The notes beneath the pieces are model-generated. The model was not told the DNA's origin and did not search any database. It worked only from the letters and a program-made list of their open reading frames with translations. A DNA stretch of 64,000 bases, taken from positions 1-64,000 of the forward strand of contig JAFRWN010000020.1 in NCBI GenBank assembly GCA_017437965.1, in the 5' to 3' direction. How positions within the stretch are numbered: the first letter of the stretch is position 1; each line of letters begins with the position of its first letter. The stretch is from Lachnospiraceae bacterium (GTDB lineage: Bacteria > Bacillota > Clostridia > Lachnospirales > Lachnospiraceae). Shown piece by piece: positions 1-64,000 of the stretch. The translations under genes were made by a program, and so were the position numbers.

Positions 1-1447
1 CAACCTTGAACTCACGAAGAAGCCTGTCTACGATGATCTCAAGATGGAGCTCGCCCATACCTGCGATGATGGTCTGACCGGTTTCTTCATTGGTTCTTAC
101 ACGGAAGGTAGGATCTTCTTCAGCAAGCTTTGCGAGAGCCTCGCCCATCTTGTCCTGACCGGCTTTGGTCTTGGGCTCGATAGCGATATCGATAACGGGC
201 TCCGGGAATTCCATGGACTCGAGGATTACAGGATGCTGCTCATCGCAGATAGTATCACCTGTTGTGGTAAGCTTGAAGCCTACTGCAGCAGCGATATCAC
301 CTGAATAAACCTTGTCAAGCTCCATTCTCTTGTTAGCGTGCATCTGAAGGATACGGCCTACACGCTCCTTCTTACCCTTGGTAGAGTTAAGAACGTATGA
401 GCCTGAATTAAGTGTACCTGAATATACACGGAAATATGCAAGCTTTCCTACGAAAGGATCGGCCATGATCTTGAATGCGAGAGCTGCGAAAGGCTCCTCG
501 TCAGAAGATACTCTTTCAATCTCGTTTCCGTCCATATCGGTTCCCTTGATATGAGGGATATCGGTAGGAGCGGGGAGATACTCAACTACTGCATCAAGAA
601 GCTTCTGTACGCCCTTGTTTCTGTAAGCAGAACCACAGAATACAGGGATGATGGATACGGCGATGGTAGCTTTACGAAGGGCTGCCTTAAGCTCGTCAAC
701 GCTGGGCTCCTCTCCCTCGAGGAACTTTTCGATAAGCTCGTCATCTGTCTCGCAGATAGACTCAACCATCTTATCATGCCATTCCTGTGCCTCGTCTGCC
801 ATATCGGCAGGAACGTCGGTAACAGTAATGTCATCGCCCTTATCATCATTGTAGATATATGCTTTCATCTCAAGGAGATCAATGATACCCTTGAAGGTAT
901 CCTCCTTACCGATGGGAAGCTGCATGGCAACGGGATTCTTTCCGAGTCTTGTTCTTATCATGTCTACACAGTTAAAGAAGTTTGCTCCGGAAATATCCAT
1001 TTTATTAACGAAAGCAAGACGGGGTACGTTGTACTTGTCTGCCTGACGCCAAACGGTCTCGGACTGAGGCTCAACACCGCCCTTTGCGCAGAATACACCG
1101 ACTGCAGAGTCAAGGACTCTTAAGGAACGCTCAACTTCTACGGTGAAGTCAACGTGTCCGGGGGTATCGATGATATTGATTCTGTGCTCTAAAGCTCCGG
1201 CCTTCGGCTTTGTCTCTTCTTCGAGTGTCCAGTGACAGGTGGTAGCTGCAGAAGTAATGGTTATACCTCTCTCCTGCTCCTGAGCCATCCAGTCCATGGT
1301 CGCATTACCTTCATGGGTGTTACCAATCTTGTAATTTACGCCTGTGTAATACAGGATACGCTCGGTAAGAGTAGTTTTACCGGCATCGATGTGAGCCATG
1401 ATACCGATATTCCTGGTTCTTTCCAGGGGATATTCTCTTCCAGCCAT
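1..1447 (-). CDS. fusA: Elongation factor G, 3' part cut by window edge
   Basis: Translational GTPase that moves tRNA and mRNA through the ribosome. The ATG is at 1447 and 482 codons lie inside the window; the C-terminal third (domains IV and V of a roughly 700-residue protein) lies beyond base 1. The reading shows the G1 motif AHIDAGKTT near residue 20, the switch region with RGITI, DTPGH (G3) and NKMD (G4), all intact. It follows rpsG by 12 bases on the same strand, the usual str operon order. It is absent from simple ORF lists only because its stop codon is outside the window. Confidence 0.97.
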
Positions 1448-1459
1448 TTTATTCTCCTA

Positions 1460-1975
<516 letters not shown>

Positions 1976-2091
1976 TTACTGTGTTCATGCTCATTATCTC
2001 TATATTATACGCCCTATGACCACATCTGAAGCGCAAGAATGATAACTTACATTTATTAAAGTAATGATCAGTTGTTTATTGTCTAAGGATA

Positions 2092-2511
2092 TTATTTAGC
2101 GTCCTTAGGTCTCTTAGCGCCGTATTTGGAACGAGCCTGACGTCTCTTCTGTACACCTGCAGTATCAAGTGTACCTCTGATGATGTGATATCTCGTACCG
2201 GGAAGGTCCTTTACTCTGCCGCCACGGATAAGTACAACGCTGTGCTCCTGAAGGTTATGTCCTTCACCGGGGATGTAGCTTGTTACCTCAATACCGTTTG
2301 AAAGACGTACTCTGGCAATCTTTCTGAGAGCTGAGTTAGGCTTCTTAGGGGTTGCAGTTCTTACAGCTGTGCAAACGCCTCTCTTCTGGGGAGAAGAATT
2401 GTTTACAGCCTTCTTATGAAGGGAGTTGAAGCTTCTCTGAAGAGCGGGAGCGGTTGACTTTGACTCAAGTGTCTTTCTGCCCTTTCTTACTAACTGGTTA
2501 AATGTAGGCAT
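2092..2511 (-). CDS. rpsL: 30S ribosomal protein S12
   Basis: Decoding-centre protein of the small ribosomal subunit. I place the start at the ATG at 2511 (product begins [11 protein letters not shown], 139 residues), because AAGGAGGT lies at 2522-2529 and this is the family's standard start; an in-frame extension to 2580 adds residues foreign to S12. The streptomycin-contact segment [11 protein letters not shown] keeps both lysines, so this is the ordinary drug-sensitive form by sequence. First gene of the str operon. Confidence 0.98.
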
Positions 2512-2619
2512 CCTCTTTTTTACCTCCTTTATTATTTGGAATGTGGTCATACGCGGATTCATGTCAAACTGTTTGTGCAAAGCACAACAAAATAAACGCA
2601 GACGAAACGCGCAAATGTT

Positions 2620-2647
2620 ATTATAACATATTTGTTTTGTTTGTCAA
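2620..2647 (-). promoter_or_regulatory. Promoter of the str operon
   Basis: On the minus strand, TTGACA (2642-2647) and TATAAT (2620-2625) are separated by 16 bases. Both hexamers are perfect sigma-A consensus. Transcription would start near 2613, leaving a leader of about 100 bases before rpsL; the leader contains a small TGTGC-ttt-GCACA hairpin. Confidence 0.8.
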
Positions 2648-2657
2648 CAAATTTTTT

Positions 2658-2693
2658 CAAAAAAATATACCTCCCAATCAATGGGAGGTATAT
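2658..2693 (-). terminator. Terminator of the surface-protein gene
   Basis: A 12-bp perfect stem (2665-2676 with 2682-2693, ATATACCTCCCA) and a 5-base loop are followed on the minus strand by seven T. It ends the transcript of the 2730-3260 gene just before the str promoter. Confidence 0.88.
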
Positions 2694-2729
2694 CCTGAAA
2701 ACGTTTTCTTTTTATTTTTTTTAAAGAGA

Positions 2730-3260
2730 TTAGTTTTCCTTCTTTGCAGTAACAGCCATACCAAGAAGAGCTGCCATAGCAATAAGTGCAACTACTGTCA
2801 TTACAGCGGGCTCGCCAGTCTTATCAGAACCCTCATCCTCTTCGTTTGTGTTCTTTACATAAACGACAACGGGTGAAAGACCAGTAAGAGTAGTAGTAAA
2901 CTTGTTAGCTTCAACGCCGCTAACTTTTTCCTTTACGAAATTACCATCTACTCCGTCATCAACATCGTGAGCAACGATTACATCAGCACCAAGTAAAACA
3001 ACGGGGGTCTCGAATGTTACATCGATATCTCCAACCTTTACAGGGTTACCGTCTGCATCTACTGCATACACATTAAGAGCATATGCCTCGTATCCATCAG
3101 CACCGAAGTCTGCAGCATTAGGAAGGTCATAGCTTCCATCCTCTACAACGATGGTGTAACCATCAGCTGTTGCAGTAAACTTCTCACTACGGCTACCAGC
3201 AGCTAATGCTGAGCTCACAAGAAGAACAGCCATGCACATAATTGCGATAAACTTTTTCAT
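2730..3260 (-). CDS. Secreted surface protein with sortase-type C-terminal anchor
   Basis: A 176-residue exported protein. Residues 1-20 form a signal peptide (MKKFIA, hydrophobic core, ALA-A cleavage). Residues 25-140 are a polar, probably beta-rich region with repeated acidic patches. The C-terminus has the shape of a cell-wall sorting signal: a KTGEP motif (residues 147-151) in place of LPxTG, a hydrophobic helix (about 153-171) and the basic tail TAKKEN. A class B sortase is encoded about 1.1 kb upstream, which makes it a possible substrate. RBS AGGAGGT precedes the ATG. It has its own promoter (3320-3348) and terminator (2658-2693), so it is expressed separately from the sortase operon. 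The fold and ligand are unknown to me. Confidence 0.75.
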   Translation of the reverse strand: MKKFIAIMCMAVLLVSSALAAGSRSEKFTATADGYTIVVEDGSYDLPNAADFGADGYEAYALNVYAVDADGNPVKVGDIDVTFETPVVLLGADVIVAHDVDDGVDGNFVKEKVSGVEANKFTTTLTGLSPVVVYVKNTNEEDEGSDKTGEPAVMTVVALIAMAALLGMAVTAKKEN

Positions 3261-3289
3261 TGGTGTTTACCTCCTATATATACTGACCC

Positions 3290-3348
3290 CATCTAACCCT
3301 AGCTAGATGTTCAACATGTATTCTACTACAATTATTTCTTTTTGTAAA
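3290..3348 (-). promoter_or_regulatory. Promoter and leader hairpin of the surface-protein gene
   Basis: On the minus strand TTTACA (3343-3348), 17 bases, TAGAAT (3320-3325), each one base off consensus. The -35 box lies inside the end of the upstream LCP gene. The leader then carries a 6-bp stem-loop (CATCTA/TAGATG, 3290-3309) before the RBS. Confidence 0.6.
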
Positions 3349-4378
3349 GCATTTTTATCAAAATTTTCTGCAATTCGTAATTATCGACAAAAAATTCGTC
3401 ATATTTTTCGCCTTCTTTGTCAGTTCCGGGCACAAAATAGATCTCATCAGTGCTCAGATTGTAGTCAGCGAGCTGATCTATCCTATCTGCAGAAAGGTCA
3501 GTTACCATGTAATTTTCGATCAGAGGATAGAATTTATCATAAAGTCCGCTTCCGCCGAGCTTTTTCCTTACCTTCGATATCATCGCAGGTATGTACTGTA
3601 CCTGTCTCTGCATACGGTCGTTGTTGCTGCCGGTAACGGAAGTATCCCTTGACCTTACATATTTCTCAGCTAACTTTCCGTCAAGCAGCACAGTCTCTCC
3701 TTTTTTAAAGGAAGGATCTATCCATGTGTAATCCTCGGGAACGGTAAGCTCAACTCCTCCTACCGCATCGTTAAGTATCGGAATCGCATCAATATCAAGC
3801 GCAATATAGCCGTCAATAACAGTATCGTAGAGCAGCTCCCTCACTCTTCTCTTTACTGGAAGGCAGCTGGTATGCTTTCCGTTTCCATAGGCATACTGGG
3901 CGCAGATCTGGGCAAATGTCTTGCGGACAACATTGCCTGCAGTATCCATGACCTCGATATCCATCATGGTATTTCTTGAAATCTGCAGTATCGTACACTG
4001 TTTTGTGCTCTTGTTAAGCGAAAGCAGCATCAGAACGTCCGCCTGGCCGCCGAAGGTTGGAGTATTATATTCCCTGAATTCTCCATTTTTATCAACACCG
4101 ATGAAAAGTATATTTACAATATCGGTATTGTAGACATACTTCTCTCCGTCAAACTCAACCACATCATTGTAGTCGGAAGGATCCACTATCCTTTCAGCGC
4201 TCTCATCCGTAGCTTTAGCGTCCCTGCCATCCTCGGTACTTTCGGCACTGCTTAATGACTTTTTCTTCTGGTTGCTCTTAACAAGCGCAACTATTCCGAA
4301 AATAAGACAAAAAGCAATAACCACTCCGCTTACCGCAATGATTACTGCTTTATTTTTCTTTTTTGCGTTATTGTTCAT
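3332..4378 (-). CDS. LCP (LytR-CpsA-Psr) family glycopolymer ligase
   Basis: LCP enzymes attach lipid-linked polysaccharide or teichoic acid to peptidoglycan outside the membrane. The 348-residue product has a short basic cytoplasmic start, one membrane helix (about residues 12-33), a charged linker, then the LCP core: NILFIGVD, the arginine motif ISRNTMMD, and NNDRMQRQ, which hold the conserved Arg/Asp residues for the pyrophosphate. It overlaps the sortase stop by 11 bases, so translation is probably coupled. Last gene of the 7449-3332 operon. It fits linking of the polysaccharide regulated by the upstream kinase/phosphatase; the actual polymer is inferred. Confidence 0.9.
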   Translation of the reverse strand: MNNNAKKKNKAVIIAVSGVVIAFCLIFGIVALVKSNQKKKSLSSAESTEDGRDAKATDESAERIVDPSDYNDVVEFDGEKYVYNTDIVNILFIGVDKNGEFREYNTPTFGGQADVLMLLSLNKSTKQCTILQISRNTMMDIEVMDTAGNVVRKTFAQICAQYAYGNGKHTSCLPVKRRVRELLYDTVIDGYIALDIDAIPILNDAVGGVELTVPEDYTWIDPSFKKGETVLLDGKLAEKYVRSRDTSVTGSNNDRMQRQVQYIPAMISKVRKKLGGSGLYDKFYPLIENYMVTDLSADRIDQLADYNLSTDEIYFVPGTDKEGEKYDEFFVDNYELQKILIKMLYKKK

Positions 4379-5258
4379 CCACTAACACCGCGCAGAGAAG
4401 GAACCTCTGCTTTTCATTGCCGTTACAGGTCGAAAGGACGATTATCCTGTCTTCCTTCGTCACTGTTACACCATCTCTCCAGTATGTTCTCCAGTTTCTG
4501 ACACTCTTAAGAGAATTCAGGAAGGCCTCAAGTCCATCCTCCGTATGAGCATTGAAGGAGGTTGTGATCATCCTGTTGTCATAGGTCACGCCCGCGAATA
4601 TTTCATAGGTAAGAATATGCTCGGGTGTAAATATCTTTATTTCGTGCTGTGTATTTGCATAGTTCTTCGCAGTATATCTGTTGAGAAGTCCGAACATTGT
4701 TCCGTTACCCATGTTATGTCCGTAGATAACGGTTATATGGTCGGAAAAGTCCTTCGCATTTACCCTTCTTGTATAGATCGAACCGGGCAGACCTGCCTTA
4801 TGATTAACCGTATGATCAAGATAATAATTATCGGCCGCAGGAGCAACACTCTGGAGTATCGGATAATTCATCAGATACTTCGGAGCCTCCGACGTCTGGT
4901 CATATATCCTTATCCATGCATATATATCCTTGTTGGTCTTCCATGCTTCCTCGAAGCTTACCGGAATGTCAACCGGCACCGGCGTTTCGGTAGCTGTGGG
5001 ACCTTCTGTCGGAGTATCGCCCGGAGTATTCGTAGGAGCAGTTGTAGGCGTCCCTGTAGCTTCCGGAGACGGAGTCGGAGTATCCTTCTCTACCGCATCA
5101 GCAAGCTCGTCATAGATCTCGCCTCTTTTATTCTGCGGTCTCTTTACAGCCACATAATAAACTATTCCGAAGATAACCGCCGCAGCAAAGATTGCAGCGA
5201 ATACATAGAACAGCGGATTTCTTTTTTTACGACTGTCTCTTTCTTTCTCTTCGTTCAT
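4368..5258 (-). CDS. Class B sortase
   Basis: Cysteine transpeptidase that cuts a sorting signal and couples the protein to the wall or to another protein. 296 residues: basic N-terminus, membrane helix (about 14-37), a Thr/Pro-rich linker (60-97) and the sortase barrel. The catalytic His181 (IYGHN), Cys278 (LSTCNG) and Arg285 (EKQR) are all present; the STC motif and length fit class B (SrtB). It overlaps the chain-length gene before it by 32 bases and the LCP gene after it by 11. A sortase inside a BY-kinase polysaccharide operon is unusual. Likely substrate: the KTGEP protein at 2730-3260. Confidence 0.88.
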   Translation of the reverse strand: MNEEKERDSRKKRNPLFYVFAAIFAAAVIFGIVYYVAVKRPQNKRGEIYDELADAVEKDTPTPSPEATGTPTTAPTNTPGDTPTEGPTATETPVPVDIPVSFEEAWKTNKDIYAWIRIYDQTSEAPKYLMNYPILQSVAPAADNYYLDHTVNHKAGLPGSIYTRRVNAKDFSDHITVIYGHNMGNGTMFGLLNRYTAKNYANTQHEIKIFTPEHILTYEIFAGVTYDNRMITTSFNAHTEDGLEAFLNSLKSVRNWRTYWRDGVTVTKEDRIIVLSTCNGNEKQRFLLCAVLVDEQ

Positions 5259-6003
5259 TCAATGCCTCACTCATTTCCTTGAGCTCTTCACGCTTGGAAT
5301 CTCTTCCCTTGATCAAAGGCACTACAGCAAGGGTAGGCACTCCAAGATATCTTTCGACATCCTCTTCTGTCTTGATATTGTCGTTCATCATATGGTGTAC
5401 GATGATCACGCCGCTTACAAGTATGCATCCGAGAAGGAAGCCGATGACCGTATTTCTCTTTGTATGAGGGCCTGAGGGGTGGTTTGCAGGTTCTGCATCC
5501 TCAACCTTTGTCGGAGGATCTCCGCCCATAACCGAGCCCATTCTGTTTGCCGCACATGCCGAAACCGCATTCGCAATGATACTTGCCATCTCGGGATCAG
5601 TGTGGGTAACAGTGATTGTTATGATACGTGTATTGTTTGCGTTTGTTACTGAAAGAGCGCCTTTTATCTGGCCTCTTGTGTATACCTTGCCTGTTTCTTC
5701 CTTTATTATTTCAATAGCGGAATCAATAACCGGATTACTCTTAGTAATGATCATGAAGTCGTTTGAAAGAGCGCTACCGATCTGGATATCCGCAAGGGAA
5801 GTAACTGAGGTAGTTTTATTGAGTACGAAAAGCTTTGCGCTTGAGGTATAGGTCTTGGTCATGAAGAACTTCGAAAGTCCAAATGCAAGAGCCGCACCCA
5901 CAATGGCACCGATTGCAATCATCCACCATTTTTTCAGAAGCACAAAAAACACTTCTCTGAGATCTATTTCAACTTCTTCATCACGATGTTTGTTTTCGTT
6001 CAT
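5227..6003 (-). CDS. Polysaccharide chain-length protein / BY-kinase adaptor (Wzz family)
   Basis: Membrane protein of the CpsC/CapA/YveK type that activates a BY-kinase and sets polysaccharide chain length. 258 residues with the typical N-terminal EIDLREVFFVLLKKWW, a first helix (about 25-45), an extracellular domain and a second helix (about 185-208); the cytoplasmic tail contains YLGVPTLAVVPL, typical of adaptor ends. RBS AAAGGA before the ATG. It sits between the kinase gene (23 bases upstream) and the sortase gene (32-base overlap). Because the kinase is a separate gene, this is the two-polypeptide Gram-positive arrangement. Confidence 0.9.
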   Translation of the reverse strand: MNENKHRDEEVEIDLREVFFVLLKKWWMIAIGAIVGAALAFGLSKFFMTKTYTSSAKLFVLNKTTSVTSLADIQIGSALSNDFMIITKSNPVIDSAIEIIKEETGKVYTRGQIKGALSVTNANNTRIITITVTHTDPEMASIIANAVSACAANRMGSVMGGDPPTKVEDAEPANHPSGPHTKRNTVIGFLLGCILVSGVIIVHHMMNDNIKTEEDVERYLGVPTLAVVPLIKGRDSKREELKEMSEALNERRERKRQS

Positions 6004-6026
6004 CTTGTCCTTTTCTCCGTCCTTAC

Positions 6027-6734
6027 TTATTCACTCGCTCCGTAATAGCTCGAATATCCCTTTCCATAGTAACCGCCGTACTTCTTTCCGTAGTAGCCGT
6101 TGGATTTCATATCTACCTTATTAAGCACTACTCCCAGGAAATTAGGGTTGGAAATCTTGAGCTGGTTGACAACTCCCCTTACCATGGTCCTTGAAGAAAC
6201 ATCCGAAGCGATTACAAGAAGCGTTGCATCACAGCTCTTTGCAACTACTGCAGCATCAATGACATTTCCGAGCGGGGGTGTATCAATAATTACATAATCA
6301 AAAATCTTTTTTGCGCTTTCAACCATCTGATCCAGTCTTCCGTTTCCGAGAAGCTCTGTCGGATTTGAAGGGAACACACCGGTAGGCATAACGAAGAAGC
6401 CCTGTTTCTTTGTCATATAGATTACATTCTGAAGGGCAGCCTGGCTTGAAAGGTAATGGCTGAGTCCCTTAGGATTCTTCTTTATCGAAAGTCTCTGCAT
6501 AAGAACGGACTTTCTGAGGTCGGCATCAACATAAAGAGTTGTCTTTCCGCCTTCTGCAAGAGCTGTTGCCAGATTGAAGGAAACTGTTGTCTTTCCGTCA
6601 TCGGGAGTACAGCTGGTTACACAGATGACCTGATTGTCAAGTCCGGTAAATTCAATGTTTGTACGAAGGGTACGGTAAACTTCCCTTTCCCTGTTATTGC
6701 TTCCCAAATCAAATTCAAAATCAAGCTTTTCCAC
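6027..6734 (-). CDS. Bacterial tyrosine kinase (BY-kinase, CpsD/CapB type)
   Basis: Autophosphorylating tyrosine kinase that controls capsule or exopolysaccharide assembly. 235 residues. Walker A is TPDDGKTT (residues 43-50), Walker A' is TLYVDADLRK, Walker B lies in YVIIDTPPLG. The C-terminus is a tyrosine cluster (eight Tyr in the last 22 residues, YYGKKYGGYYGKG and on), the autophosphorylation tail. The start is GTG at 6734, with AAGGAG in front. It overlaps the phosphatase gene by 14 bases and precedes the adaptor gene by 23, so all three regulators are made together. Confidence 0.93.
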   Translation of the reverse strand: MEKLDFEFDLGSNNREREVYRTLRTNIEFTGLDNQVICVTSCTPDDGKTTVSFNLATALAEGGKTTLYVDADLRKSVLMQRLSIKKNPKGLSHYLSSQAALQNVIYMTKKQGFFVMPTGVFPSNPTELLGNGRLDQMVESAKKIFDYVIIDTPPLGNVIDAAVVAKSCDATLLVIASDVSSRTMVRGVVNQLKISNPNFLGVVLNKVDMKSNGYYGKKYGGYYGKGYSSYYGASE

Positions 6735-7449
6735 TTAAACTATCTCCTTTTAAGATCAGTCTCGGATTGATCTCTGTAATCAGTTTCCTATAGTCGGCAC
6801 CGAACTTCTTTTCCACTATTCTGAGTGCTTCCTTCATTTCGGGACGCCTTCTCTGGATTCCGTGGGCATCGGTTCCGAGAATATCAACAAGTCCGTATTT
6901 CATCAGCTTCAGCACATAATGCTTTACGCCCCAGCCCATTGCTCCCGTCACGGTAGACGCATTTACCTGCATTACCGCTCCGCACCTGACAAGCTCCTGT
7001 ACCTGATTCATCTTGGTCATTCCTTCATATCTTTCGATATGGGCAATGACCGGACGGTATCCCGCATAGGTCAGAGTTCTTATTGCCCTTTCAATATAGG
7101 CATATTCCGAATAAACGGGAAATTCAACAAGTATATAGTCCGTGCCGTTGAGCGGCTTTGCTTCACCGCTTTCGAGAGCCTTTACGGTACTGTCTCCGTA
7201 AAAAATCTCATTTCCGTAGAAAATCTTCATCCCGGGACATATTGTTTCGGCGAGGCCTCTTGTGAGAGCCAGTGATCTTTTTCTCTTTTCGAGAAGCTCA
7301 GGTTTCATACCGGCTTCAAAATGCGGAGTGCACACTATTCCCCCTATCCCGTCAGCCGCTGCGATTTCAATCATCTTTGCGGTCATCTCGGGACTTTTGG
7401 AGCCGTCGTCAACACCCGGCATCAAGTGGCAATGCATATCAATGATCAC
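6721..7449 (-). CDS. PHP-type tyrosine-protein phosphatase (CpsB/YwqE family)
   Basis: Manganese-dependent phosphatase that removes phosphate from the BY-kinase tail. 242 residues. Metal-binding motifs: HCHLMPGVDDG at residues 6-16, CTPHF, and later IAHIERY and GTDAHG, all of the PHP fold. I place the start at GTG 7449, giving a protein beginning with VIIDMHCH: AAAGGAGAG lies 7 bases upstream, and the longer frame to 7515 would run across the promoter. First gene of the phosphatase-kinase-adaptor-sortase-LCP operon; overlaps the kinase gene by 14 bases. Confidence 0.9.
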   Translation of the reverse strand: MIIDMHCHLMPGVDDGSKSPEMTAKMIEIAAADGIGGIVCTPHFEAGMKPELLEKRKRSLALTRGLAETICPGMKIFYGNEIFYGDSTVKALESGEAKPLNGTDYILVEFPVYSEYAYIERAIRTLTYAGYRPVIAHIERYEGMTKMNQVQELVRCGAVMQVNASTVTGAMGWGVKHYVLKLMKYGLVDILGTDAHGIQRRRPEMKEALRIVEKKFGADYRKLITEINPRLILKGDSLSGKA

Positions 7450-7486
7450 TGTATTTCTCTCCTTTGCACACAGACACTCAACGATA

Positions 7487-7515
7487 ATTATATAAATAAT
7501 AGGAAATTTTGTCAA
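7487..7515 (-). promoter_or_regulatory. Perfect consensus promoter of the polysaccharide-control operon
   Basis: Minus strand: TTGACA (7510-7515), 17 bases, TATAAT (7487-7492). Both hexamers and the spacing are ideal. Predicted start near 7480, about 30 bases before the GTG of the phosphatase gene. It lies back to back with the gltX promoter. Confidence 0.85.
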
Positions 7516-7538
7516 CTGTCATTTTGCAATAACGTGCA

Positions 7539-7567
7539 TTGAAATTTTGAACGTTTTATGGTAAACT
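7539..7567 (+). promoter_or_regulatory. gltX promoter
   Basis: TTGAAA (7539-7544), 17 bases, TAAACT (7562-7567). Predicted start near 7574, about 48 bases before the ATG. No T-box is present in this short leader. Confidence 0.65.
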
Positions 7568-7583
7568 ATCCAATAAAGACTAT

Positions 7584-7600
7584 GCGTCAGGCTCTGACGC
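7584..7600 (+). promoter_or_regulatory. Stem-loop just before the gltX ribosome binding site
   Basis: A perfect 7-bp stem, GCGTCAG with CTGACGC, and a GCT loop, ending one base before GGAAAGGAAAG. It would sit near the 5' end of the mRNA and could protect it or affect ribosome access; there is no T run, so it is not a terminator. Confidence 0.5.
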
Positions 7601-7621
7601 CGGAAAGGAAAGAGTAATAAA

Positions 7622-9100
7622 ATGAAAATCAGGACAAGATATGCTCCGTCTCCCACAGGACGTATGCATGTAGGAAACTTAAGGACAGCACTCTATGAAT
7701 TTCTTATCGCCAAGCATGAGGGAGGCGATTTCATACTCCGTATAGAGGACACCGACAGGGAGCGCTATGTTGAGGGCGCAGTCGATATCATCTACCGCAC
7801 AATGAAGGAAACCGGACTTGTACATGATGAAGGTCCCGACAAGGACAAGGGCTATGGCCCTTATGTACAGAGCGAGCGTGTTGCCTCCGGTCTTTACATG
7901 GAATATGCAAAGCAGCTGATCGAAAAAGGCGAGGCATACTACTGCTTCTGCGATGCCGAAAGACTCGCAACTCTTAAGTCCACCGAAGGCAGCGAAGGCA
8001 AGGAGATCACAAAATACGACAAGCATTGCCTGCATTTATCAAAGGAAGAAATAGAAGCAAATCTTGCAGCAGGCAAGCCCTTTGTCATCAGGCAGAACAT
8101 ACCCGAAGAGGGCACAACCACCTTTACCGATGCAATCTATGGCGAGATCACGGTTGACAATGCCGAGCTCGATGACATGATCCTTATAAAGAGCGACGGC
8201 TACCCGACCTACAACTTTGCAAACGTAATCGATGACCACCTGATGGAGATCACCCATGTAGTGCGCGGTAACGAGTATCTTTCCTCAACCCCGAAATATA
8301 CAAGGCTTTATCAGGCTTTCGGCTGGAAGGAACCGATCTACATCCACTGCCCGCTTATCACAAACGAGGAGCACCAGAAGCTTTCAAAGAGAAGCGGCCA
8401 TTCCTCTTTCGAAGACCTTATCGAGCAGGGTTTTGTTTCGGAGGCCGTTGTAAACTTTATCGCGCTTCTCGGCTGGAGCCCGGTTTCAAACCAGGAAATT
8501 TTCTCGCTTGATGAACTGATCAAAGAATTTGACTATACCCATATTTCAAAATCCCCCGCAGTCTTTGACATGACAAAGCTCCGCTGGATGAACGGCGAGT
8601 ACATCAAGGCGATGGATAATGAGAAATATTATGAGATGGCGCTGCCGTATATAAGGGAGGCTCTTAATCTTTCCTCATCCCCCAATGCCCAGCTCGAAAA
8701 TAGCCTTACCAAAATCGCCGACCTGGTAAAGACCCGTATCGAAGTATTTCCCGACATTGCGGAAAAGATCGATTTCTTTGCTGCACTTCCGGACTACGAT
8801 ACCGAAATGTACACCCACAAGAAAATGAAGACCAACTCGGAAATCTCTCTTTCGGTACTCGAAGAGGCACTTCCGATGTTTGAAGCATTAGACGATTACT
8901 CGATTCCCGCAATCGAAAAGGTCTGCATGGATCTGGTCGCAAAGCGCGAATGCAAGAACGGAGTTGTCCTCTGGCCTCTCCGTACCGCAGTATCCGGCAA
9001 GCAGATGACCCCCGGCGGAGCCTATGAGATCATGGAAATCCTCGGAAAAGAGGAAAGCCTCAGAAGAATCCGCAAAGGAATTGAAATGTTAAAAGAATAA
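7622..9100 (+). CDS. gltX: Glutamyl-tRNA synthetase
   Basis: Class I aminoacyl-tRNA synthetase loading glutamate on tRNA-Glu (and perhaps tRNA-Gln). 492 residues, normal length. The HIGH-type motif is [17 protein letters not shown] (about residues 8-24); the KMSKS-type motif is KLSKRSG. A cysteine-containing [10 protein letters not shown] segment lies in the inserted region. RBS GGAAAGGA, ATG at 7622. A helicase gene follows after 19 bases on the same strand and may be co-transcribed. Confidence 0.97.
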
Positions 9101-9119
9101 TAAAACGGATGAGGGGTTT

Positions 9120-11123
9120 ATGAACAAAAACCAAATTGAAGCCGTAAATGCCGTCCTCGGTCCCGTAATAACAGTTGCGGGACCCGGCTCCGGCAAAACC
9201 ACGGTAATCACCAGACGTCTGTGCAAAATGACCGATGAGCTCGGAATCGAACCAAGCTCCATTCTTGTAATCACCTACACCAAGGCTGCCGCTGTCGAAA
9301 TGCGGAGCCGCTTTCTAACGGAAAAGAATCCCGTCCATGAAAAAGTCAATTTCGGAACCTTCCATTCAATCTTTTTCCAGATTTTAAAACGACATTACGG
9401 TTACACAGGCGAAAACATAGTCACCCAGGACGTTATTTACAGAATAATCACGCAGGGGCTCGGAAACGATGCCGAGTTACTCGGCGGAAGCTTTGACTTC
9501 ATACGCGAGGTTTCTGATGAAATCGCGACCTATAAAGGCCTCGAAGAAGACAAAAAGCAAAGCTTTAAATCCGGCCTGCTTTCCAAAGAACGCTTCCTGT
9601 CACTCTACTTGCACTACAACTCTGCCCTTTCGGAGCTTGGCCTCATCGATTTCGAGGACATGCTTCAGAAAACTGACGAGCTCTTAAATAACGAGCCGAA
9701 AATCCTTAAAGCATGGCAGGAAAAATTCAAGTATATCCTTGTGGATGAGTTTCAGGACATAAACCCGATACAGTACCGTATCGTAAAACGTCTTGCGCGT
9801 CCCGAGGACAATCTTTTCGTTGTCGGAGACGATGACCAGTCGATCTATGCCTTCCGAGGCTCCGCGCCCGAAATCATGCAGAGTTTCATAAAGGATTTTC
9901 CGGAAGCAATGGAAATATATCTGAACGTCAATTATCGCAGTTGCGAGGAAATACTGTCCGCAGCCTCAAATGTAATATCAAATAACAAGAAACGTTATGC
10001 TAAAAATCTCATAACCGCAAAGAAAGAAAGCCGTTTTCCCCATCCCGTAAGGATCAAAAGCTTTGCAAACAACGATGCGGAATATGAAGATCTTGCGGAC
10101 ACCGTTAAAAAACTGATAAACGAGGGCCAGGATCCAGCGGAAATTGCAATACTTACCCGCACCAATGCCCAGTCGGGCTTTGTCTGCAGTAAGCTCCTTG
10201 CCGCAAACATACCTTTTTCGACAAAGGCAGGCATTCCGTCAATCTACGACAACCGCTATGTACAGCCGCTTACCGCCTACATCCGCTTCCTTGCGGGCGA
10301 TGACTCACGCGAAAATTTCCTGAAATTCATGAACAAGCCCGTCCGCTATATCGAGCGTGCCTCGCTGCAAAGCGAAAAGGTCGATCTTGACGAGCTGATG
10401 GAATATTACGAAAAAGCAGAAAAATGGTACGCCGTAAAGAATGTGCAGGAATTAAAAAATCATCTCAGAACCATGTCACGGCTTGATCCGTCGGCCGCCA
10501 TCCACTACATCCGTAAGGTAGCAGGCTATGATGACTATATCAAGGAAAATCTCGGCCTTGCGGACGATTTTGCCGATGAAACACTTGACATACTTGACGA
10601 ATATGAAGCTTCGGCAGTACCCCACAGAAGCTTCGTGGCCTTTCTTACATATATCGAGGAATTCAAGGAAAAGCTTAAAAAAGCACTTAAGGATACTCCG
10701 GCAAAGGCTGTAAACCTTCTTACCTTCCACGGCTGCAAGGGTCTTGAGTTTGACGTTGTTTTCATGCCCGACTGCCTCGAAGGCATCACTCCGCATAAAA
10801 AAAGCCACACTCCGGACGAGCTCGAGGAAGAACGCAGGATGTTTTATGTTGCCATGACCCGTGCACGTGATCTTCTGGTGCTCTCCTCGTCAAAAAAGCG
10901 TCATGGCCATGACGGGCAGAAGACTTCCCGCTACATTTCCGAAATAAGAAGGAGCCAGACCCCTCCCGAGCCCGGCTCCCGTATATTCCATGCGGCCTTT
11001 CAGTCAGGCACCGTCATAAAACGTGAGGGCGATGCGCTGACCGTTAAATTTGATAAACTTCTCGTTCCCAAAAAAATCAGTTTTGAGACCTGCATGGAGA
11101 AGGGGCTTCTTGAAATACTTTGA
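9120..11123 (+). CDS. UvrD/PcrA-like superfamily 1 DNA helicase
   Basis: ATP-dependent 3'-5' helicase of the UvrD/Rep group, used in repair or replication restart. 667 residues, somewhat shorter than UvrD/PcrA (about 720-740). Motifs: Q-motif NKNQIEAV at the start, Walker A AGPGSGKTT (residues 20-28), motif Ia TYTKAAAVEM, Walker B ILVDEFQDIN, motif III GDDDQSIYAFRG, motif IV VNYRS, motif V FHGCKGLEFDVVF, motif VI YVAMTRAR. RBS GAGGGG. It ends one base before the stop of the convergent serpin gene, so there is no room for a terminator between them. The UvrD, PcrA and related subgroups cannot be separated by eye. Confidence 0.92.
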   Translation: MNKNQIEAVNAVLGPVITVAGPGSGKTTVITRRLCKMTDELGIEPSSILVITYTKAAAVEMRSRFLTEKNPVHEKVNFGTFHSIFFQILKRHYGYTGENIVTQDVIYRIITQGLGNDAELLGGSFDFIREVSDEIATYKGLEEDKKQSFKSGLLSKERFLSLYLHYNSALSELGLIDFEDMLQKTDELLNNEPKILKAWQEKFKYILVDEFQDINPIQYRIVKRLARPEDNLFVVGDDDQSIYAFRGSAPEIMQSFIKDFPEAMEIYLNVNYRSCEEILSAASNVISNNKKRYAKNLITAKKESRFPHPVRIKSFANNDAEYEDLADTVKKLINEGQDPAEIAILTRTNAQSGFVCSKLLAANIPFSTKAGIPSIYDNRYVQPLTAYIRFLAGDDSRENFLKFMNKPVRYIERASLQSEKVDLDELMEYYEKAEKWYAVKNVQELKNHLRTMSRLDPSAAIHYIRKVAGYDDYIKENLGLADDFADETLDILDEYEASAVPHRSFVAFLTYIEEFKEKLKKALKDTPAKAVNLLTFHGCKGLEFDVVFMPDCLEGITPHKKSHTPDELEEERRMFYVAMTRARDLLVLSSSKKRHGHDGQKTSRYISEIRRSQTPPEPGSRIFHAAFQSGTVIKREGDALTVKFDKLLVPKKISFETCMEKGLLEIL

Positions 11124-11124
11124 T

Positions 11125-12594
11125 TTATTCAGCCGCAGGATTCTCCACAACACCTACAAAAAGCGGGATGTTGTTGCTTGACATGATAACATAGGCGTAG
11201 GGCTGGTCGAGGTTCAGTTCGATGCTCCATTCTTCATACATAGGCGCACCGTCCTCCACTGCAATTTCAGTAACTGCGGCCGCCTCGGTGCCCTCTTCAT
11301 TCATGATGATCTTGCATGACTGGGCAATCATCGAAACATACAATCCCTGTCCGCTTCTTCCGTCGATCGGTGAAAAAGGATCTCCGTCTATGGTGAAAAG
11401 CGAATTAACTCCAAGTTCCTTAAGTTCTTCATGCATATAATCGATTTTCGTGCCATATTCCAGCTTCGGAATACTGAAGTTTAATGAACCTGTACTTTTT
11501 ACGCGATAGTTTGCATAGGCATCGATAATGTCAGGAAGTTCATTTTCAATTATAGCATTCATTGCGGTCTTATCGCAGACCTTTTCGGGCCGTACAAAAA
11601 TACAGTAGCTGCCATCCGAATAATACAGAGGCGCTGTCAGGGTATTTTCGGTCCTGTAATACTTATTACGATATTCCTCAACAGGGCTGACTTTCATCAT
11701 GTCAACCTTTGTTTTTTCTCCGGATGACAAAGTAAAATCTTCCTTTACTGTCTTCGTTTTATCAATTTCAGACTCCCAACTTTTCTTGAAATACAGGGCA
11801 TTGAACAAAAGCATGACAGTTTGTTCGCTAGGTTCAAAAGGTATTTCCTTGATGAGTCCTTCGGTCTTTGCGTTTACCCAGCTGTTCATCGCTTTAATTG
11901 TTTCATCTGACTGAAGATCGGCATTATATAAATCCGCATAAAGCTTTTGGGAAACATTTTCGAGCACCTTTTTCGCTTCATCATCAAGAATCAGCCTGTC
12001 ATCCGACCATATGGAATTTGATATCCTGCAAATTGCAGGTTTCTTATCATTGTCAGTTTCGGAACTGATGCCCCTGATTATCGTATCAGCCATTTTTTCC
12101 ATGTCAGAAAGATTCTCGGCTCCCATAAGTGAAAGCAGGTCTGCCGTCACCTTTTCGTCTGTCATATCTTCAACAAGACAAAGTGCAAGATAAAGGCTTG
12201 CAGGCGAATAAAGGAAATTTTTGCCTTCTTCACTCTTTGCAAAATATTTTGTAGTTGTTGCCGTAGCAAATTTCAGCAGTTTCTGCTGCTTTTCTTTATC
12301 AAGTGTCTGACGCGCACGGTCAATCGATGAATAAAAATCGGTAAAGGAATTTTCCGCAGCATACAGCATGCCTTCGGAGTTGAACTTTTCGGCAGAAGAG
12401 CTTCCGTTTGAAGAGGAGGACGAACTTTCATTTACCGATGAGGAAGAACTCTCCTGTTTAGCCGAGGAGCTGCTTTCCGATGAAGCACTGCCGTTTTTGG
12501 CAGATGAGCTTCCTGCACTTCCGCATGCTCCGAGTAACATGGCTGCACTAAGAGCCACAGCAACAATTTTATTTTTCACACTGTTTTTTTTCAT
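11125..12594 (-). CDS. Lipoprotein serpin A
   Basis: Serpins trap serine or cysteine proteases by inserting a cleaved loop into their own sheet. 489 residues: signal peptide with lipobox LLGAC (lipid anchor on the cysteine), a Ser-rich linker of about 60 residues, then a full serpin domain including FNALYFKKSW and the C-terminal PLFVGVVENP. The hinge GTEAAAVT is small-residue rich, as in inhibitory serpins. By antitrypsin counting the following loop is EIAVEDG-AP, with P1 near Gly and P1' Ala; this position is approximate. Closely similar to the neighbour at 12627-14039, 32 bases upstream, so a tandem duplication. Known gut bacterial serpins act on host or microbial proteases; the target here is unknown. 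Confidence 0.92.
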   Translation of the reverse strand: MKKNSVKNKIVAVALSAAMLLGACGSAGSSSAKNGSASSESSSSAKQESSSSSVNESSSSSSNGSSSAEKFNSEGMLYAAENSFTDFYSSIDRARQTLDKEKQQKLLKFATATTTKYFAKSEEGKNFLYSPASLYLALCLVEDMTDEKVTADLLSLMGAENLSDMEKMADTIIRGISSETDNDKKPAICRISNSIWSDDRLILDDEAKKVLENVSQKLYADLYNADLQSDETIKAMNSWVNAKTEGLIKEIPFEPSEQTVMLLFNALYFKKSWESEIDKTKTVKEDFTLSSGEKTKVDMMKVSPVEEYRNKYYRTENTLTAPLYYSDGSYCIFVRPEKVCDKTAMNAIIENELPDIIDAYANYRVKSTGSLNFSIPKLEYGTKIDYMHEELKELGVNSLFTIDGDPFSPIDGRSGQGLYVSMIAQSCKIIMNEEGTEAAAVTEIAVEDGAPMYEEWSIELNLDQPYAYVIMSSNNIPLFVGVVENPAAE

Positions 12595-12626
12595 ATGAAT
12601 TCCTTTCTGCTTATTGACAGCTCATA

Positions 12627-14039
12627 CTACTTCGCAGGATTCTCCACAACACCTACAAAAAGCGGGATGTTGTTATTCGACATGATAACATAGGCATAGG
12701 AATGATCGAGATTCATGTAAATGATTTCCTCGGGCTCATCAAAAGCTGCATTGCATTTCATATCGATCTGCGTAACAGCCGCTGCCTCGGTACCTTCCTC
12801 ATTCATGATGATCTTGCACTTCTGGGTTATTGCGCTCACATAAAGCTTATCATCATTTCTTCCGTCAAGGGGGGAGAACGGATCGCCTGTCGGTCCGAAT
12901 ATGGAGCTTACACCGAGCGCCTGTATTTCATTCTGCATATCCTCAATCTTGAACTCATATTCAAGCTTTGGAATCGTGAAGTGAAGTGAGTCTGCTTTCT
13001 TTAACTGTCCGTTTGCATATGCCGAAATGATTTCCGGCATTTCATTCTTCATTATTTCGCTCATGGCCTGCCTGTCGCAGTTTTCGTTAGGTCTTATGAA
13101 TATGCAGTAGCTGCCGTCAGAGTAATAAAGAGGAGCAGTTACGGTATTTGCGGTCTTGTAATATTCCTTTTTTTCCTCTACACCCACGCTCATCATGTCG
13201 GTCTTTACGGTCTCGCCCGAAGGAAGCGTGAATTCCTTCTTCTCGGTATAATCCTTATTGATTTCTTCTTTCCATGTCTTCTTGAAATAAAGAGCGTTGA
13301 AAAGGATCATTCTTGTGTCAGCATCGGGTTCGTTCGGAATTTCCTTGATAAGTCCGGCGGTCTTCTCCTCTACCCACTTGTTCATTGCCTCATAGGCTTC
13401 TTCGGTCTGAAGGTCGGTGTTATATATATCCGCAAACATCTGCTCTGCGGCATGCTCTATAGCCTTCTTTGCCTCATCATCAAGCACCAACTGATCATCC
13501 GACCAGATAGAATTTGCAGTACGGCAGATTGAAGTCAGGCCCTTGTCATCCTTTTCGGAGCTGATGCCCTTTACAATTTTGTCGACCGCGCTTTCAAGCG
13601 TCTTGATATCCTTAACACCAAGTGTAGTAAGAAGATCACTTGTTACCTTCTCATCTGTCAGCTCCTCACACAGAGCCAGTGCAAGATAAAGGCTTATGGG
13701 TGAGTAGAGATAGTTTTCGCCGGCACTTCCCTTTGCAAAATACTTTTCATTGGTGCTTGTAACAAAGCTTAAAAATGCGGCGAGTTCTTCTTCTGAGAGT
13801 CCAAGCTCTGCCCTTTCCCTGTCCTTAAGATATTCGGTGTAGGAATTTTCTGCGGCATAAAAATTTTCGCTGCTTATTCTTCCGGAGCCGGAAGAGCTGT
13901 CTGCCGAGCTTTCTTTTCCCGAAGAGCTGCTATTCTTCGAAGATGAACTGCCCGCTTCACTGCCACAGGCGGCAAGTAACATTGATGCACTCAAAAGCAG
14001 TGCCACAACTTTCTTTTTCAAACCGTTTTTCATAATCAT
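12627..14039 (-). CDS. Lipoprotein serpin B
   Basis: 470-residue paralogue of the serpin at 11125-12594 with the same plan: lipobox LLAAC, Ser/Gly-rich linker, serpin domain with FNALYFKKTW, hinge GTEAAAVT and the ending PLFVGVVENPAK. The reactive loop differs strongly from its neighbour: QIDMKCN-AAF replaces EIAVEDG-APM, while the flanking framework is nearly identical. That pattern suggests different protease targets. The first of two in-frame ATGs (14039) is better spaced from AAAGGA. It follows a lipoprotein gene by 33 bases and probably shares its promoter. Confidence 0.92.
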   Translation of the reverse strand: MIMKNGLKKKVVALLLSASMLLAACGSEAGSSSSKNSSSSGKESSADSSSGSGRISSENFYAAENSYTEYLKDRERAELGLSEEELAAFLSFVTSTNEKYFAKGSAGENYLYSPISLYLALALCEELTDEKVTSDLLTTLGVKDIKTLESAVDKIVKGISSEKDDKGLTSICRTANSIWSDDQLVLDDEAKKAIEHAAEQMFADIYNTDLQTEEAYEAMNKWVEEKTAGLIKEIPNEPDADTRMILFNALYFKKTWKEEINKDYTEKKEFTLPSGETVKTDMMSVGVEEKKEYYKTANTVTAPLYYSDGSYCIFIRPNENCDRQAMSEIMKNEMPEIISAYANGQLKKADSLHFTIPKLEYEFKIEDMQNEIQALGVSSIFGPTGDPFSPLDGRNDDKLYVSAITQKCKIIMNEEGTEAAAVTQIDMKCNAAFDEPEEIIYMNLDHSYAYVIMSNNNIPLFVGVVENPAK

Positions 14040-14072
14040 ATTTCTTTCCTTTCTTTATATCTATGTTCTCAT

Positions 14073-14843
14073 TTAATCAAATAATCTGCTTACTTCTAAA
14101 GCAAGATTGGCATCTTCTTTTTCAACATTATACTTTTCATAAAGAAGCACCGCAGCTTCACCACTGTTATTTACAGGCAAAAGAAGCGAGCAAAACTTCT
14201 TTCCGTCTTTACCTTTAAGCAAAAGAGCCGTATACAAAGCACCTTCCTCCAACGGAAAATCATACTGTCCCATCATACATGCCTGTGTGTAATTTACACC
14301 TTTTTCAGGTTTCATCTCTATTGTTATAGTGTCATGCTTATAAAGTTCTTCCAGATCCTTAATATTCTCACCTGTGTTCTTATTGATCAGCCTTATTAAT
14401 TCATCCCATATTCCACCATCTTCTATATAAAAATAATAATCTCTGTTCTGAGTAATGATTTCATCATCTTCATAAAGCTTATCATAGCCATCGGTCGTTT
14501 TTTCAGGAACAAGGCTTACTTGTGAATATCCCTTAAAACTGCCGGGATATAAAGCATTTTCATCCTCATCTTTTTCCCATCTCCAAAAATATTTGTTTTC
14601 CTTTACTCGGACAATAACCGGTGCATATTCATAATCCCTCTCTTTGAAGAAATCAATATATTGTTCGAGATTATTATATACCTCTCCGCATGCTATTCCG
14701 AAAGAACCTACCGGAAGTTCACATATCTCCTCATATGTCAGATATTCGGTTTTATCCTCCTCTTTCTTGCTTTTCTTACCGCATGCCCCGGATAAGAGCA
14801 AAGCCAAAGCAAATATTGATATTATAAACAGTTGCTTTTTCAT
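14073..14843 (-). CDS. Lipoprotein of unknown function
   Basis: 256 residues. The N-terminus is a signal peptide ending in LLLSGAC, followed by KKSKKEED, so a lipid-anchored extracellular protein is likely. The rest is acidic and rich in aromatic residues (EYEYAP, YFWRWEKDEDEN, NRDYYFYIEDGG) with no motif I recognise. It is the first gene of a probable operon with the two serpins (33- and 32-base spacing), so a role near the serpins is possible but unproven. RBS AAAGGGG, ATG at 14843. A TAATGA-A-TCATTA palindrome (14864-14876) lies just upstream and could be an operator. Confidence 0.7.
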   Translation of the reverse strand: MKKQLFIISIFALALLLSGACGKKSKKEEDKTEYLTYEEICELPVGSFGIACGEVYNNLEQYIDFFKERDYEYAPVIVRVKENKYFWRWEKDEDENALYPGSFKGYSQVSLVPEKTTDGYDKLYEDDEIITQNRDYYFYIEDGGIWDELIRLINKNTGENIKDLEELYKHDTITIEMKPEKGVNYTQACMMGQYDFPLEEGALYTALLLKGKDGKKFCSLLLPVNNSGEAAVLLYEKYNVEKEDANLALEVSRLFD

Positions 14844-14890
14844 AATAATCGCCCCTTTCGATATAATGAATCATTAACTATGTATCTATA

Positions 14891-14933
14891 AAAGCAAAAA
14901 GCGTCTTTAAAGGCTTTCTACCTATAAAGACGC
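14891..14933 (-). terminator. Terminator of the por-DUF1292 operon
   Basis: A 13-position stem with one internal mismatch (14901-14913 with 14921-14933; GCGTCTTTA core) and a 7-base loop, followed on the minus strand by TTTTTGCTTT. Confidence 0.85.
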
Positions 14934-14964
14934 AGTTTATTACATATGGTTACAAAAATTTTTA

Positions 14965-15264
14965 TTATTCTTCATCCAGCATCTCGAGTGTATTCATATA
15001 CTCTTCATAGGCCTTTGATGCAAGCTCGAATTCCTCATCGCTTTCAATATTTTCAAGCTTGATATTTTCAAAATCCTCATCCTCGAGTATGAAACGATAG
15101 AGGAAGATCTCGGTATCCTCATCGGCATCCTCGGGAAGCAGTGCCACATATTCATTCTCTCCTCCGTTGAAGATTCCGAGCACGTCGCACACAAGCTCGG
15201 TGCCGTCATCGAGGAAAAGGGTCATTTTGTCATTATCATCGATTTTATTATCGTAGTCTGCCAT
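14965..15264 (-). CDS. DUF1292 family protein
   Basis: 99-residue acidic cytoplasmic protein, start ATG at 15264 (MADYDNKIDD) with AAGGAGA upstream; a longer frame from 15306 lacks an RBS. The pattern MTLFLDDGTELVCDVLGIF followed by YVALLPED and a C-terminal acidic tail is that of DUF1292 (YrzB-like) proteins, common in Firmicutes and of unknown function. It is the last gene of the por operon, 26 bases after porB, and is followed by a clear terminator, so it is co-transcribed with the oxidoreductase. Confidence 0.8.
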   Translation of the reverse strand: MADYDNKIDDNDKMTLFLDDGTELVCDVLGIFNGGENEYVALLPEDADEDTEIFLYRFILEDEDFENIKLENIESDEEFELASKAYEEYMNTLEMLDEE

Positions 15265-15290
15265 AAGATCAATTCTCCTTTCGGTCCGTT

Positions 15291-16232
15291 TTAAGCCCTT
15301 GAGCACTTAAACAGCAGGTCTTCCCACCTTCTGTCAACTTCTGCCTGGAACTGAGCGATCAGGTCCTCGTTGCCCTTCTTGAACAGATGCTTAAATCTTC
15401 CCTGGGGCTTTAAGAAATCCTCGATCGGAAGCTTCTTCTTCGGCTCATAATTAAGTATCCACTTGCCATGGTCCACCTCAAACAGAGGCCAGTAGCAGGT
15501 TTCAACACCGAGACGGCAGATTTCCATGATATCCTCCGTCGGATATCTCCAGCCTCTCGGGCAGGGTGCCATTACGTTAAGGAAGCATGCACCCTCGGTA
15601 TATATTGCCTTCTCGGCCTTCACATAAAGATCCTTGAAATTTCCGAGAAGTGTGGTCTGGCCGACATAAGGCACATCATGATCCGCAATGATAGAAGCCA
15701 GGTCTTTTCTGTTCTGCATCTTACCGTTTGACTTCGAACCTACGGGAGTGGTTGTTGTGTCGGCATACATCGGGGTTGCGGACGAACGCTGTATTCCTGT
15801 GTTCATGTATGCACCGTTATCATAGCACACATAAACAAAATCATGGTTACGCTCCATTGCGCCCGAAAGCGACTGAAGGCCGATATCATATGTACCGCCG
15901 TCACCGCCGAAAGTGATGAATTTATAAGTATCGTCAATTTTGCCGCGTTTCTTAAGTGCATGATAGGCTGTCTCAACGCCGCTCATGGTTGCGCCGGCAT
16001 TCTCAAATGCATTGTGAATGTAGCTGTCATAGTATGCGGTGTAAGGATACATGAAGGTTGAAACCTCCATACAGCCGGTAGCGTTGCCGATTACCGCCTT
16101 GTCACCCTCATGAAGTGCACGAAGCACCATTCTCTCTGCAATCGTACCGCCGCAGCCTGCACACATTCTGTGGCCCGGAGCCAGACGCTCGGGCTTGCTC
16201 ATGACTTCTTTGAAATTATATGTATTAGCCAT
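15291..16232 (-). CDS. porB: 2-oxoacid:ferredoxin oxidoreductase, beta subunit (thiamine-PP)
   Basis: Catalytic thiamine-diphosphate subunit of a pyruvate- or 2-ketoisovalerate-type oxidoreductase that makes acyl-CoA, CO2 and reduced ferredoxin. 313 residues. HRMCAGCGG near residue 25 and later cysteines supply the [4Fe-4S] cluster; the ThDP motif runs from GGDGG to CYDNGAYMNTG. RBS AAGGAGAT. 24 bases after porA. The four-gene order (gamma, delta, alpha, beta) matches the archaeal/clostridial heterotetramer; the true substrate (pyruvate or branched-chain oxoacid) cannot be fixed by eye. Confidence 0.93.
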   Translation of the reverse strand: MANTYNFKEVMSKPERLAPGHRMCAGCGGTIAERMVLRALHEGDKAVIGNATGCMEVSTFMYPYTAYYDSYIHNAFENAGATMSGVETAYHALKKRGKIDDTYKFITFGGDGGTYDIGLQSLSGAMERNHDFVYVCYDNGAYMNTGIQRSSATPMYADTTTTPVGSKSNGKMQNRKDLASIIADHDVPYVGQTTLLGNFKDLYVKAEKAIYTEGACFLNVMAPCPRGWRYPTEDIMEICRLGVETCYWPLFEVDHGKWILNYEPKKKLPIEDFLKPQGRFKHLFKKGNEDLIAQFQAEVDRRWEDLLFKCSRA

Positions 16233-16256
16233 TGTTATCTCCTTTACGTCCCTCTC

Positions 16257-17441
16257 TTATTTGCTCCTCAGTCCTATATACTTAAACTGTTCAACCTTCT
16301 TACCATTCTCAATCATGTCGCGAAGCTCATAGTAAACATCCTTCGCACTGTCAACGGTATAATCCCTGCCGCCGAGTCCGTAGATATAGGATACGCTCTT
16401 TACCTTGCTCTCTGCTCTGTAAAGTGCTGCGCAGACTTCACTTGCAAGCGGGCCGCCGTTTGTCGAGAAGGTCTCTGCCCTGTCCATGATCGCAACTGCC
16501 TTGCACTTACTGATTGCTTCAACAATCTGCTCAGCCGGGAAAGGACGGAACACGCGGAGCTTAAGAAGACCTGCCTTTATGCCCTGAGCGCGTAACTCGT
16601 CAACAGCATCCTTTGTGGTGCCTGCTGCGGAGCCCATGATAATCATTGCATAATCCGCATCATCTAACTTATATTCCTCGAAGAAACCATAGCTTCTTCC
16701 GGAAAGTTCTCCGAATTCCTTGCCTACATCAAGTATTACCTGCTTTGCATTCTCCATTGCCTGAAGCTGAGCCTTGTGGGACTCCATGTAATAATTTGAA
16801 ACCGCATAAGGTCCTACCGACATTGTGCATTCCTTATTTAAAAGGAAGTTATCGGGCTCATATTCTCCTACGAAAGCCTTTACCTTTTCGTCCTCGAGAA
16901 GCTCGATATTTGTAAGCGCGTGGCTGGTAATGAAACCGTCCTGACATATCATTATCGGAAGCATTACATCCTTATGCTCTGAAATCCTGAAGGCCTGGAT
17001 CATGTTGTCATAGGCCTCCTGATTGCTCTCGGCATAAATCTGGATCCAGCCCGCATCCTTTGCGCCCATGGAATCCGAATGGTCACAGTTGATGTTGATG
17101 GGGCCGGTAAGCGCGCGGTTTACAAGCGCAAGTGCCAGAGGCAGCCTGTCTGAAGCCGCAACATAGAGAAGCTCCCACATGAAAGCCATACCGCAGGATG
17201 AGGTCGCGGTCAGCGCTCTTGCACCTGCCGCAGACGCACCCATGGTCGCACTCATGGAGCTGTGCTCACTCTCAACCGGAATGAATTCGGTATCCATCTG
17301 GCCGTTTGCAATATAGTTTGCAACCAGCTGGGGAATCTCGGTTGAAGGAGTGATGGGGAAAGCCGGCATTACATCCGGATTGATCTGTTTTATTGCATAG
17401 GCAACCGCTTCGTTGCCGGAAAGTCGTTCTTTGATGGACAT
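16257..17441 (-). CDS. porA: 2-oxoacid:ferredoxin oxidoreductase, alpha subunit
   Basis: 394-residue alpha subunit, which holds the pyrimidine side of ThDP and the substrate pocket. The start IKERLSGNEAVAYAIKQINPDVMPAFPITPSTEIPQ is characteristic: the ITPST stretch binds the substrate and VESEHSSMSA follows. The C-terminal half has DRAETFSTNGGPLASEV, typical of domain VI. It lies between porD and porB with 29- and 24-base spacing, in one transcription unit. Confidence 0.93.
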   Translation of the reverse strand: MSIKERLSGNEAVAYAIKQINPDVMPAFPITPSTEIPQLVANYIANGQMDTEFIPVESEHSSMSATMGASAAGARALTATSSCGMAFMWELLYVAASDRLPLALALVNRALTGPININCDHSDSMGAKDAGWIQIYAESNQEAYDNMIQAFRISEHKDVMLPIMICQDGFITSHALTNIELLEDEKVKAFVGEYEPDNFLLNKECTMSVGPYAVSNYYMESHKAQLQAMENAKQVILDVGKEFGELSGRSYGFFEEYKLDDADYAMIIMGSAAGTTKDAVDELRAQGIKAGLLKLRVFRPFPAEQIVEAISKCKAVAIMDRAETFSTNGGPLASEVCAALYRAESKVKSVSYIYGLGGRDYTVDSAKDVYYELRDMIENGKKVEQFKYIGLRSK

Positions 17442-17470
17442 ATTATTGTCGCCTTTCTGTTATTTATAAC

Positions 17471-17776
17471 TTATCGCATAGTTATAGCATCAAACGGACA
17501 TGCCTTGGCGCAGATACCGCAGCCTTTGCAATGGTCGTAGTCAAAATCAAGTCTCTTGCCGTCTTTTACCGGTATGCTCGAATCGGGGCATGCGGGTGCG
17601 CAGAGCAGGCACTGCTTGCACTTGCCGAAATCGATGACGGGCTTCTGCGTCCTCCACTCACCTGTATTGAAATGAACAGAAGTGGCGGGACCGTATACAT
17701 GATTACCGGGAGTCAGATCCTGCCAGGGCGAAGTCTCGGTAATCTTTGAAATATCTGTAGGTGTTTTGTTTGCCAT
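17471..17776 (-). CDS. porD: 2-oxoacid:ferredoxin oxidoreductase, delta subunit (2[4Fe-4S])
   Basis: 101-residue ferredoxin-like subunit that carries electrons from ThDP to free ferredoxin. Two CxxCxxCxxxCP clusters are visible: CKQCLLCAPACP and CKGCGICAKACP. The first half (TSVHFNTGEWRTQKP) is the usual docking extension of PorD. Spacing of 15 bases to porC and 29 to porA. Confidence 0.93.
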   Translation of the reverse strand: MANKTPTDISKITETSPWQDLTPGNHVYGPATSVHFNTGEWRTQKPVIDFGKCKQCLLCAPACPDSSIPVKDGKRLDFDYDHCKGCGICAKACPFDAITMR

Positions 17777-17791
17777 GTTCTTGCCTCTTCT

Positions 17792-18409
17792 CTAATCTTT
17801 AATCTTCTTCATATCGTCGGCGCCGGGAAAGTCATGCTTCCTGACCTCGTCATAGGCCACCTGAAGAGCCTGCATGTTGCCCTCGATAACCTCGGGCTTC
17901 TTTGCAAACTTATGCTGATAGCTCTCTCTCATCTGCTTAAGGAAGGTATCCCTGTCGATAACTCCGGTAACCGCAACTATTGCCGCAAGCATGGGCGAAT
18001 TCGGGAAATACTTGCCGAGTGCCTCTTCCGAAATCTTTCTTGCGTCAATGGTATAAACCTTACCCTGATAATGCTTAAGGTGGTGGATTATCTCGTCCTT
18101 CGACCTTGTTGTGTTGATGACTATGGCGCCGTCAGGATTAAGTCCTGCGGTAACATCGATATCTTCAAGCAGGGTTTCGTCAACCACTACAACATAGTCC
18201 GGATCATAAATATTTGAATGCACGCGAAGCTCTTTGTCGCTTATGCGGTTGTAGGCCGTTATCGGCGCACCCATACGCTCGGGACCATATTCCGGAAATC
18301 CCTGAACATATTTTCCGTTCATAAAAGCCACATCCGCAAGCAGAAGCGCTGCTGTTTTTGCGCCCTGTCCGCCTCGTCCGTGCCATCTTATCTCAAGTGT
18401 ATCTTTCAA
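17792..18409 (-). CDS. porC: 2-oxoacid:ferredoxin oxidoreductase, gamma subunit
   Basis: Gamma subunit that binds CoA. The family motif WHGRGGQGAKTAA opens the protein, followed by FPEYGPERMGAP. I choose a TTG start at 18409 (205 residues, LKDTLEIRWHG): GGGAGGT lies 4 bases upstream, while the in-frame ATG at 18436 has no RBS and sits inside a leader stem-loop. First gene of the operon porC-porD-porA-porB-DUF1292, with its own promoter (18461-18489). Confidence 0.9.
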   Translation of the reverse strand: MKDTLEIRWHGRGGQGAKTAALLLADVAFMNGKYVQGFPEYGPERMGAPITAYNRISDKELRVHSNIYDPDYVVVVDETLLEDIDVTAGLNPDGAIVINTTRSKDEIIHHLKHYQGKVYTIDARKISEEALGKYFPNSPMLAAIVAVTGVIDRDTFLKQMRESYQHKFAKKPEVIEGNMQALQVAYDEVRKHDFPGADDMKKIKD

Positions 18410-18420
18410 ATCTACCTCCC

Positions 18421-18435
18421 TGCCGGATTCCGGCA
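18421..18435 (-). promoter_or_regulatory. GC-rich leader stem-loop before the porC ribosome binding site
   Basis: TGCCGG-aat-CCGGCA, a perfect palindrome immediately upstream of GGGAGGT. It lies in the roughly 45-base leader of the por operon. It resembles the hairpin just before the gltX RBS and may stabilise the mRNA or tune initiation. Confidence 0.5.
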
Positions 18436-18460
18436 TCAGTAAAAAATTTCTCGAAAACTC

Positions 18461-18489
18461 AGTATAACATTATTTCCTTACTTATTCAA
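18461..18489 (-). promoter_or_regulatory. por operon promoter
   Basis: Minus strand: TTGAAT (18484-18489), 17 bases, TATACT (18461-18466). The -35 box is only 25 bases past the stop codon of the last glycopolymer gene; no strong terminator separates them. Confidence 0.6.
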
Positions 18490-18513
18490 GCTTTTTTCAT
18501 TCAAAAATCCGGG

Positions 18514-19443
18514 CTAACCAAAGAATAAATACCCGCTCTGTCTCGAAAAGCCGCTCTTTTTGAAATGATAGTCCTTCATGGTCTTCCATTTCGAAAGCCT
18601 GCCCATCTTTTCCATGCCGATGTACATCGTCAGCGTTTCGGCCTTTTCGATGTCGATCGTGTCTCCGAAAACATTCTGAAAAGCCTTTGCCTGCGCATAG
18701 GTTTTCTCCACAGACTCCTTAAGGCTCTTTCTGTCAAAAGCCTTCTTTACGATATATACCGGGGATTTCAGGTTCTTTACGCCCTCGGTATTTGAAGGAT
18801 GTTGCCTGTACCTGATCCCTGCCTCGCCAAGATAGAACACGCGGCCGTAGGCAGACGCGATGAGCGCAAGCCACCAGTCATGCATGATCGCCTCATCGGG
18901 CATCACAGTGCACATGTCATTAAGTGCCTTGTTTATTATCATGGTGCAGCCCGTCACACTGTTCTGCACAAGGAAATCGTTAAACTCATGGCGCTTATAG
19001 TTAAGCTTCTGCATCTTGCCCATCGATTTTTCTATCGTATGCAGTTTTTCATCGGCAACCAAGGGGTCTCCGTGACAGAGAAGCGGAGTTTCCTTACCGC
19101 ACATTTCCTCTGCCTGTTCTATTCTTTTTACCGCTTTTGAAACCTTCCATGGCTCCCAGAAGTCGTCCTGGTCGGCAAACATTATATAATCGGCATCGGC
19201 TGCTTCTTTCATCAGAATGAAGAAATTTTTTGCTGCCGAGCCGGCCTTTTTATCATCATGTATGACCCTTATCTTTTCCGGATGCATCATTTCAAAGGTA
19301 TCAACCAAATCCGCGGTACCGTCCATGGAATCATCATCCCTTATGATCAGTTTAAAGTCCTGATAATCCTGGTTAAGTATTGATTCGATCTGCTCCTTTA
19401 AATATATGCGTCCGTTATAGGTCGCAAGAATTATATTTAACAT
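18514..19443 (-). CDS. Family 2 glycosyltransferase (rhamnosyltransferase-like)
   Basis: GT-A enzyme that adds a sugar to a lipid-linked glycan at the inner membrane face. 309 residues. MLNIILATYNGRIYLKEQIESI is the GT2 start, IIRDDDSMDGT binds the nucleotide, and FADQDDFWEPWK carries the DxD-type metal site. The pattern with ADQDD and HDWWLALIA resembles rhamnosyltransferases, which suits the neighbouring rml genes. Last gene of the cluster, 24 bases after rmlA. Acceptor and linkage unknown. Confidence 0.85.
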   Translation of the reverse strand: MLNIILATYNGRIYLKEQIESILNQDYQDFKLIIRDDDSMDGTADLVDTFEMMHPEKIRVIHDDKKAGSAAKNFFILMKEAADADYIMFADQDDFWEPWKVSKAVKRIEQAEEMCGKETPLLCHGDPLVADEKLHTIEKSMGKMQKLNYKRHEFNDFLVQNSVTGCTMIINKALNDMCTVMPDEAIMHDWWLALIASAYGRVFYLGEAGIRYRQHPSNTEGVKNLKSPVYIVKKAFDRKSLKESVEKTYAQAKAFQNVFGDTIDIEKAETLTMYIGMEKMGRLSKWKTMKDYHFKKSGFSRQSGYLFFG

Positions 19444-19467
19444 TTTTATCTTTCCTCAGGCAAAGTT

Positions 19468-20355
19468 TTAATATTTGATCCTGCCCTCCGCAACAGCCTT
19501 AAGATGTGCGCCGTAAGGGCTCTTGCCATATATTTCCGCACTTTCTGTAAGCTTTTTCCTGTCAATGAAACCATTTATAAATGCAATCTCTTCAGGTGCC
19601 GAAATCACTATACCCTGTCTCGACTGCACTGTTTCAACGAAATTGGCAGCCTCAAGAAGAGAATCCATGGTTCCGGTATCCAGCCATGCAAAGCCGCGTC
19701 CGAGAAGCTGTACGTCCAGAAGGCCGTCATTCAGGTACATTTCGTTAAGTGTCGTTATTTCAAGCTCTCCTCTGGCAGAGGGTACTATGCTTTCTGCACG
19801 ATCAGATACTCCCGCAGGATAAAAATAAAGACCGGTAACCGCATAGTTTGATTTCGGTTCACTTGGCTTTTCTTCTATCGAAAGTGCCTTTCCGTTCTCA
19901 TCGAATTCAACCACTCCGAATCTTTCGGGATCCGGCACATAATAACCGAATACAGTTGCACGCTTGTTTTCTTCGGCATTTTTCACTGCTGCCTTAAGCA
20001 GGCTTCTGAAACCGCTGCCATAGAAAATGTTGTCTCCGAGTACCATTGCACCGGGTCCGCCCGCAAGGAATTCTTTACCGAGTATGAAAGCCTGCGCAAG
20101 TCCGTCGGGACTAGGCTGAACCTTGTAGGAAAGTGAGATACCGAACTGGGATCCGTCTCCGAGCAGTGCCTCAAATCTCGGTGTGTCCACAGGGGTACTG
20201 ATGATCAGTATATCCTTTATTCCCGCAAGCATCAAAGTAGAAAGCGGGTAATATATCATCGGTTTGTCATAAATCGGAAGCAACTGCTTGCTTGTTACCT
20301 TTGTAAGAGGGTAAAGCCTGGTTCCGCTGCCCCCCGCAAGTATAATTCCTTTCAT
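19468..20355 (-). CDS. rmlA: Glucose-1-phosphate thymidylyltransferase
   Basis: Makes dTDP-glucose from dTTP and glucose-1-phosphate, the entry to dTDP-rhamnose and to dTDP-3-amino-sugars. 295 residues, standard. [12 protein letters not shown] (residues 8-19) is the nucleotide-binding signature and [13 protein letters not shown] follows. Lies 15 bases after rmlC. Its product can feed both the rmlC/rmlD branch and the fdtA/B/C-like branch of this cluster. Confidence 0.96.
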
Positions 20356-20370
20356 TGCACGCCATCCTTT

Positions 20371-21009
20371 TTACTGTTCTTTAAAAATGTTCCCGGGCTG
20401 CACTCCGTCTGTAAAGGTCTCGTCAAGCCCCATCCACTTCTGATCTTTTTCGCTGAGAATCAGCGGACTTTTTTCGAAAGTATAACCGGAGGCCTCAGGG
20501 CTTCCTTTATATTCGCCTTCAATTCCGGGCCAGATAACGCCTATTCCCGGATCGTTCCAGGCCAGACCTCCTTCATCATTCGGATGGTAGAAATCATCAC
20601 ATTTATAACAGAATTCCGCAGTTTCCGAAAGTACAAGGAAACCATGCGCAAAGCCCTTCGGAATCAAAAACTGCCTTTTATTGACATCGCTCAGAATTTC
20701 GCCGTGCCATTTTCCGTATGTCTCGCTGTCTTTCCGCAGATCGACAGCCACATCAAAAACCTCACCCTTTATGACCCAGACAAGCTTGGTCTGAGGATAC
20801 TGTTTTTGAAAATGAAGGCCTCTTAAAACGCCCTTCCTGCTCATTGACTGATTATCCTGCACAAAGGTATAGTCAAGTCCTGCCTCTTTCATGTCATTGG
20901 CATTGTACATCTCGACAAAATACCCCCGGGAATCTCCGTGCACCTTAGGAATCACCACGCAAAGATCCTTTATTCCGCCAATATCCTTTATCACTTCAAT
21001 CTGTCCCAT
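20371..21009 (-). CDS. rmlC: dTDP-4-dehydrorhamnose 3,5-epimerase
   Basis: Cupin epimerase converting dTDP-4-keto-6-deoxyglucose to the rhamno form. 212 residues from ATG 21009 (MGQIEVIKDIGG), chosen because AAGGG lies 8 bases before it and inside a longer frame that starts at 21027. Motifs: GDSRGYFVEMYNA, VLRGLHFQ with the catalytic His, and IPKGFAHGFLVLSE. Downstream of rmlD by 21 bases. Confidence 0.95.
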   Translation of the reverse strand: MGQIEVIKDIGGIKDLCVVIPKVHGDSRGYFVEMYNANDMKEAGLDYTFVQDNQSMSRKGVLRGLHFQKQYPQTKLVWVIKGEVFDVAVDLRKDSETYGKWHGEILSDVNKRQFLIPKGFAHGFLVLSETAEFCYKCDDFYHPNDEGGLAWNDPGIGVIWPGIEGEYKGSPEASGYTFEKSPLILSEKDQKWMGLDETFTDGVQPGNIFKEQ

Positions 21010-21030
21010 ACATTTTCCCTTCAGCATTCA

Positions 21031-21957
21031 TTAGAGCTCTGCTTCCGCAAGATATCTTTTAACCGCATCCTGCCAGGTCGGCAGAGGTTTGAAGCCGTTT
21101 TCCGTAAGCTTGGATTTATCCAGCCTTGAATTCTCAGGTCTTGCAGCTTTCGAAAGACCGTATTCAGCCGCGGTGACGGGAATAACTCTGGTTGAAAGAC
21201 CGTACTGCTTATAAAATTCACAGCAGAAATCATACCATGAAATATAAGCTCCCGGCTCCGATTCCGAATTGGTCGCATGATAATAACCGTACTTTTCCGT
21301 TTCTATCATATCAACTAAAAGCCTTGCAAGGTCGAAAGTATAAGTCGGTGTACCGATCTGGTCATTAACCACCCTTACAGTATCATGAGTTTTTCCGACA
21401 TTTATCATGGTCTTTATGAAATTTTTTCCGTTAAGACCGAATACCCATGCGATTCTGACAATAAAATATTTTTCAAGCGTCCCGCTGACCGCCATCTCAC
21501 CGTCAAGCTTGCTCTTTCCGTAAACGTTAAGCGGTTCAAATGAGCGGTCGTCAGGCTTCCAGGGCGTGTTTCCTTTTCCGTTAAACACGTAATCAGTAGA
21601 AAGGTACAGCATCTTTGCATCTGCCGCCTTTGCCGCCTGTGCAATATATAGAGTACCGAGGCGGTTGATCTTGTCAACCTTATCCCTGTTTTCCTCATCC
21701 TCCGCAGCATCAACCGCAGTCCATGCGGCACAGTGGATAATCGCATCGGGTTTAAGTTCGGCAATCACCCTTCCTACTGCCTCATTGTCTGTGATATCAA
21801 GCTTTACGTAAGCTGCAGTACAAACCGCACTTCCGTCCCGGATTCCGCTGTAAGCATCTGCAATATCGCTTCCGACAGCTTCATGTCCTCTTGCAATTAA
21901 ATTGTTTACCACATCGTGACCTAACTGGCCAGCGACTCCCGTAACAAATACTTTCAT
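21031..21957 (-). CDS. rmlD: dTDP-4-dehydrorhamnose reductase
   Basis: NADPH-dependent last step to dTDP-L-rhamnose. 308 residues, extended SDR fold: GVAGQLGHDV nucleotide-binding loop (residues 7-16), STDYVFNG, and YGKSKLDGE with the Tyr-xxx-Lys pair. RBS GAGGG. It begins directly after the stop of the alcohol dehydrogenase gene. rmlB, the dehydratase between rmlA and rmlC, is not in this window. Confidence 0.95.
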   Translation of the reverse strand: MKVFVTGVAGQLGHDVVNNLIARGHEAVGSDIADAYSGIRDGSAVCTAAYVKLDITDNEAVGRVIAELKPDAIIHCAAWTAVDAAEDEENRDKVDKINRLGTLYIAQAAKAADAKMLYLSTDYVFNGKGNTPWKPDDRSFEPLNVYGKSKLDGEMAVSGTLEKYFIVRIAWVFGLNGKNFIKTMINVGKTHDTVRVVNDQIGTPTYTFDLARLLVDMIETEKYGYYHATNSESEPGAYISWYDFCCEFYKQYGLSTRVIPVTAAEYGLSKAARPENSRLDKSKLTENGFKPLPTWQDAVKRYLAEAEL

Positions 21958-23076
21958 CTATCCCTCATTTATATGTTTTAAAATTTTATGATAAAGCATA
22001 TCGATGCTTTCCTCCGAAAGCTTTACCGGATGGTTCTTAAGTCTCACTGGATTTACGCTCTTTTTCAGTTCCTCAAACTGACTGTCATCTGCGGCCGGAA
22101 CATCCAGTTCGAGTTTTTCAAAGATTTCCTGCAGCTTCTTTGCTCCCGATACTGCATCCTTGCAGCCAAGCGCTTTGCCGATATCTTCAAATATCCCAAG
22201 CAGATATTCACTGCCTCTTGTATCAATGCACTTATCTGCATTAACTGTCATCCATTCAAACAATACACGGTCGCAGAGCATTGCCGCATGGCCATGGGCA
22301 ACTCCGAAAAGGCTTGTGATCTTATAGCACATGGCATGTCCTGCGGTGGTCTGGGTGATGTTTATCGCCTTGCCTGCAGTATGGGCTGCCATCATCATGC
22401 CGACATTTCCCTCTTCCGTATTGGCAAGATAGCCGTCCATGTGTTCCATCACGCCTTCTATTGCCCTTCGGCTGTATTCCCTGCTTTCTTCATTGCTGTT
22501 CACTGACCAGAATGACTCAATTGCATGACAGAGAGCATCGCACATCGTGGCTTTTTTCTGGTATAACGGCAGTGTTTTTAAGGCACTGCTGTCCATCAGT
22601 ACGGTTTCAGGTATGAAGCTTTCGCTTGTAATGCTCTGCTTTGCATCTTCATAGTAGATAACGGCATAGCGTGTAGCCTCGCTTCCGGTTCCGGCCGTAG
22701 TCGGCACTGCAAGGAAGGGAATCGCATTCGGCACTATCTCCTGCTTGAGGAAGGAACCGTTTTCCCCGTTTCCTTCCATGTTGCTGTAGAGCTTGATGCA
22801 CTTGGCCACGTCCATGGCCGAGCCACCGCCGACCGCGATTATCGAATCACAGCCTTCGCTCTTAAAAACCTCAACTCCCTTTACGACGCTTTCATAAAGA
22901 GGATTGGGCTTGAAGTCATCAAATTTTACTATTTTTTCTTCACGGGCATCAAAATAATCCTTGATTTTAAGAAAAGGAAGTGAGGCATCACAAACAAGGA
23001 GTACCTTCTTTTTATCCTTCATCCATTCATCAAGTCCCTCATAGTTTTCGCCCGGCTTAATTATCCTCTGTTCCAT
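21958..23076 (-). CDS. Iron-type alcohol dehydrogenase, candidate phosphonoacetaldehyde reductase
   Basis: Group III (Fe-dependent) dehydrogenase, 372 residues. Motifs: IAVGGGSAMDVAK (NAD(P) binding), AVPTTAGTGSEATRYAV, and the metal ligands in MCDALCHAIESFWS, HAMCYKITSLFGVAHGHA. The first ATG (23079) is only two bases from GGAG, so I use the next (23076). It follows the PEP-mutase fusion gene by about 9 bases. In known phosphonate pathways an enzyme of this family (PhpC type) reduces phosphonoacetaldehyde to 2-hydroxyethylphosphonate; that assignment here rests on context. Confidence 0.8.
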   Translation of the reverse strand: MEQRIIKPGENYEGLDEWMKDKKKVLLVCDASLPFLKIKDYFDAREEKIVKFDDFKPNPLYESVVKGVEVFKSEGCDSIIAVGGGSAMDVAKCIKLYSNMEGNGENGSFLKQEIVPNAIPFLAVPTTAGTGSEATRYAVIYYEDAKQSITSESFIPETVLMDSSALKTLPLYQKKATMCDALCHAIESFWSVNSNEESREYSRRAIEGVMEHMDGYLANTEEGNVGMMMAAHTAGKAINITQTTAGHAMCYKITSLFGVAHGHAAMLCDRVLFEWMTVNADKCIDTRGSEYLLGIFEDIGKALGCKDAVSGAKKLQEIFEKLELDVPAADDSQFEELKKSVNPVRLKNHPVKLSEESIDMLYHKILKHINEG

Positions 23077-23085
23077 CATTTCTCC

Positions 23086-25092
23086 TTATTCTTCAGGGAT
23101 AAGTGTTATAATGTCCTTTATGCTCATACACTTGTCGTCGCATTCCTTTGCCCTGTGGCTACGGAGTATGGTTTCTGCCGCATCCTTCATTGCCGGGAAA
23201 CCTGTTCTGGTAAGCTGGTTAGCATATATTACTATGTTAACGCCTCTTTCCTTAAACTCCTCCTCGGTAACGGTATTGAAAGAAGTGGGAACAACCACGA
23301 TCGGTGTAACGCTATCCTGTGCACGGAATTTTTCTACAAATTTAAAAATTTCATCCGGTGATTTTTTCCTTGAATGGATCATTATCGCATCGGCTCCTGC
23401 CTTTACGAATGCAAAGGCACGCTCAAGTGCATCCTCCATTCCTCTTTCGAGTATCAGGCTTTCGATACGTGCGCAGATCATGAAATCCTTTGTGCGCTGT
23501 GCACGTTTTCCTGCGGCAATCTTGGCTGAAAACTCTTCGATTCCTGCCTGTGTCTGCTCAACCTCGTTGCCGAAAAGGGAATTCTTCTTGAGACCCTTCT
23601 TGTCCTCGATTATCACCATCGAAACGCCCATTCTCTCGAGTGAACGCACGGTATATACAAAATGCTCGGTAAGCCCGCCTGTATCTCCGTCAAAGATTAT
23701 CGGCTTTGTAGTCACCTCGCAGATTTCATCTATCGTCTTGAAACGTGAGGTCATGTCTACAAGCTCGATATCAGGCTTGCCCTTTGCTGTCGAATCGCAG
23801 AGTGAACTGACCCACATTGCGTCGAACTGGCGTACCCCACCGTTTTCTTCAACCTTTGTTTCTTCAACAATTAGTCCTGTAAGTCCGCTGTGAGCTTCCA
23901 TTGCGGTTGCAAGACCCTTCATTTTAAGAACCTTCCTGAGTCTTCCCCTTCTCACATCGCTTGTTGCAAGCTGAGCCCTTGCCTGTTTTTCAAGGCTGTC
24001 GTACTGCTCACTGTGTGAGTAAGGAAATTCCACAAGCTTTCCGCTGTAGGATTCAAGTATTGAAACAACTTCGTCACGGATCACCTTCTGTACTCCGCTC
24101 TGCCAGTCATCGCCATGTACAACAAAATCAGGCTTATATTTAAGCAGGTTGTCACGGTAGCTAAGGGTCTTCTGCTCAACAACACGGCAGACATTTGCAA
24201 CGTTTTCAAATATGGTCTTGCGCTCATAGAAGTTAAGAAGCGGGAATCTCTTATAGCCTGCCACAGCCTCATCGGACAGAACGCCGATGATAAGCCTTCC
24301 GTATCTGCGTGCCCTCTTTATGATCTCGATATGTCCGCTGTGGAGCATGTCTGTTGAAAAGCACATATATACGGTATGCTGTGACACCTTGTACAGATCG
24401 TCCGAAACCCTCTTAAGATCATCTGCATTGTCAATCTCCGCACAAAGCATGTCCTTTACGTCAAGCGGCTGCAGATTCATGGTCAGTGAAACCTTGTTAA
24501 AGGCATTTTCCGCATAGCACTTTACATCATCTGCTTCGCAGAACTTAACTATTTCGTCAAGCCACTTCCTCCAGTCTTCCTTTTTCAGAAGATAAAGCGG
24601 CTGGGCTGCCATAGCGTTATCAAAGCAGTCAATTCCGACACGGACTATTTTCCCGTCCTCTATCACTGCCTTGAAATCCTTTTCGGGAAGCGGAAGCGTC
24701 GAGCTTACTGCCATGCAGCTAACAGGAGACTGCAGAACCTTTTCGAATACCAGATGGTCAAAAACCAGATCTCCGTGCATCAGCACGATATCGTCATCCA
24801 GATATTCCCTTGCGCAGTAGATCGAATAGATATAGTTTGTCTTGTCATATACCGGATTCTTTACGAAGGTAATGTCAAGCGGGATTTCAAGGCTGTTGCA
24901 ATAATCCACAAGAACCTTGTCGAAAAGTCCCGTAGTCATCACAACCTCGGTAATTCCCTCATCATATATCTGCCTGAGCTGTCTCGAAAGGATTGTTTCT
25001 TTTGCCGAAATCTCGGTCATGCACTTGGGATGTTCCTTGGTAAGCACTCCCATCCTGCTGCCCATGCCTGAGTTTAATATCAATGCTTTCAT
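23086..25092 (-). CDS. Three-domain fusion: nucleotidyltransferase, TagD-like domain, PEP mutase
   Basis: 668 residues. Domain 1 (1-230) is a LicC/PntC-like nucleotidyltransferase: NSGMGSRMGVLTKEHPKC (8-24) and MHGDLVF. Domain 2 (about 239-360) is a TagD-like cytidylyltransferase fold with HSGH (251-254) and HGDDWQSG, but the usual ISTT-type second motif is not visible. Domain 3 (about 390-660) is PEP phosphomutase: FDGDTGG (467-473) and EDKKGLKKNS (496-505), the EDK-X5-NS signature that separates phosphonate-forming mutases from other isocitrate-lyase relatives. It would convert PEP to phosphonopyruvate and, through domain 1, activate the final phosphonate with CTP. PEP mutase fused to one nucleotidyltransferase is known; two on one chain looks rare. 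Neighbours: the dehydrogenase downstream, a TagF-like transferase upstream. Confidence 0.88.
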   Translation of the reverse strand: MKALILNSGMGSRMGVLTKEHPKCMTEISAKETILSRQLRQIYDEGITEVVMTTGLFDKVLVDYCNSLEIPLDITFVKNPVYDKTNYIYSIYCAREYLDDDIVLMHGDLVFDHLVFEKVLQSPVSCMAVSSTLPLPEKDFKAVIEDGKIVRVGIDCFDNAMAAQPLYLLKKEDWRKWLDEIVKFCEADDVKCYAENAFNKVSLTMNLQPLDVKDMLCAEIDNADDLKRVSDDLYKVSQHTVYMCFSTDMLHSGHIEIIKRARRYGRLIIGVLSDEAVAGYKRFPLLNFYERKTIFENVANVCRVVEQKTLSYRDNLLKYKPDFVVHGDDWQSGVQKVIRDEVVSILESYSGKLVEFPYSHSEQYDSLEKQARAQLATSDVRRGRLRKVLKMKGLATAMEAHSGLTGLIVEETKVEENGGVRQFDAMWVSSLCDSTAKGKPDIELVDMTSRFKTIDEICEVTTKPIIFDGDTGGLTEHFVYTVRSLERMGVSMVIIEDKKGLKKNSLFGNEVEQTQAGIEEFSAKIAAGKRAQRTKDFMICARIESLILERGMEDALERAFAFVKAGADAIMIHSRKKSPDEIFKFVEKFRAQDSVTPIVVVPTSFNTVTEEEFKERGVNIVIYANQLTRTGFPAMKDAAETILRSHRAKECDDKCMSIKDIITLIPEE

Positions 25093-25095
25093 TTT

Positions 25096-26529
25096 TTATT
25101 CCTCTGTACCATTAAGTAATATATTTTTAATCTGCTCCGAAGGATCGGCATCTCCGTAGTTGTAAAGGCTGTGTGCAATCTCCTGTCTTAACTCTGCCTT
25201 TTCATCCTTTCCGTTACGAAGATCCTTTAGTACCCTGTCAACTTCATCGGGTGACGAGCAGACATAGTAACCCTTTGCCGCTTCTTTTCCGAAGGCATTC
25301 AGGATTTCACGTCTGTACATGTAGATTACAGGCTTACCTGTCGTTGCAAATTCAAACATCATCGTGCTGACATCACTGACAAGTACGGATGCCCTAGAAA
25401 AACTGTCCATGTAATCCAGTTCCGTATCCATTGAGGCATTTTCATACTTATTGAAGCTGTCGGCAAATTCATTCCAGAATTCCTCCCCTATGGTCTCAAT
25501 AACATTCTGCTTCATCAGAGGATGGGGTCTGAAAACATATTCTATATCCTTGTTTTCCTCTGCAAGCCTGAAGAAATAATCCTTCATCAGGAAGAAGGAA
25601 CTGGTATTTTCGCTGAAACGCCATCTCGGAGTATACAGTATCGACTGTACATACTTCTTGTCATGGGATGCCGACTTGTCGGCATGCTTCATTGCATATG
25701 CAAATTTCGGGCTGCCCACAGGAAGTATCTTTGTGTTTACTCCCTCGATCCTCATCTTGTACTTTTCATATATATCAGCCATCAGCCTGTTTTCCGCGAA
25801 AAGATAGTCAAAACCTCTCATCTCGGTAAAATTACAGAGTGTCGACTCGACCTGTCCGGTCTGCGGGCAGAGCGCATAGGCTATGTAGCATATGCGGCAG
25901 TCCTTCCTTGCCTCAAGGAAAGATACCTGCTTCGGCTGTCTTGCCAGATAGTGCCTGTTATAGAAACAGTAATCAAGGTTCAGTGACGAAAGCTTTTTGA
26001 AACTGCCGTTCTCATAAAGATTTACGTAGGGAATGCCGAGCTTCTCAAGAAATTCCGGAGCATCGTTCGAATAAACCTCATTCTTGTACATTTCCGGAGC
26101 GGTCACCATCACAGTTTCAAACCTGTCATCATTCTTAAGTGAATCATACAGATCTGCATAGGTAGAAAAGAACTGTCCGGCATCGACATAGAAACCGACG
26201 CGTATTTTCTTTCCGGGCTTCTTTTCCGAAAGCTTTTTGTTTCTCTTTCTCTCGACTCCTGCAGAAAATCTGCGTTTGTCCGGGAGTGCCTTAATGCCGT
26301 CTATAATCATTTTTATCAGAAGCACAAGTCCTGCAAGGAAACAGAGTGCAAACACCGTCATTCCGATACAAAAGAACACAAGACCTGCAATCTTTACAGG
26401 CTCATATGCGTCAAATACCTTATATACCGTCCAGCCGCAGATGATGCTCCAGAAGGTAAGCACAACCACCCATCTGACAATAGGAAGCTGTTTGAATTTA
26501 AGCTTTAATTTATCTTTTATGCCATGCAT
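25096..26529 (-). CDS. Membrane-anchored TagF/TagB-like transferase
   Basis: 477 residues. Two N-terminal membrane helices (about residues 18-75), a basic linker, then a GT-B domain of the CDP-glycerol glycerophosphotransferase superfamily: KIRVGFYVDAGQF, ILYTPRWR, FRPHPLM, and the C-terminal VSDVSTMMFEFATTGKPVIYM, matching the family's nucleotide-phosphate motif. Such enzymes use CDP-activated alcohol phosphates; next to a PEP-mutase/cytidylyltransferase gene (3 bases away) the likely donor is a CMP-phosphonate and the acceptor a sugar of the polymer. This specificity is inferred. AAGGAGG lies far (about 17 bases) from the ATG, inside the preceding gene. Confidence 0.78.
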   Translation of the reverse strand: MHGIKDKLKLKFKQLPIVRWVVVLTFWSIICGWTVYKVFDAYEPVKIAGLVFFCIGMTVFALCFLAGLVLLIKMIIDGIKALPDKRRFSAGVERKRNKKLSEKKPGKKIRVGFYVDAGQFFSTYADLYDSLKNDDRFETVMVTAPEMYKNEVYSNDAPEFLEKLGIPYVNLYENGSFKKLSSLNLDYCFYNRHYLARQPKQVSFLEARKDCRICYIAYALCPQTGQVESTLCNFTEMRGFDYLFAENRLMADIYEKYKMRIEGVNTKILPVGSPKFAYAMKHADKSASHDKKYVQSILYTPRWRFSENTSSFFLMKDYFFRLAEENKDIEYVFRPHPLMKQNVIETIGEEFWNEFADSFNKYENASMDTELDYMDSFSRASVLVSDVSTMMFEFATTGKPVIYMYRREILNAFGKEAAKGYYVCSSPDEVDRVLKDLRNGKDEKAELRQEIAHSLYNYGDADPSEQIKNILLNGTEE

Positions 26530-26531
26530 TT

Positions 26532-28112
26532 TTATTCTTCAGCCTCCTTTTTCTCTGTCAGGAATGAAAATGCCTTATGGCATAATTTTCCGAAAATCAC
26601 AAGGAACAAGGCAAAGCCCACGCACAGAAAAACAAATGCAGGTATTCCGAGCATTTTCTTATCAATAATATCAGTTTTTATGATTCCGGTATCAATAAAC
26701 ATCGCGAAAACTCCGCATAAGAAGGCCGCAATAAGAGACCATTTCATCATCTTTACGGGGTTCTCGGGATTTTCCATCGCCTTTGCAAGTTTTGTAAACA
26801 GGCCATCGGACTTTATTTTTCCGAAGCCTTTTTTATTGCCTTTAACCTGAACCTGATTTTTCACCATCCTGACGGTAACTGAACCCTTATTGTCCTCTAT
26901 AACGCCGTTCACGTCAATAAGATCGGTGATTTCAGCCTCTTTGTCATTTCCGAGAAGCTTCATTCCGAGTGCCTGCTCGGCAGTTCTGAATCTGTCGGTC
27001 CAGCGGGCATTTTCATTTACCCATTCCTGCGACTGAGCCACTATTTCCTTCCTGTAAGGCTCATCCGAAAGAAGTTTCTTGCAGATATCCCTGACTTCAT
27101 AGGGTGAATCAAACATGGGAATATCCACCTTGCCCTTTACAAGAGAAGCAAAATCGGAGGATTTTTCAATTACGAGGCAGGCATTGCTTCCCATGACATC
27201 AAATGCCCTCCATGGAAATGCCTTGCCATCGGCCTGAGGATGTATGGGCGAAAGCGAAATCTTCGATTCATTATAGAAATCTATGTTTTCCTGAAGTGTC
27301 CATACACGTCTGGGATTGTACATTGCAAGTATCTGGGGCATCATTTCGTAGACACCCTCCCACCTTGAATAGCTTCCGCAGATGGTAAGTCCCATATCCA
27401 GAACGTTCGCAAGCGTAAGCCAGCGTTTTTCGAGCAGAGGATATATCTTTCTTTCATCCCAGCCGTAAAGCTTAACCTGCTCGGCAAAATACTTGTTCAG
27501 ATAATAATTGTTGTCACCGTTACCGCTGTTTAAGTTTTCAAGAATTACATTCTTTGATGCAGCGAGATGATAATATTTCTGCATGCCCCTCGGAAGAGAA
27601 AGATCGGTCCAGATACGTGTTCCGACATAAGAAATGTTCATGGTCTGGGGAACATCCTTCGGAACAATCGCTGTGGCATTGGGCATAAACACATAATTCT
27701 CAGGGCGCACACCCATATCGAGATAGTCCTTGTACCACTCCTCCGATATACTGAATATCTTATATCTGTCGAGATTATTCTTCATATAATCGGTATCGCA
27801 CAGATACAGCGGGCTGTCACCGTCCCACATTACAACAGGCACATCGGTATTGTCGAGTATCACCCTCGGAATCCTGTTATTGAAGGTTATAATAAGATCC
27901 GGCCTGAATTCCTTTGTTTTTTTGAGCACAAGTTCATTCAGTGCTTCATTTTCTATATCATTCGAATCATAGGTGCACATAAAAGCCGAATTGAGAACCA
28001 TAACGTCATTTCCCTGACGTTTAAGTTCCTCAATAACGGACTCATAGTAGTACATTCTTGCACCTATGGACATTTCCTGCATTTTGTAATAAGAAACTAT
28101 AATCCTTGCCAT
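26532..28112 (-). CDS. CgeB-like glycosyltransferase with C-terminal membrane anchor
   Basis: 526 residues. Residues 1-390 resemble the CgeB/DUF3880 type of GT-B transferase: ARIIVSYYKMQEMSIG, MWDGDSPLYL, NISYVGTR, then SKISLSPIHPQADGKAFPWRAFDVMGSNACLV, the usual C-terminal donor-binding region. Residues about 390-445 form a polar linker and about 450-510 two membrane helices. No signal peptide. Together with the TagF-like neighbour (2 bases away) it may form a membrane-bound assembly complex. Donor sugar unknown. Confidence 0.75.
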   Translation of the reverse strand: MARIIVSYYKMQEMSIGARMYYYESVIEELKRQGNDVMVLNSAFMCTYDSNDIENEALNELVLKKTKEFRPDLIITFNNRIPRVILDNTDVPVVMWDGDSPLYLCDTDYMKNNLDRYKIFSISEEWYKDYLDMGVRPENYVFMPNATAIVPKDVPQTMNISYVGTRIWTDLSLPRGMQKYYHLAASKNVILENLNSGNGDNNYYLNKYFAEQVKLYGWDERKIYPLLEKRWLTLANVLDMGLTICGSYSRWEGVYEMMPQILAMYNPRRVWTLQENIDFYNESKISLSPIHPQADGKAFPWRAFDVMGSNACLVIEKSSDFASLVKGKVDIPMFDSPYEVRDICKKLLSDEPYRKEIVAQSQEWVNENARWTDRFRTAEQALGMKLLGNDKEAEITDLIDVNGVIEDNKGSVTVRMVKNQVQVKGNKKGFGKIKSDGLFTKLAKAMENPENPVKMMKWSLIAAFLCGVFAMFIDTGIIKTDIIDKKMLGIPAFVFLCVGFALFLVIFGKLCHKAFSFLTEKKEAEE

Positions 28113-28132
28113 AAAAGCTCCACTTTTTACTC

Positions 28133-28567
28133 TCAGTCAATCTTTTTAAGATACAGGCTGCCAGCCGGTACATCCTTTACAACTACCGAACCTGCAGCTA
28201 TCATTGCTCCCTCGCCTATCGTCACGCCGGGCAGTATCACAGAGCCCGCACCGATAGACGCTCCCTTTTTCACCGTGACTCCTTCCATTTTGTAATCCTT
28301 GTTACCCGATTTCGGATGTTTGTCATTACAGAAGGTCACGTTCGGTCCGATGAAAACATCGTCCTCTATCACTATTCCGTCCCAGAGCTGAACTCCGCAT
28401 TTGACGGTCACATGGTTTCCGACAGTCACCTTGTTTTCTATGAAACAGTGGCTGCATATATTGCAGTAATCTCCTATCACTGCTCCCGGCAGTACGACAC
28501 AGAACTGCCAGATGTTGGTATGTTCTCCGATATTTTTGCTCTGTACATCAGATAAGCTGTGTATCAT
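28133..28567 (-). CDS. Left-handed beta-helix sugar N-acetyltransferase (FdtC/QdtC-like)
   Basis: 144 residues, almost entirely hexapeptide repeats ([LIV]-G-x4) from [10 protein letters not shown] to [13 protein letters not shown]. Length and the NDKHPKSG insertion match acetyltransferases that act on dTDP-3-amino-3,6-dideoxyhexoses. An FdtB-like aminotransferase and an FdtA-like ketoisomerase are in the same operon, so the expected product is dTDP-Fuc3NAc or dTDP-Qui3NAc. Start ATG 28567 with AGAGGT before it. Confidence 0.82.
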
Positions 28568-28570
28568 CCG

Positions 28571-29485
28571 CTACCTCTTTCTGAATTTTGATATCAGTAT
28601 ATACAATATGGTTACAGGGTGTTTTAGGAAGGTGACGCTTTTTCTCAGCTTATCCTTTTCTGCGCCCTTGTAATTCCTCATTATGTCCGCCTTCATTCCA
28701 AGGCTTCCGGCCTCCGAAAAATGCGGAAGCACTCTTTTATAGTAAATCCTTAAGAGATCCCTTTCGAAAATTTTCTGCAGTTTCTCGGAAAAGCCTCCCT
28801 CGCTTATGCCTCCTGCCCTGTGCAAAAGTGCCGTAAAAGGAAGGTACCTGACTGCCATGCCTTTTCCTGTATAGTCAAGTAAAAAGCTCCAGTCCTCTAT
28901 CAGCCGCATGTCGTTTGGAAATCCTCCGTATTCAAGGAAACGTTCCTTTATGAATGCCGAGGCACCGATGGCGAAGCAGCTCTTGTAAAGATTTTCCCTG
29001 TGCTGAAGAAAAGCCTTTTCACTTTCGGAAAGTGTTTCGTCAAGACTTACCGATACTGTTTTGTCATCGACAAAATACCCAAGACGTGCTTCAAGGTTTT
29101 CATCCATCATTTCCGCCTGGGCAGTGACCATGAAGCCTTTACCTTGATAAGCATCCAGTTCTTCCGAAAAACGTGTAAGAACCTTTTCGTCTTTAAGCGC
29201 GTCATCGGCAGCAAAAAACATTATGTACCTGCCCTTTGCCATCGAAAGTGCCTTGTTGAGATTTGCAACAGTCCCGATATTCTTTTCGTTGGAATATATT
29301 GTATGAGGGACGTTACAGTTTTCAAAATATGTTTCAGCAAGCGCCCGGTCAAATCCTGGCGTATGATCATCCGCAACGATGATCTCAAAGGAAGGGCAGT
29401 CCTGCCTGGTTACTGAATCAATTGCATTCTTCAGATATTTTTCCTGTCTGAAATGCAGTATTACCACAGAAAAAACAGTATCCAT
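28571..29485 (-). CDS. Family 2 glycosyltransferase
   Basis: 304 residues, GT-A fold: FSVVILHFRQEKYLKNAIDSV, IIVADDHTPGF and FFAADDALKDEKV as the metal-binding segment. It ends with a hydrophobic, basic tail (HPVTILYILISKFRKR) that may touch the membrane. It lies between the FdtB-like and FdtC-like genes, so it may transfer the 3-acetamido sugar; that is only a guess from position. RBS AGGAGA. Confidence 0.84.
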   Translation of the reverse strand: MDTVFSVVILHFRQEKYLKNAIDSVTRQDCPSFEIIVADDHTPGFDRALAETYFENCNVPHTIYSNEKNIGTVANLNKALSMAKGRYIMFFAADDALKDEKVLTRFSEELDAYQGKGFMVTAQAEMMDENLEARLGYFVDDKTVSVSLDETLSESEKAFLQHRENLYKSCFAIGASAFIKERFLEYGGFPNDMRLIEDWSFLLDYTGKGMAVRYLPFTALLHRAGGISEGGFSEKLQKIFERDLLRIYYKRVLPHFSEAGSLGMKADIMRNYKGAEKDKLRKSVTFLKHPVTILYILISKFRKR

Positions 29486-29494
29486 CCTGTTCTC

Positions 29495-30583
29495 CTAAAA
29501 CTTGTTCAGCACATCTATTATGTAGCTTACTTCCTCATCGCTCATACCATAGTACATCGGAAGGCTGAGCTCCGAAGCTGAAATATACTCGGCAAACGGG
29601 AAGCTTCCGAGCTTATCATAAAGATATGCTCCCTGCTTATGGATAGGGATAGGATAATGCTCATTATAGCCTATGCCGTTTTTATCAAGATATTCCTTTA
29701 AAGCTTTCTTATCATCGGTCATTACCGCAAATATGTGCCATACATGAGTGCGGTTTTCACCGACTACAGGAAGCTTTATCTTGTCATTCTTTATTTCTGT
29801 AAGGAAACGCATGGCAACCTTGTTTCTGAAAGCATTCATCTCATCAAGGCTTTTTAGCTTAACGCGAAGGAATGCAGCCTGCATTTCATCAAGTCTGGAG
29901 TTTGTGCCCTTGTACTGATGGTCATATTTAGCGACCGATCCATAATTTCCGAGTGCCCTTATGCGCTTTGCAAGTTCCTCATCGTCAGTAAGCACTGCTC
30001 CGCCGTCTCCGAGTGCGCCAAGGTTCTTTCCTGGGTAAAAACTGAAGGCAGCCGCATCACCGAAGGAACCGGCCTTTTTGCCTTTGTAAGTTGCTCCGTG
30101 AGCCTGTGCACAGTCCTCTATCAGCTTGAGATCATTGGCCTTTACAAAATCAAGGATTTCGTCCATCTCGGCTGTCTGGCCGTAAAGATGTACTGCGATC
30201 ACAGCCTTTGTCTTTTCGCTCAGAGCTTCTTTAAGGCCCTTTCCGCACATGTTATAGGTCAGCTCGTCAGGCTCGACAAGCACGGGCTTTGCACCTGTAT
30301 AGCTTACCGCAAGTACGGTTGCGATGAAGGTATTTGAAGGACAGATTACCTCATCTCCTTCTCCTATTCCCATGGCCTTCAGTGCCAGATAGATAGCATC
30401 AAGACCTGTTGCACAGCCGATACAGTGGCTTCTGCCACAGTAAGCCGCAAATTCTTTTTCAAACTCAGAGCACTCGCTGCCCTGAATGAACCAGCCCTTG
30501 TCATAGACCTTTGTGAATGCTTCAAGCATTTCGTCACGCATCTTTTCATGCATGGGTCCGAAGGTTGAAAACGGTATTTTCAT
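29495..30583 (-). CDS. PLP-dependent dTDP-3-keto-6-deoxyhexose aminotransferase (FdtB/QdtB-like)
   Basis: DegT/DnrJ/EryC1 family, 362 residues. Lys186 in [14 protein letters not shown] is the PLP lysine; EDCAQAHGA and [10 protein letters not shown] are family motifs. It should aminate the 3-keto sugar made by the ketoisomerase encoded one base upstream, giving dTDP-3-amino-3,6-dideoxy-galactose or -glucose. The function follows from its pairing with that gene and with the acetyltransferase at 28133-28567. Confidence 0.88.
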
Positions 30584-30584
30584 T

Positions 30585-31040
30585 TCACTTTACTTCCTTT
30601 CCGCCATTAAGAAGCAGGTTTTCGGAATTGTCGAAAACATATTCCTTTGCTTCTTTTTCATAATCCGCATATTCACGGATATAATCGCTGATGTCATAAT
30701 ACTCCGAGGCCAGTACCAGAAGAACGGCACCATCCTCAAAATCGTACATTTCTCTCCAGAGCATGGGTCCGATATAGAGGCCCTTTGAAGGATCGTTTAG
30801 GGTCACGATTTCCTCTTCCTCCGGATTCTTCACAAGTATCTTCACAGAACCGTGTACGCAGATAAGCACCTGGTGGAGATTCCTGTGGGAATGAAATCCC
30901 CTGCGCACGCCCTCGTCAACCTTGTATATATAATATACTCTCTTTATGTCAAAAGGTATGTCTCTGCTCTCCTCTATTGCCACGAGATTTCCGTAGCTGT
31001 CGGAATGTCTTTTAAGATCTATAAAACCTGAATTAACCAT
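30585..31040 (-). CDS. Cupin-type dTDP-4-keto-6-deoxyglucose 3,4-ketoisomerase (FdtA/QdtA-like)
   Basis: 151 residues, single cupin. [21 protein letters not shown] contains the two catalytic histidines (50 and 52) and [13 protein letters not shown] follows, as in FdtA/QdtA. It moves the keto group from C4 to C3 of the RmlB product. FdtA and QdtA differ only in C4 stereochemistry, which I cannot decide. RBS AAGGAGAG. It begins directly after the stop of the GT4 gene. Confidence 0.88.
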
Positions 31041-32225
31041 TTACTCTCCTTTTTTCTCAAACAGATAAGACAGAAGCTTATCCGTGTATTTTTCAAAATC
31101 AAACTCTTCTTTTACATATTCAAATGCCTTGTCGGTGACAGCGTCTGTCTTAGTTTCTGATGCCAGCTCCCGCACTTTTTCCGAAAAAGCATCAATATCC
31201 ATATATGGTACAAGATATCCTCTGTCATCGGCCAGGAAGCTTTCTGCTCCTCCGCTTCCGGCAAAGGATATTATCGGAACCCTGCAAGCTGCTGCCTCGA
31301 TAAGCACGGAAGGGAAGGTATCCTCCCTTGATGTGAGTAAGAATGCCCTGCAGGCACAAAGGGTTCTTTTATATGCCGCCTCATTTTTGATAAAGCCCGT
31401 AAAATGTATGCGGTCTTTGACGTTCAGTCTTTCGGCCATCGCTGTCATATAGGCATTGAATTCTTCGTTCACTACCGAGCCCAGCCAGATGAAGTGAAGA
31501 TTTTTTATATCCTCGGTGGCCTTTGCAAGAAGGGGAAAAATGTCAGTTCCCTTAAGGAAATGGACAATGCCGACTCCGGCCATGAATACCGTATCTTTAG
31601 GAACCCCGAGTTTTTTGCAAAGTGCCTTCCTTGCCTTTTCCCTGTCGGTCCTTTCGGGATAGCTGCAGTAAAAGCCCTGAGGACTTATTTCGGTCCTTGC
31701 TTCTATCTTACCGCAGAAAGATTCAAAATCACGTCTTGCAGGTTCGGCAGGAAATACTATTACATCCGAAAGTTTAGCCATGTCCTTTATCAGCTTTTCA
31801 GCATTAAAAAAAGTGCAGGCACCCTTCATTTCATGAACAAGGCTTACAAGCCTGAAACCGTGCTTTTTAAATACAGGAACACACATGCCGCTTGCTATGC
31901 TGTTTATCAGCATGTACTTAAAGCCCCGTTTTTCAAGCTTTACGGCCATGGCTTCCAGTGCCCTTTTTTGCCTCGGCGACGGGTCGTGGCCTGTATATCT
32001 CATGACCTTGCCCGAATAGTTGTCGATCTTGTCGACAATGTATATCTCGTCACAGCATTCCCTGTATTCCTTGGTTATGGGCTTTGACCGCAGGGAGAGC
32101 ACCACAACATAATAACCACGTTTTTTAATGCTTTTTGCTATCTTGCAAAGGAGTATCGGAGCTCCGGTCTGCGAGATTTCATGAGTCACGAGCACTATCG
32201 ATTTTTCGGGATCAATTTTTTTCAT
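31041..32225 (-). CDS. Family 4 glycosyltransferase
   Basis: 394 residues, GT-B. VTHEISQTGAPILLCKIAKSI is the GT4 N-terminal acceptor side; FMAGVGIVHFLKGTDIF and FLLTSREDTFPSVLIEAAACRVPIISF with the EX7E-type site form the donor side. The start ATG overlaps the end of the ABC ATPase gene by 14 bases, which implies translational coupling. Sugar unknown. Confidence 0.88.
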   Translation of the reverse strand: MKKIDPEKSIVLVTHEISQTGAPILLCKIAKSIKKRGYYVVVLSLRSKPITKEYRECCDEIYIVDKIDNYSGKVMRYTGHDPSPRQKRALEAMAVKLEKRGFKYMLINSIASGMCVPVFKKHGFRLVSLVHEMKGACTFFNAEKLIKDMAKLSDVIVFPAEPARRDFESFCGKIEARTEISPQGFYCSYPERTDREKARKALCKKLGVPKDTVFMAGVGIVHFLKGTDIFPLLAKATEDIKNLHFIWLGSVVNEEFNAYMTAMAERLNVKDRIHFTGFIKNEAAYKRTLCACRAFLLTSREDTFPSVLIEAAACRVPIISFAGSGGAESFLADDRGYLVPYMDIDAFSEKVRELASETKTDAVTDKAFEYVKEEFDFEKYTDKLLSYLFEKKGE

Positions 32226-33003
32226 TGTTTTCCTTTACACGATATTCAAGCTTGGCGGGAAGCTTCTTGCCGCCGTTTTCAAGGAAGGTCTCATAGGCAT
32301 CGCAGAGTAACGCCGGCTCACCGAAGGCTACCTGCTTTCCATGGTCAAGCCACAGCACCTTGTTGCACAGAGTCCTTACCTGCTCAAGCGAGTGCGAAAC
32401 CAGTATCGTTGTCGCACCTCCCTCAATTATCTCCCTCATCTTTTTCTCACTCTTTTTTCTGAAGGCACCGTCACCGACGGAAAGAACCTCATCGAGTATC
32501 AGTATGTCGGGATTTACAAGCGAAGCTATTGAAAAGGCCAGACGCGATTTCATACCGGACGAAAGCTGCTTGAACGGACGGTTTTCAAATTCCTCAAGCT
32601 CGGAAAACTCAATGATCTCCTTGTAGGTTTCATCCATGAACTTTCTTGTATAGCCTAACATTGCGCCGCGAAGATAAGCATTTTCCTTTACGGTCAGATC
32701 TCCGTCAAAACCGGAGGCAAGCTCCAAAAGAGCTGCGATGGTTCCGTTTCTTACAACTTCGCCCTTTGTCGGTACCATGATACCTGAAACAGCCTTAAGA
32801 AGCGTTGATTTTCCCGCGCCGTTGGTACCGATTATTCCAAGCATGTCGCCCTTTTCCAGCGTGAAATTCACACCATCGACCGCCCAGAATTCCTTGACCT
32901 TGTATTGTCTTTTCAGCTTTCTTACGACAAATTCCTTGATTCCTATTTCCTTGAAATCACCGGTAATATATCTTATCGAAACATTTTTTACATCTAATAT
33001 CAT
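32212..33003 (-). CDS. Polysaccharide ABC exporter ATPase (Wzt/TagH type)
   Basis: 263 residues. Walker A GTNGAGKST (59-67), signature LSSGMKSR, Walker B ILILDEVLSVGD, switch SHSLEQV. The ALLELASGFDGDLTVKEN stretch is typical of polysaccharide and teichoic-acid exporters. It lacks the C-terminal carbohydrate-binding domain of long Wzt proteins, so export probably does not depend on a terminal cap recognised by the ATPase. Paired with the permease 21 bases upstream. Confidence 0.93.
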   Translation of the reverse strand: MILDVKNVSIRYITGDFKEIGIKEFVVRKLKRQYKVKEFWAVDGVNFTLEKGDMLGIIGTNGAGKSTLLKAVSGIMVPTKGEVVRNGTIAALLELASGFDGDLTVKENAYLRGAMLGYTRKFMDETYKEIIEFSELEEFENRPFKQLSSGMKSRLAFSIASLVNPDILILDEVLSVGDGAFRKKSEKKMREIIEGGATTILVSHSLEQVRTLCNKVLWLDHGKQVAFGEPALLCDAYETFLENGGKKLPAKLEYRVKENNEKN

Positions 33004-33024
33004 TCAATTCACCTATTCAAGCTT

Positions 33025-33792
33025 TTATACATAATACAGGAATTTATAGTTATTTTTCTTATAGACAAAAGCTCCTATCGACAGCATGAGCAGTGCATAA
33101 AAAGCACAGAGCACATGGAGCCTGAAGCTGGGTATTTCATTCTTTATAACTATTTTCCTGAAATAATTGATATAGGCATAGACGGGATTAAAGTAAAACA
33201 TCATCTGCGTCTTTTCGGAAAAACTGTCGACAGTATAGAAAATTGCCGACATGTACTGCAAAAGCATTACGAATACGCTGTAGAGATATTCTACATCCCT
33301 GAAAAAAACAAAGAGTGCGGAAAGTATCATACCGACACCGATGTTGAATACCATCAGGCAGATTATAGGGAATATCAGCATCAGAAAATAGAAATGGAAA
33401 TGGATTCCCGAAACTGCCGCAAGTACGAAATATATGATAAGGGAAAGGCCGAAATTAAGCAGGGCCTGGATATTTCTTGAAAGAAGGAACATATATTTCG
33501 GGACATCGACCTTGCTGAATATACTGGCATTCGAAAGCAGGGACCTCATTCCGCCCTGGGTAGCGTCACTGAAATAGAGGAACACTACCGTTCCCGAAAA
33601 TACATAGATTATGTAATTTTCCGTCGTCCTTCCAAAGAAATTCTGGAATACGAGTACCAGTACCATCAGCTGAAGCAGTGGCGATATCAGACTCCACAGC
33701 ATTCCCAGTACTGTTCTTTTATATTTCTTCTTGAAGTCACGTTTTACGAGCTCTTCAAAAAGGAACCTGTATTTTTTAAACTTTTCAAACAT
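33025..33792 (-). CDS. Polysaccharide ABC exporter permease (Wzm/TagG type)
   Basis: 255 residues with about six membrane helices and the ABC-2 signature region (FKKKYKRTVLGMLWSLISPLLQLMVLVLVF) at the start. It forms the channel that moves the finished lipid-linked glycan out. Presence of an ABC exporter means a Wzx flippase is not needed for this polymer. First gene of the biosynthetic part of the cluster; 33 bases separate it from the RPGQ-repeat gene. Confidence 0.92.
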   Translation of the reverse strand: MFEKFKKYRFLFEELVKRDFKKKYKRTVLGMLWSLISPLLQLMVLVLVFQNFFGRTTENYIIYVFSGTVVFLYFSDATQGGMRSLLSNASIFSKVDVPKYMFLLSRNIQALLNFGLSLIIYFVLAAVSGIHFHFYFLMLIFPIICLMVFNIGVGMILSALFVFFRDVEYLYSVFVMLLQYMSAIFYTVDSFSEKTQMMFYFNPVYAYINYFRKIVIKNEIPSFRLHVLCAFYALLMLSIGAFVYKKNNYKFLYYV

Positions 33793-33825
33793 TCAGATAC
33801 TACTCTCTTTTCAATAATACAATTA

Positions 33826-34923
33826 TCACATTTCCTTGTATACCATGCCTGATATCATCCATGTACCGTCCATCTTGCACATCCAGATGCCCATGTTGAT
33901 ATCATAGTCAAGATATTTTCCGTTGGCAACCGCAAGTATGGTCTGGGTCATGGAAAGATCCATGTAGCACAGTGAATCACCGTAACCGAAGAATTCGTTT
34001 ACGGTTTTGTTTTTATATGTAGGAAGACCTCTGTGCTTGTTATACCAGCCGTTATCGGTCTTCTTTATCAGCTTCAGGTACTCGCTGTTCTTGGGGAAAT
34101 ACTGGACAAGCGGGCTTGTGGTTTCATCTCCGGCGCAGAACAGTGAATAATGTACAAGAAATTCAAATGCCCTTGTGGTCACATCATCCTTGTAGCTGTC
34201 ATCGCTCTTTAAAGGGATCGTATAGGTTTTCCTGCCGTCTTCGTTCTTTTCTTCGGGTGTAACTTTATTTCCGTCACCGTCCTCAAAACTGAGTACAGCG
34301 CCGACGGGCAACTTGTAGACCGATTCTTTAAGCTTCGGAATATCTACGGTAGTCTTTATCTGGGCATACTCCGAATAGTTTTCAAGGAAGGGCTTCAGGG
34401 TATCAAGGCTGCCGTCGTCATAGTCCTTTTCCGAAACTGCGGAAGCCAGTTTATTGTCCGAAAGCAGCTGGTACTGTTCGGGAGCCCTGAGTACTATTTC
34501 CTCCTCCGGTATCGGAGTAGGTGTAGGGGACATGGTCGGATCCGGTTCTTCAGTCGGTACCGGAGTTCCCGTCACAACCTTTACCACCTTGTTTGAGCTG
34601 CTTTCTGCTGCGCTTTTTTTGTTCTCGCTCTTTTCATAGGCTGCAAGTTTGCCCCAGAGAATAACGTCAACTATCAGTATTGCAAAGAGCATGAGCAGGA
34701 TATAGATCAGAAAGCCCAGTTTGAAGCGCATGCTTTTCTTTTTTTGCTTTACGACCAGTCTGGGTCTGCGTCTGGGACCGGATCCCTGCGATGTCATCGT
34801 TCTGGGTCTTGTTCCGGTTCTTTGTACAGGTCTCTGGCCGGGCCTTGATACAGGTCTCTGGCCTGACCTCCCGATTGGTCTCTGACCCGGTCTCTGTCCG
34901 GGTCTTTTGTTGTTTTCGTCCAA
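33826..34923 (-). CDS. Single-pass membrane protein with RPGQ-repeat cytoplasmic tail
   Basis: 365 residues, start TTG at 34923 (MDENNKRPGQ as initiated). Residues 7-45 are basic GQRP/RPGQ repeats, 46-66 Arg/Lys-rich, about 68-92 one membrane helix, about 95-145 a Ser/Thr/Pro linker (TPVPTEEPDPT), then an extracellular domain of about 220 residues with no family I recognise. The same plan (MDEN start, RPQG repeats, helix, TP linker) is found in the DHHW protein at 47167-48555 on the other strand, which also supports the TTG start. Lies between the phosphodiester glycosidase (7 bases) and the exporter permease (33 bases). Confidence 0.75.
   Translation of the reverse strand: MDENNKRPGQRPGQRPIGRSGQRPVSRPGQRPVQRTGTRPRTMTSQGSGPRRRPRLVVKQKKKSMRFKLGFLIYILLMLFAILIVDVILWGKLAAYEKSENKKSAAESSSNKVVKVVTGTPVPTEEPDPTMSPTPTPIPEEEIVLRAPEQYQLLSDNKLASAVSEKDYDDGSLDTLKPFLENYSEYAQIKTTVDIPKLKESVYKLPVGAVLSFEDGDGNKVTPEEKNEDGRKTYTIPLKSDDSYKDDVTTRAFEFLVHYSLFCAGDETTSPLVQYFPKNSEYLKLIKKTDNGWYNKHRGLPTYKNKTVNEFFGYGDSLCYMDLSMTQTILAVANGKYLDYDINMGIWMCKMDGTWMISGMVYKEM
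34788..34905 (-). repeat. RPGQ-coding tandem repeats
   Basis: About nine imperfect 12-base units coding GQRP/RPGQ variants in the N-terminal tail of the 33826-34923 protein. The codons vary between units, so this is an old or selected repeat and not a recent slippage product. Confidence 0.7.
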
Positions 34924-34930
34924 GCCTCTC

Positions 34931-36061
34931 TTACCTCGTTACAATAATGGCAGTCGGCATGTTTCTGTTATTGATCATGTTGGAAGGATTTGAGATTACC
35001 TCTCCTTCATAGTACATGATCGCAGAGCTGCCGCCGTCAAGATTTGCGGCGTTGACTGCGCCGAATTCTTCATATATCTTTATCATGTCTCCGTAGGTCG
35101 CACCGAGCGAGTTAGCCTGTCTTCCGTCAATGGAAAGCAGCAGCACAGCTCCGTCGCCTCTCTGACCTATTGCGGTTCTGGGATTCAAGCCACTGCCGAC
35201 ACCGCTTATCTGGGCTGAAACGCCGTTAACGATAAGTGCGGGACCGAAGGTAATGGCATCCCTGATCTTCTTCTCAAGTGCCTGTTCGGCTGTCATGTTA
35301 CCTACTATCAATATATCATTTTCGTCAAAGCCAATAAGAAGGCCGGACCCTTTAGGGTTATACAGAAGCTGTCCTTCCGAGAAAACATAGCCGATAGGCA
35401 TTGAACCCGAGCCACGTCCGTTATCATCTTCAAAACCGCCGGCGTTGGTTGCGGCAACCGCATTATATGCTTCCATTATCTGGGATACCTGCTGACCACG
35501 TCCGGACCTGATTCCGAACTGCTTGCACACACCTACCTTGACTCTCGAAGGATCCTCGATTATCATCATTCTGCCGGTATAGGTCGGACCTTTTACCTTG
35601 CAGATTTTGATTCCGTCCTTGTCGCTTATCAGGTTGTCCTCGGTCACACCGGGTTCGGAAGCCTCCGGTTCAAGAGTCGGCGTATCATTATCGGGAGTTC
35701 CTGTTTCTGCGGGATTCGGATCAGCCGCCGAACTTTCCTGCGTATTGCCTGCGGGCGTCACATTGGCATCGGGCTTCTTTTCATCTTCCCTGCCTTTGAT
35801 CACTACCATGGATACATCGGTCACATCATCAATCTCTTCGATGGTGTTTTCAGAAAGTATCCGCTCAAGTTCCTCGGGCGTCGTGAACCAGTCCGCGAGA
35901 AAGCCTATCGCACTTGTCTCACGAACGGAGTTTACAAAAAGCTTATGCGCCCTGTCGCTCGGACCGTAATTTATTATCAGAAGCACGGTCATCAGTCCGA
36001 ACAATGCGAAGAGTACGGTTGTCAGTATTACTACTATAATTCTTATAACCAGTTTTTTCAT
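34931..36061 (-). CDS. Membrane-anchored phosphodiester glycosidase (NAGPA family)
   Basis: 376 residues. Membrane helix at about 5-28, an acidic Pro/Thr linker (about 80-145), then the NAGPA/DUF2233 domain: ATNAGGFEDDNG, PIGYVFSEGQL, NPRTAIGQRGDGAVLLLSIDGRQ and AANLDGGSSAIMYY are the family blocks. Members hydrolyse GlcNAc-phosphodiesters or similar bonds in cell-surface glycans. Its start overlaps the stop of the YhaN-like gene (ATGA). Beside a glycopolymer cluster with a predicted phosphonate link, it could trim or remodel that polymer; this is inference. Confidence 0.85.
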   Translation of the reverse strand: MKKLVIRIIVVILTTVLFALFGLMTVLLIINYGPSDRAHKLFVNSVRETSAIGFLADWFTTPEELERILSENTIEEIDDVTDVSMVVIKGREDEKKPDANVTPAGNTQESSAADPNPAETGTPDNDTPTLEPEASEPGVTEDNLISDKDGIKICKVKGPTYTGRMMIIEDPSRVKVGVCKQFGIRSGRGQQVSQIMEAYNAVAATNAGGFEDDNGRGSGSMPIGYVFSEGQLLYNPKGSGLLIGFDENDILIVGNMTAEQALEKKIRDAITFGPALIVNGVSAQISGVGSGLNPRTAIGQRGDGAVLLLSIDGRQANSLGATYGDMIKIYEEFGAVNAANLDGGSSAIMYYEGEVISNPSNMINNRNMPTAIIVTR

Positions 36062-38145
36062 AGTCTTATCAGTTTATATTTAATCTCCATTTCATCAAGA
36101 AGCTTCTCAATCTTGCTTCTTCCGCAGATGATTATCTTCTGCATGTCTCTTTCACAAATTTCCCTGAGTACTCTTGACATTCTGTCATCCTCGAAATGAT
36201 CATACATATCGTAGAACACCAGAGGCATGTCGAAGAATGCGAGTACCATATCACTTGATGCAAGTCTGAGCGAAAGCTTCATCTGTGAGATATCGCCTCT
36301 CTTCTTCTTTACGTCAAGTATGTACTGGTTGAGCTTTTCGGGACTGAGTCCGATTGCCTCGGCCAGCTCGTTTCCTTCCATATCGTCAGTATTGATCTCA
36401 GGATTTTCAGGCTCGGATTTTTCGGCTTCTTTTTCTTCTCCGCTTCCGTTCTCCTTCATTTCCTTATCAAGCTTCTCTATGGTCTTTGCCGCAAGCTCAA
36501 CAGCGGCAATTTCATCTTTGTTACGGTTCTGTCTATCCTCAAGCTCTTTCTTTTCATCATTATGAAGGGTAAGCTTGTCGGTTGTCTTTTCACCCTCGGA
36601 AAGCTCCATGTTGAGTTTTCTGAGTTCATTCTCAAGTCTTGCCTTTTCTTCCCTCAAGGCCATTCTCTTCTCGTTTGCCTTTGCCTTTTCGTCTGCAAGG
36701 CTTTCTTCGAGGAGCTTAAGTTCATCTTCCCTTAAGTTTTCAAGCTTGCCAAAGCGGTTGAATGCCTCAAGGATATCGTTTTTCTTATTGTCAAGCTCCT
36801 TTTCATAGTTTGAAAGCTTTTTGCTGAGTTCTTCTTCCTTCTTTATCACCTCAGCTCTTTCGCTGCTTTCCTTTACGAGCCTGTCATACTGCTGTTTCAG
36901 TTTTTCTTCGTCGCCATGTTCCTTAAGGAAGCTTTCCCTCGTGGCTTCAAGTTCACGGTATCTTTCCTTCTTGCTGTCGATCTTCTTTGTTACACCCGAT
37001 GCGGATTTCTTGGAATGTACAAAGTTGATACCGAAGATTCCTGCAGTTACGGCAGCTCCGATAAAGCAAAGGATTGCAAGTGCCATCGGCGCCTTTGCGG
37101 CAATGACTGCGATTCCCGCAACCAGAAGCACTACAGCAGCGATAAGGAAAATGTACTGCTTCTTTGTCGAGCTCTTGCCCTGGTTTAACAGGCGGCGGTT
37201 CATATTCTGAATATCCTGCCTGCAGCTTTCGCTTTCTTCTATATTCGATTTCTTGAAGTTCTGGATTTCTTCGAGCTTTTTCTTTACTGCGTCAAGTTCC
37301 TCTGCATTTTTGTCAAGCTCTTCGCGTCGTTTTATAGTGGATTCAAGCTCGGCTGAAAGCTTTTCCATCTCGGCAGTTGCCTGTTTGAAGGTTGCGAAAC
37401 TGTCCTTTGCCTCAAGGAAATCCTTTTCATTTCTTTCGAATTCGGTAGGCTTATCGGCTTCGGCGCACTGTCTTTCAACCTCGGCCAGCTTGTCCTGCTC
37501 TTCTTTTATTCTTCTTGCGAGCCTGTCAAGACTCTTTTCTGCTGCTTTTTCCTCACTGATGACTTTCTCAAGATTATTGAGTTTCTCGTCAACGCCGCCT
37601 CTTGCTATCGCTCTCTTTTTGGTTTCAAGCATTCCGATGGCTGCCGATACATTGATATCTGTCCTTTCGGCGCCGGTGCTTTCGGCAAGGCTTCTCGATG
37701 CAGTATTGCTTCTTCCGTAAACCTTCATCAGGTTTTCCTGTATGAGCACGCTGATATTTTCATTTTTGGAGGCTCCGACAAGGAAATCCTTGAAGGTTTT
37801 GTCGGCGTCCGGTATCATATAATCATCGCTGATACAAAAAAGCTCGACCTTTTTATTCTTCTCATGGAAATTTCTGGTCAGTCTGTAAAGCTTTTCTTCA
37901 TGTTCGAAAACTATCGAGCCGCCATAGTCCTCTGCAAGCCTTGCAGGATAATAGGCTGTATAGATATCGTCGCCAAGGCTTACCTTCGGCTTTTCAAGGC
38001 CGATGAACATGGAATAGATAAATGCCGCGATTGTGGACCTTCCGGTCTCGTTGGTGCCGTTGATGACATTTACGTTGTCAACCAGCTCCATCTTGATTCT
38101 GGAGATTTTTCCGAATGAAAAAATCCTGATTTCTCGAATGTTCAT
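36058..38145 (-). CDS. YhaN/SbcC-like coiled-coil ATPase with altered Walker motifs
   Basis: 695 residues from ATG 38145 (MNIREIRIFSFGKI; AGAGGT upstream). SMC/RecF-type layout: N-terminal P-loop region, long coiled coils (about 190-340 and 400-600) and a C-terminal ATPase half. The Walker A reads GTNETGRST (30-38), with Arg36 in place of the conserved Lys (AGG codon, read directly). The C-terminal Walker B reads LVFYDMY, with Tyr645 where the first Asp is expected. Between the coils is a membrane hairpin (two helices, about 330-375) instead of a zinc hook. The partner gene 38150-39247 is four bases upstream. It was probably an Mre11/Rad50-like complex; ATP hydrolysis is doubtful. Confidence 0.8.
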   Translation of the reverse strand: MNIREIRIFSFGKISRIKMELVDNVNVINGTNETGRSTIAAFIYSMFIGLEKPKVSLGDDIYTAYYPARLAEDYGGSIVFEHEEKLYRLTRNFHEKNKKVELFCISDDYMIPDADKTFKDFLVGASKNENISVLIQENLMKVYGRSNTASRSLAESTGAERTDINVSAAIGMLETKKRAIARGGVDEKLNNLEKVISEEKAAEKSLDRLARRIKEEQDKLAEVERQCAEADKPTEFERNEKDFLEAKDSFATFKQATAEMEKLSAELESTIKRREELDKNAEELDAVKKKLEEIQNFKKSNIEESESCRQDIQNMNRRLLNQGKSSTKKQYIFLIAAVVLLVAGIAVIAAKAPMALAILCFIGAAVTAGIFGINFVHSKKSASGVTKKIDSKKERYRELEATRESFLKEHGDEEKLKQQYDRLVKESSERAEVIKKEEELSKKLSNYEKELDNKKNDILEAFNRFGKLENLREDELKLLEESLADEKAKANEKRMALREEKARLENELRKLNMELSEGEKTTDKLTLHNDEKKELEDRQNRNKDEIAAVELAAKTIEKLDKEMKENGSGEEKEAEKSEPENPEINTDDMEGNELAEAIGLSPEKLNQYILDVKKKRGDISQMKLSLRLASSDMVLAFFDMPLVFYDMYDHFEDDRMSRVLREICERDMQKIIICGRSKIEKLLDEMEIKYKLIRL

Positions 38146-38149
38146 ACTT

Positions 38150-39247
38150 CTACCTCTGAATAAAATGTATCGCACCCTCGTTCTCGTCTGACGCGAACAA
38201 AAGCGCCTCAACACCATAATAAAGTGCCCGTTCTTTGATATATTCATCCGCATCGGCTTCCCTGATGCTCTTCATGAATAATCCTATGATATTGTTTTCA
38301 TTCTGCTTTTCAAGCTCACCGAAATCATAGCCAAGTATGGTATTGTCGATCACCTCGGTGATCATTCCCTTCTCGGAAATCTCCGCAAGGTTCGGTCTTT
38401 CCTCACTTCTTCTGACACCCTCAAGATATACTCTGTAAAGGTTTCCGGCACCCTCAGAAAGAATCCTTTTCGTCAGCTTCTGTATCAGCGACTGCCTGTT
38501 GTCATCGGGAGTGATCCTTATGCGTAGATCGATGTACTTTCTTTTTGCTATCGGCACGAACTCGGTCTTTACTGTATATTCTCCGTTTGCCATCAGTATC
38601 TCGCCATGTATATAGCCATGCTCTCCTGTCTCGGTCTTGTCCAGCGGTTCGGGCGAACCCGAATAGAAAATCCTCTCGCCCACTTTTTTGTAGGAATGGC
38701 TGTGTCCGAGTGCCACATAATCAAATCCTGCTTCGGAAAGCCTTTTCACATCTATCGGGATCCCGCTGTCTTCGCCTCCATGTGCGAGAAGTATATGCAG
38801 GCCCGATGACTGCTTCGGATAGGCCTCACGGTAAAGCGGTGTGCTTGTTTCCCTGTCATAAAGCGACAGGCCGTAGATCGTTGTGTCGGTGCCATATATG
38901 TACTTTTCGCTCAGTTCCATGTCGGTAAGCATCAGCACATTGTCGTTCCATCTGAAGTTTGTGTAGCTGGATCTCGGACTGATATAGTCGTTGGTTCCGG
39001 CCATCATCACGACCTTGGTTTTGGTCAGCGTCTTGAAAAGCTCGTTAAGCCTTTTCAGTTCGGAATAGGCAGGCTGTTTGTTGAAAACGTCGCCCGCTAT
39101 CATCAAAAGGTCAATACTATCCCTGTTGCAGTCGGAAATTATCTTTCCGGCTGTTTCCCAGATCTCATTTTTCCTGGCTTCCGCCCAGGGCCTGCCGAGT
39201 TCGGGCGTTGCCCCGAGATGAAGATCCGAACAGTGGATAAATCTCAC
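38150..39247 (-). CDS. SbcD/YhaO-like metallophosphoesterase with altered motif III
   Basis: 365 residues, GTG start at 39247 with GGAGG six bases before. Motif I CSDLHLG, motif II IAGDVF, motif IV ILLAHGG and motif V LGHSH are intact, but motif III, normally GNHD, reads GTND (84-87; GGA ACC AAC GAC), losing the metal-ligand Asn and the catalytic His. The C-terminal region is of the YhaO/SbcD capping type. It pairs with the YhaN-like ATPase gene four bases downstream, which also lacks key residues, so the pair may have a structural or regulatory role. One base separates it from the GH13 gene upstream. Confidence 0.82.
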   Translation of the reverse strand: MRFIHCSDLHLGATPELGRPWAEARKNEIWETAGKIISDCNRDSIDLLMIAGDVFNKQPAYSELKRLNELFKTLTKTKVVMMAGTNDYISPRSSYTNFRWNDNVLMLTDMELSEKYIYGTDTTIYGLSLYDRETSTPLYREAYPKQSSGLHILLAHGGEDSGIPIDVKRLSEAGFDYVALGHSHSYKKVGERIFYSGSPEPLDKTETGEHGYIHGEILMANGEYTVKTEFVPIAKRKYIDLRIRITPDDNRQSLIQKLTKRILSEGAGNLYRVYLEGVRRSEERPNLAEISEKGMITEVIDNTILGYDFGELEKQNENNIIGLFMKSIREADADEYIKERALYYGVEALLFASDENEGAIHFIQR

Positions 39248-39248
39248 G

Positions 39249-40562
39249 TCATGCCTCCGCTTTGATGTAGCTTACCGAATATGGAGGAAGATAAAGCTTT
39301 CCTCCGGAAAGATCGACTTTTTCGTTGCTAAGAAGGTCAAGTCCCGATGCACATCCGGTGTTGAAATATGCATCATAGGGCTTGTCGTCCATGTTGAATG
39401 CCGCAAAAACCCTTTCGCCGTCACATCTTCTTTCAAGCACACACTGCTTGTTAGTTAGGACCGGAGCACCGAAATCGCCATAGATCAGTGCCTTGCTTTC
39501 CCTGTGGGCCTTTGCATATTCCGCAATTTTCTCCGTCAGCTCGTTCCACTCCGGTTTTTCGAAGCAGGGACGAAGTGCGGGATCGCCCTGGGATTTATGG
39601 GCCTTTGTGCCCCATTCGCTACCGTAGTAGATGCAGGGAATACCGGGCATTGCAAAGAGCAGGCCGTAGATAAGCGGCAGATGTGCGGGATTCTCAAGTA
39701 TGCTTGCGACCCTCGTCACATCATGGTTATCGACAAAGCACAGAAGGTGCTTGCCTTTATAGAGTGTCCACTGCTCCGGACCGAACTGCCTTTTGAGCGA
39801 ATGGACGATTTCAAACATATTGTAGGAATTGAAGCTTGAATACAGACCCTTGTAGCATTCGTAGTTCGTGCAGGAATGAAGCATTCCGTCATTTACGAAC
39901 TGGTTGTAATCACCATGCAGAAGCTCTCCTATCAGGGCAAATTCAGGCTTGATATTATTTGCAAGCTCCCTTAATCTGTGAAGGAAGTCACGGTCAAGGC
40001 AGTATGCCACGTCAAGCCTCAGTCCGTCGATGTCGAACTCATCCACCCAGTAGTGGATAGCGTCAAATATATGCTGTACTACCGCTTCGTTTCTGAGATT
40101 CAGTTTTACAAGGTCATAGTTGCCTTCCCAGCCCTCATACCACAGACCGTCGTTGTAGTTTGAGTTTCCGTCAAAGCTTATGTTGAACCAGTCTTTATAG
40201 GGGCTGTCCCATCTCTTTTCCACTACATCGCGGAAGGCGGGAAAACCGCGTCCGACATGGTTGAAAACACCGTCGAGCACTACCCTTATGCCTTTTTTAT
40301 GAAGCTTTTTTACAAGCTCCTTGAAGTCCTCGTTGGTTCCGAGTCTCTTGTCGATCAGCTTGTAATCCCTTGTGTTATAGCCATGTGTGTCGGATTCGAA
40401 CACCGGTGAAAAATAAACCGCGTTTACGCCAAGTTTTGCAAGATGACCTCTCCAGTCTGCAAATTCTTTTATGTTTCTTCTGCATATGCCGTCATTTTCG
40501 AAGCTGGCGTTGCAAAATCCCATAGGATAAATCTGATAAAATACACTTTCTTCAAGCCACAT
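39249..40562 (-). CDS. GH13 alpha-amylase-family glycoside hydrolase, cytoplasmic
   Basis: 437 residues, no signal peptide. GH13 regions: DGVFNHVG (I), GLRLDVA (II, nucleophile Asp), LIGELLHGD (III, acid/base Glu), FVDNHDVTR (IV). The short length and YQIYPMGFCNA start resemble intracellular maltodextrin-degrading enzymes (cyclomaltodextrinase or alpha-glucosidase subgroups). A glycogen phosphorylase is encoded in the same window, so it may serve glycogen or maltodextrin turnover. The RBS is weak (AAGGAA about 13 bases away). Confidence 0.85.
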   Translation of the reverse strand: MWLEESVFYQIYPMGFCNASFENDGICRRNIKEFADWRGHLAKLGVNAVYFSPVFESDTHGYNTRDYKLIDKRLGTNEDFKELVKKLHKKGIRVVLDGVFNHVGRGFPAFRDVVEKRWDSPYKDWFNISFDGNSNYNDGLWYEGWEGNYDLVKLNLRNEAVVQHIFDAIHYWVDEFDIDGLRLDVAYCLDRDFLHRLRELANNIKPEFALIGELLHGDYNQFVNDGMLHSCTNYECYKGLYSSFNSYNMFEIVHSLKRQFGPEQWTLYKGKHLLCFVDNHDVTRVASILENPAHLPLIYGLLFAMPGIPCIYYGSEWGTKAHKSQGDPALRPCFEKPEWNELTEKIAEYAKAHRESKALIYGDFGAPVLTNKQCVLERRCDGERVFAAFNMDDKPYDAYFNTGCASGLDLLSNEKVDLSGGKLYLPPYSVSYIKAEA

Positions 40563-40578
40563 ATTGCTTTTCTGTTCC

Positions 40579-42036
40579 TTATTTCTCTTTTATTATTTCA
40601 CTTTCCAGAAGCTTAAGCAGGAAATCATAGGTCTTCTCGGCGGATGCCACCGAAAGACGCTCGTTTACGGTATGGATATCGTTTACGTCCGGACCCATTG
40701 ATATGCAGTCAAGCTTTTTGATCTTGCCGGCAAATATGCCGCACTCAAGTCCTGCATGTATCGTCTTTACAACAGGCTCGGTGCCGTAGAATTCCTTGTA
40801 ATTCTTTACCACATGGGAAAGAAGGGGTGAATCCTTTTCAAACTCCCAGCCTGGATATTCCTTACCCTGGGTGCAGGTTCCGCCCCCGAGGGAAGCAACT
40901 GCGATTATCTTGTCGCAAAGAGCCTGCCTTGCGGATTCATGGGAGCTTCTAACCGATGCACTTACATGAAGGGCATCTTCTTTAAGGCTTACGATTCCGA
41001 TATTGTCCGAGGTTTCAACAAGTCCCGGAATGTCGGCGCTCATTTCCCTTACGCCCTGCGGAAGTGCAAGCAGCACATCCATTATCCTTTCCGAATCAGC
41101 CTTATGGAGAGCAGTAACCTCGATTCCCTCACCGAGCACGGAAAAATCAAAATGTAAGCCCGGCTCTCTTGTCGCCATCTCTTCCTTCAGCACGTCGGCA
41201 TAGAAGTTGACCGTTTCGATAACGTCCGACTTCGGTGCCGAACATATGAACTTTATCATTCCGGACTTTGCTATCGCGTTGTCCTTCTCTCCGGCCTGTA
41301 TGTCGATTATTCTTGTCCTTACCAGCTTGAGCTGGGCAAGGAAACGTGCGATTATCGTTATCGCACTGACTCTGCCTTCGTTTATTTCGGTGCCCGAATG
41401 GCCTCCTTTAAGTCCGGAAACCTTTATTTCATAGGCATTTGCGGTGCGGCTCTTCCATTCAACCGGAATCACGCACTCAATTCCCGCGCCGCCTGAACAG
41501 CCGACGATCAGTTCGCCTTCTTTTTCATTGTCGAGGTTTATCATCGTCTTTCCGGAAAGCTTTGATGCGTCAAGCGCCTGGGCTCCGTCCATTCCGACCT
41601 CTTCGTTTACGGTAAATACCGCCTCGATCGCAGGATGTGAAGCCTTGGGATCTGCCATTATTGAAAGCGCATAGGCAAGTGCGATTCCGTCATCTCCTCC
41701 GAGCGAGGTTCCTCTTGCGCCAACGAAGCCTTTTTCCATGAAAAGCTCGAGTCCTTCGGTTTCAAGGTCCTTTTCCACGCCGCTTTCCTTTACGGCAACC
41801 ATGTCCATATGGCCCTGAAGGATGACGGACTCTTCTTTTTCGCGTCCTTCGCTTGCGGGCGAGAAAATTATCACGTTACCGCATTTTTCCTGAACATATT
41901 TAAGTCCCTTTTCCTTGGCGAAATCCACCAGGTAATTGCTTATCTGTTTTGTGTTGCCGGACCCGTGCGGGATAGCGGCAATCTCTTCGAAATATTTCCA
42001 GAAGCCGTATTTCTTAGCTCTTTTTTCCGAAATCAT
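40579..42036 (-). CDS. pepD: Cytosol non-specific dipeptidase (PepD, M20)
   Basis: Zinc dipeptidase releasing amino acids from Xaa-His and many other dipeptides. 485 residues from ATG 42036 (MISEKRAKKYGFWKYF; GGAGG four bases before); a frame to 42099 adds residues without an RBS. Motifs: LQGHMDMV (metal His/Asp), GGDDGIALAYAL and VNEEVGMDGA (catalytic Glu). 16 bases before the GH13 gene. Confidence 0.92.
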   Translation of the reverse strand: MISEKRAKKYGFWKYFEEIAAIPHGSGNTKQISNYLVDFAKEKGLKYVQEKCGNVIIFSPASEGREKEESVILQGHMDMVAVKESGVEKDLETEGLELFMEKGFVGARGTSLGGDDGIALAYALSIMADPKASHPAIEAVFTVNEEVGMDGAQALDASKLSGKTMINLDNEKEGELIVGCSGGAGIECVIPVEWKSRTANAYEIKVSGLKGGHSGTEINEGRVSAITIIARFLAQLKLVRTRIIDIQAGEKDNAIAKSGMIKFICSAPKSDVIETVNFYADVLKEEMATREPGLHFDFSVLGEGIEVTALHKADSERIMDVLLALPQGVREMSADIPGLVETSDNIGIVSLKEDALHVSASVRSSHESARQALCDKIIAVASLGGGTCTQGKEYPGWEFEKDSPLLSHVVKNYKEFYGTEPVVKTIHAGLECGIFAGKIKKLDCISMGPDVNDIHTVNERLSVASAEKTYDFLLKLLESEIIKEK

Positions 42037-42054
42037 ATATCCTCCACACAACAC

Positions 42055-42090
42055 AAACTGCATCGCCAGGATTTCCGGGCGCTGCAGTTT
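42055..42090 (-). promoter_or_regulatory. Stem-loop between metK and pepD
   Basis: AAACTGCA with TGCAGTTT plus CGCC with GGCG, a 13-position stem with one mismatch and a 10-base loop. On the minus strand it is followed by GTGTTGTGTGG, not a T run, and by the pepD RBS. It could be a weak terminator or a processing site that lowers pepD expression relative to metK. Confidence 0.5.
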
Positions 42091-42105
42091 TATTGTCATA
42101 TTTTT

Positions 42106-43287
42106 TTATTCAAGGGCAGCCTTTATTTCTTCGGTTTTGTCGATTCTTTCCCAAGGAAGATCAACATCTGTTCTTCCGAAGTGACCATATGCCGCAGTCT
42201 GCTTATAGATCGGACGGCGAAGGTCAAGCATCTTTATTATGCCTGCAGGACGAAGGTCAAATACCTTTCTTACAGCCTTAACAAGCTCTGCGTCGCTTAC
42301 CTTTCCGGTTCCGAAGGTATCGATCATTACCGAAGTGGGCTCTGCAACGCCGATGGCGTAGGAAAGCTGGATCTCGCATTTGTCGGCAAGTCCCGCTGCC
42401 ACTATGTTCTTTGCCACATATCGTGCCGCATATGCTGCCGAGCGGTCTACCTTAGTGCAGTCCTTTCCGGAGAAAGCACCGCCGCCGTGTCTTGCATAGC
42501 CGCCGTAGGTATCAACTATTATCTTTCTTCCCGTAAGTCCCGAGTCTCCGTTCGGTCCGCCGATTACAAAACGTCCGGTCGGATTGATGAAGACCTTGGT
42601 GTCCGTGCTGATAAGCTCATCCGGAATCACGGGTGCTATAACCTTTTCAAGTACGTCCGCATGGATCTGCTCCTGTGATACGTCAGGATCATGCTGGGTC
42701 GAAACAACGATTGCGGTCACTCCTACCGGCTTGCCGTTTTCATCATATTCAACTGTTACCTGGCTCTTTCCATCGGGGCGAAGGTAAGGAATGGTCTTAT
42801 TTTTTCTCACTTCCGCAAGCTTTCTTGTCAGCTTATGGGCAAGCGAGATCGGGTAAGGCATCAGCTCTTCGGTCTCATTTGTTGCGTAGCCGAACATCAT
42901 GCCCTGGTCCCCCGCACCGGTCTGGGCGATAACGTCTTCCTCAGACCTTGTCTCTATTGCATTGTCAACGCCCATTGCGATATCTGCGCTCTGTTCGTCA
43001 AGTGCAACGATGACTCCGCAGGTATCTGCGTCAAAACCATATTTGGCCCTGTCATAGCCTATGTCTCTTATTGTATTTCTTACGACCTTCTGGATGTCAA
43101 CATAACCCTGGGTGGTCACCTCGCCCATCACGAGCACGAGGCCGGTGGTTATCGCGGTCTCGCAGGCAACACGGCTTTCAGGGTCCTGTCTCATCAGCTC
43201 ATCGAGTATCGCATCGCTTATCTGGTCGCATATTTTATCGGGATGTCCCTCTGTTACGGATTCGGAAGTAAACAGCCTTCTTTCCAT
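42106..43287 (-). CDS. metK: S-adenosylmethionine synthetase
   Basis: Makes SAM from methionine and ATP. 393 residues, standard. Motifs: [14 protein letters not shown] at the start, [12 protein letters not shown], and GGGAFSGKD for the phosphate loop. RBS AAGGAA. Lies 35 bases after murA. I looked for a SAM riboswitch in front of it and there is no room for one. Confidence 0.97.
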
Positions 43288-43322
43288 CTATAGTTCCTTC
43301 TTTCTCTCTTTTTTGCTTTAAA

Positions 43323-44621
43323 TTACACGATTTCCAGCTTGAATTTCTGGACAGCCTTGTAATCCTCGGAATCAACCTTCATTATCTCGGCACCGAGGCT
43401 TCTTAATTTTTCATCAAACTTTTCATAGCCACGCTCGATGTACTCGATATCGGTAAGTATCGAAACACCGTCTGCCTGAAGGGCTGCTATCGTAAGCGCC
43501 GCGCCTGCACGAAGGTCGGGTGCTTCCATCACTGCGGGTGAAAGCTTGGGCTGGCCCTCAACAAAGGCTGTGCTGCCTTCAACAGTTATCACTGCGCCCA
43601 TTTTCCTCAGCTCTGCAACATATTTGAAACGGTCTTCCCAGATGTTTTCGTTTATCGTTGAAACACCGTCTGCGGTTGCAAGAACTACTGTGATCTGCGG
43701 CTGCATATCGGTAGGGAAACCGGGATAAACACGGGTCTTTACGATTGCGGAACCGGGTCTGTCCTTGCATACGACTCTGACGGAATCGTCATTTTCAATT
43801 ATGTCTGCACCGATTTCGACAAGCTTTGCGGTAATTGCCTCAAGGTGCTTGGGAATTACGTTCTTAAGTGTGATATCACCCTTTGTTGCGGTTGCAAGGC
43901 ACATGAAGGTACCTGCCTCGATCTGGTCGGGTATGCAGGAATATGTGCTGCCGTGAAGTCTTTCAACACCTCTTATCCTTATTACATCGGTACCGGCTCC
44001 CTTTATATTTGCTCCCATAGAGTTAAGGAAGTTGGCAACGTCAACTATGTGCGGCTCCTTTGCCACGTTTTCGATTATCGTCTGGCCCTGGGCCATAACG
44101 GCTGCGAGCATGATATTTATTGTTGCTCCGACGCTGACCATATCAAGGAAGATATGGCTGCCGCGAAGATTGTTTACCGATGCATTTATCATGCTGTTTT
44201 CGGTCACTACCTTCGCACCGAGCGCCTTGAAGCCCTTGATGTGCTGGTCAATAGGTCTTGAACCGATTTTGCAGCCACCGGGCATTGCAACGCTTGCCTT
44301 GCCGTACTTTCCGAGCAGTGCTCCAAGCAGATAATAAGATGCTCTTATTTTTTGTATATAGTCATAATCAACTACAGTCGAATGAATGCTTGCACCGCTG
44401 ATTTTTACGGTGTGTGCATCAATGCGGTCAACCTTTGCGCCTATGGCCTTGATGGCTTCAAGAAGCGCATTGATATCGCTGACATCGGGAAGGTTTTCAA
44501 TCGTAACCTCATCGTCTGTCATTATCGCTCCCGCAAGTATACCCAATGCTGCGTTTTTTGCCCCACCAATAGTAACTTCTCCTGCAAGCGACTTTCCGCC
44601 TTTAATTATGTATTGATTCAT
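43323..44621 (-). CDS. murA: UDP-N-acetylglucosamine 1-carboxyvinyltransferase
   Basis: First committed step of peptidoglycan synthesis, PEP transfer to UDP-GlcNAc. 432 residues (a MurA of the Gram-positive length). GGAKNAALGILAG near the N-terminus and MPGGCKIGSRPID with the catalytic Cys targeted by fosfomycin. Its start overlaps the flavin reductase stop by 20 bases. A second murA copy, usual in Firmicutes, may exist elsewhere. Confidence 0.95.
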   Translation of the reverse strand: MNQYIIKGGKSLAGEVTIGGAKNAALGILAGAIMTDDEVTIENLPDVSDINALLEAIKAIGAKVDRIDAHTVKISGASIHSTVVDYDYIQKIRASYYLLGALLGKYGKASVAMPGGCKIGSRPIDQHIKGFKALGAKVVTENSMINASVNNLRGSHIFLDMVSVGATINIMLAAVMAQGQTIIENVAKEPHIVDVANFLNSMGANIKGAGTDVIRIRGVERLHGSTYSCIPDQIEAGTFMCLATATKGDITLKNVIPKHLEAITAKLVEIGADIIENDDSVRVVCKDRPGSAIVKTRVYPGFPTDMQPQITVVLATADGVSTINENIWEDRFKYVAELRKMGAVITVEGSTAFVEGQPKLSPAVMEAPDLRAGAALTIAALQADGVSILTDIEYIERGYEKFDEKLRSLGAEIMKVDSEDYKAVQKFKLEIV

Positions 44622-45189
44622 GTTTTTTCCTCTTTTTCACCGAAAATCCGAAACCGCCGAGCTTTTTGCCGGTTAGATAGTACTCTCCGTGGGAGTAAAC
44701 CACCGGCTTTGCATCCGCCAGCTCAAATTTTCCGTTTTTGTTCATATATCTATCATCAACAGAGACCGAAACGACCTCTGCGATAAACATATCATGACTT
44801 CCGAGCTCCTTTATTTCTTTGACTCTGCACTCAATGCAGACAGGAGACTCGGCTATTCCGGGAGCAGCTACCTTTTCGGATTTCAGTTCCGTAAGATGGC
44901 ACTCCTTGAATTTGTCTATGTCCTTTCCGCTTTTAACTCCGCAGTAGTCTGCGGCTCTTACCAAGCTTTCGTCGGTAAGGTTTATGACAAATTCACCGCT
45001 CTCTTTAATGATGTGATGGGAATATCTGGATTTTCTCACCGAGATGCTTACCATCGCGGGATCCGAGCATATCGTTCCGGTCCATGCCACAGTGATTATG
45101 TTCGGCCTTTCGCCCGGAAGCGTACAGCTTACCATCACTACCGGCAGGGGATAGAGCATGTTGCCCGGCCTCCATACCTGTCTTCCCAT
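44602..45189 (-). CDS. Flavin reductase family protein
   Basis: 195 residues from ATG 45189 (MGRQVWRPGNMLYPLPVVMVSC), one base after the stop of the TPR gene; AAAGGA supports this over an upstream ATG at 45210. The family's FMN-binding pattern is visible: TVAWTGTICSDPAMVSISVRKSRYSHHII followed by FVINL. Such proteins are FMN-binding oxidoreductases or redox partners; the substrate is unknown. Confidence 0.85.
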   Translation of the reverse strand: MGRQVWRPGNMLYPLPVVMVSCTLPGERPNIITVAWTGTICSDPAMVSISVRKSRYSHHIIKESGEFVINLTDESLVRAADYCGVKSGKDIDKFKECHLTELKSEKVAAPGIAESPVCIECRVKEIKELGSHDMFIAEVVSVSVDDRYMNKNGKFELADAKPVVYSHGEYYLTGKKLGGFGFSVKKRKKHESIHN

Positions 45190-45190
45190 T

Positions 45191-46624
45191 CTATTGTCCT
45201 TTTCCGTCATCGTCTTCCTGGATCATTTTCAGAACCTTTTCATCTACCGCATCTTCCATGACCTCGCCGGCCTCCTGGGCCTGCAGGGCTTTTAACACTT
45301 CATCTGCGATCGCGTCTCTTATTATTGTATTCTGAGAAGGCCCGGCGGGTACTTCCTCCGGTTTTTTCTCTACAGGTCCGTCATTTACAGGAATATCTTC
45401 TGTTACGCTTTTATTTTCCGGCTTTTTCTCAGCCTGCTTTACTGCTTTTCTTTCCGGCAGCTTTTCAGGTTTTATTTCCGCTTCTTCCTCTTCAGGCTCT
45501 TCCTCGGATTCGGGAAGTACAATTCCTGCGCCCTTAAGGAAGTCTATTTCCGGAAGCTCATCCTCATCAAAAGGATTATAGACGGGCATTTCTTCATAGT
45601 CAGGCTCTTCTTCGGGCTTTTCGTCTGCAGGCTTTTCATCTGCCGGTTTCTCATCCACCGGATTTTCGTCTGTAGCAGCCTCTTCTGCCTCACTGTCACT
45701 GTTTTCTTCTATATCACCGGTTTCGTTTTCTTCAACTTCTTCCGGCTCTTCCTCTGCTTCCTCGTCGTACTCTTCGGGCTCCTCTTCATCGTACTCTTCA
45801 GCTTCTTCCTCATCGTACTCTGTGGGTTCTTCTTCATCGTACTCTGCGGGTTCTTCTTCGTCGTACTCCTCTTCATAAACGGTATCATCGTCATCTGCTG
45901 CCGCACCCGATACCGGAGGACCCTCGGTATAGGCAAGATCATCATCCTGTACTGCCGAAGCATAGTCCTCTTCGTCTATTTCCGTATAAGTTTCTTCTTC
46001 AGATTCCAATTCAGGCTCTTTTTCCGGAATTGTTTCGATTATCTCATCATAGTTTGTGCCACTGTGGCAGGCTTCGATCAGAAGGCGGGCCTTTCTTGCA
46101 TAATCTGTTTCGGGGAACCAGAGTATGATGTTCTGGCATTCGGTTTCACATTCGGAAATCCTTCCGGTCTTGAAGAAAAGCTTTGCAAGTTCAAATGCCC
46201 ATACATCGATGTAGTCTGCTTCTCTTACTTTGAGGAGGTTCTGGATCAGATATTCATCGGGCTGTCCCATTGCCTTTCCGATCCTGAACTGGTAAACATA
46301 TCTCTCATAGTCATCTTCGTCAAGCTTTTTGAGCTCGCTGACATATTTAATCGCCTGCTCTATGCAGTCGGTTCTGATGTTAAGATCGATCAGCTGCTTA
46401 CAGAGACGGGTACTTTCGTTTTTCTTGTAAAGCTCAGCATATGCACGCTTTGCAGCAACATATCGTTCACTCTCCATGTAGATGTCGGCCATCATCGTAA
46501 GGTCGTAAGCATTGCTGACATCTGAGGGTAAAAGCCTGTCGGCATAGGACAGTGCCTTTTCCAGATCACCGTTTCTGTAGGCGGTCTTCATGTTATTGAT
46601 TTTGGATGCCTTAAAAAAAGCCAT
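45191..46624 (-). CDS. TPR-type protein with long acidic repeat tail
   Basis: 477 residues from ATG 46624 (MAFFKASKIN; AAGGAGA upstream). Residues 1-200 form helical TPR-like repeats (YRNGDLEKALSYADRLL, SERYVAAKRAYAELYKK, TGRISECETECQNIILWFPETDYARKARLLIEAC). Residues about 205-400 are strongly acidic and include five tandem EYDEEEPx units and DEKPA repeats. The C-terminal 60 residues are helical (IRDAIADEVLKALQAQEAGEVMEDAVDEKVLKMI). No signal peptide. A scaffold is likely; the partner is unknown. Confidence 0.75.
   Translation of the reverse strand: MAFFKASKINNMKTAYRNGDLEKALSYADRLLPSDVSNAYDLTMMADIYMESERYVAAKRAYAELYKKNESTRLCKQLIDLNIRTDCIEQAIKYVSELKKLDEDDYERYVYQFRIGKAMGQPDEYLIQNLLKVREADYIDVWAFELAKLFFKTGRISECETECQNIILWFPETDYARKARLLIEACHSGTNYDEIIETIPEKEPELESEEETYTEIDEEDYASAVQDDDLAYTEGPPVSGAAADDDDTVYEEEYDEEEPAEYDEEEPTEYDEEEAEEYDEEEPEEYDEEAEEEPEEVEENETGDIEENSDSEAEEAATDENPVDEKPADEKPADEKPEEEPDYEEMPVYNPFDEDELPEIDFLKGAGIVLPESEEEPEEEEAEIKPEKLPERKAVKQAEKKPENKSVTEDIPVNDGPVEKKPEEVPAGPSQNTIIRDAIADEVLKALQAQEAGEVMEDAVDEKVLKMIQEDDDGKGQ
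45757..45872 (-). repeat. Acidic 24-base tandem repeats coding EYDEEEPx
   Basis: About five imperfect 24-base units within the TPR gene, each coding EYDEE followed by E/A, P/A and one variable residue. Third-position differences between copies show the repeats are not brand new. Confidence 0.75.
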
Positions 46625-46657
46625 AGCTTCTCCTTGTTCTAATACACGTTTGGATTT

Positions 46658-46686
46658 ATTGTACCACAAAATGTCAATAATAACAA
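46658..46686 (-). promoter_or_regulatory. Promoter of the TPR-murA-metK gene run
   Basis: Minus strand: TTGTTA (46681-46686), 17 bases, TACAAT (46658-46663). Faces away from the SRP RNA promoter. It may serve many of the 25 minus-strand genes that follow. Confidence 0.55.
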
Positions 46687-46696
46687 TACTTTTTTG

Positions 46697-46725
46697 TTGA
46701 CATATAGTATAAAAAAGGTTATACT
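46697..46725 (+). promoter_or_regulatory. SRP RNA promoter
   Basis: TTGACA (46697-46702), 17 bases, TATACT (46720-46725). The predicted start, seven bases further at 46732, is the first base of the RNA's closing helix. Confidence 0.8.
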
Positions 46726-46731
46726 GTCTAT

Positions 46732-46995
46732 GTCGTGCAGCCGGGGAGATAGCGGTGCCCTGTACCCGCAATCCGCTACAGCGGGGGTGATGGCGAACTG
46801 AGGGTGACCGTCTGTTGTGCAGCCTCAGGCAAGCGATGTTGACGTCTGGGTCTTACGCGACGGAAACCTGTGAACCGTGTCAGGGCAGGAATGCAGCAGC
46901 ACTAAGCAGGACCTTTCGGGTGTTGTGAGGCAGCCTGGACCGAGTTGGCTACCTGTGAAGCGATGGTGGGCGGCATTCGATGGGAGCCGCACGGC
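46732..46995 (+). ncRNA. ffs: Signal recognition particle RNA, large bacterial type with Alu domain
   Basis: RNA scaffold of the SRP that binds Ffh and directs membrane proteins. The Alu domain is seen in GGTGCCCTGTACCCGC (from 46754) and the following CCGCTACAGCGG hairpin. The Ffh-binding helix 8 lies at 46881-46900: GCA (46885-46887), GGAA tetraloop, TGC (46892-46894), then AGCAGCA. The two ends pair: GTCGTGC (46732-46738) with GCACGGC (46989-46995), one G-U. Length about 264 bases, as in Clostridia. Boundaries are set by the promoter and this helix. It stands between divergent transcription units, upstream of the DHHW gene. Confidence 0.93.
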
Positions 46996-46998
46996 ATT

Positions 46999-47076
46999 TG
47001 TTGTAATTTCGAAGAAATTACAACAGTCGGTCCGCGCTTCTCGCCGAAGTGGCATCACATCCCATCGGGATGTGAT
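46999..47076 (+). repeat. Two perfect hairpins downstream of the SRP RNA
   Basis: Hairpin 1: 12-bp stem 46999-47010 with 47014-47025 (TGTTGTAATTTC), loop GAA. Hairpin 2: 10-bp stem 47054-47063 with 47067-47076 (ATCACATCCC), loop ATC. Neither is followed by a T run. They may belong to an extended SRP transcript, its processing, or a dispersed palindromic element. Confidence 0.55.
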
Positions 47077-47104
47077 AAATGACGCTTGACGCGGTTAATT
47101 CAAG

Positions 47105-47133
47105 AAAACGCCGAACAAAGTGAGGTGTTTTTT
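47105..47133 (+). terminator. Terminator before the DHHW gene
   Basis: AAAACGCC (47105-47112) pairs with GGTGTTTT (47124-47131), one G-U, then T to 47133. It would end the SRP RNA transcript or attenuate read-through into the gene at 47167. Confidence 0.7.
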
Positions 47134-47166
47134 CATTATAACCTTTCAATAGGAGTTCTCATAAAC

Positions 47167-48555
47167 ATGGACGAAAATCCGGAAATCAAGAAGAGGGTTC
47201 CCTCCGAGAATCAAGGGACAAGACCCCAGGGGGTACGTCCTCAGGGCACAAGGCCACAGGGCTCACGTCCTCAGGGCTCAAGACCGCAGGGTACAAGGTC
47301 ACAAGGTTCAAGACCGCAGGGCGCAAGACCCGGAACCCGAAGCAATGTCAAAAGAAAGAAAAGCAGGAAATTCAAGACAGAGTTCAAGATTCTGCTCTCA
47401 ATAATCGTGACCCTTTTGTTTCTTCTGATAATCGGTCTGCTTGCAACAATTTTCTCGAAGAAGGGCAGCAACAGCTCTTCCACTACCAGGAAGATAACTC
47501 CTGCAGGAAACACAACCGAAGCGGCAGCAAAAAGTACGGATACTCCTTCTCAGACTCCAAGTCCTAAGGTAACCTCCACGCCGACGGTATCTCCCACCGA
47601 GACACCGACTCCGACGATAACCACTACTCCGGTACCCACAAGCTCGGCAACAAAAGCCGACCTTAAGGTAAGCGGCGGCTATGCTATCATCGGCGATACC
47701 GTGTGGACTTTATATAATTACAAGACCGCCAACGGCGAAACCTATGCAAAAGCGATCAATGCTTTAAGAACAAAGCTTGACAACACCTATAATATATATG
47801 ACATACTTGTTCCGATAAGCTCTGACATCACCTTTCCCGAGCATCTTAAGGAATTCACGGGATCGTCAAACCAGAAGGATGCAATTGCCGATATGTACTC
47901 GAAGATCGATCCTTCCATAAAGACAGTCAATGTTTTCGATTCTCTTTATGCTAACCGCGGAGAGTATGTATATTACAGAACCGATCATCACTGGACAAGC
48001 TACGGTGCATATCTTGCCTATGCCGAATTCCTTAAGGCAAAAGGACTCGAAGCTGCACCGAGAGAAAGCTACCAGATCAACAGTTATCCGGGCTTCCTCG
48101 GTTCCTACTATGAGCTCTTCAAGCTGAACACCCAGAAGGATAATCCCGATACCGTGGATATCATGATGCCGAAGTCGGATACCGTGATGGAGCTTACCGC
48201 GACCGACGGTTCAACAAAGATCTGGCCGATGATCAATGATGTAACGAAATTTACCGCAAGAACCAAATTCTATGCATTCCTTGGCGGTGACTATCCTTAC
48301 ACAAAGATAACAAACAGCAAGATAACAAACGGCAGCGCATGTATACTGGTAAAGGAATCTTACGGCAATGTTTTTGCTCCTTTCCTTACCGACAACTATG
48401 AATATGTTTATGTTGTAGACTACCGTTTCTACCGCGGCAGCTTCTCAAAGCTTGTAAAAGAGCTTGGAGTAAAGGATATCATTGTACTGAACAATATGTC
48501 CACCACTGCCAACACAAAACTTCTGGGACAGCTTTATAACCTGCTTTCCTACTAA
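47167..48555 (+). CDS. Membrane-anchored DHHW (AlgX/AlgJ-like) protein with RPQG-repeat tail
   Basis: 462 residues from ATG 47167 (MDENPEIKKR; AGGAG about 11 bases before). Residues 16-58: RPQG repeats, about 59-72 Lys/Arg-rich, about 74-96 one membrane helix, about 105-165 a Thr/Pro linker (TPTVSPTETPTPT), then an extracellular DHHW domain with YRTDHHWTSYGAYLAY. DHHW proteins resemble AlgX/AlgJ and alginate-type O-acetylation factors and often work near a membrane O-acyltransferase; none is seen here. The N-terminal plan matches the 33826-34923 protein. Followed after 15 bases by a DUF4358 lipoprotein gene. Confidence 0.83.
   Translation: MDENPEIKKRVPSENQGTRPQGVRPQGTRPQGSRPQGSRPQGTRSQGSRPQGARPGTRSNVKRKKSRKFKTEFKILLSIIVTLLFLLIIGLLATIFSKKGSNSSSTTRKITPAGNTTEAAAKSTDTPSQTPSPKVTSTPTVSPTETPTPTITTTPVPTSSATKADLKVSGGYAIIGDTVWTLYNYKTANGETYAKAINALRTKLDNTYNIYDILVPISSDITFPEHLKEFTGSSNQKDAIADMYSKIDPSIKTVNVFDSLYANRGEYVYYRTDHHWTSYGAYLAYAEFLKAKGLEAAPRESYQINSYPGFLGSYYELFKLNTQKDNPDTVDIMMPKSDTVMELTATDGSTKIWPMINDVTKFTARTKFYAFLGGDYPYTKITNSKITNGSACILVKESYGNVFAPFLTDNYEYVYVVDYRFYRGSFSKLVKELGVKDIIVLNNMSTTANTKLLGQLYNLLSY
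47213..47333 (+). repeat. RPQG-coding 12-base tandem repeats
   Basis: About ten imperfect 12-base units coding RPQG with variable fourth residue steps, in the tail of the DHHW protein. Similar in kind to the GQRP units at 34788-34905. Confidence 0.75.
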
Positions 48556-48570
48556 ACTAAGGAGAATCAG

Positions 48571-49116
48571 ATGTTTAAAAAAATACTGGTCGTTCTGGCA
48601 TCTGTCATGATACTTACGGCATGCGGCAGCAAGGATTCATCAAAAAGCAGTTCATCCGGCTCATCATCCGCCGGTGCAACAAGCTCCGCTTCCGAATCAT
48701 CCGCAGTGGACAAAACACCGACAGTAACCGCAAGCCCTGCAGAGCTTACTGCCAATCTTTCAAAGGATATCGAGTTCACATCAGAAATGATGATGGTAGC
48801 CGAAGAAGAAATCGGCAGCTTCATAGAAATCGATCCTTCTATCCAGGCTTCCCTCTACGTTGTAAACGGAGGAAGCAGTGATACTCTCGCAGTATTCAGA
48901 CTCGATGACGAGTCCAAAAAGGACGGACTCAGGACAGCGATCGAAGGCTACATGGCAAACCTCAAGGAAAATGCCGAATACGGAAATCCCGAGGAACTTC
49001 CGAAGCTTGAACATGCCTTGGTCATGGACTACGGAAACTACATTGTATGGTGCATAGCACCCGACGCCCTTAAGGCAAAGGAAGCCATAAACAAGGCCTT
49101 CAGTGTCCAGCAATAA
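48571..49116 (+). CDS. DUF4358-type lipoprotein
   Basis: 181 residues. Signal peptide with lipobox ILTAC, a Ser-rich linker (about 20-45), then a compact domain: MVAEEEIGSFIEIDPSI, LAVFRLDD, MANLKENAEYGNPEELPKLEHALVMDYGNYIVWCIA, the pattern of DUF4358 proteins of Firmicutes, which are of unknown function and often sit next to DHHW genes. RBS AAGGAGA. Second gene of the pair with the DHHW protein; terminator at 49144. Confidence 0.82.
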   Translation: MFKKILVVLASVMILTACGSKDSSKSSSSGSSSAGATSSASESSAVDKTPTVTASPAELTANLSKDIEFTSEMMMVAEEEIGSFIEIDPSIQASLYVVNGGSSDTLAVFRLDDESKKDGLRTAIEGYMANLKENAEYGNPEELPKLEHALVMDYGNYIVWCIAPDALKAKEAINKAFSVQQ

Positions 49117-49143
49117 TCATTGACTTATTAAATTTTAAATTTA

Positions 49144-49180
49144 AAGACGGAGGCTGTAAATGCAGCCCCCGTCTTCTTTT
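49144..49180 (+). terminator. Terminator between convergent DUF4358 and glgP genes
   Basis: AAGACGG + GGCTG pairs with CAGCC + CCGTCTT (49144-49175) with one mismatch and a 6-base loop, then CTTTTATT. Strong on the plus strand; on the minus strand a weaker T stretch follows. Confidence 0.82.
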
Positions 49181-49200
49181 ATTGTCTGTTTTTACTTCTA

Positions 49201-51654
49201 TCAGTTCTCGGCGTCAACCTTGATCTTGGTAAGATGCCATATATCTCTTACATAATCCTCGATAGTTCTGTCTGATGAGAACTTGCCGACTCTTGCTACC
49301 TGGCTCATTGCCATCTTAGCCCATCTGGTCTCATCCTTATATGCTTCCTCGACTCTCTTCTGAGCCTCTGCATAGGACCTGAAATCCTTGAGGATGAAGT
49401 ACTGGTCAGCCCTGTCATAGCTTGCATCGAGAAGTGAATTGTAGATCTCTCTGAAGAGCTCTGTATCATCGGGTGAGTAGAAACCATTGATCATCTGGGT
49501 CATTACAAGGCGGATGTCTCCGTCAGTATTATAGATCTCACGGGGATTATAGCCACCGTTGTTCTCATAGTTAATGACTTCATCACTTGACATACCGAAG
49601 ATAAAGATATTGTTCTCTCCTACTTCCTCTGCGATCTCAACGTTTGCACCGTCCATGGTTCCGATGGTGCATGCACCGTTAAGCATGAACTTCATGTTAC
49701 CGGTACCTGAAGCCTCCTTGGAAGCTGTTGAAATCTGCTCTGATACATCTGCTGCCGCGAAGATCCACTCAGCGTTTGATACACGGTAGTTCTCAATGAA
49801 AACAACCTTGATCTTGCCGTCGATGGTCTTGTCGTTGTTTACAACGTCAGCAACCGAATTGATAAGCTTGATGATAAGCTTTGCCCTTCTGTAGCCTGCA
49901 CTTGCCTTTGCACCGAAGATGAAGGTTCTGGGATAGAATTCCATGTCCGGATTAGCCTTTAACTGGTTGTAAAGGTACATGATGTGCATGATGTTGAGGA
50001 GCTGACGCTTATACTCATGAAGTCTCTTAACCTGAACATCGAAAATTGATCTGGGATCTACTTCGATTCCGTTATGCTCCTTGATGTACTCAGCAAGGCG
50101 GAGCTTGTTCTGGTACTTGATGTTCATGAATTCCTTCTGGCACTTCTTGTCATCAAGATAAACCTCAAGCTCTTTCATATGATCGAGATTTGTGATCCAC
50201 TCGTCTCCGATCTTTCCGGTTACCCAGCTTGCAAGCTTGGGATTTCCGTGAAGGAGGAAACGACGCTGGGTGATACCGTTGGTCTTGTTGTTGAATTTCT
50301 CGGGCCAGAGCTGGTAGAAATCACGAAGCTGCTCGTTCTTGAGTATCTCGGTATGAAGTCTTGCAACACCGTTGACTGAGAAGCCTGCAACAATTGCAAG
50401 ATTTGCCATCTTGACCTGACCGTCCATGATGATTGCCATCTTCTCGATCTTTGAGTAATCACCGGGATATCTCTCCTGAAGGAGAATTACGAAACGACGG
50501 TTGATTTCCTCAACAATCTGATAAATACGGGGAAGAAGTCTTGAGAAGAGCTCAAGAGGCCACTTTTCAAGTGCTTCCGCCATGATGGTATGGTTGGTAT
50601 ATGCACAGCAGTGGCTTGTAACGTCCCATGCCTCATCCCATGAAAGATAATACTCATCCATGAGTATTCTCATGAGCTCGGGTACGGTTACTGTAGGATG
50701 GGTATCGTTAAGCTGGAAGATAACCTTCTCAGGAAGCTGTCTGATATCCTTGTGGGTTTCCATAAACTTGGAAACTGCACGCTGAACGCTTGCAGATACG
50801 AAGAAGTACTGCTGCTTCAAGCGGAGCTCCTTACCTGCATAGTGGTTGTCGTTGGGATAAAGCACCTCGCAGATGGTCTGTGCAAGGTTCTGCTGCTCAA
50901 CTGCCTTATGATAATCACCCTTGTCAAATTCTGAAAGGTTGAAATCAACGATAGCCTCGGCATCCCAGATGCAGAGTGTGTCAACCACATGGTTGCCATA
51001 ACCTACAATGGGATAATCATAAGGAATTGCACGTACTGACTGGTAATTTTCCTGAACGAAATGCTCACGGCCGTTGTCATCCTTGGTATAGCGTACATAA
51101 CCGCCGAATTTTACCTCACATGCATACTCGGGACGCTTGATCTCGAAGGGATTGCCCTCACGAAGCCAGTCATCGGGCTTCTCAACCTGGAAACCGTCCT
51201 TGATCGCCTGCTTGAACATACCATACTTATAACGTACGCCGCAGCCATATGCGGGATATCCGAGTGTTGCAAGAGAGTCAAGGAAGCATGCTGCAAGACG
51301 TCCGAGACCACCGTTACCGAGTGCGGGATCGGGCTCCTGCTCTTCAATGTCTTCAAGGTCGATTCCGAGCTCCTCAAGTGCTTTTCTGATATCCTTGTCA
51401 GCCTTAAGGTTGATTATGTTGTTTCCGAGTGCACGTCCGAGAAGGAATTCCATAGAAAGATAGTAAACCTTCTTTGCGTCGGTCTTTTCCATTTCCTTCT
51501 GTGTCTTTGCCCAGTCGTCAACGATATAATCCTTTACTGCAAATGCTACAGCCTGATAGATCTGCTGCTTGCTTGCATCCTCTACTGTTCTTCTGTAGAA
51601 GGTCTTAAGGTAATCCTGGACATTCTTCTTGAATTCTTTTTTGTTGATCTGCAT
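49201..51654 (-). CDS. glgP: Glycogen/maltodextrin phosphorylase
   Basis: GT35 enzyme releasing glucose-1-phosphate from alpha-1,4-glucans. 817 residues from ATG 51654 (MQINKKEFKKN; AGGAGG six bases before); an extension to 51687 reaches into the ileS gene. Motifs: GNGGLGRLAACFLDSLAT and the PLP-site KEASGTGNMKFMLNGA. It follows ileS by 34 bases on the same strand, an odd pairing; shared transcription is likely. Confidence 0.95.
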   Translation of the reverse strand: MQINKKEFKKNVQDYLKTFYRRTVEDASKQQIYQAVAFAVKDYIVDDWAKTQKEMEKTDAKKVYYLSMEFLLGRALGNNIINLKADKDIRKALEELGIDLEDIEEQEPDPALGNGGLGRLAACFLDSLATLGYPAYGCGVRYKYGMFKQAIKDGFQVEKPDDWLREGNPFEIKRPEYACEVKFGGYVRYTKDDNGREHFVQENYQSVRAIPYDYPIVGYGNHVVDTLCIWDAEAIVDFNLSEFDKGDYHKAVEQQNLAQTICEVLYPNDNHYAGKELRLKQQYFFVSASVQRAVSKFMETHKDIRQLPEKVIFQLNDTHPTVTVPELMRILMDEYYLSWDEAWDVTSHCCAYTNHTIMAEALEKWPLELFSRLLPRIYQIVEEINRRFVILLQERYPGDYSKIEKMAIIMDGQVKMANLAIVAGFSVNGVARLHTEILKNEQLRDFYQLWPEKFNNKTNGITQRRFLLHGNPKLASWVTGKIGDEWITNLDHMKELEVYLDDKKCQKEFMNIKYQNKLRLAEYIKEHNGIEVDPRSIFDVQVKRLHEYKRQLLNIMHIMYLYNQLKANPDMEFYPRTFIFGAKASAGYRRAKLIIKLINSVADVVNNDKTIDGKIKVVFIENYRVSNAEWIFAAADVSEQISTASKEASGTGNMKFMLNGACTIGTMDGANVEIAEEVGENNIFIFGMSSDEVINYENNGGYNPREIYNTDGDIRLVMTQMINGFYSPDDTELFREIYNSLLDASYDRADQYFILKDFRSYAEAQKRVEEAYKDETRWAKMAMSQVARVGKFSSDRTIEDYVRDIWHLTKIKVDAEN

Positions 51655-51688
51655 TTGTGTCCTCCTGTGTTTTATCACATTTCCCAAA

Positions 51689-54600
51689 TCAAAGCTTCTT
51701 AACCGAAAGTGTTACGTCCTCACCGTTAAGGTTCCATTCCTTTACGAAACCGTCTGCGGTGTTTTCAGTAATGCTCTCAGCCATTACTATGCGCTTGATC
51801 TCTTCTGCATTCTTTTCGCAGATTGCAGTGATCTTATCATTTCCGGATACGCCGACGGTAATCTTATCCATTACCTCAAAGCCTGCATCCTTACGCATGG
51901 TCTGAACCTTTGAAATTATCTCTCTAACGAAGCCCTCATTGATGAGTTCTTCGGTCAGATTCGTATCAAGTACGACTGTGATTCCCTTGTCCTCGGTAGA
52001 AACGAATTTCTCGTTCTTCACAGTCTCGATAAGAAGATCCTCTCTTGCGATCTTCTCCTCTGTTCCGTCGATCACAACGGTCACATTGTCTGTTTCGTTA
52101 AGTTCTTTAACAGCCTTTGCGCTGTCAAGGGCTGCAAGAGCCTCCTTAACGGCGTTGATCTGCTTGCCGAAGCGTTTTCCGAGAGTACGGAGCTGAGGTT
52201 TGAAAAGGTAGGTTGTGAAACCTGAAACGTCATCGGTAAACGTTACCTTCTTTACATTAAGCTCATCCTCTACGATTTCAACATAGAACTCGGAAAGCTT
52301 CTTTTCGCTCTTAACGAACATTTCTCCGATAGGCTGGCGCTGCTTGATATTTGCTGCATTACGTCCTGCACGGCCGAGTACAACAACATCGAGTGCGGTC
52401 TCCATCTGGGCCTCAAGCTCGGTATCGATAAGGCTCTCATCATATGCAGGGAAATCGCAGAGATGAACGCTCTCGGGAGCTGAAGGATCGATAGAGCATA
52501 CAAGGTTGCGGTAGATATCCTCTGTCATGAAAGGAATCATCGGAGCCGCTGCCTTTGCGATGGTAACAAGCGCGGTATAAAGGGTCATATAGGCATTGAT
52601 CTTATCCTGCTCCATGCCCTTTGCCCAGAAACGCTCACGGCATCTTCTTACATACCAGTTACTCATCTCATCCACAAAGTCGTCAAGTGCCCTTGCTGCC
52701 TCGGGGATCATATATTTATCAAGATTTTCGTCAACCTTCTTTACAACGGTATTAAGCTTTGAAAGAAGCCATTTATCCATTACAGGCAGCTTGTCATATT
52801 CAAGGCTGTACTTCGTTGCGTCGAAGTTGTCGATATTTGCATAAAGTGTGAAGAAAGCATAGGTGTTCCAGAGTGTGCCCATGAACTTTCTCTGGCCTTC
52901 CTGCACTGCCTTTCCGTGGAAACGGTTCGGAAGCCAGGGTGCCGAATTGATGTAGAAGTACCAGCGGATCGCGTCTGCGCCGTATTCTTTCAGAGCCTCG
53001 AAAGGATCAACAGCATTTCCGAGATGCTTACTCATCTTCTGTCCCTTCTCATCAAGCACAAGTCCCAAAACGATTACGTTTTCATATGGTGCCTTGTTGA
53101 AAAGGAGTGTTGACTCTGCCATCAGTGAGTAGAACCAGCCTCTTGTCTGATCCACTGCCTCGGAAATGAAGGCTGCGGGGAACTGGGACTCGAACACTTC
53201 CTTGTTCTCGAAAGGATAGTGATGCTGTGCAAAAGGCATAGCGCCCGAATCAAACCAGCAGTCGATAACCTCGGGTACGCGGTGCATTGCCTTACCGCAT
53301 TTGGGACAGGGAATGGTTACCTCGTCGATGTAAGGACGGTGAAGCTCTACCTTTGCGTTTTCGGGATTTCCGCTCTTTTCGGCAAGTTCTGCACGTGAGC
53401 CTATTGAAACCATCTCACCGCATTCGCAGGTCCAGATGTTAAGAGGAGTTCCCCAGTAACGGTTACGGGAAATACCCCAGTCCTGTATATTCTCAAGCCA
53501 GTTGCCGAATCTTCCTTCGCCGATTGACGGAGGGATCCAGTTAACTGTCTTATTGTTAGCAACAAGCTGGTCGCGTACGGCAGTCATCTTGATGAACCAT
53601 GACTCTCTTGCATAGTAGATAAGAGGAGTGTCGCATCTCCAGCAGAAAGGATAATCATGCTCAAACTTAGGAGCATCAAAGAGAAGGCCACGACTGTCAA
53701 GGTCTACAAGCACCTTGGGATCGGCATCCTTTACGAAGAGTCCCGCAAACGGAGTCTCCTCGGTCATCAGGCCTTTTCCGTCAACGAACTGAACGAAAGG
53801 AAGGTCATATTTACGGCCGACATTTGCATCGTCCTCACCGAAGGCGGGAGCAATATGTACGATACCGGTACCGTCTGACATGGTTACATAACCATCGCAG
53901 GTAATGAAGAAGCCCTTCTTGTTCTGCTTTGCTGCTTTCTCGGCTGCGCATGCGAACAGCGGCTCATATTCTTTATTTTCAAGATCGGTTCCCACATATT
54001 TCTCAAGGATTTCATATGCGGGCTTATCTTCCGTCGCAAGCTTTCCGAGTACGGTATCAAGCAGAGCGCTTGCCATATAGTAGGTGTAGCCGTCGGCTGC
54101 CTTTACCTTTACATACTCGTCTGCGGGGTTAACACAGAGTGCAACGTTCGAAGGAAGTGTCCAGGGCGTTGTGGTCCATGCGAGGAAATATGCATCCTCA
54201 CCCTTAACCTTGAAACGAACCACTGCCGAGCGCTCCTTAACGGCCTTGTAGCCCTGAGCTACCTCGTGGCTTGAAAGAGGGGTACCGCAGCGAGGGCAAT
54301 AAGGAACGATTTTAAAGCCCTTGTAAAGAAGTCCCTTGTTCCAGATTTCCTTAAGAGCCCACCACTCGGACTCGATGAAATCATCGTGATAGGTTACATA
54401 GGGGTTATCCATGTCGGCCCAGAAGCCAACCGTACCGGAGAAATCCTCCCACATGCCTTTGTATTTCCAGACGGATTCCTTGCATTTCCGAATGAAGGGA
54501 TCCATGCCGTATTCTTCGATCTGCTCCTTGCCGTCGAGTCCTAAGAGCTTTTCAACCTCAAGCTCTACGGGAAGTCCGTGGGTATCCCAGCCGGCCTTAC

Positions 54601-54841
54601 GGGGCACATAGTAGCCCTTCATTGTACGGTAACGGGGGATCATGTCTTTTATTACACGTGTCAGGACATGGCCGATATGGGGCTTTCCGTTTGCTGTCGG
54701 AGGTCCGTCATAAAAGGTGTAGGTCGGGCCTTCCTTACGGCTGTCCATTGACTTTTCGAAGATTTTGTTTTCCTTCCAGAACTTCTCTACAGCCTTCTCA
54801 CGGGAGGCGAAGTTCATGTTGGTGTCGACTTTCTGGTACAT
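51689..54841 (-). CDS. ileS: Isoleucyl-tRNA synthetase (long, IleRS2-like)
   Basis: Class I synthetase with an editing domain. 1050 residues. HIGH at 55-58 (NGKPHIGHVL), WDTHGLPVELEVEKLLG, editing-site TTTPWTLPSN and KMSKHLGN. The length and the VELEVEK stretch suggest the eukaryote-like IleRS2 group, which is often mupirocin tolerant; this subgroup call is tentative. RBS GAGAGGA. Lies downstream of proS with a 183-base spacer full of stem-loops and no T-box. Confidence 0.95.
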   Translation of the reverse strand: MYQKVDTNMNFASREKAVEKFWKENKIFEKSMDSRKEGPTYTFYDGPPTANGKPHIGHVLTRVIKDMIPRYRTMKGYYVPRKAGWDTHGLPVELEVEKLLGLDGKEQIEEYGMDPFIRKCKESVWKYKGMWEDFSGTVGFWADMDNPYVTYHDDFIESEWWALKEIWNKGLLYKGFKIVPYCPRCGTPLSSHEVAQGYKAVKERSAVVRFKVKGEDAYFLAWTTTPWTLPSNVALCVNPADEYVKVKAADGYTYYMASALLDTVLGKLATEDKPAYEILEKYVGTDLENKEYEPLFACAAEKAAKQNKKGFFITCDGYVTMSDGTGIVHIAPAFGEDDANVGRKYDLPFVQFVDGKGLMTEETPFAGLFVKDADPKVLVDLDSRGLLFDAPKFEHDYPFCWRCDTPLIYYARESWFIKMTAVRDQLVANNKTVNWIPPSIGEGRFGNWLENIQDWGISRNRYWGTPLNIWTCECGEMVSIGSRAELAEKSGNPENAKVELHRPYIDEVTIPCPKCGKAMHRVPEVIDCWFDSGAMPFAQHHYPFENKEVFESQFPAAFISEAVDQTRGWFYSLMAESTLLFNKAPYENVIVLGLVLDEKGQKMSKHLGNAVDPFEALKEYGADAIRWYFYINSAPWLPNRFHGKAVQEGQRKFMGTLWNTYAFFTLYANIDNFDATKYSLEYDKLPVMDKWLLSKLNTVVKKVDENLDKYMIPEAARALDDFVDEMSNWYVRRCRERFWAKGMEQDKINAYMTLYTALVTIAKAAAPMIPFMTEDIYRNLVCSIDPSAPESVHLCDFPAYDESLIDTELEAQMETALDVVVLGRAGRNAANIKQRQPIGEMFVKSEKKLSEFYVEIVEDELNVKKVTFTDDVSGFTTYLFKPQLRTLGKRFGKQINAVKEALAALDSAKAVKELNETDNVTVVIDGTEEKIAREDLLIETVKNEKFVSTEDKGITVVLDTNLTEELINEGFVREIISKVQTMRKDAGFEVMDKITVGVSGNDKITAICEKNAEEIKRIVMAESITENTADGFVKEWNLNGEDVTLSVKKL

Positions 54842-54901
54842 CTTGTGTCCTCTCTTTTTATATGTAAATAGCTTCCTTCAGATAACGCTGCGCGATCACT
54901 C

Positions 54902-54988
54902 GGAAACTGCGTTTCCTCGTGACACGGCTGTCGCCGTGTTACATCCTTGTCTTAAGCTTCTCCCGGAAGTAAACTTCCGTCGAAGCTT
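54902..54988 (-). repeat. Stem-loop array between proS and ileS
   Basis: Three hairpins in 87 bases of the 183-base spacer (54842-55024): GGAAAC-tgc-GTTTCC (54902-54916), ACACGGC-tgtc-GCCGTGT (54922-54939), and a nested one (AAGCTTC/GAAGCTT outside, GGAAG/CTTCC inside; 54954-54988). No T runs and no T-box sequence. The structures are symmetric, so strand is uncertain. They could halt or process the proS-ileS transcript. Confidence 0.55.
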
Positions 54989-55024
54989 TAGCCAAGTCTG
55001 TCGCACAGCTTGTAGCTTACGCGA

Positions 55025-56488
55025 TCAATATGCTTTACCCCAGTAAACCAGCTTCTTTGCGGGTTTGCCGCAGCAGATGCATTTATCGGAGATGGTTTCC
55101 TGTTCGAAGGGCATGCAGCGTGAGGTGAGTCCTGCTTCTTCTTTAACCTTGAGCTCGCAGTCAAGCTCGCCGCACCACATTGCCTTGATAAATCCGGGTT
55201 TGGTGTCTGCTTTTTCCTTGAAGTCTTCCCACTCGGTTGCCTCGTAGGTGTGGGCTGCCATATGCGCCTTAGCGCGTGCAAGCATGTCGTTCTGTATGCT
55301 TACAAGGATTTCTGTTGCCTTCGTCTCGATCTCATCAAGGCTTACAACTATCTTCTCTCTTGTATCGCGGCGTACGATCACGCACTGGTTCTTTTCGATA
55401 TCCTTGGGTCCGATCTCAATACGGATCGGGATTCCGCGCATTTCCTGCTCGGAGAATTTCCAGCCCGGAGTCTTGTCGGAATCATCGGTCTTTACCCTGA
55501 TCTTCTCATCATGGAAAGCCTCGATCTTAATGCCTGCAAGCCTCTTCCTGATCTCCTCGCACTTCTCAAGCACGCCCTCTTTCTTCTGCATGATCGGGAT
55601 GATCACTGCCTGGGTGGGTGCTATATGAGGAGGAAGCACAAGTCCGTCGTCATCGCCATGAACCATGATGATCGCGCCGATTATTCTTGTTGACATTCCC
55701 CAGCTTGTCTGGTGAACATATTTTATCTTGTTGTCCTTGTCGGTGAAGGTCATGTCGAAAGCATGTGCAAAGCCGTCACCGAAATTATGGGAGGTACCTG
55801 ACTGAAGTGCCTTGCCGTCATGCATCAACGCTTCGATAGTGTAGGTTGCCTCGGCACCCGCAAACTTCTCCTTGTCGGTCTTACGTCCCTTGACAAGAGG
55901 AATCGCAAGCACCTCCTCGCAGAACTTAGCATAGAGGTTCAGCATCTGTATTGTCCTTGCTTCTGCCTCCTCTGCGGTTGCATGTATCGTATGGCCCTCC
56001 TGCCACAGAAATTCTGCGGAACGAAGGAAGGGTCTTGTCGTCTTTTCCCAGCGTACAACGGAGCACCACTGATTGTAGAGCTTCGGAAGGTCACGGTAGG
56101 ACTCAACTATCCTCGAGTAAAAATCACAGAAAAGGGTCTCGGAAGTCGGACGGACTGCAAGGCGTTCCTGAAGTTTCTCGCTTCCGCCAACAGTTACCCA
56201 TGCACACTCGGGTGCAAAACCCTCAACATGATCCTTTTCCTTGGTCAGAAGGCTCTCGGGAATGAACATGGGCATGTAAACATTCTCCACGCCTGTTTCC
56301 TTGAATCTTGCGTCAAGCTCCTTCTGGATATTCTCCCAGATCGCATAGCCTGCCGGACGGATTATCATGCATCCCTTAATGCCTGAATACTCTACAAGTT
56401 CAGCCTTCTTTACTATATCGGTATACCATTGTGCAAAGTCCACATCCCTTGATGTAATAGACTCCACAAGTTTCTTGTCATCTGCCAT
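55025..56488 (-). CDS. proS: Prolyl-tRNA synthetase, archaeal/eukaryote-like short form
   Basis: Class II synthetase, 487 residues. It lacks the bacterial editing insertion; instead it has the archaeal/eukaryotic layout: [16 protein letters not shown] start, [39 protein letters not shown] (motif 2 region), and a C-terminal zinc-binding tail with Cys pairs ([14 protein letters not shown]) ending in WGKAY. That form occurs in many Clostridia. Own promoter at 56549-56577; RBS GGAAAGGA. Confidence 0.95.
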
Positions 56489-56548
56489 TTATTATTTCAG
56501 TCCTTTCCCCCAAAAGGGTATAGTACGTGCTTATAAAACATCCTGTTA

Positions 56549-56577
56549 ATTTTACGAAAAATGAGCCGTTTTGTCAA
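56549..56577 (-). promoter_or_regulatory. proS promoter
   Basis: Minus strand: TTGACA (56572-56577), 17 bases, TAAAAT (56549-56554). Predicted start near 56542, giving a 54-base leader without T-box. Confidence 0.78.
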
Positions 56578-56694
56578 GCAAGCAAAGCATTTTATATAAG
56601 ATTCTCCCTAATGTCGACAACTTGCACAAATTTTATCGATTTTTTTAGGCATGTTTACCAATGCGTTTGTAACAAATGTTACGCGGACACGAAA

Positions 56695-56729
56695 AAAGGA
56701 CCAAAAAATTTATGTTTTTTTGGTCCTTT
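56695..56729 (-). terminator. Strong bidirectional-type terminator upstream of proS
   Basis: A 14-bp perfect stem (56695-56708 with 56716-56729; AAAGGACC plus six A) and a 7-base loop. On the minus strand it ends transcripts arriving from the 56913-57677 gene and the stem-loop region before it. Confidence 0.85.
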
Positions 56730-56804
56730 AGCCATGTTGTTATCTGCTATTATATATATGTCGACAATCTCGGGTGTCACGATCACAAAAAATCTATCCT
56801 GCGA

Positions 56805-56889
56805 AGACTAAATTCTTCAGTCTCATGGTTACCCCAGACCATCTTAAAGAGGCGTCAGAACCTCTTTCCGTGAGTGGCACCCGGCGCCA
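56805..56889 (-). other. Cluster of four consecutive stem-loops, possible structured RNA
   Basis: In the 424-base gene-free stretch 56489-56912. Stems: TGGC/GCCA (56875-56889), AAAGAGG/CCTCTTT (56846-56867, 8-base loop), ATGGT/ACCAT (56825-56842, 8-base loop), AGACT/AGTCT (56805-56823, 9-base loop), separated by only a few bases. It lies in the 3' region of the kinase-like gene on the minus strand, before the terminator at 56695. I could not match it to a known riboswitch or RNA class; strand is uncertain. Confidence 0.4.
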
Positions 56890-56912
56890 GGCGCAGTAAG
56901 TCCGAAAATCAC

Positions 56913-57677
56913 TTATTCAGTCAGGAAGCAGTCTACAAAAGGATAATCCCCGGCTGCAGCTTCCTTAAGAACCTCAAGGCCTTCCACTGCAGCATAATCA
57001 TCAGCCTCAGCTTTTATAATGACAACGCCTTCCGGATAAAGACTCTCTCCGGTATACTCCCTGTCACCATCGCCAGTCTCACCCAACCTTCTGGGGCTGA
57101 ACAGTATCTGCCTGGTCTCCTCTCCGGATTCATAGCTCTGCTTAGCAAGCCTTACAATTGTTTCTGCAAGCAGCTCCGGATCCGCATTGGTGCTGTCCAG
57201 GATCAGATTATAGTTGTCAAAATCAAAATAATGAACATTATAGAGCTCGGCATAGCGCATGTTTTCGTTTGCTGCGCGCTCTTTAAGCTGGTTCTTGCAG
57301 TCCTCAAGGCTCTTGTAGGTTTCAACCTCGCCTCTCGAAGCATCCGCAAAAACTCTTCTTGCCGCCTCATCTATGCTTACGGTAAGGAAAACCTTGAAGC
57401 TCTTTTCCACAAAATTCCATGCGAGCCTTGAATCGAAAACTATGTTCTTGTCGGGATTCTCTCTTGAAATCCTTGCCGTAGTATCATCTATCAGATGGTC
57501 ATATTTATGGTCCGAACACATCAGCTTGTTCATTTCAAGAACGCTCAGTCCGAATTCCTCGGCAAGCTGCCTCTGTACCGTACCCGTCGAATATATTTCA
57601 AAGCCGTATTTTTCTTTTAAAATCCTGCAGATCGTCGATTTTCCGCTGCCAAGATTTCCTGTAAGTGTTATATGCAT
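56913..57677 (-). CDS. Cytidylate-kinase-like P-loop protein with C-terminal extension
   Basis: 254 residues from ATG 57677 (MHITLTGNLGSGKSTI; GGAGGT four bases before). The Walker A GNLGSGKST and EIYSTGTVQRQLAEEFG are typical of the Cmk-like / AAA_18 kinases; the core ends near residue 170 after NYNLILDST. The last 65 residues (from about 190) are an extra acidic segment of unknown role. Substrate unknown: true cytidylate kinases are longer in the NMP-binding part, so a different nucleotide or small molecule is possible. Confidence 0.75.
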   Translation of the reverse strand: MHITLTGNLGSGKSTICRILKEKYGFEIYSTGTVQRQLAEEFGLSVLEMNKLMCSDHKYDHLIDDTTARISRENPDKNIVFDSRLAWNFVEKSFKVFLTVSIDEAARRVFADASRGEVETYKSLEDCKNQLKERAANENMRYAELYNVHYFDFDNYNLILDSTNADPELLAETIVRLAKQSYESGEETRQILFSPRRLGETGDGDREYTGESLYPEGVVIIKAEADDYAAVEGLEVLKEAAAGDYPFVDCFLTE

Positions 57678-57718
57678 AAGTACCTCCATCGTAAAAACGG
57701 CGTGATGCGCCATGCGGA

Positions 57719-57750
57719 TAACAAAACCGGCCGCGGAATCCGCAGCCGGT
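57719..57750 (-). terminator. Terminator of the small membrane-protein gene
   Basis: ACCGGC (57726-57731) with GCCGGT (57745-57750) around GCGG/CCGC, followed on the minus strand by TTTTGTTAT. Confidence 0.75.
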
Positions 57751-57775
57751 CTGAAATGCTATTTAAAACAAGTAA

Positions 57776-58222
57776 TTACTGCTGTCTGTCTCTTCTAGCA
57801 TACTTAGCGATAAGACCCTCAATGAAAGGAACCTTGATAGTCTTCATACCACAAGCCATGAATGCAAGGAGAAGCATAAGGATCTTCTTGCAGAAGTCGA
57901 TGATCCAGTCGATGAAATCGAAGATCTGATTGATCTTGCTGATTGCTTCGGTGCTGTTGAACTGAGTATCTGCATTGAAGATTCTGGTGAACCAGTTGAT
58001 AAAATCAAATACATCAGGAAGCAGACCAACAAGTGCATGAAGCACGCTTACGAAAAGCACGATCAGAAGTGACTTAACTGCCGAGATTCTTACAAAGTCG
58101 CTGTCCTCTGCGATAAGGATATAGCCTACAAGAGCTATCAGGGAAATACCGCCCATGAAATAACCAACAAGGAAGCACAGACAAGCAAGAAAACCGATGT
58201 GAATACCTAATTTAGATTTCAT
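57776..58222 (-). CDS. Small multi-pass membrane protein, unknown function
   Basis: 148 residues from ATG 58222 (MKSKLGIHIGF). About three or four hydrophobic segments: IHIGFLACLCFLVGYFMGGISLIALVGYILIA, SLLIVLFVSVLHALVGLL, and WIIDFCKKILMLLLAFMACG. The segment order resembles DUF4870-like small membrane proteins, but I cannot confirm the family. The upstream ATG at 58267 is excluded since transcription from the promoter at 58272-58300 begins near it; the ATG at 58249 (MPKKGKNRK) remains possible, though without an RBS. Own promoter and terminator, so a single-gene unit. Confidence 0.65.
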   Translation of the reverse strand: MKSKLGIHIGFLACLCFLVGYFMGGISLIALVGYILIAEDSDFVRISAVKSLLIVLFVSVLHALVGLLPDVFDFINWFTRIFNADTQFNSTEAISKINQIFDFIDWIIDFCKKILMLLLAFMACGMKTIKVPFIEGLIAKYARRDRQQ

Positions 58223-58271
58223 TTTTCTATTTTTTCCTTTCTTCGGCATGTTTAACACGCCATACACAAAT

Positions 58272-58300
58272 ATAATACACTAAATTTTCACATTTGTAAA
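58272..58300 (-). promoter_or_regulatory. Promoter of the small membrane-protein gene
   Basis: Minus strand: TTTACA (58295-58300), 17 bases, TATTAT (58272-58277), each one base off consensus. Predicted start near 58265. Confidence 0.7.
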
Positions 58301-58321
58301 TACCAAACATATAAAAAAGCA

Positions 58322-58460
58322 CATAAAAAAGTCTCCCTCCTTTAAGCTACGTCTGGATATCGGCCGGCTGCATATGAGGAAGACTTTTTTGCCATGTCGG
58401 GTGCGTTTCAACCTTGTTACTTTTGCTTGAAAACGTGACGACTACGATACCCGGCATACG
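58322..58460 (-). ncRNA. Candidate structured noncoding RNA ending in a strong terminator
   Basis: In the gene-free stretch 58223-58677. Read on the minus strand: a closing helix TGCCGGGT (58449-58456) with ACCC (58399-58402) plus GGCA (58390-58393), a 5-base bulge between; inside it a hairpin CGTTTTCAA/TTGAAACG (58404-58435) with one bulged base; then a 15-bp terminator stem (58325-58339 with 58376-58390) ending in T6. One stem position is G-U on the minus strand but C-A on the plus strand, which favours the minus strand. No ORF fits. 5' end and promoter not found; RNA class unknown to me. Confidence 0.5.
58325..58390 (-). terminator. 15-bp terminator of the candidate RNA
   Basis: AAAAAAGTCT and CCTC on one side, GAGG and AGACTTTTTT on the other, around a 36-base loop (58340-58375) that itself contains GGCCGGC. 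T run on both strands. Confidence 0.75.
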
Positions 58461-58611
58461 GCTGATAAATAAATGATAGCATCCGGCCGTTTTTAATTCC
58501 ATTGACAAAGGGGAGATTTTTTGAGCTTTTTTTATGAACATGAGACCGTTCTTTCGTCCTTTTACACAAATCGCATCCCTCGTTTTCATGAACTTTTAAC
58601 AAATCTAAAGC
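58461..58611. other. Intergenic stretch without a recognisable gene
   Basis: Between the candidate RNA and the DUF1858 promoter. It is AT-rich with TATCAT-like boxes on the minus strand but no well-spaced promoter, and no ORF with an RBS. I see nothing else that I can support. Confidence 0.5.
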
Positions 58612-58640
58612 TTGACTGAAAAGGCCCGTTTGTATATAAT
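58612..58640 (+). promoter_or_regulatory. DUF1858 gene promoter
   Basis: TTGACT (58612-58617), 17 bases, TATAAT (58635-58640). Predicted start near 58647, about 31 bases before the ATG. Confidence 0.78.
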
Positions 58641-58677
58641 GATAGCGGTTGTACAACAAAAAAGGAGGTAAGAACCC

Positions 58678-58881
58678 ATGGAAATAACAAAAGAAATCAC
58701 CATCGGTGAGCTTTTAAATATCGATACCGGCGTAATCCCGATTCTTATGAACATCGGCATGCACTGTGTCGGCTGCCCTGCTTCCGCAGGCGAATCTGTC
58801 GAGGAGGCCGCAATGGTACACGGAATCGATCCCGATGAACTCGTTTCCCAGATCAATCAGTATCTTGCAGAAAACAAGTAA
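58678..58881 (+). CDS. DUF1858 domain protein
   Basis: 67 residues: ITKEITIGELLNIDTGVIPILMNIGMHCVGCPAS followed by ESVEEAAMVHGIDPDELVSQIN. This is the DUF1858 (ScdA_N-like) domain, seen alone or fused to hybrid-cluster and redox proteins; the CVGC pair suggests metal, cluster or redox binding. Strong RBS AAAGGAGGT. Own promoter and terminator. Function not established. Confidence 0.85.
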   Translation: MEITKEITIGELLNIDTGVIPILMNIGMHCVGCPASAGESVEEAAMVHGIDPDELVSQINQYLAENK

Positions 58882-58886
58882 AATAA

Positions 58887-58920
58887 AAAACTGCCGGCGC
58901 AAAACCGGCAGTTTTATTTT
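58887..58920. terminator. Shared terminator of DUF1858 gene and mecA
   Basis: 11-bp perfect stem AAAACTGCCGG/CCGGCAGTTTT (58887-58897, 58905-58915) with a 7-base loop and a T-rich tail on both strands; it serves both convergent genes. Confidence 0.88.
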
Positions 58921-58923
58921 TGC

Positions 58924-59700
58924 TTATCTGTTTTTTAACTCCGCAAGCCTCGAAACCGCATCTCCCGCAAGCATATATTTCATATATTCCTTGTAGTATG
59001 CTACGGTCTGGTTTCTCATCACCGTGCCGAATTCACAGCCCATGTTGCAGACTCTGATGAATACTTCGGCTTTTAAATTGCCCATGAAGAGCACAAGATA
59101 ATAACGTTTTGCATTTCTTTCTTTGTAGAGGTCCGATTTGCCATGGAATTCATGGTCGATCATTGCCGCATACTCTGCAGCATCCTCAAGGCTTTCGAAA
59201 CAGAAGCTCCGGTAAACATTCGGAAGCTTTATCCTCTTCATTCCCTTAAGGGCTTCCATCTTTTCTTCATCGCTTCCCTCAAGGTTTGCCTTGATGTTCT
59301 TGAGTTCCTTCAGCACATTTCCGATAATCGAATTCTGTGCATCCTCAAAGTTCTCGAGCCTGTTCTCTGAAAACATCTCTTGAGGCTCGTCCTCTGTTTC
59401 GTTATTATCTGTTCCCGGAGTGAATCTTGAGAACCTCATGTCAAGCTCATCCGGATTTTCAACTTTCGTTATTATCATTACCAGGGATGAAGAAGAAGTC
59501 GGTATCGCTTCAACAACGATAGGAACATCCTCGCCTACAAAACCGTAGTCACGCTCTGCAAGGAGCATCATATCCCTGAAAAGTGCCTTGGCTTTTTCGG
59601 AGCCGTATGCAAGCTCGCCCAGGCTGATCTGCCTTTCCCTCAGATCCTCGCTGGTAAGAGTGCATTTGATCTGGTTTTCATTGAGTTTTTCTATTTTCAT
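58924..59700 (-). CDS. mecA: MecA-type ClpC adaptor protein
   Basis: Adaptor that delivers proteins to ClpCP. 258 residues. The N-terminal domain starts MKIEKLNENQIKCTLTSEDL, typical of MecA; a charged linker (about 85-130) follows; the C-terminal ClpC-binding domain includes NVYRSFCFESLEDAAEYAAMI and YYLVLFMGNL. RBS AAGGAGAG. Substrates (competence or other regulators) cannot be told from sequence. Confidence 0.9.
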   Translation of the reverse strand: MKIEKLNENQIKCTLTSEDLRERQISLGELAYGSEKAKALFRDMMLLAERDYGFVGEDVPIVVEAIPTSSSSLVMIITKVENPDELDMRFSRFTPGTDNNETEDEPQEMFSENRLENFEDAQNSIIGNVLKELKNIKANLEGSDEEKMEALKGMKRIKLPNVYRSFCFESLEDAAEYAAMIDHEFHGKSDLYKERNAKRYYLVLFMGNLKAEVFIRVCNMGCEFGTVMRNQTVAYYKEYMKYMLAGDAVSRLAELKNR

Positions 59701-59740
59701 AAGCGCTCTCCTTTCCCACGAGGTATTTCTTTACACCCTA

Positions 59741-59769
59741 AGTATATGATAATTTTCGGAATATGTCAA
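59741..59769 (-). promoter_or_regulatory. mecA promoter
   Basis: Minus strand: TTGACA (59764-59769), 17 bases, TATACT (59741-59746). Confidence 0.8.
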
Positions 59770-59851
59770 TAGTCCTGCCTGTGAAAACAGTGTGACTTGG
59801 CTTTTCTTTGGCATATTTAAGAAAATGTTAAAAATAACGACAAAATAGTAC

Positions 59852-59880
59852 TTGTAATTTTCGAATTTCTACTATACAAT
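59852..59880 (+). promoter_or_regulatory. Ferredoxin gene promoter
   Basis: TTGTAA (59852-59857), 17 bases, TACAAT (59875-59880), followed by a leader with AGGAGGT. Confidence 0.65.
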
Positions 59881-59912
59881 AATATCAGACTTATTTTAGG
59901 AGGTAATTAATT

Positions 59913-60080
59913 ATGGCTTATGTAATTAATGACGGCTGTGTTTCTTGTGGTGCATGTGCAGGCGAGTGCCCTGTAAATGCCATCTCTGAGGGAGATACAC
60001 AGTATGTAATCGATGCTGATGTTTGTCTTGAGTGTGGCGCTTGCGCTGATGCTTGTCCTACCGGATCAATCTCACTTTAA
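59913..60080 (+). CDS. 2[4Fe-4S] ferredoxin, 55 residues
   Basis: Clostridial-type small electron carrier, too short for many ORF lists. Two clusters: CVSCGACAGECP (residues 9-20) and CLECGACADACP (38-49). AYVINDGCVSCGACAGECPV is the typical start. Strong RBS AGGAGGT seven bases before the ATG. Cys codons are mostly TGT and Ala codons GCT, unlike neighbouring genes, a sign of high expression. It is the natural acceptor for the 2-oxoacid oxidoreductase at 15291-18409. Single-gene unit with promoter and terminator. Confidence 0.97.
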   Translation: MAYVINDGCVSCGACAGECPVNAISEGDTQYVIDADVCLECGACADACPTGSISL

Positions 60081-60103
60081 GATAAATTAAAAGCGAAAAC
60101 AAC

Positions 60104-60134
60104 AAGAACCTGCCAAATGGCAGGTTCTTTTTTT
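60104..60134 (+). terminator. Terminator between ferredoxin and sufB
   Basis: 11-bp perfect stem AAGAACCTGCC/GGCAGGTTCTT (60104-60114, 60119-60129), loop AAAT, then seven T. On the minus strand a looser T-rich stretch follows, so it may also end the dnaB-suf operon. Confidence 0.9.
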
Positions 60135-60155
60135 GTCGTAAGCCCTTTTTAATTT

Positions 60156-61076
60156 TTATCGTAAAAATCCATTAACTATCTGCTCCTCAGCCTCTTCCTC
60201 GGTAAGACCGAGTGTCATAAGCTTCGTAAGCTGCTCTCCCGCAATTTTACCGATGGCGGCCTCATGTATCAGTGAAGCATCGATGTCAAGTGCCTCAAGC
60301 TTCGGCACTGCGAGTATATGGGCATTGTCCATAATGATGGCGTCACACTCTGTATGACCCTTGCACGGTGCATTTCCGATTATTATCGCATCAAACTTCT
60401 GGTAGGAATTGTCCTTTGCAACTGAACGGGAAACCACGTCTGCCGAAGCATCTATTCCGTTAAGCTTAACCTCATAAACACTCTCAGCCTTCTGTTCCCC
60501 ATGGGTCATAAGCCTCTCCCTTACAACAAGGCTTGCACCTCTCGCAAGCTCTGCAGTTGTGGTTCTTACCGTCGAGTCAACACCCTTAATCTGGACCATC
60601 TCCATTTCCATGGAGCTTCCTTCTTCCATGTGGACCTCAGTACCGGGATTAAGTATCCTCTTGCCGCTGCCATCACCCTGGCCATAGTGTTTTTCTACAT
60701 ATTTTACCTTTGCATTCTTTCCGACAAAGAAGCGGTGGATACCGTCATGCTCCGAATCGAGACTGCCGCTGTTATGGATTCCGCAGCCGGCAACGATAAC
60801 GACATCCGCATCTTCACCGATATGGAAATCATTATATACCATTTCCTTAAGCCCGCTTTTTGAAAGCACTACAGGAATATGCACGCTTTCCTTTTTGGTG
60901 CCGGGCTTGATGAAAATATCGATTCCGGGAACGTCGGTCTTTGTTACTATGTCAATGTTTTCCGTTGTATTTCTTCCCGCAAGCTCCGAATTTGCACGGA
61001 TATTATAGGCTCCCGCAGGAACGTCATGCAGGTCTGCTATTTCTTCAAGCAGCTGTTTCTGTATAAGATCGACCAT
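60156..61076 (-). CDS. sufB: SufB/SufD-family Fe-S assembly scaffold (minimal Suf system)
   Basis: 306 residues from ATG 61076, overlapping the sufC stop by one base (TAATG). Beta-helix core as in SufB/SufD: IKPGTKKESVHIPVVL, IVAGCGIHNSG, IIGNAPCKGHTECDAII and LDIDASLIHEAAIGKIAGEQL. It is much shorter than E. coli SufB (about 495) and no SufD, SufS or SufU is beside it, so this resembles the SufBC minimal (SMS-type) arrangement. With SufC it builds or delivers Fe-S clusters, needed by the oxidoreductase and ferredoxins here. Last gene of gdpP-rplI-dnaB-sufC-sufB. Confidence 0.88.
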   Translation of the reverse strand: MVDLIQKQLLEEIADLHDVPAGAYNIRANSELAGRNTTENIDIVTKTDVPGIDIFIKPGTKKESVHIPVVLSKSGLKEMVYNDFHIGEDADVVIVAGCGIHNSGSLDSEHDGIHRFFVGKNAKVKYVEKHYGQGDGSGKRILNPGTEVHMEEGSSMEMEMVQIKGVDSTVRTTTAELARGASLVVRERLMTHGEQKAESVYEVKLNGIDASADVVSRSVAKDNSYQKFDAIIIGNAPCKGHTECDAIIMDNAHILAVPKLEALDIDASLIHEAAIGKIAGEQLTKLMTLGLTEEEAEEQIVNGFLR

Positions 61077-61828
61077 TACTGCACCTCCCCTGCATGGACC
61101 GGAAATTTGGCGCATGCGCTTACTGCTGAGGCAGTGCCCAAAAGCTCGGGAAGGATATCCTCCTTTTTGCCCTGCTTCGCAATGCTTCCTCCGCTGATAA
61201 CGACAATTTCGTCAGCGATGTTCAGTATTCTTTCCTGGTGTGAAATTATTACTATCGAGCCATGATCGCTCTTTTTCTGCATTCTTTCAAATACTTCGAT
61301 GAGATTCTGGAAGCTCCAGAGATCTATTCCTGCCTCAGGCTCATCAAAAAGCGAGATTTCAGTACCGCGTGCAAGAACCGTTGCAATTTCAATACGCTTG
61401 AGTTCTCCGCCCGAAAGACTTGCATTCACTTCGCGGTTGATATAGTCCTTTGCGCAGAGGCCGACCTCCGAAAGATAGTTGCATGCCTCACCTATTCCAA
61501 GCTTTTTATTACCAGAAGCAAGCCTGATAAGGTCAAGCACCCTGATTCCCTTAAATCTCACAGGCTGCTGGAAAGCATAGCTTATGCCCTTTCTTGCCCT
61601 TTCGGTAACCGAAAGTCCTGTAATATTCTCTCCGTCAAGGAAAATCTCCCCGGCCGTCGGCTTCTCGATTCCCGCAATTATCTTTGCAAGTGTAGACTTT
61701 CCGCCTCCGTTCGGGCCTGTTATAACAACAAATTTATTGTCTTCTATTTTAAGTGAAATATCCTTTATGATTTCCTTGCTCCCTTTGTTTTCGGAAACCT
61801 CAAAGGATATGCCTTTAAGCTCAAGCAT
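61076..61828 (-). CDS. sufC: SufC Fe-S assembly ATPase
   Basis: ABC-type ATPase, 250 residues. Walker A GPNGGGKST (38-46), signature LSGGE, Walker B EISLFDEPEAGIDLW, and SHQERIL in the switch. The DEPEAGIDLWSF stretch is typical of SufC. Gap of three bases to dnaB and one-base overlap with sufB, so it is coupled to both. Confidence 0.92.
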   Translation of the reverse strand: MLELKGISFEVSENKGSKEIIKDISLKIEDNKFVVITGPNGGGKSTLAKIIAGIEKPTAGEIFLDGENITGLSVTERARKGISYAFQQPVRFKGIRVLDLIRLASGNKKLGIGEACNYLSEVGLCAKDYINREVNASLSGGELKRIEIATVLARGTEISLFDEPEAGIDLWSFQNLIEVFERMQKKSDHGSIVIISHQERILNIADEIVVISGGSIAKQGKKEDILPELLGTASAVSACAKFPVHAGEVQ

Positions 61829-61831
61829 AAG

Positions 61832-63184
61832 TTAATCCTTTCCTGTCTGCACTTTTTTCTGCAGATTTGCAAATTTAGTAAATTCAGGCAGCCATTTCAG
61901 ATAGACCGTTCCGGTCGGGCCGTTACGCTGTTTGCCTATGATTATCTCGGCCTCACCCGGATGTGCGGTATCCTTATGGTAATATTCGTCACGATAGATG
62001 AACATTACGACGTCGGCATCCTGCTCTATGGCACCCGATTCACGAAGATCTGAAAGCATCGGACGCTTGTCATCACGGCTTTCAACCGCACGCGAAAGCT
62101 GGGAAAGCGCAATAACAGGGCAGTTTATCTCCCTGGCTATCGACTTGAGCGACCTCGAGATTTCGGAAACCTCCTGCTGCTTCGACTCTGACTTTCTTCC
62201 GCTGGTCATCAGCTGGAGATAATCGACAATCACGCATTTGAGATTGTTCTCAAGCTTCATCTTCCTGCACTTTGAACGGAACTCGGCAACCGAGATACCC
62301 GGCGTGTCATCTATTATCAGGTTTGAACTACCTATCACTCTCGCACTTTCCATGAGCTCTGCCCACTCCGAATTGTCAAGACGGCCGGTCCTTATGTTCT
62401 GCGCATCCACACGCGAATGCATGGAAAGCATACGGTTTACCAGCTGAGTCTTCGACATTTCGAGCGAGAATATGCAGGTCGTATAATCATTTTTGATCGC
62501 CATATGCTCGGCCACGTTAAGAACGAACGCAGTTTTTCCCATTGAAGGACGTGCTGCGATAAGCACAAGGTCCGAAGGCTGCATTCCCGCTGTCATATAG
62601 TCCAGATCCAGAAAGCCCGTGGGCACGCCCGTTACCGAGCCTCCCATCTTGGCCGCTTTTTCTATTGTACTGAGGCTTTCCAGCACGACCTTGTCTATGG
62701 TCGTGAAATCCTTGGCACTGTTGCCCTTCTGGAAAATCTCAAATATCTTCTTTTCGGCATCCGCAAAAATTTCGCTGCTGCCTGCCTTGTCCTGATAGCA
62801 GACGTTACAAAGTCCTTCCGTCGTTCTGATAAACTGCCTCAGAAGTGATTTATTCCTTACGATATCGGCATAATACTTGACGTTTGCCGAGGTAGGAACC
62901 GTCTCAAGCAGCTTTGAAATATATTCAAGGGAATAATATTCCTCCGGAAGATCGGTCTGGCGCAGCCTGTTCTGGACAGTAACGATGTCTATTGTGGCAT
63001 TTTCGTTGAACATTTTTGAAATGACATCAAAAAATATCCCGAGCCTTGTCTCATAGAAATCGTCCTTGTTTAGCATTTCCGTCGCAGCGGAAACAGCATC
63101 ACGGTCCATGAGCATCGAGCCGATGACAGAAACCTCAGCTTCTTCGCTGTGGGGCATTATCCTTTTTACAAGATTTTCATCCAT
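61832..63184 (-). CDS. dnaB: Replicative DNA helicase DnaB
   Basis: Ring helicase of the replication fork. 450 residues. The N-terminal domain begins PHSEEAEVSVIGSMLMD; the RecA-like part has IAARPSMGKTAF (Walker A), CIFSLEMSKTQL, VIVDYLQLM (Walker B) and SQLSRAVE with later arginine finger region. Start ATG overlaps the rplI stop by one base (TAATG). This gdpP-rplI-dnaB order is standard in Firmicutes. Confidence 0.97.
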   Translation of the reverse strand: MDENLVKRIMPHSEEAEVSVIGSMLMDRDAVSAATEMLNKDDFYETRLGIFFDVISKMFNENATIDIVTVQNRLRQTDLPEEYYSLEYISKLLETVPTSANVKYYADIVRNKSLLRQFIRTTEGLCNVCYQDKAGSSEIFADAEKKIFEIFQKGNSAKDFTTIDKVVLESLSTIEKAAKMGGSVTGVPTGFLDLDYMTAGMQPSDLVLIAARPSMGKTAFVLNVAEHMAIKNDYTTCIFSLEMSKTQLVNRMLSMHSRVDAQNIRTGRLDNSEWAELMESARVIGSSNLIIDDTPGISVAEFRSKCRKMKLENNLKCVIVDYLQLMTSGRKSESKQQEVSEISRSLKSIAREINCPVIALSQLSRAVESRDDKRPMLSDLRESGAIEQDADVVMFIYRDEYYHKDTAHPGEAEIIIGKQRNGPTGTVYLKWLPEFTKFANLQKKVQTGKD

Positions 63185-63627
63185 TATTTTTCCTCAACTA
63201 CCTTTACGCCAAGCTCTGCGCTTACCTGGGGATGCAGTTTTACCGTTGCGGTAAAGCTTCCCATGTTCTTGAAGGGCTGCATTACAAGCTTTTTCTTGTC
63301 TATGTCAATATTTTTCTGGCTCTTAAGTGCCTCAGCAACTTCTTTTGCGGAAATCGAACCGAAAACCTTTCCGTTCTCGCCGGTCTTGATTCCAATGGTT
63401 ACTTCGCACTTGTTGATCTTTTCAGCCAGAGCCTGTGCCTCTGCAAGCTGCTCTGCAGCAAGCTTTGCCTCATTTTTCTTCTTTATCTTGAGATCGTTAA
63501 GGGCCTTGGGTGTTGCTTCAACAGCTGCCTGTTTTGCAACGAGATTTCTTCCGTAGCCATCCTTAACCTTAACTATCTCATCTGCCTTTCCAAGTGATTT
63601 AACATCCTGTAAAAGTATGATTTCCAT
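63184..63627 (-). CDS. rplI: 50S ribosomal protein L9
   Basis: Long L-shaped 23S rRNA-binding protein. 147 residues with the family start MEIILLQDVKSLGKADEIVKVKDGYGRNLV and a connecting helix rich in Lys, Ala and Glu (about 40-75). Coupled by one-base TAATG overlaps to gdpP and dnaB. Confidence 0.97.
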   Translation of the reverse strand: MEIILLQDVKSLGKADEIVKVKDGYGRNLVAKQAAVEATPKALNDLKIKKKNEAKLAAEQLAEAQALAEKINKCEVTIGIKTGENGKVFGSISAKEVAEALKSQKNIDIDKKKLVMQPFKNMGSFTATVKLHPQVSAELGVKVVEEK

Positions 63628-64000
63628 TACAACTCTCCTCCTGTTTTCATATTATAAAGTACTGTTCTTACCATATCCATGGCCTGATCGATTGAAACAT
63701 CCTCAATCTGGGCACCGGCCACGTTCATATGACCGCCGCCGCCAAGTTTCTCCATTATCACCTGAACGTTGATTTCGTCTATCGATCTTGCGCTTACATA
63801 TATCTTGTTCTGATATTCCGTAAATACAAAGGAAGCCCTTATTCCGACTATCTCAAGCAACTCGTTTGCCACCTGTGCGCCGAGTACGGTCGGAGACTCT
63901 ATACCGTCGGTCAGGCACTTTGCAAACGCAAAGCCGTCAAGGAAAATCTCGGTCGAAGTGATCGCCCTTGCCTTTGTGACATATTCATTCATATCCGCCC
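63627..64000 (-). CDS. gdpP: GdpP-type c-di-AMP phosphodiesterase, C-terminal part
   Basis: The last 124 or so codons; the 5' part lies beyond base 64000. The visible piece is the DHHA1 half of a DHH/DHHA1 phosphodiesterase: IYVSARSIDEINVQVIMEKLGGGGHMNVAGAQ holds the GGGH substrate motif. The position before rplI-dnaB identifies it as GdpP (YybT), which hydrolyses c-di-AMP and normally also has two membrane helices, a degenerate PAS and a GGDEF-like domain. Confidence 0.9.
   Translation of the reverse strand, partial: ADMNEYVTKARAITSTEIFLDGFAFAKCLTDGIESPTVLGAQVANELLEIVGIRASFVFTEYQNKIYVSARSIDEINVQVIMEKLGGGGHMNVAGAQIEDVSIDQAMDMVRTVLYNMKTGGEL

Follow-up and report, generated by a model that had tools for sequence, protein, structure and literature searches.

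A degenerate Mre11-Rad50-like gene pair under strong constraint in Lachnospiraceae

The analysed window (64,000 nt of contig JAFRWN010000020.1 from a Lachnospiraceae bacterium) carries a Mre11/SbcD-fold phosphoesterase gene followed by a Rad50/YhaN-like ATPase gene. Catalytic motifs are lost in both, while the reading frames and their coupling are intact and dN/dS is lowest in the degenerate ATPase heads. We consider it reasonably probable that the pair encodes a SbcEF/YhaON-like complex tethered to the membrane, with a lasting role that is non-catalytic: scaffolding or ligand binding. The two products are termed psi-PE and psi-ATPase in the following, and the features of the locus are:

34931..36061, minus strand: NAGPA-domain (phosphodiester glycosidase) membrane protein, downstream; start overlaps the psi-ATPase stop (Pfam)
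36058..38145, minus strand: psi-ATPase, a degenerate Rad50/YhaN-like ATPase of 695 aa, whose stop codon shares ATGA with the start of the next gene
36208..36225, minus strand: psi-ATPase Walker B PLVFY645D, first Asp645 replaced by Tyr, second acid kept (alignment of 93 ATPases)
36280..36312, minus strand: former ABC signature LSxGT, now VKKKRGDISQM (psi-ATPase alignment)
37027..37152, minus strand: hydrophobic hairpin of two helices at mid-coil of psi-ATPase, residues 332-373 (sequence, compared with relatives)
38032..38058, minus strand: psi-ATPase Walker A GTNETGR36ST, Lys36 replaced by Arg (alignment of 93 ATPases)
38150..39247, minus strand: psi-PE, a degenerate phosphoesterase of Mre11/SbcD fold, 365 aa from a GTG start (ORF list, Pfam, AF2)
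38987..38998, minus strand: psi-PE motif III G-T85-N86-D, canonical GNHD (alignment of 139 phosphoesterases)
39249..40562, minus strand: alpha-amylase-family gene, upstream of psi-PE; neighbour in five of five genus members (Pfam)

Motif losses within preserved folds

Both open frames and the motifs GTND, GTNETGRST and LVFYD were found as originally predicted. psi-PE is matched by Pfam Metallophos (E 2.9e-12), and its AF2 model (pLDDT 94.6) displays the Mre11 fold with phosphoesterase core and capping region. Each of the 39 best VIA matches of this model in the PDB is a Mre11/SbcD protein, with Z between 21 and 26; no other phosphoesterase exceeds 18.5. With the SbcD model TIGR00619, psi-PE scores 58.2 bits and falls below the cut-off of 77.65, as does the intact relative L039 (64.4). 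Mre11/SbcD proteins are recognised by motif III GNH(D/E), which in psi-PE reads GTND: the metal-ligand Asn is replaced by T85 and the catalytic His by N86. The damage is confined to this motif, as D8, H10, D53, D87, H156, H182 and H184 are kept. Seven of nine scored active-site positions thus remain, for which reason a one-metal or residual activity of psi-PE is possible.

For psi-ATPase the start at ATG 38145 is preferred over 38253, because all relatives begin ~29 residues ahead of Walker A; the longest frame has 36 additional N-terminal residues that show no conservation. In the structure comparison Rad50 heads rank first (Z 18-19). The AF2 model comprises a bipartite ABC head with coiled-coil insertion, in which the lobe-II beta segment preceding the signature is absent or disordered. 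None of the three Rad50/SbcC motifs, Walker A GxxxxGK(S/T), signature LSxG(T) and Walker B hhhhD(D/E), is found in psi-ATPase, and alignment with relatives revealed no canonical ATPase motifs at shifted positions, an outcome that had been named as refuting the original prediction. The loss of the ABC signature, with KKRGD standing where LSxGT is expected, had escaped that prediction. Among the 93 aligned ATPases, Arg in Walker A and Tyr in Walker B occur exclusively, and identically, in the window and its nearest relative, L033, which is more than expected by chance. Pfam AAA_27 matches the intact relatives P0005 and L039, not psi-ATPase. Judging from the residues left, the Walker A Arg together with the second Walker B acid could permit nucleotide binding.

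In Rad50 a zinc hook sits at the coil apex. The CXXC of this hook is absent from the coil apex of psi-ATPase, where the hydrophobic hairpin 332-373 is located instead. One or two hydrophobic segments are present at mid-coil in every full-length ATPase relative checked, and the mid-coil hairpin is the standard architecture of the family, replacing the zinc hook. The predicted membrane insertion is therefore real as a hairpin but not peculiar to this pair, and its special acquisition by the window species is rejected. Of the 397 Lachnospiraceae genomes sampled, 193 contain relatives of the phosphoesterase, and the ATPase gene follows the phosphoesterase gene in most loci examined. The window pair has the arrangement of a YhaN/YhaO (SbcEF)-like membrane pair, with adjacent phosphoesterase and ATPase genes and a mid-coil hydrophobic hairpin. 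The C-terminal helical segment of Mre11 carries the Rad50-binding part; among the degenerate members examined, nearly all have preserved this segment of the phosphoesterase.

Locus, order of losses and selection

Both genes are read from the minus strand, one after the other, within a tightly packed run of amylase, phosphoesterase, ATPase and NAGPA-domain gene. Frames and operon are intact, as had been claimed: the genes are translationally coupled, and the locus is syntenic in five species of the genus as far as contigs reach, with the amylase 83-90% identical. The NAGPA-domain neighbour is also kept in UBA3775 (G002) and, after a gap, in G001. The assembly of the window species (94.6% complete) holds no other SbcD-like match and no intact ATPase of the same family, and no canonical ATPase or SbcCD was found elsewhere in this genome. 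Its best other AAA_27/SbcC-like match is a DndD-like ATPase, named by eye (L237:134-3730, G000:C146), which adjoins an IS110-type transposase; this locus possibly belongs to an island for DNA modification or defence. Membership of the pair itself in a defence system was rejected, PADLOC giving just weak generic P-loop and coiled-coil matches.

Within the genus, the metal-binding Asn of motif III is lost in all five phosphoesterases, three of which show further His losses, and three of five ATPases are fully canonical. Hence the losses were sequential, and the earlier view that both halves changed together does not hold. Alignment with homologues shows that damage is genus-wide at motif III but not at the Walker motifs. 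Both halves are degenerate in just the window species and UBA3775, the sole genome that a contig scan returned; the doubly degenerate form is known from these two species only. In a tree from which the motif columns were excluded, the psi-ATPases form a single clade (support 100/98).

An orphan degenerate ATPase gene with no adjacent phosphoesterase was observed at L119:6027-7502 (G003:C3), running on into L120:1-189, next to glycosyltransferase and sugar-biosynthesis genes; as G003 is rated 7% contaminated, this orphan is provisional. It groups with the window ATPase (100/98, again without motif columns) and shares the KxKRGxISQM signature replacement. The Walker motifs differ between the two degenerate branches: GTNETGRST/LVFYD in the window versus HVDDEDSKA/FFDD in the orphan, whose Walker A is destroyed and Walker B kept. 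The signature was accordingly lost before Walker A and B. The order of losses is nuclease, then signature, then Walker A and B separately in each branch. A single nuclease loss in the ancestor of the genus is the most parsimonious reading; the residues replacing the motif III Asn vary among the five species (T, I, I, S, A), a pattern that repeated later change and separate losses fit equally well.

Selection was assessed by dN/dS between the window and UBA3775 (Nei-Gojobori counts); at dS ~1 the comparison is near saturation, and the ordering of the values outweighs their exact size. The N-lobe of psi-ATPase gave 0.006 (bootstrap 0-0.018), the C-lobe 0.039, the coil 0.06 and psi-PE 0.097. The flanking genes gave 0.06, 0.07, 0.09 and 0.20, and the N-lobe value is lower than that of all flanking genes and of all control pairs with measurable dS. 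The fastest evolving of the neighbours tested (0.20) is a downstream proline- and arginine-rich membrane protein without clear Pfam family (33826-34923). In 11 control pairs the ATPase is either the less conserved partner or roughly on a par with its phosphoesterase, as it is in intact pairs of similar divergence, whereas between the window and UBA3775 it is the more conserved partner (88% vs 84%). The distance of the psi-ATPase head is 0.015 changes per site to the sister species as opposed to >2 to the intact ATPases of genus-mates. These distances indicate rapid change and then a standstill, as expected when a new function arises and not when a gene decays. An overlapping antisense gene is an unlikely cause of the constraint, since the N-lobe dS of 0.94 equals that of the neighbours.

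Recurrent losses and candidate functions

Across the family, one or more catalytic or metal residues are missing from 18 of 139 phosphoesterases. On the tree of these 139 at least 12 independent losses were counted, 8 of them with at least two residues; Asn to Ser (7 changes) and His156 to Tyr (6 changes) recur, both being one-step transitions. The partner ATPase is intact in most lineages with a dead phosphoesterase (L034-L036, L070, L199, L201, L231). The phosphoesterases of L070, L199, L201, L229 and L231 died independently, and the L229 ATPase has a changed signature (LGDAT). ATPase damage was seen only alongside a dead phosphoesterase, in the window clade, in G044 and in genus g141; the ATPases L037, L179 and L208, whose frames are split, probably by assembly error or truncation, were left out of the losses.

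The independent G044 pair (L064, G044:C84) is degenerate in both halves. Its phosphoesterase reads GSHD/YG/GNLH, and its ATPase has Walker A GEKDAGKT, a lost signature (KDDADE) and a kept Walker B; the genome also carries a canonical pair (L090). In genus g141 (L207 and L217, from G440 and G149) a phosphoesterase with dead motifs is fused in frame to a hairpin-bearing coil, with no ATPase head. The two fusions are 78% identical, with dN/dS of 0.11 for the phosphoesterase part and 0.22 for the fused coil, and G440 additionally keeps a normal SbcCD pair. The simplest account of these patterns is that many lineages can do without the nuclease and a few without the ATPase cycle, the membrane-tethered complex being retained as scaffold or ligand binder.

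Loss of catalytic motifs in both genes might point to a decaying, functionless relic operon. This is highly improbable, as dN/dS stays far under 1, with its minimum in the degenerate heads, and as frames, coupling and synteny are intact across two species at dS ~1; pseudogene drift is ruled out by the dN/dS values. The near identity of the psi-ATPases, whose heads match at 97-99% of amino acids between the window and UBA3775, could also mean that a single copy recently passed from one species to the other. However, psi-ATPase dS (0.94-1.3) is no lower than that of the flanking genes (0.94-1.05), by which recent transfer is ruled out, leaving this explanation with next to no probability. Low dN/dS, coupling, synteny and fixation in two species favour the non-catalytic part of the originally proposed role; the membrane part is plausible, though the hairpin, being common to the family, does not speak for this pair in particular.

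A different explanation is that the proteins are still catalytic with altered chemistry, psi-PE through a remodelled metal site and psi-ATPase by binding or slowly hydrolysing nucleotide despite Arg36 and Tyr645. The other metal ligands and the predicted fold are intact, and the extreme conservation of N-lobe residues is what an active site would show. Against this, the signature Ser/Thr motif and the lobe-II strand are lost too, the catalytic His is gone along with the metal Asn, and sister lineages have lost still more residues, one of them both heads; we therefore regard altered chemistry as unlikely. Regulatory pseudo-subunits that join an intact paralogous pair in a hetero-assembly and tune it are more doubtful still. 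G002, G003 and G004 do possess a second canonical pair, and G003 has an intact ATPase besides its orphan degenerate one, but the lack of another SbcD-like match or intact family ATPase in the window assembly, at 94.6% completeness, argues against a pure regulator-of-paralog role.

We thus return to the non-catalytic, membrane-tethered complex. The pair would be one of a widespread, Lachnospiraceae-type family of Mre11-Rad50-like complexes tethered to the membrane, with SbcEF/YhaON-like layout, in which a phosphoesterase dimer sits on two ABC heads and the coil tip forms a transmembrane hairpin. The nuclease chemistry of the phosphoesterase would have been lost first, in the genus. The ATPase would have followed at a later point, on the branch of the window species and UBA3775: a phase of rapid change would have cost it part of lobe II and the function of Walker A, signature and Walker B, after which it would have frozen, the pair being kept as a pseudoenzyme scaffold. 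Docking of psi-PE may still rely on the conserved helical segment at its C-terminus, and the psi-ATPase head may serve as a folded binding surface. Assembled and inserted in this way, an inactive pair could hold DNA, a nucleotide or an envelope partner as ligand at the membrane, with no ATP-driven cutting.

Mre11-Rad50 is usually understood in terms of ATP-driven DNA cutting. The at least 12 losses of nuclease residues, the loss of the ATPase in a few lineages and the strong constraint imply that part of the family's job is structural. As a wider and more tentative proposal, for which the balance of our judgement is slightly unfavourable, membrane-tethered Mre11-Rad50-like complexes may have a core function independent of nuclease and ATPase, exposed by repeated pseudoenzyme conversion, with the degenerate head remade as a binding module. 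The degenerate lineages represent natural separation-of-function variants for finding the structural job of Mre11-Rad50-like complexes.

Comparison with known systems

A literature search found no paper on a catalytically dead Mre11-Rad50 pair. YhaN, like psi-ATPase, has central hydrophobic segments, and Bacillus subtilis YhaO/YhaN (SbcF/SbcE) is probably the closest studied system. Both pairs consist of an adjacent Mre11-like phosphoesterase and SMC/Rad50-like ATPase, a likeness by description. Published accounts describe YhaO/YhaN as a SOS-induced double-strand-break repair pair (PMC3896406, PMC4205851, PMC12748557). The window differs in having no perfect Bacillus-type LexA box (GAACNNNNGTTC type), whereby one consensus only was searched and its absence is weak evidence. 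Moreover, psi-ATPase has lost all three ATPase signatures.

With SbcCD and Mre11-Rad50 the window pair shares both subunit folds, the D-then-C gene order and a coil between two half-heads. It differs by a transmembrane hairpin in place of the zinc hook, a shorter coil (695 aa) and the lost catalytic residues. The headless g141 fusion resembles it in combining dead phosphoesterase motifs with a membrane coiled coil in two species, but has no ATPase heads and joins the coil to the phosphoesterase. The genus and family relatives with intact ATPase, such as L034, L039 and L141, share a syntenic or homologous pair, the hairpin and the C-terminal motif of the phosphoesterase; in contrast to the window pair their ATPase motifs are intact, and GNHD and GHxH are mostly kept outside the genus.
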